34,762 nt of DNA from Saccharomonospora halophila 8. Its GTDB lineage: Bacteria; Actinomycetota; Actinomycetes; Mycobacteriales; Pseudonocardiaceae. Both the position numbers and the translations under genes were made by a program. Below the pieces are notes generated by a model that saw only the letters and a list, made by a program, of their open reading frames with translations, was not told where the DNA came from and ran no database searches. Below are positions 1 through 34,762 of this stretch, piece after piece (within the stretch, counting starts at the first letter, position 1; each line of letters starts with the position of its first letter). The stretch spans positions 87,317-122,078 of the forward strand of contig NZ_KB912564.1 of assembly GCF_000383775.1 (NCBI RefSeq). The letters run 5' to 3'.

Positions 1-2
1 CG

Positions 3-158
3 GTGCGGTCGTTCGGCGGGCTCGTGGTCGGCGCGATCAGCATCGCGGGGGCCGTCGACCGGATCTGCGACACCCGGCGGCGTCCCCGGGGCGGCCTGGT
101 TCGCACCGTGCGGGAGGCGGCGCTCGCCGTGAGCCGCGACCTCGAGACCGACCGCTAG
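3..158 (+). CDS. IclR-family transcriptional regulator, C-terminal end (partial)
   Basis: The window opens inside this gene; the last 51 codons are visible, ending in TAG. The segment reads [18 protein letters not shown] and then a basic helix that ends VSRDLETDR. This resembles the end of the IclR ligand-binding domain, where a GAISISGP-like strand is followed by a long C-terminal helix. It ends 8 bases before the glpK start on the same strand. IclR-type regulators next to glycerol kinase are known from Streptomyces (GylR), so regulation of glycerol use is a fair inference. The DNA-binding half lies outside the window. Confidence 0.7.
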
Positions 159-166
159 GAGTGCCG

Positions 167-1702
167 ATGCCCGCCCAGTACGTGATGGCGATCGACCAGG
201 GGACCACGTCCACCCGGTGCCTGGTGTTCGACCAGCGGGCCAGGCTGGTGGCCGTGGTGCAGCGTGAGCACCGCCAGTACTATCCGAAGCCGGGCTGGGT
301 GGAACACGACCCCACCGAGATCTGGCGCAACGTGGACCGCATCGTGCCGCAGGCACTGCGCGAGGCCGGCGTCACCACCGAGCAGGTCGCCGGGCTCGGC
401 ATCGCGAACCAGCGGGAGACCACGGTGCTGTGGGACCGCCACACCGGCGCTCCCGTCGGTCATGCGCTGGTGTGGCAGGACACTCGGACCGACGACCTCG
501 TACGGGAACTGGGACGGCGCCCCGATGCCGACCAGGTGCGGAGCAGGAGCGGCCTGCCGCTGGCGACCTATTTCTCGGCCCCGCGCATCCGCTGGCTCCT
601 GGATCACACGCCGGGGCTGCGCGAGCGGGCTGAACGCGGCGACGTCCTGTTCGGCACGATGGAGAGCTGGCTGATCTGGAACCTCACCGGCGGCCCCGAC
701 GGCGGCACCCACCTCACCGACGTCACCAACGCCGGCAGAACGCTGCTGATGAACCTGTCCACACTAGACTGGGACGACGGGTTGCTGGCGTTCTTCGGCA
801 TACCGCGCGCCATGCTGCCCGAGATCCGGCCCTCCGGTGCGCTCCACGGCACCACCCGCAGGGTCGTGCCGGGGGTGCGGATCGCCGCCGCACTCGGCGA
901 CCAGCAATCGGCGCTGCTCGGCCAGACCTGCTTCGATCGCGGCGAGGCGAAGTGCACCTACGGCACCGGCGGCTTCCTGCTCATGAACACCGGGACCGAA
1001 CCGGTGACCTCGGCGCACGGGCTACTCAGCACCGTGGCCTTCCAGTTCGGCTCCGAACCCGCGCACTACGCACTCGAAGGATCCATCGCGGTCACCGGGT
1101 CGCTGGTGCAGTGGTTCCGGGACGCGCTCGGACTGATCCGGACAGCACCGGAGATCGAGACCCTCGCGCGTACCGCCGACGACAACGGCGGGTGCTACAT
1201 CGTGCCCGCGTTCGCGGGCCTGTTCGCCCCGCACTGGCGCAGCGAGGCGCGGGGCATCGTGGTCGGGCTGACCTCGTATGTGGACAAGGGGCACCTCGCG
1301 AGGGCCGTGCTGGAAGCGACGGCGTGGCAGACCCGCGAGGTCGTCGACGCGATGAACGCCGACGCCGGGCTGACCGCCAAAGCGCTCAAGGTGGACGGCG
1401 GCATGACCGCCGACCACCTCCTCATGCAGCTCATCGCCGACGTACTGGGCGTGCCGGTGATGCGGCCCATGCACGCCGAAACCGTCTCGGTGGGCGCGGC
1501 ATACGCCGCCGGCCTCACCGTCGGCCTGTGGCCCGACCTGCAAGGGTTGCGGCGCAACTGGCACCGGGCCGCCCAGTGGTTGCCGCAGATGGCAGCGTCA
1601 CGGCGCGAGGCCGAGTACGCGAACTGGCAGCACGCGGTGCGGCTCAGCATCGAATGGGGAAACCGCGAGACCGCGCCGGGTGACCACACCTGGGGCGTGT
1701 AA
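167..1702 (+). CDS. glpK: glycerol kinase
   Basis: ATP-dependent phosphorylation of glycerol to glycerol 3-phosphate in the cytoplasm. The 511-residue product has the usual FGGY-kinase length. It begins with the phosphate-1 motif [11 protein letters not shown], has the N-terminal [12 protein letters not shown] segment typical of glycerol kinases, [12 protein letters not shown] in the middle, and the C-terminal [12 protein letters not shown] adenosine-binding element. I chose the ATG at 167 over the GTG at 161 because AGGAG at 157-161 sits at a good distance from it; that ribosome-binding site overlaps the stop of the upstream IclR-type gene, so the two are probably co-transcribed. No glycerol facilitator or glpD is visible on the downstream side. 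Confidence 0.95.
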
Positions 1703-1725
1703 CGGACACCGACACCACGCCCCAG
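1690..1725 (+). terminator. putative terminator hairpin of glpK
   Basis: A perfect 10-bp inverted repeat, CTGGGGCGTG at 1690-1699 and CACGCCCCAG at 1716-1725, surrounds a 16-nt loop that contains the glpK stop codon. No U-tract follows, which is common in GC-rich actinobacteria. The stem overlaps the last codons of glpK. Confidence 0.55.
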
Positions 1726-2199
1726 CCGGTGAGCTTCCGCCGCGATGTGGTGTGCACCGGGCCGGAAGCCCGCCTCGAGAACGAGGTCGGCATCCGAGGG
1801 CAGCGGCCATCGAGCGGCCGCAGTCCGGGAACCAGTGCCCGACGGCATCTCGCTCCCCGAGCAGCTCGACATCCACGACACCACCGGCAGCTCCCGGTGT
1901 CCTGACAGACAGCGCCGAGCGCCGGATCGCCACCGTGATCGTCGTACACCGGGACATGACGATGACGGCCGCCCCGAAGACGGCCCAGCAGCGTGTGAAG
2001 ATGGGACCCGGTAGCAGCCCGGATCGGCCGGACGTGCGGCCCGACAGTGAGAGTCACATGGCGCCCGGAAACGAATCCATGGGCTACGACACACCATGCG
2101 GACGCCTTCACGACGTTCGTCGGTGATAGGTCGGGCGCAAGGCAATTTGGCGGTACCTCGCTGTCCATCCTCGGCTGCCGACATGATCGTCTGGTCCCG
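1726..2199. other. long intergenic region without a supported gene
   Basis: About 470 bases between the glpK terminator and the lipoprotein gene. Several open frames cross it on both strands, but none has a ribosome-binding site or recognisable domain. One minus-strand stretch around 1740-1800 reads DADLVLEAGFRPGAHH and could be the trace of a decayed gene; I cannot assign it to a family. Confidence 0.4.
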
Positions 2200-2784
2200 T
2201 CAGCCGTCGCCGAATGCCGAAATCTTGCACTTTTGGTCGATTTTCATCTTCTGATCCTCGGACTGCGAACTCCCGCCGGGGCCGTATGTCCACCCGGTGC
2301 CGAACGGCTTGGTGGGCCGTACGTCCATTCCGTTGTCGTGCAGGCATTCGATGTAGCTGTGGTAGTCGTCCAGATACTGCGGATTCTTCTCGCGATCCAG
2401 CTGGGGCGGCCGCAACGGCTTCTTACCCAAGCATTCCTTTTTCGCCGCCTCATCCTGCGAAGTCAGGTTATCTTGAACCGGGGAACCGCGTCCGGGATAC
2501 ATCCGGTGCCCATGTTCCGCCAAACACGCGTAGTAGGATTTCCGCAGGCGATCCTTCTCCTTCGCCGAGGTATCCAGCCGAATCTGTGGTCTACTCGAGC
2601 CGTCCGTCGCGGAGGCGCTGGGAACGGATGTCGAGGGCACGCCGGAGGTTGCCGTGGACAGGCTGGCTACCTGGCGACCGTCGGAGCCGTCGGACCCGCA
2701 AGCACTCAGGACCGCGGCTGTCACGAGGGCCGCGCAGCCTGACGACACTCGGCGTGGCGAACGTGTGATTACGGATTTCCTCAT
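2200..2784 (-). CDS. secreted lipoprotein with paired CLxxxG motifs
   Basis: A 194-residue product with a lipoprotein signal: basic MRKSVITRSPRR, a hydrophobic stretch, then lipobox LSAC with Cys29 as the lipidated residue. A Ser/Thr-rich linker follows. The mature domain carries YYACLAEHG and YIECLHDNGM, each Cys followed by Leu and a Gly four to five residues on, plus KKECLG and QKCKIS near the end, giving four cysteines that could form two disulfides. Actinobacterial lipoproteins with this CLxxxG pattern often sit beside MacB-like ABC exporters. The ATG at 2784 was chosen because it places the signal peptide at the N-terminus. The gene is divergent from the response regulator at 2904 and shares an upstream motif with the exporter operon, so I infer a role in sensing or export by that system. 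Confidence 0.75.
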   Translation of the reverse strand: MRKSVITRSPRRVSSGCAALVTAAVLSACGSDGSDGRQVASLSTATSGVPSTSVPSASATDGSSRPQIRLDTSAKEKDRLRKSYYACLAEHGHRMYPGRGSPVQDNLTSQDEAAKKECLGKKPLRPPQLDREKNPQYLDDYHSYIECLHDNGMDVRPTKPFGTGWTYGPGGSSQSEDQKMKIDQKCKISAFGDG

Positions 2785-2803
2785 GCCGCCCACGGTCGAG
2801 GAT

Positions 2804-2831
2804 GAATGTGAAGAACCTGTCAGCATCCCGT
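2804..2831. promoter_or_regulatory. shared 28-nt upstream motif, copy A
   Basis: The segment contains TGAAGAACCTGTCAGC and matches copy B at 7053-7080 at 23 of 28 positions in the same orientation. It lies 19 nt upstream of the lipoprotein ATG and about 70 nt upstream of the response-regulator start. On the minus strand it reads as two roughly 10-bp half-sites starting CTGACA and CTTCAC, the tandem spacing expected of an OmpR-type response regulator. The binding protein is inferred. Confidence 0.5.
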
Positions 2832-2890
2832 TGTCACGCCGTGTCCTCCGCCGCACGTGGCCGCTGGTTCGCCCGCAACGGGAACCGCGG

Positions 2891-2904
2891 TAGAGTCGCA
2901 GTGA
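2891..2904 (+). promoter_or_regulatory. candidate -10 element of a leaderless response-regulator transcript
   Basis: TAGAGT at 2891-2896 fits the actinobacterial -10 pattern TANNNT and ends 7 nt before the ATG at 2904. Transcription would start at or next to the start codon, which fits the absence of a Shine-Dalgarno sequence. Confidence 0.4.
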
Positions 2905-3617
2905 TGTGTGCCCACATTATGCTGGCCGAGGACGACACGAAACAGGCAGAGCTGATCCGTCAGTATCTGGAGCGCGATCGGCATTCGGTGGTCGTCGTTA
3001 CGGACGGCCGTGCGGCCCTCGACGAGGCGCGCGGACATGTTCCGGATCTGCTCGTGCTGGACCTGATGCTACCCAAGGTGGACGGTCTGGATGTCTGCCG
3101 CATTTTGCGCCGGGAGTCCGACATTCCGGTGCTGATGTTGACTGCGCGGTCCACGGAGGATGACCTGCTACTGGGGCTGGATCTCGGTGCGGATGACTAC
3201 ATGACCAAGCCGTTCAGCCCTCGTGAACTGGCAGCCCGTGTGCGGACACTGCTCAGGCGAACCCGGGCGGCACCCGCAGCGGAGCCCGATCCACGGTTGC
3301 GGGTCGGCGCCGTGGTCGTGGACACCGCCCGGCACACGGTGACCAGTGACGGCGAGCCGGTGGACTGCACGGCGGGCGAGTTCCGGCTCTTGCAGGCCCT
3401 CGCCAGCCAACCGGAGCGGGTGTTCAACCGGGCGCAGTTGCTCGAACAGCTGCACGGCTTCGACCGCTACATGACCGAGCGCACCATCGATGTGCACGTC
3501 ATGAATCTCCGCAAGAAGATCGAACCGCAGCCGCGCAAACCGGTGCGCCTGGTGACCGTCTACGGGGTCGGCTACAAAATGGTCGGCGGCACGGACACGG
3601 ACGGCATGTGCCAATAG
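2904..3617 (+). CDS. OmpR/PhoB-family response regulator
   Basis: A 237-residue two-domain DNA-binding response regulator. The receiver domain (about 1-115) has the acidic pair Asp10/Asp11, the phospho-acceptor Asp53 in LLVLDLMLP, Thr80 in LMLTAR and Lys102 in MTKPF. The winged-helix domain (about 135-230) has the recognition region RTIDVHVMNLRKKIEP and ends VRLVTVYGVGYKM, typical of OmpR. I chose ATG 2904 because the receiver domain starts there and a TANNNT element sits 7 nt upstream; GTG 2901 is also possible. Its likely partner kinase is at 7125 on the same strand, separated from it by the leftward exporter operon. Likely targets are the two divergent promoters carrying the shared motif. 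Confidence 0.93.
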   Translation: MCAHIMLAEDDTKQAELIRQYLERDRHSVVVVTDGRAALDEARGHVPDLLVLDLMLPKVDGLDVCRILRRESDIPVLMLTARSTEDDLLLGLDLGADDYMTKPFSPRELAARVRTLLRRTRAAPAAEPDPRLRVGAVVVDTARHTVTSDGEPVDCTAGEFRLLQALASQPERVFNRAQLLEQLHGFDRYMTERTIDVHVMNLRKKIEPQPRKPVRLVTVYGVGYKMVGGTDTDGMCQ

Positions 3618-3651
3618 GCCACCATGCCGGCGCGGCCGCCGGTGTGGTGGC
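3618..3651. terminator. strong bidirectional terminator hairpin
   Basis: A nested stem: GCCACCA at 3618-3624 pairs with TGGTGGC at 3645-3651, and inside it CCGGCG at 3627-3632 pairs with CGCCGG at 3637-3642. It lies between the convergent ends of the response regulator (3617) and the permease gene (3692), so it can serve both. Confidence 0.75.
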
Positions 3652-3691
3652 TGTGACCGGGATCGCGATCCATAGTGGCACGATCACACAC

Positions 3692-4924
3692 TCAAGACGC
3701 CGCGAGGGCGGCGGTGGGTGGCAGCCGTGCGGCGCGGATGCTGGGATAAACCCCGGCGAGCGCGCCGACGGCGATCGCGCCGCCCACGCCGGCCAGGACG
3801 GCCAGCGGCGAGATGACGACTGGCCAGTTTGCGGCGACAGTGTAACCGATCGTCGCGAGGACACCGAGCAGGGTGCCGGCCAGTCCGCCGAGTCCGGACA
3901 GTGCCACCGACTCGGTCAAAAACTGCGCGCGGATCTGGCCCCGGTGCGCTCCGAGTGCGCGGCGTAGTCCGATCTCCCGTCTCCGTTCGAGGACCGAGAT
4001 CACCATCGTGTTGGCCACCCCGATCGCGCCGACCAGCAGGGCGACTCCGGCCAGCGCAAGGAACAACTCCGAGAACGTGGACTCGGCGGCGCGTTTGGCC
4101 GCGAGCGCGGCGGATGGGTCGCTGACCCGGATCATCCCGGGCAGCTTCGGATGGACGGTCTCGGAGAGCACGCCGCGTACCGCGGACACGTGCCCCTCCT
4201 GCGCCTGTGTGTAGACCACGGTGGGATGCCCGTCGAAGTCGAGGAACTTCCGGGCGCTGTCCCAGCCGACCAGCACGGCGCGGCCGAGCTGCGGATACAG
4301 TTTCAGTTCCGCGAGGATGCCGCTGACGGTGAACCACTGGTTGTCGATCACCACAAGCGGAGCCGGTTCGCCTGAGCGCAGCCGGGATATTCCGAGCCGC
4401 TTGGCGGCCACGTGACCGAGGATCACCGTGGGCAGGCCGTCGGTGGTGTTGTCGAGGAACCGGCCTGCCCGCATCGTCCCGTTGACGGTGCGGAGCAGGT
4501 TGTTCTTACTGGCCAGCACCGCGAGTCCGGAACCGTAGGCGGGGTTGACGAGGTCTGAACGTCGCACCTTGGCATGGGTGTTCCCGACGGCACTCGCCGT
4601 GGTGACCGGGCCGATGCGGCGGACCATGTCCACCGACTGCTTCGGCAGCGTGACCTGTTCCTGCTCGCCGGGAACGGATTGTGCCTGGGCGGTGAGCATG
4701 TTGGTGCCAAGCTCGTCGAGCTCGTTGTTCAGCTTCTGCTGGCTGGATGCCGGGATCGCGATCACCGTGATCATGGTGGCGATGCCGATCGAAATCCCCA
4801 GCGCCGAGAGGACCGCACGCAGCGGCCGGGTACGAATACCCAACAACCCGAGACCGAGCAGGTCGGACAGTGCCAGACGCGCCGGTCGGTTGTGCTCACG
4901 CGTGCGCCCTGAGAGTCGGGTCAC
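3692..4924 (-). CDS. MacB/FtsX-type ABC transporter permease
   Basis: A 410-residue inner-membrane permease of the MacB/FtsX family. A first membrane helix, [23 protein letters not shown], is followed by a large extracytoplasmic domain of about 220 residues (the MacB periplasmic-core region). The C-terminal three-helix FtsX domain starts at [21 protein letters not shown] and includes the hallmark [14 protein letters not shown] loop. I chose GTG 4924 because GGAGG at about 4936-4940 precedes it; an upstream ATG at 4957 is less well placed. The start overlaps the ATPase gene by 29 nt, so the two are translationally coupled. The substrate is unknown; relatives export peptides, antibiotics or lipids. 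Confidence 0.9.
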
Positions 4925-5615
4925 TCTGGGCACCCCCTCCTGTGTCGGTGACCACACGGCCGTCGAGGATGTGCACCTGTCTGGGGCATTGGTCCGCGAT
5001 GGCCAGGTCGTGGGTGATCACCGCGATGGTGGTGCCTTCCTCATTCAGCCGGAACAGCAGCTCCAGCACGGCATGACCGGTCCTGCTGTCCAATGCACCG
5101 GTCGGTTCGTCCGCCAACACCAGCGCGGGTTCATTGACCAGGGCCCTGGCGATGGCAACCCGCTGGCACTCCCCACCGGACAGCTCGCCGGGACGGTGCT
5201 CACCCCGGTTCGCCAACCCCACCCGGGACAGGGCCGCCCGCGCCCGTTTGTGCCGTTGTCGCCGCCGCACCCCGGCGTAGAGCTGACCGGTGGCGACGTT
5301 CTCCACCGCGGACAGTCCCGCGGCGAGGTGGAACTGCTGGAACACGAAACCGAGCCTGCGGGCACGCAACGCGGACAACGCGCGATCGGAGAGCTCGGCG
5401 GTGTCCCTTCCCCCGAACTCGACGGTCCCGCTGCTCGGACGATCCAGCGTGCCCATGATGTTGAGCAGTGTGGACTTCCCGGACCCGGAGGGGCCCACGA
5501 TCGCCAACAGCTCGCCCTGCCGCGCGGTCAGCGACACGTCGGCGAGGGCGGTGGCCCCCGGATAGGTCCTACTCACCTCGCGTACCGCGATCACCGGCGG
5601 GTCTTCGGCAGTCAC
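4896..5615 (-). CDS. ABC transporter ATP-binding protein (MacB/LolD type)
   Basis: A 239-residue ATPase that powers the neighbouring FtsX-type permease. Visible motifs are Walker [10 protein letters not shown] at 41-49, the Q-loop in FVFQQFHL, the signature LSGGECQRV at 145-153, Walker [14 protein letters not shown] at about 164-176, and the switch histidine in [12 protein letters not shown]. Sequence and length match the LolD/MacB subfamily rather than importer ATPases. Its ATG overlaps the stop of the membrane-fusion gene (ATGA at 5612-5615), and its end overlaps the permease start, so the three proteins are made as one unit. Confidence 0.95.
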
Positions 5616-7033
5616 GAGGTCGTCACCACCTTGGTGCCCGGCTCGATGCCGTCCCCTGTGATCTCGATCTTGCCGCGGACGGACATTCCGGTCTGCACCT
5701 TGACGAGCCCGCGCTCGGGAACCCGTACGGCATAACCCCCTTCGCGTAAGGTAAGCAGCGCACCGACCGGCACGACCAGTACGTCCTCGTGGGTCTTCGT
5801 GGTGAACCGGACCTGCACGGGCCCCGGTTCACCATCCACCTTCTTGTGGTCGGTCAGGGTGACGGTCACCTTCCGCTCGGATTCCCCGGGACCATCCGGT
5901 GACCCGCTGCCCGGCGAACCGCCCTTGGTCACCGGTTCGATGGTGGCGACCTTGCCTGGTGCCGTGGTGTCGTCCGGCAGTGTCACCGTGACCTCTTGGC
6001 CCTCCGCGATCGCGTCGAGATCGGACACCGGTGCCCGTACGATCACCGCCTTGGCCGTCGACGAGACGGTCAGCACCGTGTCCTCGGCGTTATCGCCGAG
6101 TTGGGCCCGCACCGCATCCACCCGCACCTCACCCGGCAGCACAGCCACGTGGCCGAGACCGAGTACCCCGGTCGCAGGCATCCCTACATCCCGCTGCCAG
6201 CGTTCGATCGCATCGATCAACGAGGCGGTAAGCACCGCGTCCCCCTCACGCACCGTCACGGTGTCGGCTTCGGCGTCGGAGCCGTCCGAGCTCTCGGTGG
6301 ATGTGCCCGTGTCCGCGCCGCCGGACGGCGGCGCCGCACTTCTGCCGGAGTCGCCGGACCGCGACTGCTGCCCGGACGAGTCGTCCTGCTGCGGTGTGTC
6401 CGGACGCGGCAGAACCGTGCCCACAGGCGGCTGCTGTCCGACGCGATACTCCAGCGTGGCCAAGTTGTTCGCGACCACCCGCACGTCACGACCGACCATG
6501 CCCTCGGTGTCCAGTGTGCGGTACAGCGGAGTGTCACCGTAGAACACCGGAACGGGACTATCGTCGACGCGGTAAAGCTGCTCACCCCTGCCCACCGTGT
6601 CGCCCACGGCGGGAAGCTCGGTCACGATGCCGCTCGCGGAGCCCGTGAGCGGCCGCTTCGCGGTGTAGTCAAGGTTCCCGGTCAACGTCGCGCTCTCGGA
6701 GAGGTCTCCGCGTTGCACCGCGACTGCCTCGACCGGGACACGCTCGCGGCTATTGCTCGATTCGTCGTCACGCTGCGCCCAGAAGGCGGCGAACGCGCCC
6801 GTACCGACAACGAGCACGGCGACCAAGCCGAGCACCACCCATCGCTTCTTCCGAGGCCGCTTCTCGGGTGGCTTCTCGGCGTTGTCGGCCTCCTCGCCCG
6901 ACCGCTGGGCCGAGGTCTCGTCGTCCAGAATCCCGCAGACCGGCATCACCTCGGTCGGATGCGCCGCGTTGTCGGGATCTCCTGCCTGCCGCGGATACGG
7001 GTCCGGCACACCTGCGCCCTCGGGATCACCCAT
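5612..7033 (-). CDS. membrane-fusion (adaptor) protein with peptidoglycan-binding-like domain
   Basis: Adaptor subunit of the exporter. A cytoplasmic acidic N-terminus is followed by one membrane helix, [21 protein letters not shown]. The extracytoplasmic part starts with a lipoyl-like barrel ([27 protein letters not shown]). Next comes a peptidoglycan-binding-like segment ([19 protein letters not shown] and [21 protein letters not shown]), interrupted by a low-complexity Ser/Gly/Asp-rich insert of about 50 residues, and then the C-terminal beta domains. I prefer ATG 7033 over ATG 7045. That start places the shared motif 19 nt upstream, exactly as in the lipoprotein gene. It is the first gene of the exporter operon, divergent from the histidine kinase. 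Confidence 0.85.
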
Positions 7034-7052
7034 ATCGTCGATCATCGGCGAG

Positions 7053-7080
7053 GAATATGAAGATCGTGTCAGCGTGCCGT
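7053..7080. promoter_or_regulatory. shared 28-nt upstream motif, copy B
   Basis: The segment contains TGAAGATCGTGTCAGC and matches copy A at 2804-2831 at 23 of 28 positions. It sits in the divergent region between the adaptor gene (start 7033 or 7045) and the kinase gene (7125). With the 7033 start the distance to the leftward gene equals that in copy A. Confidence 0.5.
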
Positions 7081-7111
7081 CATGGTCCGGTCAGGACGTG
7101 TCGCAGTGACC

Positions 7112-7125
7112 TACCGTCGATCGGG
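7112..7125 (+). promoter_or_regulatory. candidate -10 element of a leaderless kinase transcript
   Basis: TACCGT at 7112-7117 fits TANNNT and is followed by 7 nt and then the GTG start at 7125. There is no Shine-Dalgarno sequence. The geometry matches that in front of the response-regulator gene. Confidence 0.35.
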
Positions 7126-8924
7126 TGTCCAAGAAGCGCCCCGGGTCACCACGCCGTAAAAGCCTCCTCGTCCGGCTACTGGTGCTCTCGGCCCTCGTGG
7201 CCGCCTGCTCCATCGCGGCCACCACCTGGCTCGCCGTGCAGACCACCACGCGGGCGGTCCTGCACCAGCAAGCCCAACGACCCGCTGCGCAAGTCAAGAT
7301 CTACCAGAAGCTGACCAGCTACGCCGCCACCCACAACCAGTGGAACGGTGTCGCCGGAACGATCCGCGACCTCGCCGAACGAACCGGGAAGCACATCGTC
7401 CTGACCACAACCCAGCGGCGACCCATCGCGTCATCCGGTCCGGCCGCAGCGGCACCGCGGGGAACACCGTCCGCGGTCATCGACCCGCTGCACGTCGATC
7501 CGGCACTGGAACCGGACGCCGGACCCGACCGCATCGACCCGCGTGCGATCGGACCGTTCCGACTGACCGAGGCCGAACGCACACACCGAGACCAACTGGC
7601 GACCAGAATCGCATCCTGCCTGCACAGCAGAGGGATCCCCGCCACGATCAGCCGCGAACCCAACGGCGGTCCCACCATCGAGATCTCGGGCCACAACCGG
7701 CCCAGCTACGAGCGCAGATGCGGCATCAGCAGCCTCACCAGTCACACAGCCACCGAGCAACAGGCACTCCACCAGCTCCACACACTGGTCAATGACTGCC
7801 TGCGCACCAAGAACCTCGGCCCGGTTCGCCTCAACATGTCTGCCGACCTGTCCTTCACCTGGATCGGCAACGACCGTGCGAGCGGCGCTGTGCGGACGTG
7901 CCTGAACGAGAGCAGGCGCGAGCAACTGCGCCCCCACGTGGCACCCGCGGCTTTGCTGTTCATCACCGCGCCGAGCGGAGATCCCACCCCCGGCTTCACA
8001 CTCTCGACCGCCGACACGGCCCTGATCGCGGCCGCCGCGGCACTCGTGCTCCTTGTCACGATCGGTGTCACGGTTGTCGTCGGTACCCGACTGACCCGAC
8101 CGCTGCACGCGCTGACCGCGGCCGCACGCGACCCCGAACGGAACACCCCGGTCCCGGCCACGACGAACGACGAGATCGGCCGGCTGACGAGCGCCTTCAA
8201 CGACCTCTCCGAACGCAGGCAGGAAGCGGAACGGCAACGCAAAGAGATGGTCAGCGATATCGCCCACGAGCTACGCACCCCGCTGACCAACATCCGGGGC
8301 TGGCTCGAGGCCGTCGAGGACGGCGTCACCAGCCCGGGTCCCGCATGGGTGTCCTCCACGATGGAAGACGTTCTGCTACTGCAACACATGATCGACGACT
8401 TGGGAGACCTCGCGGCGGCCGACGCGGGAACCCTGCAGGTGCATCCCGAGCCGGTCGCACTCGACGACCTGCTCAACCAGGTGGTTGCCGGACTCGGGAA
8501 CAAGGCGGACGCCGCGGAGGTCACACTGTCCACTCAGCTCGATGGACCCTCCGAGGTGGTCGTCGACCCGGTTCGACTACGGCAGATCACCGGAAACCTG
8601 CTGTCCAACGCCCTCCGGCACACGCCGGCAGGCGGGCACGTCACCGTTGCCACCCGCCAAGACGGCGATACTGCCGTCATCGACATCACCGACACCGGAA
8701 GAGGCATCGAGCCAGAGGACCTCCCCCACGTGTTCGACCGATTCTGGCGGGCAGACAAGTCGCGCAGCCGCACCACCGGCGGCAGCGGCCTCGGACTCGC
8801 CATCGTCCGGCACCTCGTCCGTGCTCACGACGGGACGGTGACCGTCACCAGCACCCCACACGTCCGAACAACGTTCACCGTTCGGCTTCCGGACGGCCAC
8901 GGATCCGAGCCGACCCCGGGTTGA
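7125..8924 (+). CDS. membrane sensor histidine kinase with cysteine-containing extracellular domain
   Basis: A 599-residue sensor kinase. An N-terminal membrane helix (about 14-40) precedes a large extracytoplasmic domain of about 260 residues, then a second helix (ALIAAAAALVLLVTIGVTVVV), a HAMP domain and the kinase core. The phospho-acceptor is His381 in SDIAHELRTPL; the N-box is GNLLSNALRHTP, G1 is DTGRGI and G2 is GGSGLGLAIV. The sensor domain contains SCLHSRG, YERRCG, NDCLRTKNLG and RTCLNES. These CLxxxG-like motifs resemble those in the lipoprotein at 2200-2784. It is the likely partner of the regulator at 2904. It starts with GTG, apparently without a leader. Confidence 0.92.
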   Translation: MSKKRPGSPRRKSLLVRLLVLSALVAACSIAATTWLAVQTTTRAVLHQQAQRPAAQVKIYQKLTSYAATHNQWNGVAGTIRDLAERTGKHIVLTTTQRRPIASSGPAAAAPRGTPSAVIDPLHVDPALEPDAGPDRIDPRAIGPFRLTEAERTHRDQLATRIASCLHSRGIPATISREPNGGPTIEISGHNRPSYERRCGISSLTSHTATEQQALHQLHTLVNDCLRTKNLGPVRLNMSADLSFTWIGNDRASGAVRTCLNESRREQLRPHVAPAALLFITAPSGDPTPGFTLSTADTALIAAAAALVLLVTIGVTVVVGTRLTRPLHALTAAARDPERNTPVPATTNDEIGRLTSAFNDLSERRQEAERQRKEMVSDIAHELRTPLTNIRGWLEAVEDGVTSPGPAWVSSTMEDVLLLQHMIDDLGDLAAADAGTLQVHPEPVALDDLLNQVVAGLGNKADAAEVTLSTQLDGPSEVVVDPVRLRQITGNLLSNALRHTPAGGHVTVATRQDGDTAVIDITDTGRGIEPEDLPHVFDRFWRADKSRSRTTGGSGLGLAIVRHLVRAHDGTVTVTSTPHVRTTFTVRLPDGHGSEPTPG

Positions 8925-8954
8925 GCGAAACGGACTCGCCCTCTGGCGTCACGG

Positions 8955-9160
8955 TCCTACACCAAGATCGGCGCCGGCGGATGAGGTTGGTGGCGAGGCC
9001 GAGGAGGCCGTGATGGATGTCGGTGCGGCGTTCCCACCGGGTGGCCGGGCGGCGGAACTGGTGCATCAGGGCGAGGGTTTGTTCGACGACCCAGCGTGCG
9101 GCCTGGTTGGTGTCGCGGGTGCCGCGGCGGCTGATCAGCTCGTTCGGCCTCCCGGCGCCG
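8955..9160 (-). pseudogene. IS5-type transposase remnant (C-terminal fragment)
   Basis: On the minus strand this reads WVVEQTLALMHQFRRPATRWERRTDIHHGLLGLATNLIRRR with a few residues before it. This is the WVVER...RWERR...H..L..LA..L C-terminal region of IS5-family DDE transposases, including the catalytic Glu segment. The N-terminal two-thirds are absent, and the reading frame runs without its own stop into the end of the histidine-kinase gene. It is a relic, not a working element. Confidence 0.75.
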
Positions 9161-9308
9161 CCATGGTGAGCTTGCGGGTGTGTCCGGTTCGTGCTCGGAC
9201 ATGCGCCGCTCCGTTCGTGGTTCTCCTCCGGCTCATGCCCGGAGGGGACCAGGGTCGGTCCTCCGGGGCCGAGCCTGCCGACCGCGGCCGCCATCGGTAC
9301 CGGCGGGG

Positions 9309-12005
9309 TCACGGTCGGCAGGACAATCGCAACCCGCCCCAGTCGGCGTGGTCGTAATCGACACCGTCCCCGCCGTCGCCGACGTGGAGCCGCAGTAACT
9401 CGACGCCGTCGACGGCGACGCGGAACGGGTGCGGACCTTCGGCGCCGTCGAGCACCGGCGACTCCGCCAGCACCGTCCCATCACCGGAGACGGTGAAAGC
9501 GGCCGATCCCCGCTCGCCCACCTCGTCGTCCACCCCGACCTCGGCGGTGAGCTGGTCGCAGCGTCCGCCGAGGTAGACCTCCACCGACGAGTGCGCGTGG
9601 ACGCCGAGTCCCCGGTCGAACGTGGTACCGTCGACGGTCAGCGGACCACCGTCGGCGGCCTCTCGCTCCCCATTCGACCGGTTCCGCTCGACCGGGCCCC
9701 ACCCGTTGTCGGCGCGGACGAACTCCATCTCACTGACGTAGGTATCGCCGTGCGGGGGCTCGGGCGGAACCAGCGCTGTCACCGCACGCTCGACGTGTAC
9801 GGGTTCGCGTGTGGCGGGGTCACCGGGCAGGCGGTACTCCGCGGCCACGGGCAGGTCGGTGCGGCCGCGTGCGCCGTCGCGGGGCGCGGTGAGGGTCCAG
9901 GTTCCGGTCACCGGCTCACCGGCGGCGAGGGTAGCCTTCCGGACGGGCTCGCCCGTGACCGTCCAACCCCGCGGAGCGTCCGGACGCAGCGTGACGTCGC
10001 GGATCCGCTGACCCTCGTCGAGCGTGAACGTGGCCGTCACCTCCACCGACCGGCCGGGCGGCACGGTCGCCGATTCCGGGTCGAGCGCGAGAGTGGTGGC
10101 GGGAACGGTACGCACCGGCCGGTCGCAGTGGTCCCGGCCCGGCTCGGCCGGGCAGAGCACGGCGGCGAACCCGCCGTTCTCGGCCACGGGTACCGACATC
10201 TCCTCGCCCGCGTGCACGGTCGTCGACTCGCGGACCAGCCCGGAACCGTCGGCGGTGTCGCGGTAGACGTCGGCCCGCCATCGACCGTCGCCGAGGACGT
10301 CGAGCGGCGCCGACAGGGTGCGCGCGGAGCCCGCGGCGATCCCGCCCACGAACCAGCGGTCCCCGGAGCGCCGAGCCAGAACGGCCTGCTCACCGGGTTC
10401 ACCGGAGAGCAGCTCGGTGTCGTCCCACACCGTGGGCACCTGGTCGAGGAACCGGTGCGCGACCGGGTGTTCGGCGTAGACCTCCGGCCGGTCGGCCAGG
10501 TGCAGCAGCGCCGACTCGAACACCACGGGCAGCGCCACCTCGTGCCCCGTCGAGGTGTGCCGGGTGTCCTGGGACAGGGTCACCGGGGTGTAGTCCATCG
10601 AGCCGACCACGTTCCGGGTGAACGGCAGCGTCGTGTTGTGCGCCGGGGTGACACCGTGGTCGGCGGTGAACGAGTAGTACTCCGCCCCGCGCACGGCCTC
10701 GTAGGTCATCAGATGCGGCCAGGTGCGGCTGAGTCCTTTCGGGATGGTCGAGCCGTGGAAGTTGACCATTAGCCGGTGCTCGGCGGTGGCGGCCAGCACC
10801 CGCTCGTACCAGTCGTGGCGGTCGGCGCCCTCGCCATGCCCGCCGCCGTTGTTCATGAAATCGATCTTGACCCCGCGTACGCCCCAGTCGGCGAGGCGGC
10901 CGAACCAGTGATTCATCTCCTCGGCGGTGTCCACGTCCCACCAGTGGAACCAGAGCAGCACGTCGACGCCGCGTGCGCGGGCGTACCGGGTGATCTCCGG
11001 CACCCAGGACGCGTCCCAGCCCTCGTCGATCAGTACGTAGGGCCAGCCGTGCTCGGCGGCGTGGTCGATGTAGTCGCGCTGGCGCTCGGGATCACGCGGA
11101 CTCTCGTGCTCCGGCAGCCACGACCACGCCACGCTGCCCGGCCGGATCCAGGAGGTGTCGGCGACGCGCGAGTCCGGTGCCAGGTCGTCGACGAGGGTGG
11201 ATTCGGTCACGGTGCCGAGGTCGCCGACGACGGCCACCCGCCACGGTGTGGTCAGCGGGCCGTCCGAGGCGGGCGGTCGCTCGACCAGGCTGAGGCGGTA
11301 GTCACCACCGCCGTCGTGGGTGAGCTTGCCGCCCGGGTAGGCCGAGGTCATCCCCGACTCGGTGAGCAGCACGTGCGGGTCGTCGTGGGTGTCACCGACG
11401 CGGAAGAGCGCGGGGTGGCCGTAGTCCCCTTCGGGCGCCGACCCCGCGGTCGTGGTGAAGCGCGGTTGTTCGTACCAGGAATTGTGCTGCAGCATCCAGG
11501 CGGTCGAGGAGGCCGGAAGCTCCCAGGAGGAGGCTTCGCGCAACACCGCCGTACCGTCCGGGTCAGGCAGGTGGTAGCGGTACGCGATGCCGTCGCGGGC
11601 GACGCGGACGACGAGATCGAGCCGGGTGCCGTCGGCGGCGGCGAAGCTCAACGTGGATTCGCGCAGCACGGCGTGGCGGTCGCGTCGTTTACCGGTGGGC
11701 ATGCGGTAGTTCTCGACGATGGTGCGGTCCGTACGCCCGGTGAAGGTGAGGTCGTGGGAGAGGTCGGCTTCCTCGGTGACGACGCCGACCTCGGAGGGCG
11801 GCAGGACGGCCGATCCGTTCCGGGTCACTCCGAGTTCCGGAGTTCCGTCGACGAGGCGGACCACGGCGGCGAGTTCGGATCCGGGCCCGGTCACGGTCCA
11901 GTCGGTTCGCTCGGCGGCTGCCGGTGGCACGGTGAGGGCGGTGCCGGTGAGGCCGGCGACGAGTGTGCCCACCGTGGCGGCATCGCGCACGGTTGACCAG
12001 CGCAT
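9309..12005 (-). CDS. secreted glycoside hydrolase family 97 enzyme with NEW3-like and NPCBM domains
   Basis: An 898-residue exported glycosidase. The signal peptide MRWSTVRDAATVGTL... is probably cleaved after PPAAA (about residue 31). The GH97 N-terminal beta domain (about 32-270) is followed by a catalytic barrel starting near SVAWSWLPEHESPRD. Asp382 in GVKIDFMNNGG is the likely nucleophile, and TYEAVRGAEYY matches the family's EGxRGxE element. After the GH97 C-terminal domain come a NEW3-like beta domain (about 650-745) and an NPCBM carbohydrate-binding module (about 755-898, ending WGGLRLSCRP). The Asp nucleophile position suggests the retaining, alpha-galactosidase-like branch. GGGAG lies 5 nt before ATG 12005, preferred over GTG 12011. 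No sugar transporter is adjacent. Confidence 0.9.
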   Translation of the reverse strand: MRWSTVRDAATVGTLVAGLTGTALTVPPAAAERTDWTVTGPGSELAAVVRLVDGTPELGVTRNGSAVLPPSEVGVVTEEADLSHDLTFTGRTDRTIVENYRMPTGKRRDRHAVLRESTLSFAAADGTRLDLVVRVARDGIAYRYHLPDPDGTAVLREASSWELPASSTAWMLQHNSWYEQPRFTTTAGSAPEGDYGHPALFRVGDTHDDPHVLLTESGMTSAYPGGKLTHDGGGDYRLSLVERPPASDGPLTTPWRVAVVGDLGTVTESTLVDDLAPDSRVADTSWIRPGSVAWSWLPEHESPRDPERQRDYIDHAAEHGWPYVLIDEGWDASWVPEITRYARARGVDVLLWFHWWDVDTAEEMNHWFGRLADWGVRGVKIDFMNNGGGHGEGADRHDWYERVLAATAEHRLMVNFHGSTIPKGLSRTWPHLMTYEAVRGAEYYSFTADHGVTPAHNTTLPFTRNVVGSMDYTPVTLSQDTRHTSTGHEVALPVVFESALLHLADRPEVYAEHPVAHRFLDQVPTVWDDTELLSGEPGEQAVLARRSGDRWFVGGIAAGSARTLSAPLDVLGDGRWRADVYRDTADGSGLVRESTTVHAGEEMSVPVAENGGFAAVLCPAEPGRDHCDRPVRTVPATTLALDPESATVPPGRSVEVTATFTLDEGQRIRDVTLRPDAPRGWTVTGEPVRKATLAAGEPVTGTWTLTAPRDGARGRTDLPVAAEYRLPGDPATREPVHVERAVTALVPPEPPHGDTYVSEMEFVRADNGWGPVERNRSNGEREAADGGPLTVDGTTFDRGLGVHAHSSVEVYLGGRCDQLTAEVGVDDEVGERGSAAFTVSGDGTVLAESPVLDGAEGPHPFRVAVDGVELLRLHVGDGGDGVDYDHADWGGLRLSCRP

Positions 12006-12046
12006 GTCCACTCCCGTTCGTTATTTGTTGTTTTATGTTCGTGTGT

Positions 12047-12060
12047 GAACGGTAACGTTC
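12047..12060. promoter_or_regulatory. inverted repeat upstream of the GH97 gene, candidate operator
   Basis: GAACG at 12047-12051 and CGTTC at 12056-12060 form perfect 5-bp arms around GTAA, 42 nt upstream of the GH97 start. A TATAGG-like -10 lies just upstream on the minus strand near 12072-12077, so a repressor bound here would cover the start of transcription. The regulator is unknown. Confidence 0.3.
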
Positions 12061-12319
12061 GAATCGAGAGTCCTATAGCGCCGTTCGCACGAAATCCGTC
12101 CCGCGCGAGATGACGGAGGGTAGGACCAACGGGCAACAGCGCCGGTGCCCCGGATCCGGTCAACCGCGCGGTACGCGGTGAGCGGGTGCAGCGCCCGATT
12201 CGTCCCGGCCGGTCGCGGCTATGTTTCCCGGATGGGCGGGTGACACCTGGCGCGCGATGGTGCGTGTCGGACACGGGAGAGGAGTCATCGCAGAATTCGG
12301 CGAGCATGGCACCGGTGGA
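12061..12319. other. intergenic region between the GH97 gene and a transposase remnant
   Basis: It holds the probable GH97 promoter at its left end. I see no supported gene; the 3' part of the neighbouring transposase appears to have been lost here. Confidence 0.4.
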
Positions 12320-12810
12320 CCACGCCGGACTCCCGATAGACGTGGGTGTCGTTGCGGTTTCCCGGTTGCGGGTCGCCGGTGGCGATGACCGGGCACGTGC
12401 CCGCGTCGATGGTGACCGGCGAGTTCCTGAAGTACCGGTGGTTCTTCGACGGCGCGGCCACCAGGCGGTCCCGCGTGGGCACCAGGGTGCCGTCCACGAT
12501 CGCGACCCTATCCAGACGGCACTCGCGCACCGGAGCGGGTGCCAGCACCGGGCCGAACGAGTCGAGGACCCGGTGCGCGGCCGAGTGACAAAACCCGAAC
12601 CACGGGCCGATCCGACGCAGGGCCAGGCGCCGGCACACCGACACCAGCAACACCCGGTCCCGCAGTCGCCACTGCCGACCCGGGCGACCATCCGCGACCG
12701 CCTCCCCGCCACGGGCCGCGACCGTGCCCACCAACCTCCGGAACTACCCGCGGCTCCCACCCCGGCAACGGGGCAATCCACTCCGACCGCACCGCCGTGA
12801 TCACCGGCAT
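12320..12810 (-). pseudogene. frameshifted and truncated DDE transposase (HTH_Tnp_4/DDE_Tnp_4 type)
   Basis: The start reads MPVITAVRSEWIAPLPGWEPR in one frame (ATG at 12810). After frameshifts it continues LVGTVAARGGEAVADGRPG, then LRDRVLLVSVCRRLALRRIGPWFGFCHSAAHRVLDSFGP (a helix-turn-helix region), then VAIVDGTLVPTRDRLVAAPSKNHRYF and VIATGDPQPGNRNDTHVYRESGV. These are typical pieces of actinobacterial IS5-group transposases with a DDE_Tnp_4 catalytic domain; the VDGT aspartate and the GNRND aspartate are visible. The protein breaks off after YRESGV, so the last third is missing. Confidence 0.75.
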
Positions 12811-12865
12811 ACCCTCGTGATCACCAACCCGCACCCGGCCACGATCACCGTGTTCCGAACAGAAT

Positions 12866-13714
12866 TCAGGGTTTGCGGGCGACCACGCATCCGACGAGGC
12901 GCTGGGCGTCGTTGAGTGGGCGGAGTGCGGGACCGTCGGGCCACCACGAGTCACAGGGCACCACCTCGGGCGGCGATCCGGCAGCGTGCGGGATGACGTC
13001 CAGGCCGGGCACCATCTCCAGGATCTGGTCGGCGGTGCGGAACACTCCCGAGCCCATCGGGCTGTCGAGCATGGACCGCTCCATCGCCCGGGCCGTAGCC
13101 GAGAGCTCGGGAATTTCGGGGTCGTAGAAGTGGGACACCGCCACGAACGAGCCGGACGGCAGCGGGTCGACGTAGGCGCGCATCACGTCGGCGTAGTCGT
13201 CACCGAGGTAATGGTGCATGGTGGAGACATGCAGCAGCCCGATCGGCTTGTCGAAGTCGAGGTGGGCGCGGACGAGGTCATGCTCGTAGACGTCCTTGGC
13301 CCGATAGATGTCGGCGTCGGCGATCCCCGTGTGCTCGTTCTCGGCGAGCAGCGCGTTGCCGTGCGCCAGGACCACCGGGTCGTTGTCGACATACACCACT
13401 CGGATCCGCTCGTCGATGCGCTGGGCCACCTGGTGGGTGTTCTCCGCGGTCGGCAGGCCCGAACCGCAGTCGAGGAACTGGGTGATGCCCGCCTGGTTGG
13501 CCAGGAACCGCACCACGCGAATGAGGAAGTTGCGGTTGCCCCACGCCATGTCACGCACCTCGGGCGCGGCGGTCCTGATCGCGTCGAGCACCTGACGGTC
13601 GATGGCGTAATTGTCCTTACCGCCAAGGGCGGCGTCATAGACCCGGGCGATACTGGCCCGGGTCGGGTCCACCCCGACCGGCGTCGAGCTGGGTGCGTTC
13701 GCGGGTTCACCCAT
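12866..13714 (-). CDS. S-adenosylmethionine-dependent methyltransferase (DUF574 / Methyltransf_19 family)
   Basis: A 282-residue protein of the actinobacterial SAM methyltransferase family often found in many copies per genome. Recognisable segments are the N-terminal PTRASIARVYDAALGGKDNYAIDR signature, the SAM loop QFLDCGSGLPT, RVVYVDNDPVVLAHG after the second strand, and LLHVSTMHHYLGDD in the centre. It ends RLVGCVVARKP. The ATG at 13714 is supported by GGGAG 7 nt upstream; another in-frame ATG lies at 13732. It stands alone, with a transposase remnant downstream and tRNA-linked recombination debris upstream. The methyl acceptor is unknown for this family. Confidence 0.92.
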   Translation of the reverse strand: MGEPANAPSSTPVGVDPTRASIARVYDAALGGKDNYAIDRQVLDAIRTAAPEVRDMAWGNRNFLIRVVRFLANQAGITQFLDCGSGLPTAENTHQVAQRIDERIRVVYVDNDPVVLAHGNALLAENEHTGIADADIYRAKDVYEHDLVRAHLDFDKPIGLLHVSTMHHYLGDDYADVMRAYVDPLPSGSFVAVSHFYDPEIPELSATARAMERSMLDSPMGSGVFRTADQILEMVPGLDVIPHAAGSPPEVVPCDSWWPDGPALRPLNDAQRLVGCVVARKP

Positions 13715-13732
13715 GGTCGTCTCCCGTGACAT

Positions 13733-14047
13733 GTCGGACGCGGACAGTGACACCATAGCCGGTCTCCCCCCGAATGGGATACCAGCGGGTAAGGTCATCG
13801 TCCGGCTCGACGCCAGGGTCCCGGCCTGTGTCCCGCGGAATTCCCGACGGCGACCGGGCACATCGCCGTTCCCATGCGAGACAGCGATCAGGCAGGTCAC
13901 GAAGGCACTCCGGGCAGGGGCCTGTCGACAAGCCGTGCGCGTGCCTCTTGCAACGCGTGACCTAGGCCGAACAGCCCGGTCACAACCGGGATTCACGCAA
14001 CCACCGTCGGCCGACCGTTCCGCCGAGCGGTGATATCGGCAGGACGG
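13733..14047. other. intergenic region upstream of the methyltransferase
   Basis: It probably contains the methyltransferase promoter; TATGGT on the minus strand near 13751-13756 fits TANNNT. No gene is supported on either strand. Confidence 0.35.
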
Positions 14048-14220
14048 GTGCTGGTGGACGCCGACGTGGCCTGCGACGTGCTGGTAGTACACCCGCCGTC
14101 GGCGGTGGCGGCCATGCTCGCCGACTACCACGCTGACCTCGCCGGAGGTGAGATTCGGTGAGCTCCCAAGAAGCCCCCGGGCGGGCGAGTCGGAGGCGGC
14201 GCGGCTGCTGCTGGCCCGCC
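14048..14220 (+). pseudogene. broken partial copy of the AbrB-like/recombinase junction
   Basis: This stretch closely matches 14975-15148. It encodes the AbrB-like C-terminus (DVLVVHPPSAVAAMLADYHADLAGGE, stop at 14159-14161) and, overlapping it by the same GTGA, the first codons of a recombinase (VSSQEAPG) with an indel that destroys the frame. The homology stops abruptly at GGCCCGCC (14220). There the sequence switches to an inverted copy of the module's promoter. It is the remnant of a second AbrB-recombinase cassette. Confidence 0.75.
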
Positions 14221-14291
14221 CGGTCATGACACACCACCCTCCTGCCGCGCAGAGGGGGACACCGGCAGCACGTCCACCGTAACGGACAGGG
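14221..14291. repeat. inverted repeat, left arm, flanking tRNA-Leu
   Basis: This 71-nt segment is the reverse complement of 14556-14626 with about five mismatches. It carries an inverted copy of the promoter and ribosome-binding region of the AbrB-like gene, including the GTGTGTCATGACCG start region. It joins directly to the broken cassette copy at 14220. Confidence 0.8.
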
Positions 14292-14394
14292 AGGCTGCCG
14301 GAGTGTCGTCGATGCAGGTGAGCGAATCTTTCCCGGAAGGTCGACCCCCGGTGCACGGCGCTGTGGGGCCTCCGTTACGCTATTAACCACGCAA

Positions 14395-14482
14395 GTCCGA
14401 GTGGCGGAATGGCAGACGCGCTAGCTTGAGGTGCTAGTGCCCGATTAAGGGCGTGGGGGTTCAAGTCCCCCCTCGGACACCA
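14395..14482 (+). tRNA. tRNA-Leu (anticodon GAG)
   Basis: An 88-nt class II tRNA including an encoded CCA end. Acceptor arms GTCCGAG and CTCGGAC pair over 7 bp. The anticodon stem CTAGC/GCTAG encloses the loop TTGAGGT, giving anticodon GAG for leucine CUC (and CUU) codons. A long variable arm (GTGCCCGATTAAGGGCG) and the T-arm GGGGGTTCAAGTCCCCC complete the fold. It lies between the two inverted-repeat arms and upstream of a tyrosine recombinase gene. Confidence 0.96.
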
Positions 14483-14514
14483 GTTCGTAGCAGATCTCAC
14501 TCAACAGTCCGTGA

Positions 14515-14535
14515 CCACCCGCTCACGCTGGGTGG
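14515..14535 (+). terminator. weak hairpin after tRNA-Leu
   Basis: CCACCC at 14515-14520 can pair with GGGTGG at 14530-14535 across a 9-nt loop, about 30 nt downstream of the tRNA. There is no U-tract. Confidence 0.35.
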
Positions 14536-14555
14536 ATCTTCGAGACACCGGTCAT

Positions 14556-14626
14556 CCCTGTCCGTTACGGTGGTTGTGCCGCCGGTGTCCCCCTCTGCGC
14601 GGCAGGGGGGTGATGTGTCATGACCG
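14556..14626. repeat. inverted repeat, right arm, containing the cassette promoter
   Basis: Partner of 14221-14291. It includes GTTACGGT, whose TACGGT fits a TANNNT -10, a GGCAGGGGGGTGATG ribosome-binding stretch and the ATG at 14620. Conservation of this non-coding DNA between the two arms suggests it carries the expression signals of the cassette. Confidence 0.75.
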
Positions 14627-14629
14627 GGC

Positions 14630-15088
14630 TTGTGCGGGCGGTGTCGATCCCGCCGCGTCTTCCTGTCACCGGACCGGCCGGGGAGCGGTCCGGGGTTCTC
14701 GCCGTTGTCGGTGCCGGATCTCAGCTGTCTGGAAGCGGGTTCGGGGCCGTGGGTGTTCGGCGCTGCCCTCGTGGACACCACAGGACGCATCTCCGAACGC
14801 CGTGTGGTGCGGGCGCTGGGCTGGCAGTCGGGCGACCGGTTGGCGATCACGGTGGTTCAGCGGTCGGTGCTGTTGCACCGGTGTGCCGAGGGCGCGTTCG
14901 TGATGTCGGACACCCCGTATGTGACGGTGCCGTCCTCGGCGCGGGCGCGGTCGGGGGTGCGGGCCGGGCAGCGGGTGCTGGTGGCCGCCGATGTGGCCCA
15001 CGACGTGCTGGTGGTGCACCCACCGTCGGCGGTGGCGGCCATGCTCGCTGACTACCACCGGGACTTGGCCGGGGGTGAGCCCGAGTGA
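14630..15088 (+). CDS. AbrB/SpoVT-like DNA-binding protein coupled to a recombinase
   Basis: The conserved part reads GAALVDTTGRISERRVVRALGWQSGDRLAITVVQRSVLL and YVTVPSSARARSGVRAGQRVLVAADVAHDVLVVHPPSAVAAML. These are two swapped-hairpin-like halves of the AbrB/MazE type. Its stop overlaps the recombinase start by GTGA (15085-15088), so the pair is translationally coupled and the protein may regulate or assist recombination. The 5' end is uncertain. The only well-placed start, ATG 14620 behind a purine-rich site, is in a different frame from the conserved domain. Either a frameshift lies between about 14620 and 14720, or a TTG/GTG start further in is used. The coordinates give the longest in-frame version. 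Confidence 0.65.
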   Translation: MCGRCRSRRVFLSPDRPGSGPGFSPLSVPDLSCLEAGSGPWVFGAALVDTTGRISERRVVRALGWQSGDRLAITVVQRSVLLHRCAEGAFVMSDTPYVTVPSSARARSGVRAGQRVLVAADVAHDVLVVHPPSAVAAMLADYHRDLAGGEPE

Positions 15089-16128
15089 GCACCCACGAAG
15101 CCCCACAGGCAGGCGACCTCGAAGCGGCGCGGCTGCTGCTGGCCCGCCTGGGCGTGAACCCGGCCGACCTGCTCGCCGAGACCGCCGGCTCGACGGAGCG
15201 GCCGGTGCCGACGGTGGCCGAGTGGATCCCGGTCGTGAGCGGGCTGGTCTCGCCCAGCACCGCGCGCGCCTACCGGTCCTACTGGGCCCGGGCCGAGGCG
15301 GCCTGGGGTGAGCGCCGGTTGGACGAGGTGTCGGCCAGCGACATCCGGGCTCAGGCGGAGAAGGCCAAGGCCACCGCGGTGGTGCGGCGCAACTCCCGCG
15401 GCGGGCGCAGCGCCGCGGAGAACTTCGTCGCCGCCCTCCGGTGCCTGTATCGGCATGCCGAGGACGACGGGCTGATCGACGAGCGCCGTAACCCGGCCCG
15501 GCGGGTCACCAAGCCCCGCCGGTTGCCGTCGACCCGCCGCGCCTTGCCCGACGAGCGCCTCTCCGAGATCATCGAAGTGGTCTCCGCCACGGGCGATGAT
15601 CCCGAGTTGGACACGCTGCTGGTGCGGCTGCACATCGAGACCGCCTGCCGCCGCGGCGGCGCCCTGACCCTGCGGCTGCGGGACCTGGACACCGACCAAT
15701 GCCTGCTGTTCCTCCGGCAGAAGGCCGAAACCGTGCGATGGCAACCGGCCTCACCCACCCTGATGCGCCACCTGGAAACCCACGCCCGCACCCGCGGGGC
15801 CACCCACCCCGACACACCGGTACTGCGCTACGCCCGGGGCGGGCCGCTCACCCGACGCCGCTACGACCACCTCTGGAACCGCGTCGCCCGCCACCTGCCC
15901 TGGGCGCGGGCCCAGCAGATCTCCACCCACTGGCTACGCCACACCACCCTGACCTGGGTCGAACGCCACTTCGGCTTCGCCACCGCCCACGCCTACGCCG
16001 GCCACACCGACTCCCACGACAACGCCACCAGCACCTACGTCAAAGCCGACCTCACCGACATCGCCACCGCCCTGGCCACCCTCACCGGCGAAGACCACCC
16101 CCTCGCCCACAACCGGCGACAACACTGA
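15085..16128 (+). CDS. tyrosine recombinase / phage-type integrase
   Basis: A 347-residue site-specific recombinase. The N-terminal core-binding domain (about 40-130) includes SPSTARAYRSYWARAEAAW and resembles XerC/D-type SAM-like domains. The catalytic domain shows Arg189/190 in ACRRGGALTLRL, Lys213 in RQKAE, His282-x-x-Arg285 in THWLRHT, His307 in AGHTD and nucleophile Tyr318 in STYVKA, so all catalytic residues are present. It starts with GTG inside the AbrB-like stop codon. It lies 600 nt from tRNA-Leu, but no second copy of the tRNA 3' end is seen in the window, so this is not clearly an integrated element. Confidence 0.92.
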   Translation: MSTHEAPQAGDLEAARLLLARLGVNPADLLAETAGSTERPVPTVAEWIPVVSGLVSPSTARAYRSYWARAEAAWGERRLDEVSASDIRAQAEKAKATAVVRRNSRGGRSAAENFVAALRCLYRHAEDDGLIDERRNPARRVTKPRRLPSTRRALPDERLSEIIEVVSATGDDPELDTLLVRLHIETACRRGGALTLRLRDLDTDQCLLFLRQKAETVRWQPASPTLMRHLETHARTRGATHPDTPVLRYARGGPLTRRRYDHLWNRVARHLPWARAQQISTHWLRHTTLTWVERHFGFATAHAYAGHTDSHDNATSTYVKADLTDIATALATLTGEDHPLAHNRRQH

Positions 16129-16433
16129 GCCCGCACCGGACCTTCGGGTAGTGCCGAACACGTGGGTCCGAGCGCGAACAGCAGCGTCCGTGGTGGGCTC
16201 CCGTGTCGGCAGATTGGTCCGATCGACGAGAGGGGCCGCCCGGACGTCACCGGTCCGCGCCGCGTTCGCCGCGCAACGTGGCTCGGACCAACGCTCGTGT
16301 AGTCGCGTTCAGTGATTTTTGTGCTCACTCGTTCGCGTGACGATGAGCTATCGGCTTCGAACTTGATTGCGGAACGTGATGGACGCTCTAGCCTCACCCC
16401 TGTCACGCAAGAACAACAGGGGGAGTGATTGTC
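16129..16433. other. intergenic region between the recombinase and I36-type genes
   Basis: No gene is supported. The right part is less GC-rich (GTGATTTTTGTG near 16311-16322) and probably holds the promoter of the secreted protein gene; GGGGGAG at 16420-16426 is its ribosome-binding site. Confidence 0.35.
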
Positions 16434-16925
16434 GTGCGTGTTGCCAAGAGACTGAGCATGGCGATGGTGCCGGTGCTGGCCGTGTTGCTCGGAACAGGGA
16501 CGAGTGCCGCCCACGCCGACACCGACGGGCAAGAAGCCCCGCAACCGCGGTCCAGTGCCGCGATCCAGCAGGAAGTCCTCCGCAGCGGGACTAACTTCGG
16601 GACGGTCACCGTCGGCCGCGGCTTCGACCGCTGCCCCAGCGGATACCTCTGCCTGTTCACCGACCGCAGAGGAGGCGGGCACATGGCCTACTTCAAGTGG
16701 GCCTCTCCCAACCTGACCCACCAGAACATCAACAACCGCACCTCCTCCCATTGGAACCGGACACACTACAACTTCCGCTCGTACATGCGCACCCACTACA
16801 CCGGCGAGTCGATGCTGCTCCCGCCCGGTGCCAACGGCCTCGACCTCAACTGGGGCAGCTACGAAGACATGATCAGCTCAGTGCGCTCAGTGCGACCCCG
16901 ACGAGATGCGCATGAACAACAGTAG
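16434..16925 (+). CDS. secreted peptidase inhibitor I36-type protein
   Basis: A 163-residue exported protein. The signal peptide VRVAKRLSMAMVPVLAVLLGTG ends near SAAHA. The mature domain has CPSGYLCLFTDRRGGGHMAYFKW and later SYEDMISSVRSV, matching the inhibitor I36 / beta-gamma-crystallin-like fold (SMPI type) common in actinomycetes. The two cysteines of the CPxGYLC motif are present. GTG 16434 was chosen over 16425 because GGGGGAG lies about 7 nt upstream. Targets of such proteins are usually metalloproteases, but most family members are untested. Confidence 0.85.
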   Translation: MRVAKRLSMAMVPVLAVLLGTGTSAAHADTDGQEAPQPRSSAAIQQEVLRSGTNFGTVTVGRGFDRCPSGYLCLFTDRRGGGHMAYFKWASPNLTHQNINNRTSSHWNRTHYNFRSYMRTHYTGESMLLPPGANGLDLNWGSYEDMISSVRSVRPRRDAHEQQ

Positions 16926-16962
16926 AGGTCGGTGTTGCGGAACCGGACGCAACACCGACCTC
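16925..16962 (+). terminator. perfect 15-bp terminator hairpin
   Basis: The left arm begins GAGGTCGGTGTTGCG at 16925, on the last base of the stop codon. The right arm CGCAACACCGACCTC ends at 16962, and the loop has 8 nt. There is no strong U-tract, but the stem is exceptionally stable. Confidence 0.85.
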
Positions 16963-17017
16963 AACCATCCGATCAGGGCTCCCGCGCTCCGCACGACCAG
17001 ACCGCGTGGCTGCAGCA

Positions 17018-17135
17018 TCGAAGCGTCTACGTACTCGCTACGAACGACACGCCGACATCCACTGCGGGCTTCTTCAGCCCGGTTGCTCACTGATCAGCTA
17101 TGGCCACCTACCAACCTCTTCTGAAACGAGCTGCT
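17018..17135 (+). pseudogene. IS5-type transposase remnant (C-terminal fragment)
   Basis: It reads KRLRTRYERHADIHCGLLQPGCSLISYGHL, equivalent to the RLRTRYERR.DIH..LL.LACSLI C-terminus of IS5-family transposases. After this the frame slips into a TTCTGAAACGAGCTGC tail resembling the 3' end of such elements. Nothing of the DDE core remains. It lies just beyond the 3' end of the EutH-like gene. Confidence 0.65.
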
Positions 17136-17220
17136 ATCCGGTTCCGGTTCGCACGTGGCTGGCAAGGTTGTTGCACCGTCCTGCCTCAGTGGACTCTCAA
17201 GCTTTCGACGTGCCGACCAC

Positions 17221-18453
17221 TCACGTGCTCACCGGTGCGGTTTCCGCCTCGGCCGTGGGTTCCTCGGCGGCGAGGGCCCGTACCGCGGGCAGGGCGATAA
17301 GCGCAGCCAGCACCATCGCGAGCGCACCACCGGCGAACTTGCCCAGCATCAACGGCAGGATGAGATTCGGCTGGAAGTTCGCCGTGAATGCCAGGTGATC
17401 CCCCACGAGGAAGGCGGAGCAGACGGCGAACGCGATGCACAGCACCTTGTCCTTCGGGGGCATGTGGCGAATGAGTCGGAACAGGGCCAGCACGTTGGCC
17501 GCGGCGGCCAGCAGTCCGGCCGTGCCTTCAGCAGTCATCCCCACCCGGCGGCCGAGTGCGCCCAGGGGCCGGGAGAGTCCCTTGCGCAGCAAGTAGACCA
17601 TGGGGAAGGCCCCGGCAAGCATGATGCCGATATTGCCTGCGACTTCTAGTGCCCGGTACTGGTCCTCGGCGTCGGCGATGATCGGATCGAAGCCCCAGCT
17701 ACCGAGCACGGCGGAGAACACGCCCGTGAAGTGCTCGATGATGCTCACCGCCAGCACGAGCTTCAGTGCCGCATCCAAGATTCGCCCGAACCAGATGAAC
17801 AGCCGAATCATGATCGTCGGCACGAACCACAGAGCCGCCGCGAGCAGTACCACGAACACTGCCAGCGGAAGCAAGTTGAGCAGCATGGCCTCGGTGTCCA
17901 GGCCGGATAGCGGCGCGTTCGAGGCACTGTCAGCGGACACCTCGTCACGCACAGTTGTCGAGGTGGCCAGCAAGGTGCCCGTGGTGACCAGCACGCCGAT
18001 GGGGATCGCGAGTACGCCGGACATCACGCCCAGTGCCATGTAGCGGTGATCGCGGCGGTCCAGCATGGCGAGACCGACCGGGATGGTGAAGATGATGGTG
18101 GCCCCGGCCATGTAGCCAACCACGGTGGCCATGATCCAGCCACCAGTACTGCCCGCAGTTTCCTGTGCCAGTTGGTAGCCGCCCATGTCCACCGCGATCA
18201 AGCTCGTGGCAGCGATCGCCGGGTCGGCACCGATCGCGTCGAACAGTGGGCCGGCGACCGACTCGACCAGTGCCGACAGGTACGGGATGGAGGCCATGAT
18301 TCCGGCGACGGGGACGAAGATGGGGCCGATGGAATACAGGCCTTCCTTGAACTCCCGGCCGAGTCCGTGTTCGTCATCGCGGATCGACGCCACAGCACCG
18401 ATCACAACGAACCCCATCATAAGATAGATGACAAGGTTCCCGAAGGACTCCAC
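17221..18453 (-). CDS. eutH: EutH-family ethanolamine-type transporter
   Basis: A 410-residue polytopic membrane protein of the EutH family, with about 10-11 hydrophobic helices. Family-like segments are the N-terminal VIYLMMGFVVIGAVASI, GLYSIGPIFVPVAGIMASIPYL, AVDMGGYQLAQE, and near the end VCSAFLVGDHLAFTANFQPNLILPLMLGKFAGG. EutH imports ethanolamine in enterics. GTG 18453 follows a near-perfect AAAGGAGG. It lies 29 nt behind the FAD oxidase gene, so the two are co-transcribed. No ethanolamine ammonia-lyase, microcompartment shell or aldehyde dehydrogenase gene is in the window, so the substrate could be another small amino alcohol. Confidence 0.88.
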   Translation of the reverse strand: MESFGNLVIYLMMGFVVIGAVASIRDDEHGLGREFKEGLYSIGPIFVPVAGIMASIPYLSALVESVAGPLFDAIGADPAIAATSLIAVDMGGYQLAQETAGSTGGWIMATVVGYMAGATIIFTIPVGLAMLDRRDHRYMALGVMSGVLAIPIGVLVTTGTLLATSTTVRDEVSADSASNAPLSGLDTEAMLLNLLPLAVFVVLLAAALWFVPTIMIRLFIWFGRILDAALKLVLAVSIIEHFTGVFSAVLGSWGFDPIIADAEDQYRALEVAGNIGIMLAGAFPMVYLLRKGLSRPLGALGRRVGMTAEGTAGLLAAAANVLALFRLIRHMPPKDKVLCIAFAVCSAFLVGDHLAFTANFQPNLILPLMLGKFAGGALAMVLAALIALPAVRALAAEEPTAEAETAPVST

Positions 18454-18482
18454 GCGCCCTCCTCCTTTCGGTGGTGGACGGT

Positions 18483-19745
18483 TCAGCCCAGGAGTGGGCG
18501 CAGGTGGTCGTTGAGGAACGTGCCGTTCGGGTCGAACTCCCGGCGCACCTCGAGGAAGGTGTCGAACCCGGGGTACAGCTCGCGCAGCCGGTCCCGCGTC
18601 ATGAAGTGGATCTTGCCCCAGTGCGGTCGGGCCTGATACTGCTGCAGCCGCTGATCCACGGCGCGGAGGAAGGGCCAGTAGTCGGTTCCGGGCGCACCGG
18701 ACACTGAGATCACCATGGTGTCGCGCTGGTAGTTCGGTGAAAGGTACGCGTCGTCGGCCGCGGTCCAACGCACTTCGATCGGATAGAGCTGGTCCGGGAA
18801 CTCGTCGAGCATCAGCCGCCGGATCTTGTTGAGGGCCTCCAGGCCGTACTCGGCCGGAACCATGTACTCCATCTCGTGGAAGGGCTCGTCGTACCCGCCG
18901 GGGTAGACCCGGTAGGCGCGATCGGTGCGGTTTCCCACGTCGTCGGAGACGAGCCCGTCCGGCTCGATGACCTCGACCTCGTCGTAGATCTTGACGTAGC
19001 AGTGGTTGCTCATCGGCTGATCGGGTGGTGCCGGGAGTTGGTAGAGGTCCACGGAGTGGTCCGCGGGGCACCAGAAGAACGAGAAGTGCCGGTGATTGGC
19101 GATCAGCTCGTCCCAGGAGTCCTCGATCTCCTGCCACGGTCGGTAGCTGATCTCTTCCTTGATGTAGTAGGCGGGGGAAACGGCCAGTTCGACCTCGAGC
19201 ATCACGCCGAGCGAGCCGATCGCGACCTGCGCCGCGCGTAGCTCCCGCATCCTGTCCTCGCCGATGTCAACGACCTCGCCGTGCCCGTTGACCAGTCGCA
19301 CGCGGCGCATCGCTGCGGACATGTTCGGCAGCTCGATGCCGGATCCGTGCGTGGCCGTCCCGAGCGCACCGGCGATGACTTGCTTATCGATGTCGCCCTG
19401 GTTCGACAGCGACAGGCCGGCGTTCCACAGTGGTTCGCCCAGCTGGCCGACCGTGGTGCCCGCCAGGGCCGTGGCCCGCAGTCGCTGAGGGTCGGTTGCG
19501 GTCACCCCGGTCAGCTGGGTCAGGTCCAGCATGAGCCCACCAGTGGGCACAACCGGCGTGAACGAGTGTCCTGTTCCGGCAACCCGCACGTTCAAGCCTT
19601 GTCGGATCGCGTAGCGGACAGCCTCGACGACTTCGGACTCGTCGCGGGGCTGGGCGTACATCGCCGCGGTGACGGTGTGATTTCCGGCCCAGTTGGTCCA
19701 GACTCGGTCGTAGCTGGTGGGCGCGGACAGCGAGGGCTCGGTCAA
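18483..19745 (-). CDS. FAD-linked oxidase, aldonolactone/alditol oxidase family
   Basis: A 420-residue flavoprotein of the VAO/PCMH fold with a C-terminal D-arabinono-1,4-lactone oxidase (ALO) domain. The N-terminal FAD-binding part has PRDESEVVEAVRYA, VRVAGTGHSFTP with His60 at the position used for covalent flavin attachment in alditol oxidases, and GDIDKQVIAGALGTATHGSG. The C-terminal ALO signature HWGKIHF is intact. The start is TTG 19745 with GGAG about 9 nt upstream. The family oxidises sugar lactones or polyols with oxygen, giving H2O2. Its tight linkage to the EutH-like transporter suggests that the transported compound or a product of it is oxidised here. Confidence 0.88.
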   Translation of the reverse strand: MTEPSLSAPTSYDRVWTNWAGNHTVTAAMYAQPRDESEVVEAVRYAIRQGLNVRVAGTGHSFTPVVPTGGLMLDLTQLTGVTATDPQRLRATALAGTTVGQLGEPLWNAGLSLSNQGDIDKQVIAGALGTATHGSGIELPNMSAAMRRVRLVNGHGEVVDIGEDRMRELRAAQVAIGSLGVMLEVELAVSPAYYIKEEISYRPWQEIEDSWDELIANHRHFSFFWCPADHSVDLYQLPAPPDQPMSNHCYVKIYDEVEVIEPDGLVSDDVGNRTDRAYRVYPGGYDEPFHEMEYMVPAEYGLEALNKIRRLMLDEFPDQLYPIEVRWTAADDAYLSPNYQRDTMVISVSGAPGTDYWPFLRAVDQRLQQYQARPHWGKIHFMTRDRLRELYPGFDTFLEVRREFDPNGTFLNDHLRPLLG

Positions 19746-19892
19746 GGGAATGCTCCGATCTTGCGCAACGGATCTCGATCAGTCGTCGGACACGCCTCCC
19801 ACGTCGGCAGCGCGTGCGGGACAGCGCATGGCACGCAATCAGCACCGGGCGGGACACGTTGACCACGACGTGCTTCGGTAGTCGTCGAGCGC

Positions 19893-19915
19893 GTGGGCGG
19901 CCAGACCCCGCCCAC
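19893..19915 (-). terminator. perfect hairpin in the leader of the oxidase-transporter operon
   Basis: GTGGGCGG and CCGCCCAC (8 bp) enclose a 7-nt loop. It lies 13 nt after a 23-codon open frame and about 150 nt before the oxidase start. It could act as an attenuator or as a terminator after a short leader gene. Confidence 0.5.
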
Positions 19916-19928
19916 GGCCGGGGATCTC

Positions 19929-20000
19929 TTAGAACGCTCCGAGCTCGGACGCGGGGACGAGCCCCTGCTGCACACCGGGATAACGGCGGTTCTTCGTCAT
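19929..20000 (-). CDS. small open reading frame / possible leader peptide (23 residues)
   Basis: ATG at 20000, preceded by GGGAGC at about 6 nt, opens a 23-codon frame starting MTKNRRYPGVQQG and ending ELGAF before TAA. It is the first translatable unit on the divergent leftward transcript and is followed by a perfect hairpin. I do not recognise the peptide. It may be a leader peptide, a tiny protein or the relic of a lost gene. The evidence is the ribosome-binding site, position and clean stop only. Confidence 0.35.
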   Translation of the reverse strand: MTKNRRYPGVQQGLVPASELGAF

Positions 20001-20149
20001 CAAGCTGCTCCCTGAAGGCTCGGAGAAGGCGCACCCCAGCGGTGACGTTCAACACCGAACCGTGCCAGGGCGCCTCCATGTGGACAGCGGCGCAGAAAAC
20101 CTAAAACACTCAGCTTTAAATGACAAGTTGCTCGAGCCCCGTAAGCGCT

Positions 20150-20171
20150 GGTACATCCTTGATGTCGTACC
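20150..20171. promoter_or_regulatory. candidate operator for the GntR-type regulator
   Basis: GGTAC at 20150-20154 and GTACC at 20167-20171 flank an inner repeat ACATC-CTT-GATGT. The site lies 78 nt upstream of the GntR start and between the divergent operons, where an autoregulatory FCD-type repressor would be expected. Confidence 0.4.
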
Positions 20172-20248
20172 CTGACGGACGGTCGAATCGATCATGCCCG
20201 CACGTCGAACCCCGCCCTGACCAGTTGGTGAGCAGAGGAAAGACAACC

Positions 20249-20992
20249 GTGTCGAGTTTTGCTGCGTACCTGCGGTTGGACTCCACCGAAGGTCCGGGCC
20301 TGCCTCACAACGTGGCTCGACAACTGGAAACCGCGATCGCCGTCGGGCTGCTCAGCCACGGCGACCGACTGCCACCGGAGTCCGAACTCGCCGCCGAGAT
20401 GGGGGTCTCTACCGGGACCCTCCGGCAGGCCTTGGAGACCCTGCGCCAGCGTGGGGCCATTGAAACCCGCCGCGGACGCGGTGGCGGCAGCTTTGTGCGA
20501 GACACGGCGAAACCGCCGCCCGCAACGGTGCTGAACCAGCTGCGTGAGCGTAGCGCCGACTCGCTACGCGATCTCGGCGATGCCTGTGCCGCCGTGGTCG
20601 GTGGGGCTGCCCATCTGGCCGCACAGCGGGCGGTCCGTGACGATGTGGAACGGCTGCGGCGACTGGCCGATCACTTCAGCTCCGCCGAGACCGCCGATGA
20701 GCGGCGCCGAGCGGACAGCCGTTTCCACATCGAGATCGGTGTGATCGCGCACTCGGCCCGGCTCACGCAGGCCATCGTCCACCTGCATGATGAGCTGGCA
20801 TCGTTGTTCTGGATGGTCGGTGGCGAGGCCGAACATCACCCTGTGACCGAGTCCGCACACAATGCACTCATTGCGGCGGTCGGCAGTGTTGATGCGGATA
20901 CCGCGCGTGCTGTGGTGATGCAGAACGTGGAAAGCCGTGTGCAGCACCTAATCGACCTGCATCTGGACCTAGCGGTGCGCGGTGAACCATGA
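20249..20992 (+). CDS. GntR-family (FadR/FCD) transcriptional regulator
   Basis: A 247-residue regulator. The winged-helix domain (about residues 15-85) contains LPPESELAAEMGVSTGTLRQALETLRQRGAIETRRGRGGGSFV, the classic GntR recognition region. The all-helical FCD ligand domain follows, with the metal-binding-type pattern RRRADSRFHIEIGVIAHSARL and a late HNALIAAVGSVDADTARAVV. GTG 20249 is supported by AGAGGAAAG upstream; longer in-frame starts lack such a site. It is divergent from the oxidase-EutH operon and probably represses it until its ligand binds. A Cache-domain gene follows 33 nt downstream. Confidence 0.9.
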   Translation: MSSFAAYLRLDSTEGPGLPHNVARQLETAIAVGLLSHGDRLPPESELAAEMGVSTGTLRQALETLRQRGAIETRRGRGGGSFVRDTAKPPPATVLNQLRERSADSLRDLGDACAAVVGGAAHLAAQRAVRDDVERLRRLADHFSSAETADERRRADSRFHIEIGVIAHSARLTQAIVHLHDELASLFWMVGGEAEHHPVTESAHNALIAAVGSVDADTARAVVMQNVESRVQHLIDLHLDLAVRGEP

Positions 20993-21025
20993 TGGCGGCG
21001 TTGCGCGACCAGAAGGTGGAGAATT

Positions 21026-21739
21026 TTGAACGACGGAGCTCTCGCGTCGCTGCGCCGTTGCGCGGAACGCATGCGAACACGGGTCGATCGGGTGCTCGAT
21101 GACCTCGGGTCGGCGCAGGCCGAGGTCGTCCGGATACTCGCGTCGACTCGACGGCCGCTGTGCCGAGCCGACGTCGCGCAGGTGCAGCCGACCCTGTTGA
21201 ACGTGCTCGACCAGCACCGCGGATTCGTTCAGGGGGTAGGACTCGCGCTCGACAACGGCCACCTCAGCGACGCATCGCGTTGGATGGAGTGGTGGCGCAG
21301 CGAGGACGACGAGCCAGCCTGCTTTGTCCGTCACCACCTCGACCCGGAGCACAACTACTTCTACGACTATGTCAACAAAGAGTGGTTCGCGTTGCCCCAG
21401 CGGACGAAACGACCGACGGTCACCGGGCCGTTCGTCGACTTCGCCGGGACCAACGAACACACCATCACCCTGGCCGTTCCGGTGGTTCACGATGATGAGT
21501 TCGTCGATGTGCTGGGAGCCGACGTCGCGGTCGAGGGCGTCGAGCGGTTGCTCATCGAGTCCCTGCGGTTGCGGTCACCGGACACCGTCCTGCTCAACGA
21601 GAACAACCGTGTCGTGGCGTCGACCAGCGCGCGGTGGTGGAGCGGAACCCTACTGCGCGGTGCTCCCGGTGTGGAATGGTCCGAGGAGGTCGACCTCGGC
21701 GGTGACCTGCGCTGGCGTCTCGTTGCGGCACACCGCTGA
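21026..21739 (+). CDS. soluble Cache-domain protein
   Basis: A 237-residue protein without a signal peptide or membrane helix. Its central part, RHHLDPEHNYFYDYVNKEWFALPQRTKRPTVTGPFVDFAGTNEHTITLAVPVV followed by LGADVAVEGVERLL, has the PDC/Cache sensor pattern in which YYDY...W...TGPY.D...TITLAVPV lines the ligand pocket. The start is TTG 21026 with AGGTGGAG 5 nt upstream. It directly follows the GntR-type gene. A free-standing cytoplasmic Cache domain next to a regulator suggests small-molecule binding, perhaps of the transported amino alcohol, but no signalling output domain is present. Confidence 0.75.
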   Translation: MNDGALASLRRCAERMRTRVDRVLDDLGSAQAEVVRILASTRRPLCRADVAQVQPTLLNVLDQHRGFVQGVGLALDNGHLSDASRWMEWWRSEDDEPACFVRHHLDPEHNYFYDYVNKEWFALPQRTKRPTVTGPFVDFAGTNEHTITLAVPVVHDDEFVDVLGADVAVEGVERLLIESLRLRSPDTVLLNENNRVVASTSARWWSGTLLRGAPGVEWSEEVDLGGDLRWRLVAAHR

Positions 21740-21887
21740 CGGCGTTATCCACACGTGAGTCCGCCCGCGTCCCGTACCCTCTTGGGCCGACTGCGGTGAC
21801 ATGACGTCCCCACGACCGATCCAGTGAACGCTGCGGGAACCACTGTGCTGACTGAAATTGTAGTCCGCGGCCGGATTAGACTGCGTC

Positions 21888-22328
21888 TCAGTAGGTGATC
21901 TTTTTGAAGCAGGTGAGGGTGGCGGCGAGGGTGAGGAGGGCGGTGTAGTTGTTGGCGGAGCGTTCCCAGCGCACGGCCAGGCGTCGGTAGGTGAGCAGCC
22001 AGGAGATGGTTCGTTCGACGACCCATCGGTGGCGGCCGAGCGTGTGGCTGGGTTCGATGCCGGTGCGGGCGATGCGTGGGGTGATGCGCCGGGTGCGGAG
22101 CCAGGTTCGGAGCTGGTCGTAGTCGTAGCCCTTGTCGGCGTGCAGTCGGAGTGGTTTGCGCCGGCGGTGCCCCCCGCGGTGAGCGCACCGCGGGGATGGC
22201 CTGCACCAGCGGTCGGAGCGCGTTCCTGTCGTGGACGTTGGCTGCCGAAATCGCCACCGACAGAGGTACTCCCGCCGCGTCGGTCAAGACGTGCAGCTTG
22301 GAGCCGGCTTTGCCGCGGTCAACCGGAA
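21888..22328 (-). pseudogene. IS5-type transposase remnant with frameshift
   Basis: The minus strand reads VDRGKAGSKLHVLTDAAGVPLSVAISAANVHDRNALRPLV in one frame. After a frameshift near 22165-22180 it reads RKPLRLHADKGYDYDQLRTWLRTRRITPRIAR, GRHRWVVERTISWLLTYRRLAVRWERSANNYTALL and ATLTCFKKITY with a proper stop at 21888. The middle and C-terminal DDE regions of an IS5-family transposase are present; the N-terminus is missing. Its 5' end is fused to a truncated acyl-CoA synthetase gene. Confidence 0.85.
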
Positions 22329-22329
22329 G

Positions 22330-22710
22330 ACCAAATACGAGACACGCTCTTCGCGCCTGCCGGAGCACGTACTCCAGCTCGTGGACACAGTAGGCCGGGT
22401 TGATGGTGACCAGCACCGCGCCGATCCGTGCCGTCGCGTACTGCACGATCGTCCACTCCGCACAGTCGAGGGCCCAGATTCCCACCCGGTCGCCCTTGGC
22501 GACGCCGAGATCGGCGAGTCCCAGCGCGACCACGTCGACCTCGTCGGCGAACTCCCGGTAGGTCCAGCGCCGTCCGGTCGCCACGTCCACCACGGCCTCC
22601 CGCCCGCCGTGCGCGGCGACCGTGCGCGCGAGATCATCACCGACCGTGTCCCCGAGCAACGGCACCGCCGACGACCCGGACGCGTAACTCGGCAACACGG
22701 GTGAGTCCAC
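22330..22710 (-). pseudogene. AMP-dependent acyl-CoA synthetase, N-terminal fragment
   Basis: About 125 residues of an ANL-superfamily ligase: GTG start, then GDDLARTVAAHGGREAVVDVATGRRWTYREFADEVD, LADLGVAKGDRVGIWALDCAEWTIVQYATARIGAVLVTINPAY and HELEYVLRQA. The ATP-binding P-loop (SSGTTG-type), adenylation and C-terminal domains are absent. At about 22330 the frame runs into the transposase remnant. GTG 22710 follows GGAGG at about 5 nt; GTG 22722 is the longer alternative. It continues the direction of the cat operon and may once have been its last gene. Confidence 0.85.
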
Positions 22711-22819
22711 GGTGACCTCCACGCATGTCGACGTCGACGACCGCCCGTCGAGTCGTCCGAAGGGACCCGACGACCTCGTGAGCGGACCGTCCCCTCGCCG
22801 TGCGCTACCCCCGGGATAG

Positions 22820-24088
22820 CTACCGAGCCGGGGACGCGTGCTCGGCGAAGTCGGCGCGTTCGAGCGCGAGTGAGGTGAGCACGCCCGCCAGTAGACCCCA
22901 GAACGCCGCGTTGATGTTCAGCGGCTGCACTCCGGAAACGGTCACGAGGAAGGCGAGCAACGAGTCGAGGGTGAAGTTCGTGCGGAAGGCGGTGACGAAC
23001 GCGCTCCGCAGCGCGCAGCATCGCCAGGCCGCCGAGCACGGCGTCGCGAGCATGAAGCGCACCAGGGCGGGGGCGAGGAGTCCGACGACGATCGCGCCGA
23101 GGCCACAGACGATGCCCGCGGTGTACTGGCGGGACCGCTCGGTGGAGGCCACCAGCAGCGCGTTCGTCGGGCCGGTCAGAGAGGTCGACACGGCCCCGAC
23201 CGCGGCCGCGGGCAGTGACCACGTCCCGCCCGCACAGCAGTGCCGCCATGTTCGTGGGTGGGCGCCTGTCCCGCCTGTTTGAGGACGGCGACGCCCTGGC
23301 CGTCCTGGACCACGAGCACGGTGAATCGCCAGTGGCACGACGAGTTCCGCGATCGCGCGCCAGGTGAACTCAGGCGCCTGCGGCATCGGCTGGGCGAGCC
23401 AGCCCGCACCGGCGGGTTCGAAGCGGCCGGACACCGCCACGGCGAGCGCGCCGGCGATCAGCGCACCCAGGATGGACGGCACCGCCCTGCCTGCTCGGGG
23501 AAGCACACTCGGTAGCACGAACGTCGCGATCATGGGAACCGCGAGGATCGCGTCCGATCCGGTCGCCGTGACGGGATCGAGGCCGAAACTCAGGAACACG
23601 CCCACCACCATCGCCATCACGATCGGCATCGGCAGGGCGGCCATGACCGCGCGGACCCAGCCGGTCAGGCCGATCGCGACGATCAGCAGCGCGGTCACGA
23701 GGAACGCTCCGAGCTCCGCCCACCGCAGGTGGTTCAGCGAGGCACCGATCATGACGGTCCCGGGAATGGTCCAGAAGAAGGCCAGCGGCTGCCGGTATAC
23801 CCAGGAGGCGATCGCGGTGAGCACGCCGTTGAGGAAGAACACCCCGAACACCCAGGAGGCGAGCTGCCCGGAGCTGAGTCCGCCGCCGGTGCCGGCGGAG
23901 AGAATTACTGCGATGTGTCCGATCGCCGAGAACACCAGACCGACGACGCCACCCGCGACCGAGGATCCGCGGAGGTCCCGCAGCACCCGGCGTGGACCCG
24001 GACGCCGGGGAGGCGGGGCGTTCGAATCTCGGCTGGTCGACCGTCTCGTCGTGGTCGACCTCGTCGAGCGTGCCGGACGCGGTGCCAC
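22820..24088 (-). pseudogene. benE: benzoate/H+ symporter (BenE family) with several small indels
   Basis: A 422-codon frame that is open throughout but is locally out of the BenE frame in two places. The N-terminal half (GLVFSAIGHIAVILSAGTGGGLSSGQLASWVFGVFF, WTIPGTVMIGASL, GVFLSFGLDPV) and the end (TNFTLDSLLAFLVTVSGVQPLNINAAFWGLLAGVLTSLALERADF) are normal BenE. Between about 23330 and 23225 the family sequence (TVLVVQDGQGVAVLKQAG, then TNMAALLCG) is found only in the other two frames, needing three single-base changes. A second out-of-frame patch (VLGGLAMLR) lies near 23035-22995. The two patches together restore the frame. Either the gene is decaying or the assembly has errors here. Confidence 0.8.
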
Positions 24089-24160
24089 CGGACGCCGGGA
24101 CCCGCGTCGTCGGGACCCGGCGGCCAGTGGCTCGGCCGCGCGTCCGGAAGGGGCTCGTCG

Positions 24161-24442
24161 TCAGTCCTCGATCTTGGACGGGTGCACCGCCAGCGGGGTG
24201 ACCTCGACGTCCATGTAGGGGAACAGCGGCAGGCCGGACAGCAGCGTGTGCAGCTCGTCGTGGTCGGTGGCGTCGAGCACGGACACGTTGGCGTACTCGC
24301 CCGCGATCCGCCACAGGTGCGGCCACTTGCCCGCACGCTGCAACTGCTGGCTGTACTCCTTCTCGCGCGCGAGGAGGTCGGCGCGCTGGTCCGGGTCGAG
24401 GTCCGCGGGCAGATGCACGTCCATGCGGATGTGGTAAAGCAC
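24161..24442 (-). CDS. catC: muconolactone delta-isomerase
   Basis: A 93-residue protein that converts (+)-muconolactone to beta-ketoadipate enol-lactone in the ortho-cleavage pathway. It opens LYHIRMDVHLPADLDPDQRADLLAREKEYSQQLQRAGKWPHLWRI and continues YANVSVLDATDHDELHTLLSGLPLFPYMDVEVTPLAVHPS. This matches CatC over its full usual length. GTG 24442 follows AAGGAG at about 8 nt. It lies 28 nt behind catA in the order catB-catA-catC. Confidence 0.95.
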   Translation of the reverse strand: MLYHIRMDVHLPADLDPDQRADLLAREKEYSQQLQRAGKWPHLWRIAGEYANVSVLDATDHDELHTLLSGLPLFPYMDVEVTPLAVHPSKIED

Positions 24443-24470
24443 GGGTGCGTCTCCTTCCGGACTGGTCGCC

Positions 24471-25331
24471 TCAGGCGGGGTCGAGGACGAAGTCGTACCG
24501 GACGGTCTCATCGTCGGGGCCGGACTTCGGGTCGAGCATCAGCTCCGGCTTGACCGCCGAGGCGATGTCGTCGTCGTTGTGCTCGTCGCCGGGGAAGTAC
24601 AGCTGGGCGGTGAGCAGTTCGTGGCCCGGGGCGGAGACCTTGACGTGCAGGTGTGCCGGGCGCCAGGCGTGCCAGCCTGCCGCGGCGATGAGCCTGCCGC
24701 AGGCGCCGTCGGTGGGGATCCGGTACGGGGCCGGGCGCACCGTGCGGATCCGGAAGCGCCCCTCGGTGTCGGTGGTGAAACCGGCGCGCAGGTTCCACTC
24801 CGGGATGTCCGGCGCGAACTGGGAGTAGTAGCCGTCGGCGTCGGCGTGCCACACCTCCACCGTCGCCCCGGCCAGCGCCGAGCCGTCGGTCGAGGTGACC
24901 CGGCCGGTCCAGGTCAGCGGCGTGCCGGGCTCGTCGTCGCGCATCGGCACGGCACCGTCCGATCCCTGCTCGGGGGCGTGGGGCGCGTAGTAGGGGCCCT
25001 CGATGGTTCCCTTGTTGCCCTCGCGGTGCTCGGTGGCGACCTCCTCGACGACGTGTTCGACCCACACGTCGAGGAACAGCGGCCACTCGCCGTCCTCGCC
25101 GACGCTGATCAACCACGCCTTGAGCGCGTTGTACTCGTCGTAGGTCACCTTGTGCCTGCGGATGGCCCCGTGCACCGCGTCGAGGACCTCACGGGCCAGC
25201 AGGCTGACGCGCTCGGGCGGGGTGCCCGCCACACCGTCGAGTTTGTCGCTCTTGAACCGTTCGGTCGCGTTGGCACCGGACGCCGCGGCGGTGGCCGTGT
25301 CGTGGGCGTTGGCCGTGTCGTGTTGAGTCAT
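24471..25331 (-). CDS. catA: catechol 1,2-dioxygenase
   Basis: A 286-residue intradiol dioxygenase that cleaves catechol to cis,cis-muconate with a non-haem Fe(III). The N-terminal helical linker domain is present (ERVSLLAREVLDAVHGAIRRHKVTYDEYNALKAWL). The expected iron ligands are Tyr169 in DGYYSQF, Tyr203 in PAPYRIP, and His227 and His229 in RPAHLHV. GTIEGPYYAP precedes the catalytic domain as in the family. GGAGG precedes ATG 25331 by about 7 nt. It follows catB by 31 nt in the same operon. Confidence 0.96.
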   Translation of the reverse strand: MTQHDTANAHDTATAAASGANATERFKSDKLDGVAGTPPERVSLLAREVLDAVHGAIRRHKVTYDEYNALKAWLISVGEDGEWPLFLDVWVEHVVEEVATEHREGNKGTIEGPYYAPHAPEQGSDGAVPMRDDEPGTPLTWTGRVTSTDGSALAGATVEVWHADADGYYSQFAPDIPEWNLRAGFTTDTEGRFRIRTVRPAPYRIPTDGACGRLIAAAGWHAWRPAHLHVKVSAPGHELLTAQLYFPGDEHNDDDIASAVKPELMLDPKSGPDDETVRYDFVLDPA

Positions 25332-25362
25332 CGGAATCCTCCTTGATTCGGGATGGCGAGGG

Positions 25363-26466
25363 TCAGCGATCCCGGCGGTAGTGCCGGAGCTTGTCGGGAT
25401 CGAGCTCGGCGCCGAGTCCGGCGCCGGGCGGCACGACCAGTTCGCCGTCGCTGATCCGCAGCGGTTCGGCGAGCAGGTCGTCGCGCATGTCGAGAAAGTT
25501 GGACAACTCGCCGGCCCGGCGCGAGGTCAGCGGGTAGGCGGCGCCGAAGGCCACGGTGCACAGCGAACCGAGCTGCCCGTCGATCTGATTGCCCATCACG
25601 ACCTCCAGGCCTAGCCCCTCGGCGAGGTGGTGGGTGCGCTGTGAGCGGATGAACCCGGTGCGCGCGGTCTTGATGCTCACCGCCGTGGCCGACCCGCCGA
25701 GGACCTCGCGGGTGACGTCGGCGGCGGTGACCGCGGACTCGTCGGCGATGAACGGCACGTCGAGCTGCCGCACCAGCCAGCGCCTGCCGAGCACGTCGTC
25801 GGCCGGGCACAACTCCTCGGCGAACAGCAGGTCGAGGTCGGCCATTTCGCTCATGGCGCGCGCGGACTCGGCGGCGGTCCAGCCCCGGTTGCCGTCGACG
25901 TAGAGCTCCACCGCGTCGCCGAGCGCCTCGCGCAGCGCGCGCACCACGGCGGTGTCCAGCGACACCGGGCGACGCCCGACCTTGACCTTGAACGTCGTGA
26001 TGCCGTAGGTGTCCCGCATCCGCTCGGCTTCGGCGACCATCGCGGCCGGTTCGTCGAAGCCGAGCATGTGCGACACCCGCATCCGGTCGGTGTAGCCGCC
26101 GAGCAGCTCGGTGACCGACACGTCCAGGCCACGCCCGAGCGCGTCCCACATCGCCATGTCGAGCGCCGACTTCGCGGCCGGGTTGCCCACGGTGCGCCCC
26201 AGCCGGACGTGCGCGGTCTCGCGGTCGAGCAGGCTCAGTCCGACCAGTTGCGGGGCGAACACGGAGTCGACGGCCGCGACGATGCCGGCCTGGGTCTCGC
26301 CGTAGGTGAACGGTCGGGGCGGCGCCTCGGCGACGCCGATGATTCCGTCTTCGGTGTGCACCCGCACCAGGACGTGTTCGGCCGCGGACACCTCACCGGA
26401 GGCGAAGCGCAGCGGTTTGCGGTACGGGATGGCGAACGGGATCGCCTCCACCCGGGTGATCTTCAT
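25363..26466 (-). CDS. catB: muconate cycloisomerase
   Basis: A 367-residue enolase-superfamily enzyme converting cis,cis-muconate to muconolactone. The catalytic KxK is in TFKVKVGRR. Metal ligands are the Asp of YVDGNRGW, the Glu of FAEELCP and the Asp of IADESAV; the opposite-face lysine lies in SIKTARTG. The N-terminal capping domain begins MKITRVEAIPFAIPYRKPLRFASG. It is 57 nt downstream of the dioxygenase reductase gene and heads catB-catA-catC. It could equally accept substituted muconates, but its coupling to catA and catC supports plain muconate. Confidence 0.93.
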   Translation of the reverse strand: MKITRVEAIPFAIPYRKPLRFASGEVSAAEHVLVRVHTEDGIIGVAEAPPRPFTYGETQAGIVAAVDSVFAPQLVGLSLLDRETAHVRLGRTVGNPAAKSALDMAMWDALGRGLDVSVTELLGGYTDRMRVSHMLGFDEPAAMVAEAERMRDTYGITTFKVKVGRRPVSLDTAVVRALREALGDAVELYVDGNRGWTAAESARAMSEMADLDLLFAEELCPADDVLGRRWLVRQLDVPFIADESAVTAADVTREVLGGSATAVSIKTARTGFIRSQRTHHLAEGLGLEVVMGNQIDGQLGSLCTVAFGAAYPLTSRRAGELSNFLDMRDDLLAEPLRISDGELVVPPGAGLGAELDPDKLRHYRRDR

Positions 26467-26523
26467 GTTCGAGGTGTCGACCGTCCTTTCCGTACTGATC
26501 GGCTCAGCACCGCACCCCGCCGA

Positions 26524-27480
26524 TCAGTAGAGTTCGATGACGAGTCTGTCGGTGAGCGCGCGGGAGACGCACAGCGCCATCTGGTCGCCCGCCGATCTGT
26601 CGGCCGCCGACAGGCACTGGTCCCGGTGGTCCGGCGTGCCTTCCAGAACCCCGGACACGCACGATCCGCAGATCCCTTCCTCGCACGACTTGAACACCTC
26701 GATGTCGTTCTCGGCGAGCACGCCGAGGATCGACCGTTCCGCCGGGATCTCGAAGACCTCCCCCGTGTCCAGTTCGACCGTGAACGGCTGGTCCCCACTC
26801 GTGTCGGTCTCGGCGGCGACGAAACGTTCGAGGTGGACCCGTTCGTTCCCGACCACCGGGGAAAAGGCCTTGATCACCTCCGCCATGAATCCCTCGGGCC
26901 CGCACGTGTAGAGGTGGCTGTGCGGTGTCAGCTCCGGCACCAGATCCGCCAGCACCGCGGGCAGCTCGTCGCGCGGGGTGCCGAACCGCGAATGGATCCG
27001 GCTCCGGAACTCGGGCAGGCTCTCCAGGCGGTCGACGAACGCGGCCTCCTCGCGGGAACGCGCGAAGTAGTGGAGCTCGAAGTCCGCATCCCGCTCGGCG
27101 AGTTCGTGGGCCATGCCGAGCAATGGCGTGATGCCGATGCCTGCCGCGACGAGCAGGTGCCGGTCGGCATCCGGCGCGAGGGTCAACAGGTTGCGCGGCT
27201 GCCCGATCTCCAGGGTGTCCCCGGCCGACACGGTGTGCAACGCCTGCGATCCACCGCGCGACTCCGGTTCCCGCTTGACCGCGATGAGCAACGCCGAGCG
27301 GTCGCTCGGTCGTCCGCACAGCGAGTACTGCCGGGTCATTCCGGTGGGGCCGACGACGTCGATGTGCGCGCCCGCCTCGTACTCGGGCAGTGGGGCGGCA
27401 TCCGTCCGGACCAGCCGCAGTGTGCGGACCTCCGCCGTTTCGTCGACGACCTCCGCCACCCGTACGGGGATTGTCTTCAT
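26524..27480 (-). CDS. iacF: phthalate-dioxygenase-type reductase for the Rieske oxygenase (IacF-like)
   Basis: A 318-residue electron-transfer protein passing electrons from NAD(P)H to the Rieske oxygenase. The flavin-binding barrel has TRQYSLCGRP (the RxYS motif). The nucleotide domain has VAAGIGITPLLGM and LYTCGPEGFM. The C-terminal plant-type 2Fe-2S domain has Cys266, Cys271 and Cys274 in CEEGICGSC and a distal Cys304. The domain order (flavin-NAD-ferredoxin) is that of VanB/phthalate dioxygenase reductase, unlike benzoate dioxygenase reductase BenC, where the ferredoxin is N-terminal. GGAGG precedes ATG 27480. The iac name rests on gene context. Confidence 0.8.
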   Translation of the reverse strand: MKTIPVRVAEVVDETAEVRTLRLVRTDAAPLPEYEAGAHIDVVGPTGMTRQYSLCGRPSDRSALLIAVKREPESRGGSQALHTVSAGDTLEIGQPRNLLTLAPDADRHLLVAAGIGITPLLGMAHELAERDADFELHYFARSREEAAFVDRLESLPEFRSRIHSRFGTPRDELPAVLADLVPELTPHSHLYTCGPEGFMAEVIKAFSPVVGNERVHLERFVAAETDTSGDQPFTVELDTGEVFEIPAERSILGVLAENDIEVFKSCEEGICGSCVSGVLEGTPDHRDQCLSAADRSAGDQMALCVSRALTDRLVIELY

Positions 27481-27539
27481 CGCTTTCTCACCTCCAATCC
27501 CGCGAGACCGGCGTCAACGCCGCCGATCAGCGCAGACGA

Positions 27540-28286
27540 TCAGCGCAGATAAAGCCCGCCGTTGACGTCCCAACACGCCCCGGTGACCGAAGCCGCTCCC
27601 GGGGACACGAGCAGCGCGACCGTTTCCCCGATGAACGCCGGGTCTCCGAGTCGCCCCACCGGAATCGCCGACGTGAAGGAATCGAGGTTCTGCTCACCGA
27701 CGACCGATCGAACCGTCGGACTGTCCTGCGGTCCCGGCGATACCGCGTTCACGGTCACGCCGCGGGGAGCCAGTTCCCGGGCGAACACCTTCGTCGCCGA
27801 CAGGATCGCGCCTTTCGAGGACGCGTAGTGTCCCCCGGTCGCCGTCCCACCGTTCTGCCCTGCCAACGAGGCCATGTTGACGATCCGGCCGTAGCCCTGT
27901 TCGGCGAAGTGCGTCCCGAAGATCTGGCAGGCCTGGAAGGTCCCCGTGACGTTGACCGCCAGCACGTCGTCGAGTTCCTCGGAGGTGATCTCGAGCAGCG
28001 GAGTCGTCCGGGTGTGCGCCGCGTTGTTCACGAGAACTTCCACGCCGCCGAAGTCGGCCGGCACGCGGGCCAGCAGGGTCTCCAACGCGGCGCGGTCCCG
28101 GACGTCCACCCCGTAACCCCTGGCCGTGGCGCCCGAGTCGTCGAGCTCCGTGGCGAGGGCGTCGGCGGCCGGGCCGTCGAGATCGGCGATCGCGACGCCG
28201 TACCCCCGGCCGTGCAGACACCGCGCGATGGCAGCGCCGAGTCCGGCGGCTCCGCCGGTCACCACCGCCGTGTACGCCGCACTCAT
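27540..28286 (-). CDS. iacE: short-chain dehydrogenase/reductase (IacE-like)
   Basis: A 248-residue classical SDR with cofactor loop TGGAAGLGAAIA, NNAAH after strand 4, the catalytic Ser in IVNMASLAG, and YASSK with the catalytic Tyr and Lys. Asp in the second-strand region AIADLDG favours NAD(H). Its ATG overlaps the stop of the dioxygenase beta-subunit gene (ATGA at 28283-28286), so it is translationally coupled. In iac clusters the SDR acts on oxidised indole-acetate intermediates; in a benzoate-type pathway it would be a dihydrodiol dehydrogenase (BenD). The sequence alone does not decide between them. Confidence 0.75.
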   Translation of the reverse strand: MSAAYTAVVTGGAAGLGAAIARCLHGRGYGVAIADLDGPAADALATELDDSGATARGYGVDVRDRAALETLLARVPADFGGVEVLVNNAAHTRTTPLLEITSEELDDVLAVNVTGTFQACQIFGTHFAEQGYGRIVNMASLAGQNGGTATGGHYASSKGAILSATKVFARELAPRGVTVNAVSPGPQDSPTVRSVVGEQNLDSFTSAIPVGRLGDPAFIGETVALLVSPGAASVTGACWDVNGGLYLR

Positions 28287-28813
28287 AGCAGGAACCCCGC
28301 CGCGGGCACCGCGCCCTCGCTGTCGACCAGCCGCACCACCTTCAACGTGATGCGGTCACCGGCCGGACCGTCTTCGGCCAGCCGCACCCGGTGCGTCACG
28401 TCCGAGGCCCAGATGTCGTGCCGTCCCCGTTTGTAGGCGATCAGCACCTGGGCCGAGCGCAGGACGACCTCGGTGTCGGAGACCGATTCCGGCACGAACC
28501 TGGACACCGTGCGGACGGTGCGGGCGGCATCGACCGCGGCGATGGCGTAGCCTTCGGTCATCCGTGTCACGCGCATCTCCCGCATCCGCGCGTCGTCGTA
28601 GATCATGTTCAGCGTGCCCGCGAAGTCGTCCGTCTCCGGGTCGATCGGGACCACGTAGAAGCCGTCCTCGGTGAACAACTCGTTCCACCGGACGTAGTCC
28701 GGGCGGTCGAGCAGCTCGGCCTCGCGCCACACCAGCTCGATCGCTCTGGCGACTCGCGCGTCGGTCGTCCGCACGGCATCGGACGCGGCCTCCACTCCGG
28801 TGGGTTCAGTCAT
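28283..28813 (-). CDS. iacD: ring-hydroxylating dioxygenase beta subunit (IacD-like)
   Basis: A 176-residue small subunit of a Rieske oxygenase, with the cystatin/SnoaL-like fold. It shows RAIELVWREAELLDRPDYVRWNELFTEDGFYVVPID near the N-terminus and RITEGYA-type MTEGYAIAA, then VLRSAQVLIAYKRGRHDIWASDVTHRVR in the core, as in BenB/AntB-type subunits. It has a structural role in the alpha3-beta3 complex. Its ATG overlaps the alpha-subunit stop by 8 nt. Confidence 0.85.
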   Translation of the reverse strand: MTEPTGVEAASDAVRTTDARVARAIELVWREAELLDRPDYVRWNELFTEDGFYVVPIDPETDDFAGTLNMIYDDARMREMRVTRMTEGYAIAAVDAARTVRTVSRFVPESVSDTEVVLRSAQVLIAYKRGRHDIWASDVTHRVRLAEDGPAGDRITLKVVRLVDSEGAVPAAGFLL

Positions 28814-30083
28814 CGCGCATCATCCGCTTCCACTGGTTGTACGCCGCGCGCATGCCGGTCTCGTCCGTCACGTGCGACGTCGGCCATCCCTCGGCACTCC
28901 TCTCCTCCCGTGCCAGACCACGGTTGATCAGAATCGGCATCGCCGGTTCGGCACGCGCACCCCGCTGAACCCGGTCCCAGCCCTCGGCGTCGTCCGGTGT
29001 GCCGAACCCGAACGGGCCCTGGAAGTGTTCGTGGATCCGCAGCCGCTCCCGGTTCACGGGTTCCACTTCGGCCGGTCCGTCCGGTCCGATGGCGACGTGC
29101 TCGATCAGCGTCTCGTCGACGGCGATCGGCCGCAGCACGCGGAGGAACGCGGAGGACATCGCCACGTTCGGGAAGAGGTTGAGATTGAAGCCGGTGCCGT
29201 GCATGGCACGCAGCAACCGGCGCACCTCCGTGTCGGAGAAGGAGGCCGACAGTTCCCGGGCGAGGTGGTCGAATCTGCCCTGCAGCGGCTCGGTGCCGTC
29301 GTCGACGTCGAGGTCGGCGTGTTCCGGCACCATCCGCATGACGCTGTGACCGTGACCCAGATCGTGCGTGGTCGCCTCGGGGTCGTTCATGAACGACATC
29401 ATGTCCGCGGTCTCGGCGTCCACGGACGCCATCCACGACCGGTGCACGATCGGGAAGTGATAGCCGTCCGTGGTGTTCTCGAGCTGGATCTTCCAGTTCC
29501 CCTTGAACCGGAACTGATGCTTGCCGAGAACCTTGATCGGGTAACCCCCGCCCTGCTTCAGGAACCGGTCGATCCACAGCCGCGCGTCACCGAGGTGGTC
29601 GGCCAGCGGTTCCGCGTCGTCGTTGAAGGTCGCGAAGACCATCCCGCCGTAGCTCTCGGTGCGCAGCTTCCGCAGCGACAGGTCGCGCTTCTCGACGACC
29701 CCTTCGTAGCCGTCCGGATACGGGATGCCGCGCAGCGTTCCGTCGAGGCCGTACGACCAGGCGTGATACGGACAAGTGAACCCGTTCGCCCGACCCTGCG
29801 GCTTCTCGCACACGCTCGCGCCGCGATGCCGACACCGGTTGAGCATCGTGTGCAGAGTGTTCTTCCGGTCGCGGGTCACGATCACCGGCTGCCTGCCGAC
29901 ATGGGTCGACTTGAAGCTCCCCGGCGTGGCCAGTTCGCTCTCGTGGGCGACCCAGACCCAGGTGTTCTCGAAGACGGCCGTCATCTCGCGTTCGAAGATC
30001 GCGGGGTCGGTGTAGAGGCGGCCGGCCACCCGGTCCTCCGCGACCATATCCGCGGGTGCGAGGTCATCGATGTGCTGGTTCAT
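28806..30083 (-). CDS. iacC: ring-hydroxylating Rieske dioxygenase alpha subunit (IacC-like)
   Basis: A 425-residue catalytic subunit. The Rieske 2Fe-2S ligands are Cys84 and His86 in NRCRHRG and Cys104 and His107 in TCPYHAW. The mononuclear iron site has His209 and His214 in NTTDGYHFPIVH, with Asp206 as the bridging residue between the centres. In the iac pathway this enzyme with IacD turns the dioxindole-3-acetate intermediate into catechol. Family members also oxidise benzoate, anthranilate or cumate, so the substrate is inferred from the neighbouring genes. GGAG lies 8 nt before ATG 30083, and the gene follows the small unknown protein by 18 nt. Confidence 0.82.
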   Translation of the reverse strand: MNQHIDDLAPADMVAEDRVAGRLYTDPAIFEREMTAVFENTWVWVAHESELATPGSFKSTHVGRQPVIVTRDRKNTLHTMLNRCRHRGASVCEKPQGRANGFTCPYHAWSYGLDGTLRGIPYPDGYEGVVEKRDLSLRKLRTESYGGMVFATFNDDAEPLADHLGDARLWIDRFLKQGGGYPIKVLGKHQFRFKGNWKIQLENTTDGYHFPIVHRSWMASVDAETADMMSFMNDPEATTHDLGHGHSVMRMVPEHADLDVDDGTEPLQGRFDHLARELSASFSDTEVRRLLRAMHGTGFNLNLFPNVAMSSAFLRVLRPIAVDETLIEHVAIGPDGPAEVEPVNRERLRIHEHFQGPFGFGTPDDAEGWDRVQRGARAEPAMPILINRGLAREERSAEGWPTSHVTDETGMRAAYNQWKRMMRDD

Positions 30084-30101
30084 CCGGCTTCTCCGTACGT
30101 G

Positions 30102-30482
30102 TCATTCGGGGAGCGTGACGTCCTCGCGGACGGTGAGCGCACGGCCCATCCGGGCCTCGATCTTGGCGAACCGCCAGAGCTTGGCGTCGCCGTCGCCGAC
30201 CGGCGTCGTGCGGAACAGGTCGCACGCGGCCTTGACGGTGTACTGGGAGTCGACGTCGGCCAGGATGTAGCAGGTCCACGGCCAACCGCCGGACGGGCCG
30301 ACCATGTGCGCGTCGTCGTCGATGTCGCCGATGAAGTCGACTCCCGGCAGTTCCTTGATACCGTCCATCATGGACACAAAGGACTTCCAGACGTCGCCGG
30401 GCGCGATCCCGTCCCGGGGTAGATCGAAGAAGTTCTGGTTGATTCCGATGCAGAAGAGAACACGAAGTGGCTGCGCGGTCAC
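30102..30482 (-). CDS. iacB: small protein of unknown fold in the auxin-degradation operon (IacB-like)
   Basis: A 126-residue cytoplasmic protein starting with GTG behind AGGAGG. It reads LRVLFCIGINQNFFDLPRDGIAPGDVWKSFVSMMDGIKELPGVDFIGDIDDDAHMVGPSGGWPWTCYILADV. Two alternating strand-helix halves suggest a ferredoxin-like alpha/beta barrel similar in size to dimeric ABM/YciI-type proteins, but I cannot name a family. Its position, between the monooxygenase and the dioxygenase alpha subunit, is that of iacB in proteobacterial iac clusters. The symbol is given on context, with size in agreement. Confidence 0.55.
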   Translation of the reverse strand: MTAQPLRVLFCIGINQNFFDLPRDGIAPGDVWKSFVSMMDGIKELPGVDFIGDIDDDAHMVGPSGGWPWTCYILADVDSQYTVKAACDLFRTTPVGDGDAKLWRFAKIEARMGRALTVREDVTLPE

Positions 30483-30525
30483 GCCGGCCTCCTAGTCGCA
30501 GTTTTTGTGGTGTCGATGTCGGGTA

Positions 30526-31695
30526 TCACCGGAAGCCGGGAGTCGTCGGCTCCAGTCCCATCAGGGCCGCACCGGCCGAGTCGTACAGGGCGGGCCCCAG
30601 AAAAGCGTGCTGCTTCGGCACGAGGGCGTCTCCGAGCAGCCGCTGCAGCGGGTGGCTCCGGTTGATCGGCGCCGTTCCGGATATCTCCACCAGTCCGCTG
30701 ACGACGTCGGAGGCGGTCTTCGCGAGATGCGCCGAGGCCAGCCTCAGGTGCGCGTTCTGCTCATCGGTGGCCACATCACCGGAGACGACCGTCTCCCATA
30801 CTTCGTGGCTGAGCTCGTAGAACCACGACCGGGCCGAACGCAGCGCAGCTTCGGCGGAGGCGACCTGCGTCCGGTAGTACGGCCGGTCGGCGAGTCTCGG
30901 TGCCCCGGTGACGCCCGCGTACCCGCTGCCGACCCGCTTCGCGTGATCGAGGGCAGCCCGCGCCACCCCCGAGGCGACCACCGCGAGTACCTGCGAGGCG
31001 TACGCGATGACCGGATACCGGTACAGCGGCTCGTCCACGGTGGGCTCCCCGCCGCGGATGAAGGTCCATTCGTGCGGCACCTCGGTGTCGTGCACGACCA
31101 GGTCGAACGATCCGGTCCCGCGCATCCCGACGACGTCCCATTCCCGGACGATCTCCACCTGTTCGGGATTCAGCAGCGCCGTCCGCGGTTTCCCCCCGGT
31201 CGACGAGTCACCGGGGATGCCGACCCCGAGGACGTCGGCGCCCATGCATCCGCTGGCGAACTTCCACCGTCCGTCGACCCGGAAACCGCGGTCGGTGGTT
31301 TCGCCGGATTGAACGGGGAAGAGGCCCGCGGCGAACGTGACGTCCGGACCGTCCCGGTAGAGCTCGGCCTGGGTTTCCAGCGGCAGGGCGGCGAGGTAGA
31401 TGAGGGCGGAACCGAAACTGGCGACCCAGCCCGTGGATCCGTCGACAGCGGAGATCCGCTCGATCCGATCCAGGAACTCGGCCGGCGGCAGCGGCTCACC
31501 ACCGAATTTCGCCGGTGTCGCCGCGCGGTAGATCCCGACCTGTTTGAGCCGCTCGATGAAGTCCTTCGGTACGTACCGTTGCTCGTCGAATTCCGCTTTG
31601 CGGTGTTCGAGCTCCGCCAGCACGTCGGCGAAGGTGGCGGCGTCGCCGGCACGTCCCCATCTCCCGGCGGCTTCGGCCACCCGCGTCTGCACCAT
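30526..31695 (-). CDS. iacA: acyl-CoA-dehydrogenase-fold flavin monooxygenase (IacA-like)
   Basis: A 389-residue flavoprotein related to group D two-component monooxygenases (HpaB/HsaA-like), which use reduced flavin from a partner reductase. The N-terminal helical domain contains ERLKQVGIYRAATPAKFGG and ISAVDGSTGWVASFGSA; the central beta domain has KFASGCMGADVLGVGI and VVGMRGTGSFDLVVHDTEVP. The C-terminal bundle ends RSHPLQRLLGDALVPKQHAFLG. A flavin reductase lies at 33496. In iac pathways this enzyme hydroxylates the indole ring of indole-3-acetate. ATG 31695 sits very close to GGAGGAG; GTG 31692 is an alternative. First gene of the leftward operon. Confidence 0.8.
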   Translation of the reverse strand: MVQTRVAEAAGRWGRAGDAATFADVLAELEHRKAEFDEQRYVPKDFIERLKQVGIYRAATPAKFGGEPLPPAEFLDRIERISAVDGSTGWVASFGSALIYLAALPLETQAELYRDGPDVTFAAGLFPVQSGETTDRGFRVDGRWKFASGCMGADVLGVGIPGDSSTGGKPRTALLNPEQVEIVREWDVVGMRGTGSFDLVVHDTEVPHEWTFIRGGEPTVDEPLYRYPVIAYASQVLAVVASGVARAALDHAKRVGSGYAGVTGAPRLADRPYYRTQVASAEAALRSARSWFYELSHEVWETVVSGDVATDEQNAHLRLASAHLAKTASDVVSGLVEISGTAPINRSHPLQRLLGDALVPKQHAFLGPALYDSAGAALMGLEPTTPGFR

Positions 31696-31721
31696 TGCTC
31701 CTCCTCGTTCGACCGACTCCG

Positions 31722-31727
31722 ACGCTA
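31722..31727 (-). promoter_or_regulatory. candidate -10 element of the leftward catabolic operon
   Basis: On the minus strand this reads TAGCGT, fitting TANNNT, with transcription expected to start near 31715. Its -35 position would fall at about 31745, at the edge of the inverted repeat 31745-31770. Confidence 0.3.
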
Positions 31728-31744
31728 CGAAGCGGCAGCGCTGT

Positions 31745-31770
31745 GCGGTATCGGGTCTTGCCGATGCCGC
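31745..31770. promoter_or_regulatory. imperfect palindrome between the divergent catabolic operons
   Basis: GCGGTATCGG at 31745-31754 and CCGATGCCGC at 31761-31770 are inverted repeats matching at 9 of 10 positions, with a 6-nt spacer. It lies upstream of the monooxygenase promoter and of the kinase gene, the place for an activator or repressor site controlling both. Confidence 0.45.
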
Positions 31771-31812
31771 CCTAGGGGATTCCTTCAGAACCGGCCCCGG
31801 CGGCGAACGTCC

Positions 31813-31825
31813 TATCCTCGCGGGA
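31813..31825 (+). promoter_or_regulatory. candidate -10 element of a leaderless PAS-kinase transcript
   Basis: TATCCT at 31813-31818 fits TANNNT and is followed by 6 nt and the ATG at 31825; no Shine-Dalgarno sequence is present. Confidence 0.4.
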
Positions 31826-33381
31826 TGCACGTCGATCCTCAGGCACCCGAGATCACGATGAACGACTTCGTGGCGATGATGCGGGCCACGAAACTCTGCG
31901 TGCTGTTGCACGACGCGGACACCAAAAGCATCCTCTGGGCGAACCCGGCCGCGTGCGAGATGCTCGGCTGGAGCGTGACCGAGCTGCGCCCGCTCAAGGC
32001 CAACCACATGAGCAGCTCGGCGCAGCAGTACGATCGCGTGATCGGCAGGGCGTGGCTGCAGGAGGCGGCCGACAAGGGCGCCAGCCGGATGGAGTGGCAC
32101 TACCGCTCCAGGAGCGGCCGGGTCATCCCCACCGACGCGGTCGCCGCGCGGGTGGAGCTGGACCGGGGTACCGCGGTCATGGTGCAGTTCCGCGACATCG
32201 AGCGGGAACAGCAGATCGAGCGCGAACTGCGCCTCACGACGTCCTACGTCGATGCGCTGGGCCGGCACACCTCGACCATCGCGCTCATGGTCGACGCTGC
32301 CGGAACGCTGCGGTTCGCGACGGACACGGCCGTGAGCCGCATCGGCGCGGTCCCGAACGAGCCTCTGGGGGCACTGTCCACGTACGGTCGGCTGTGGCTC
32401 GGCGGACGAAGCGTCACCTGGGAAGAGGCACTCGCCCGCGCGACCCCGTCGACCGCGATCCAGCTGGAGATCCCGCAGGACGACAGCAGTCCGGTGTGGC
32501 TCGAGGGAACCCTCGAATCGGTACAGGACGTCGGTGACCACACACTGCTGATGATCCTGCACGACGTCTCCGACCGTGTGGAGGACGAAGTGCACCGGGA
32601 GCGCGAGCTGCACCGCGAGAACTACCTGGCACGGTACAACGCGATGGGCGACATGGCGATGGCGATCGCGCACGAGCTCGGTCAACCACTCGCGGCCGCG
32701 GGGAACTTCCTCGCCGGTGTCCGGACGCGGAGCAGATCACTGGCCGACGCGGGCGAGCTCCCGACCGAAACCGCGTCCCAGCTCTCGTTCGGCATCGACA
32801 GGGCGGTCCGCCAGATCGAACGCGCCAGCACGATCGTCGACGCGGTACGCGAGTTCGTCGGCCACCTGGAGCGGGTGGATCAGGTCGTGGATCTCAACGA
32901 CGTGCTCGACCAGTGCCTGCACTTCGTCGGGCTCCGCGCGGTACCGAACGGCGTCACGGTCGCGGTGCACCGTCACCCCGAACCGGTGGTGGTGCGCTGC
33001 GAGCGGGTGCTGACAGGACAGGTGCTGCTCAACTTCTGTATCAACGCGATCGACGAAATGTCGTCGTGTGATGCCGAACACCGACGGCTCACGATCACTA
33101 TCCGCCCCGGCGACGGGGTCGGCGTTCTCACCGTGGACGACCAGGGGCGCGGTTTGCAGCACGACCCGTTCGAGGAATCGTTCACGTCGAAAGCCCAGGG
33201 AAGCGGCATCGGACTGGCACTGAGCTACCGAGTCATCACCCGCCAGCACGGCCGGATCTGGGCCGAGCCGCGGAAGGAAGGCGGGTCACGGTTCGGCTTC
33301 GCCCTGCCGCTCGCGAGCGACGGCGACGGCACGGACAGCGACGGCACGGACGGCGACGACCGGAACGGCGACGGACAGTAG
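31825..33381 (+). CDS. soluble PAS-domain sensor histidine kinase
   Basis: A 518-residue kinase with no membrane segments. The N-terminal PAS domain (about 10-130) includes CVLLHDADTKSILWANPAACEMLGWSVTEL and a PAC-like FRDIEREQQIE. A second PAS-like region (about 145-255) follows. The kinase core has His283 in MAIAHELGQPLAAAGNF, N-box NFCINAIDEM, G1 DDQGRG and G2 GSGIGLALS, as in NtrB/FixL/DctB-type kinases. The C-terminus is an Asp/Gly-rich repeat tail. No receiver protein is adjacent. Its position, divergent from the monooxygenase operon, suggests direct cytoplasmic sensing of the aromatic substrate. A two-component system has been reported to control iac genes in Paraburkholderia phytofirmans. 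Confidence 0.88.
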   Translation: MHVDPQAPEITMNDFVAMMRATKLCVLLHDADTKSILWANPAACEMLGWSVTELRPLKANHMSSSAQQYDRVIGRAWLQEAADKGASRMEWHYRSRSGRVIPTDAVAARVELDRGTAVMVQFRDIEREQQIERELRLTTSYVDALGRHTSTIALMVDAAGTLRFATDTAVSRIGAVPNEPLGALSTYGRLWLGGRSVTWEEALARATPSTAIQLEIPQDDSSPVWLEGTLESVQDVGDHTLLMILHDVSDRVEDEVHRERELHRENYLARYNAMGDMAMAIAHELGQPLAAAGNFLAGVRTRSRSLADAGELPTETASQLSFGIDRAVRQIERASTIVDAVREFVGHLERVDQVVDLNDVLDQCLHFVGLRAVPNGVTVAVHRHPEPVVVRCERVLTGQVLLNFCINAIDEMSSCDAEHRRLTITIRPGDGVGVLTVDDQGRGLQHDPFEESFTSKAQGSGIGLALSYRVITRQHGRIWAEPRKEGGSRFGFALPLASDGDGTDSDGTDGDDRNGDGQ

Positions 33382-33495
33382 GGAAAACCCTCAACCGAGC
33401 CGGTGGAAGTCTCGATATGACCTCGTCGATCCGCGTCGTACCGTCGCAGCGGAAGCAGACGACGGCGCTCGGCCCACGCGCTCGCAGGAGGAATC

Positions 33496-34008
33496 GTGTC
33501 AGAGCTGCCCAATGCCCAGCGGGAGTTCCGCTCCGCGATGGCCAGACTGCCCGCGGCCGTGAACGTGATCACGACCGACGGAGCACTCGGTCCGGCCGGG
33601 ATGACCGTGAGCGCGACCTGCTCGGTGACCGACACTCCGCCGACGATGCTGGTGTGCGTGAACCGGTCGAGTCGCTCGCACGACATCGTCACCGCGAACG
33701 GGCGCGTCGCGGTCAACGTGCTCGGCGCGGACCACGACGAACTCGCGCTCCACTTCGCCGGTGCGACACAGGTTCCGACCGCGGAACGGTTCGCCGAAGG
33801 GGCCTGGGATTTCGACACGCACGGTGTTCCGGTGCTGCAGGACGCGCTCGTCTCCGTGGTCGGCCGGATCGTGGCCGACCGTACGCTCGGCTCCCATTCG
33901 GTGCTGTTCGTCGAGGTCGATGCGGTGCACACGCACGAGAACACCGGAGCGCTGGTCTATTTCCACCATCGGTTCCACAGCCTCGCCACGCCTTCGCTCA
34001 GCGCGTAG
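33496..34008 (+). CDS. iacG: flavin reductase (IacG-like)
   Basis: A 170-residue flavin:NAD(P)H oxidoreductase of the HpaC/flavin_reduct family. It shows FRSAMARLPAAVNVITTDG, GPAGMTVSATCSVTDTPPTMLVCVNR (flavin-binding region) and a late GALVYFHHRFHSL. It supplies reduced flavin to a two-component monooxygenase; the obvious partner is the enzyme at 30526-31695 across the divergent promoter. GTG 33496 follows AGGAGG. It starts 114 nt after the PAS kinase, so it may share its transcript. Confidence 0.88.
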   Translation: MSELPNAQREFRSAMARLPAAVNVITTDGALGPAGMTVSATCSVTDTPPTMLVCVNRSSRSHDIVTANGRVAVNVLGADHDELALHFAGATQVPTAERFAEGAWDFDTHGVPVLQDALVSVVGRIVADRTLGSHSVLFVEVDAVHTHENTGALVYFHHRFHSLATPSLSA

Positions 34009-34045
34009 GCACCGGATGCGTGACCACGGTGCGAAGGAGGACCGC

Positions 34046-34321
34046 GTGAACGAGCAGGACGACGGCATCCGGATGACACTGACCTGCTACACCGACACCC
34101 ACGGCTACGGCTGGCGGCACGTCGACCTCTTCGAGCACTACCGGGACGGCCGGGAGCGGAGCTGGGTGCACTGGCAGGTACCCGAGGACGGGCCCGAGGC
34201 GGCCGACGCCGTGACCGCGGCGGTGGAACCGCTGCTTCGGCGCACCTCGGAGTGGCGACACGGGGTGAGCGCGAGCGGCATGGATTTCTGGGTCGCCGAC
34301 GCGGCCTGGGACGAACTGTGA
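34046..34321 (+). CDS. small uncharacterised protein of the auxin-degradation locus
   Basis: A 91-residue soluble acidic protein starting with GTG behind AAGGAGG. It reads GIRMTLTCYTDTHGYGWRHVDLFEHYRDGRERSWVHWQ and ends ASGMDFWVADAAWDEL. I do not recognise a family. Aromatic residues and His are frequent. Its stop overlaps the amidase start by GTGA (34318-34321), so the two are translationally coupled, which points to a function with the amidase. It may be the counterpart of the small IacI protein of other clusters, but I cannot show that by sequence. Confidence 0.6.
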   Translation: MNEQDDGIRMTLTCYTDTHGYGWRHVDLFEHYRDGRERSWVHWQVPEDGPEAADAVTAAVEPLLRRTSEWRHGVSASGMDFWVADAAWDEL

Positions 34322-34762
34322 CAGGCCCGGCAGCACCTCAGCGGCCGTGGTCACTGCGCGAGCTGCACGACGACCTCCGGGCCGGGCGGACGACCACCGC
34401 GGACGCGCTGGCGCGCACGCATGCCGCCACGGACGAGACCGACTCCGACGTACGCGCCTGGGTGGCACGGCACCCGCAGCCCGAAGCGGACGACACCGGC
34501 CCGCTCGGTGGCGTTCCGCTCGGCGTGAAGGACATCATCGACGTCGCGGGCTTCCCGACGAAATGCGGCACGACACTGCGGCAGGACGCCGCCCCGGCCG
34601 ACACGGACGCGGCGATCGTCACGTCGTGGCGGCAGGCAGGCGCGATTCCGATCGGCAAGACCGTCACCACCGAGTTCGCCTACTTCGCGCCAGGGCCCAC
34701 GCGCAACCCTCGCGCGCCCGGTCACACGCCGGGCGGCTCGTCGAGCGGGTCCGCCGCCGCCG
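34318..34762 (+). CDS. iacH: amidase signature enzyme, N-terminal part (IacH-like, partial)
   Basis: The window ends inside this gene; 148 codons are visible. It starts with GTG overlapping the previous stop. The amidase-signature lysine is Lys71 in GVPLGVKDIID, and the Gly/Ser-rich segment TPGGSSSGSAAA, carrying the cis-serine, is present at the very end. CGTTLRQDAAPADTDAAIVTSWRQAGAIPIGKT matches the family between them. The nucleophilic serine lies beyond the window. iac clusters include an amidase (IacH), which supports the assignment; the amide it cleaves is unknown here. Confidence 0.8.
   Translation, partial: MTGPAAPQRPWSLRELHDDLRAGRTTTADALARTHAATDETDSDVRAWVARHPQPEADDTGPLGGVPLGVKDIIDVAGFPTKCGTTLRQDAAPADTDAAIVTSWRQAGAIPIGKTVTTEFAYFAPGPTRNPRAPGHTPGGSSSGSAAA

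Follow-up and report, generated by a model that had tools for sequence, protein, structure and literature searches.

The window analysed here is a stretch of 34,762 nt from Saccharomonospora halophila 8 (GCF_000383775.1, NZ_KB912564.1, positions 87,317-122,078 of the forward strand; assembly of 3.69 Mb, 83% complete), and it carries a six-gene cassette encoding a lipoprotein, a two-component system and a three-part exporter (Table 1). The exporter resembles MacAB/BaeRS-type systems in combining an adaptor, a LolD/MacB-like ATPase and an FtsX/MacB permease, with the adaptor recognised weakly (RND_mfp at 33 bits against a cut-off of 94.9, and a peptidoglycan-binding match that is also weak). It differs from MacAB in that ATPase and permease are separate proteins, and both stay below the MacB PRK10535 cut-off of 966 (236.3 and 87.5 bits, respectively). 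Models for BaeS, BaeR and MtrA give good scores to the kinase and the regulator, and among the best 25 or fewer families per protein the exporter, kinase and regulator miss every curated NCBIfam cut-off; for the regulator the values are 213.6 bits with PhoB TIGR02154 (cut-off 296.2), 221.1 with MtrA NF040689 (300) and 180.8 with CseB NF041733 (350). The lipoprotein has no Pfam match and no significant NCBIfam match, and its lipobox cysteine and four further cysteines are invariant in an alignment of 19 sequences, the window's included. The neighbourhood recalls CseA-CseB-CseC of Streptomyces, described as a two-component system with a modulating lipoprotein (PMC9739842), in that a lipoprotein gene adjoins genes for an envelope-type regulator and kinase; it differs in that the lipoprotein is grouped with a MacB-like exporter and in that none of the six cassette genes codes for a sigma factor. 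Among the matches listed from the open-access literature there was no description of the operator or the cassette.

Table 1. Cassette genes and predicted control elements, in window coordinates.
Feature	Position	Strand	Evidence and details
Lipoprotein, 194 aa	2200..2784	-	lipobox Cys; favoured start ATG 2784
Putative -10 GACCGT, lipoprotein promoter	2792..2797	-	spaced 9 nt from operator 1; ATG 2784 follows after 7 nt
Predicted operator 1, GAATGTGAAGAACCTGTCAGCATCCCGT	2804..2831	+	half-sites TGTGAAG 2807-2813 and TGTCAGC 2818-2824, 11 bp apart
Putative -10 TAGAGT, regulator, predicted leaderless	2891..2896	+	sequence; 7 nt before ATG 2904
OmpR/PhoB-family response regulator	2904..3617	+	PF00072 1.7e-28, PF00486 5.8e-24; start ATG 2904
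MacB-like permease (FtsX + MacB_PCD)	3692..4924	-	FtsX 2e-22, MacB_PCD 1.5e-13; start codon approximate
MacB/LolD-like ABC ATPase	4896..5615	-	ABC_tran 8.1e-34
HlyD/RND-type membrane-fusion adaptor, 473 aa from ATG 7033	5612..7033	-	weak, below cut-off
Putative -10 GATGAT, adaptor operon promoter	7041..7046	-	spaced 9 nt from operator 2; ATG 7033 follows after 7 nt
Predicted operator 2, GAATATGAAGATCGTGTCAGCGTGCCGT	7053..7080	+	half-sites TATGAAG 7056-7062 and TGTCAGC 7067-7073, 11 bp apart
Putative -10 TACCGT, kinase, predicted leaderless	7112..7117	+	sequence; 7 nt before GTG 7125
Sensor histidine kinase, ectodomain with cysteines	7125..8924	+	PF00512, PF02518, PF00672; start GTG 7125

Each of the window's two divergent promoters holds one predicted operator. 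The preliminary description had reported that the two sites, about 4 kb apart and in one orientation, match at 23 of 28 positions and that each lies 19 nt from the complement of an ATG (2784 and 7033), and both statements are borne out. When both promoters were dinucleotide-shuffled, the best 28-mer match averaged 16.5 with a maximum of 21, and 23 was reached in 0 of 2,000 shuffles; nowhere else in the window does the match to either site exceed 19 positions. A motif built from relatives only, with the window left out, ranks operator 1 first in the 34.8 kb (score 28.0) and operator 2 second (19.4), the next non-overlapping place scoring 8.4. The window's gene order could have arisen when a divergent operon pair was duplicated and complementary copies were then lost, and the likeness of the sites might then be functionless homology left from a duplicated intergenic region; this is extremely improbable given that identity falls from the 23/28 of the core to 9/19 and 14/45 in the flanks, and that the motif is kept in distant genera.

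The sites had also been described as tandem half-sites beginning CTGACA and CTTCA on the minus strand, which lie 10 apart. The tandem arrangement stands, and an 11-bp direct repeat fits better, with that register about 1 bp off. The self-match of site 1 peaks at a shift of 11 (9 positions), site 2 taken alone does not favour this shift (6 positions, versus 8 at a shift of 8), and autocorrelation of the relatives' motif is 0.45 at shift 11 versus 0.21-0.32 at shifts 7-10 and 12-15. Read towards the regulator or kinase gene, the family consensus is approximately TTGTSAGGAWCNTGTSAGGAW, with the core TGTSAGGA. With repeat units 11 bp apart in the family motif, and a linked regulator that has a PF00072 receiver and a PF00486 winged-helix Trans_reg_C domain, the predicted operator belongs to the PhoB/OmpR type, with its 11-bp direct repeats in tandem. 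The -35 consensus of ECF sigma promoters is GGAAC, a string present in many motif copies, so the element might be such a promoter instead of an operator; there is very little chance of this, as some copies have GGATC or AAGATC in place of GGAAC, conservation extends to the second repeat and the accompanying hexamer is nAnnnT. PHO boxes likewise consist of 11-nt direct repeats, with the cores CTGTCAT in E. coli and GTTCACC in S. coelicolor (PMC4415409). The cassette motif shares with these PhoB/PhoP boxes two 11-nt repeat units that each contain a conserved core, and a regulator of the OmpR/PhoB type; it differs in having the core TGTSAGGA rather than the Streptomyces GTTCACC, and the targets seen are the local cassette.

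Related cassettes provided a broader view of the motif. Set 1 comprised 60 loci picked among kinase/adaptor matches, a selection rather than all matches, of which 56 had a usable regulator promoter; training used 46 non-redundant set-1 promoters without the window and 60 starts (25 starts for each of four shuffled controls), and loci of named genomes were held out, their overlap with set 1 having been checked for exact overlap only. On the regulator strand, a score of at least 15 is reached by 49 of the 56 set-1 promoters, a number that includes the 46 training promoters, and by 24 of 28 held-out promoters, for which 280 shuffles gave a maximum of 9.4. Where no cassette regulator was detected, 0 of 50 adaptor promoters reach 15 (best 9.4); these transporter-only promoters were taken to run from 350 nt ahead of an estimated adaptor start to 60 nt past it, a span that may fall short of a more distant promoter at L126, which has kinase and lipoprotein matches, and at L149, L164, L165 and L196, which have weak lipoprotein matches. 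When the matrix was derived solely from the window's two sites, 31 of the 56 set-1 regulator promoters scored above the 99th percentile set by 1,120 shuffles, each of them on the strand of the regulator gene; 17 scored above the shuffle maximum, and 15 of the 28 named loci passed the same 99th-percentile cut-off. Below 15 on the regulator strand lie seven set-1 loci (L069, L084, L089, L098, L106, L113, L117) and four named ones (L133, L138, L146, L182); L106, L113, L117 and L138 carry the operator before the lipoprotein gene instead, and no operator was found at the other seven. Of the 34 lipoprotein genes examined, we set aside L118 and L088, which share the regulator's operator, and L156, which has no site and follows the permease gene at a distance of about 0.8 kb. 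Where the gene is neither head to head with the regulator nor directly behind the permease, 20 of 23 have operators above all 340 shuffles (16 of the 23 genes stand alone and 7 lie close behind a kinase gene, where the promoter would be internal); directly behind the permease the count is 0 of 8. The preliminary description had named a lack of the motif in orthologous loci as evidence against its reading; on that count the reading was not refuted, since most of the regulator promoters and of the separately placed lipoprotein genes carry the motif and the transporter-only controls do not. Cassettes were seen in Streptomyces, Kitasatospora, Micromonospora, Actinoplanes, Planotetraspora, Rhodococcus, Actinosynnema and other actinobacteria.

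Genome-wide searches concern the specificity of the motif. In its own genome the pattern GCTGACANGNTCTTCANATTC, derived from the two sites, occurs exactly at two places, both in the cassette, with three more only at three mismatches. The broader family pattern TGTSARGAWCNTGTSAGSA, allowing up to three mismatches, has operator 1 as its sole exact place and gives 19 matches in total versus 6 for the reversed control. Operator 2 is weak, both in its motif score and in its two mismatches to this pattern, which equal those of two unrelated places. One of these is at C22:60950; the other (L004), between tig and clpP1, was set aside as a second target because a similar stretch, at up to three mismatches, is common in the genus (10 of 12 genomes, the window's own included, counted irrespective of its place relative to clpP1), while all 11 other congeners, some of them 82-91% complete, have kinase-core matches only, with no match to the sensor part, at E 1e-20. 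Across 12 genomes, TTGTSAGGAWCYTGTSAGGA gives 36 matches, and the four that have at most one mismatch are all found no more than 4 kb from a kinase or adaptor match. Among the 29 matches in nine genomes, those near cassettes are 4/4 at 0-1 mismatch, 1/3 at two and 8/22 at three, so that matches with two or three mismatches are mostly background; the remaining seven, all with three mismatches in G024, G062 and G129, fall outside that classification, and none is at a listed cassette place. Any targets beyond the cassette are hypothetical, as matches at two or three mismatches are frequent outside cassettes in the 12 genomes and the window's own assembly is 83% complete. These data also bear on whether the sites belong to another, global regulator (PhoP, MtrA or GlnR) and simply overlap the promoters. 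The shared 11-nt repeats, and the nearness of the E. coli PHO core to CTGTCAG, are in keeping with that idea, which we regard as highly unlikely because the S. coelicolor core is different, the motif follows the cassette regulator and is absent from the transporter-only promoters, and the closest matches in the 12 genomes sit at cassettes.

Operator and gene start are joined by a simple layout rule: operator, 9 nt, an nAnnnT hexamer, usually 6-7 nt, and the start codon. The distance from operator to divergent start is 22, less often 21 nt at 34/49 set-1 loci, 16/24 named loci and both window sites, and in the hexamer at rule spacing both A2 and T6 are present at 33/34 and 16/16 relatives' promoters, at 23/23 separately placed lipoprotein promoters and at both window promoters. 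Since both window promoters obey the spacing, ATG 2784 and ATG 7033 are favoured, the latter in agreement with the adaptor start preferred earlier; the alternative adaptor ATG 7045 falls within the -10 hexamer. M. tuberculosis is reported to have many leaderless transcripts and TANNNT -10s (PMC3898074). All four window promoters resemble these in having nAnnnT 7 nt before a start codon, where transcription is predicted to begin; strict TANNNT is confined to the regulator and kinase side, where the assigned -10s rest on a TANNNT-N7-start pattern recurring in many relatives. The lipoprotein and adaptor side differs in its fixed distance from the operator and in a first hexamer base that is mostly C or G, not the consensus T (33/34, 14/16 and 20/23 promoters). 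From operator 2 to the kinase start there are 49 nt, which fits the 27/38/49/60/71 series common in relatives, and from operator 1 to the regulator start 77 nt, which is off that series. The 11-bp phasing of operator against regulator start (Rayleigh R 0.65 and 0.70) may stem in part from arrays of more than two half-sites and from related sequences, and we do not rely on it.

Together, the motif and its layout suggest that the two sites are likely operators through which the response regulator encoded at 2904 would activate lipoprotein and exporter genes together. The 2904 protein is very probably what binds them, a prediction drawn from co-occurrence, and we infer class-II activation. The kinase encoded at 7125 would phosphorylate the regulator, two molecules of which would sit head to tail on the leaderless promoters at about -23 to -40, in the place of a -35 element, and bring RNA polymerase to a weak -10, so that the lipoprotein and the adaptor-ATPase-permease exporter would be switched on jointly. 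An operator over this region would equally suit a repressor, and the same regulator might cover the -35 region of the lipoprotein and exporter promoters until released by a signal. We consider repression improbable: repression would not demand a fixed phase, yet operator and hexamer stay 9 nt apart even at the 11 lipoprotein genes that lack a start codon at 21-22 nt, and the C or G at the first hexamer position is what would be expected of activator-dependent promoters. Activation by the 2904 regulator accords with the earlier proposal of a single regulon as far as control of lipoprotein and exporter is concerned, with the motif laid out as in relatives; control of regulator and kinase by the sites is less certain, and the sites may also feed back on these two genes, whose -10s are nearer consensus. 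In all 83 loci that have both genes (56/56 and 27/27), regulator and kinase genes adjoin on one strand, with a widest gap of 395 nt, and among the loci examined only the window has the exporter operon between them.

The lipoprotein and the kinase ectodomain may be related. Under a tentative and rather doubtful reading, the lipoprotein would be a membrane-anchored copy of the kinase's four-cysteine sensing domain, placed under the same operator, that acts as a decoy or co-sensor by sharing or blocking the signal, perhaps a thiol/disulfide or envelope-drug one, and so sets the gain of the exporter system. Profile comparison with hhalign gave a score of 30.6 against the kinase sensor half (probability 26%; 31.0 and 28% with fewer sequences) and 35.0 against the whole ectodomain (45%, P 2e-4), probabilities that are below the usual homology threshold; among controls from the sensor-half alignment, 30 column shuffles reached at most 18.0 and the reversed profile 10.1. 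The ectodomain model has a pLDDT of 85, and the window lipoprotein folded alone, at 48, is too poor for comparison with it. Foldseek against solved structures returned none with E < 0.001, and the best VIA-align hit (Z 7.4) was a PAS sensor domain.

In summary, an uncharacterised two-component and exporter cassette is assigned a well-specified predicted operator together with a precise promoter layout, and through the operator-hexamer-start rule its targets and start codons become readable from sequence, the split cassette of the window serving as a natural test of that rule. The cassettes are plausibly envelope-stress or drug-export systems, in a group rich in antibiotic producers. If the decoy or co-sensor reading of the lipoprotein is true, the operator would drive a self-sensing module in a widespread and apparently unnamed actinobacterial envelope-stress exporter system.

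The two divergent promoters of the window hold one 28-nt site each, and sequence comparison makes it highly probable that both are operators of the response regulator encoded at 2904, serving to activate the lipoprotein and the exporter (permease, ATPase and adaptor) jointly. The preliminary description had claimed that the sites match at 23 of 28 positions and each lie 19 nt from the leftward ATG; both figures were confirmed, and 2,000 shuffles of the two promoters reached a maximum of 21. Exact matches to the 21-nt core occur in the organism's own genome at these two places only. Operator 2 has 2 mismatches to the broader family pattern, as few as two other places in the same genome, and being no rarer than these it slightly lowers our confidence in this reading.

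Predicted operators, promoter elements and cassette genes in the window
Feature	Position	Strand	Remark
Lipoprotein	2784 to 2200	minus	
Inferred -10 GACCGT	2797-2792	minus	for ATG 2784
Predicted operator 1	2804-2831		
Response regulator	start 2904	plus	
MacB-like permease	between regulator and kinase	minus	
ATPase	between regulator and kinase	minus	
Membrane-fusion adaptor	start 7033	minus	
Inferred -10 GATGAT	7046-7041	minus	for ATG 7033
Predicted operator 2	7053-7080		
Sensor kinase	start 7125	plus	

Adaptor and kinase sensor part served as queries against 200 and 397 genomes, and 60 of the resulting loci were fetched. A matrix built from the two window sites alone passed the 99th percentile set by 1,120 shuffles at 31 of 56 regulator promoters, in every case on the regulator's strand. 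De novo motif discovery in 46 non-redundant relatives, with the window excluded, returned cagTTGTgAgGAACCTGTcaGGat at a log-likelihood of 456, where four shuffled sets reached 80-97. Applied to the whole window, this motif ranked 2803-2826 first (28.0) and 7052-7075 second (19.4), the next non-overlapping place scoring 8.4. It repeats itself at 11 bp, a repeat unit in common with the PHO box as described in PMC4415409.

The motif is also not lacking from related loci in a held-out set of 80 named loci fetched with the permease profile: 24 of the 28 with a cassette-like regulator score at least 15, and 280 shuffles of the regulator promoters reached at most 9.4. Site-bearing genera include Streptomyces, Kitasatospora, Peterkaempfera, Micromonospora, Planotetraspora, Actinoplanes, Actinosynnema and Rhodococcus. 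Two of the four loci below 15 have regulator promoters at 10.6 and 9.5; no motif was found in those of L182, where no kinase was detected nearby, and L138, which carries a strong operator (29.0) before the lipoprotein instead. The best motif score among 50 adaptor promoters with no nearby regulator match was 9.4. Many same-family MacB-like exporters (50 loci, within L126-L205) have no detected cassette regulator and no operator, so the regulator looks separable from the exporter.

The geometry of these promoters is constrained. Among loci with a site of at least 15, an opposite-strand start codon stands at a distance of 22 nt, or more rarely 21, from the site's first TGT in 34/49 loci of relatives, 16/24 named loci and 2/2 window promoters (a divergent gene was checked for in part of the remaining loci), against an average of 0.25 and 0.21 CAT per position at other offsets. 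A hexamer 9 nt from the operator has A at position 2 and T at position 6 in 33/34, 16/16 and 2/2 cases. If transcription begins at the start codon, these spacings put the hexamer at the -10 place and the operator over about -23 to -40. The adaptor start proposed earlier, ATG 7033, fits this rule, and the alternative ATG 7045 would fall inside the hexamer. On the other sides, TAGAGT stands 7 nt before ATG 2904 and TACCGT 7 nt before GTG 7125.

The phosphorylated regulator would bind the tandem repeats, contact RNA polymerase at the -35 place and activate lipoprotein and exporter. The fixed 9-nt spacing, together with C or G for T at hexamer position 1 in most cases, favors activation over repression. 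The sites probably also feed back on regulator and kinase, though less certainly than they control lipoprotein and exporter: operator 1 lies 77 nt from the regulator, outside the relatives' spacing series; operator 2 lies 49 nt from the kinase, within it.

Regulator and kinase genes, separated by the exporter operon in the window, are adjacent on one strand in 56/56 and 27/27 relative loci (widest gap 395 nt). Thirty-four lipoprotein genes were classified automatically as lying elsewhere than head to head with the regulator; setting aside the mis-binned ones and those behind the permease leaves 23 (16 stand alone, 7 closely follow the kinase gene). Promoters of 20 of these 23 scored above all 340 shuffles, the remaining three (10.2, 10.0, 7.8) kept the spacing, and hexamer A2 and T6 were present in all 23. 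Twelve have the start codon at 21-22 nt; the other 11 (L097, L092, L099, L130, L134, L136, L143, L170, L082, L086, L087) do not, yet keep operator and hexamer, and so probably have an mRNA leader. Lipoprotein genes directly behind the permease carry no site (0/8). Among the four separately placed adaptors inspected, a site scoring 21.4 with a start offset of 23 belongs to L147; L145 has only a weak one (5.9), and L182 and L202 have none. By these counts, the two window sites fit a common, not universal, rule by which each separate unit brings an operator of its own.

Within the genus, the kinase sensor part was not found in 11/11 other genomes at E 1e-20, which gave kinase-core matches only, marking the cassette as an accessory element of its own genome. 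A near-match in that genome, GGTGACAAGATCTTCACACTT (L004:1501-1521), lies between tig and clpP1; a similar stretch (at most 3 mismatches) recurs in 10 of the 12 genomes compared within the genus, this one among them, the rest of which lack the kinase sensor part, and it is probably another conserved element. A second place, G000:C22:60950-60968, has 2 mismatches to the family pattern. Adjoining the cassette, a 900-aa ORF (9309-12011, minus) looks by eye like a secreted glycoside hydrolase whose C-terminus forms a sugar-binding domain.

Sequence features hint that the lipoprotein could be a paralogue of the kinase's sensing domain. Its lipobox cysteine and four further cysteines are invariant (alignment of 19), three ectodomain cysteines are invariant and one nearly so (24 sequences), and the four-cysteine pattern is collinear in profile alignment with the ectodomain (7440-8069). 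Profile comparison gave 30.6 (probability 26%) against the sensor half, where 30 column-shuffled controls reached at most 18.0, and 35.0 (probability 45%) against the whole ectodomain. The ectodomain model (pLDDT 85) surrounds these cysteines with, in order, a helix, a hairpin, two helices, a hairpin and a helix; the lipoprotein model (pLDDT 48) is too poor for comparison. That the lipoprotein is a membrane-anchored copy of the sensing domain, acting under the shared operator as decoy or co-sensor, is rather unlikely, and the weaker structural support makes it slightly less likely still.

The predicted operator belongs to the familiar OmpR/PhoB type, but the 2904 regulator misses the cut-offs for PhoB, MtrA and CseB alike. 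Among the open-access papers listed by the literature searches, none described this operator or the cassette. The operator and promoter rule that emerges is exact, widespread and directly testable.
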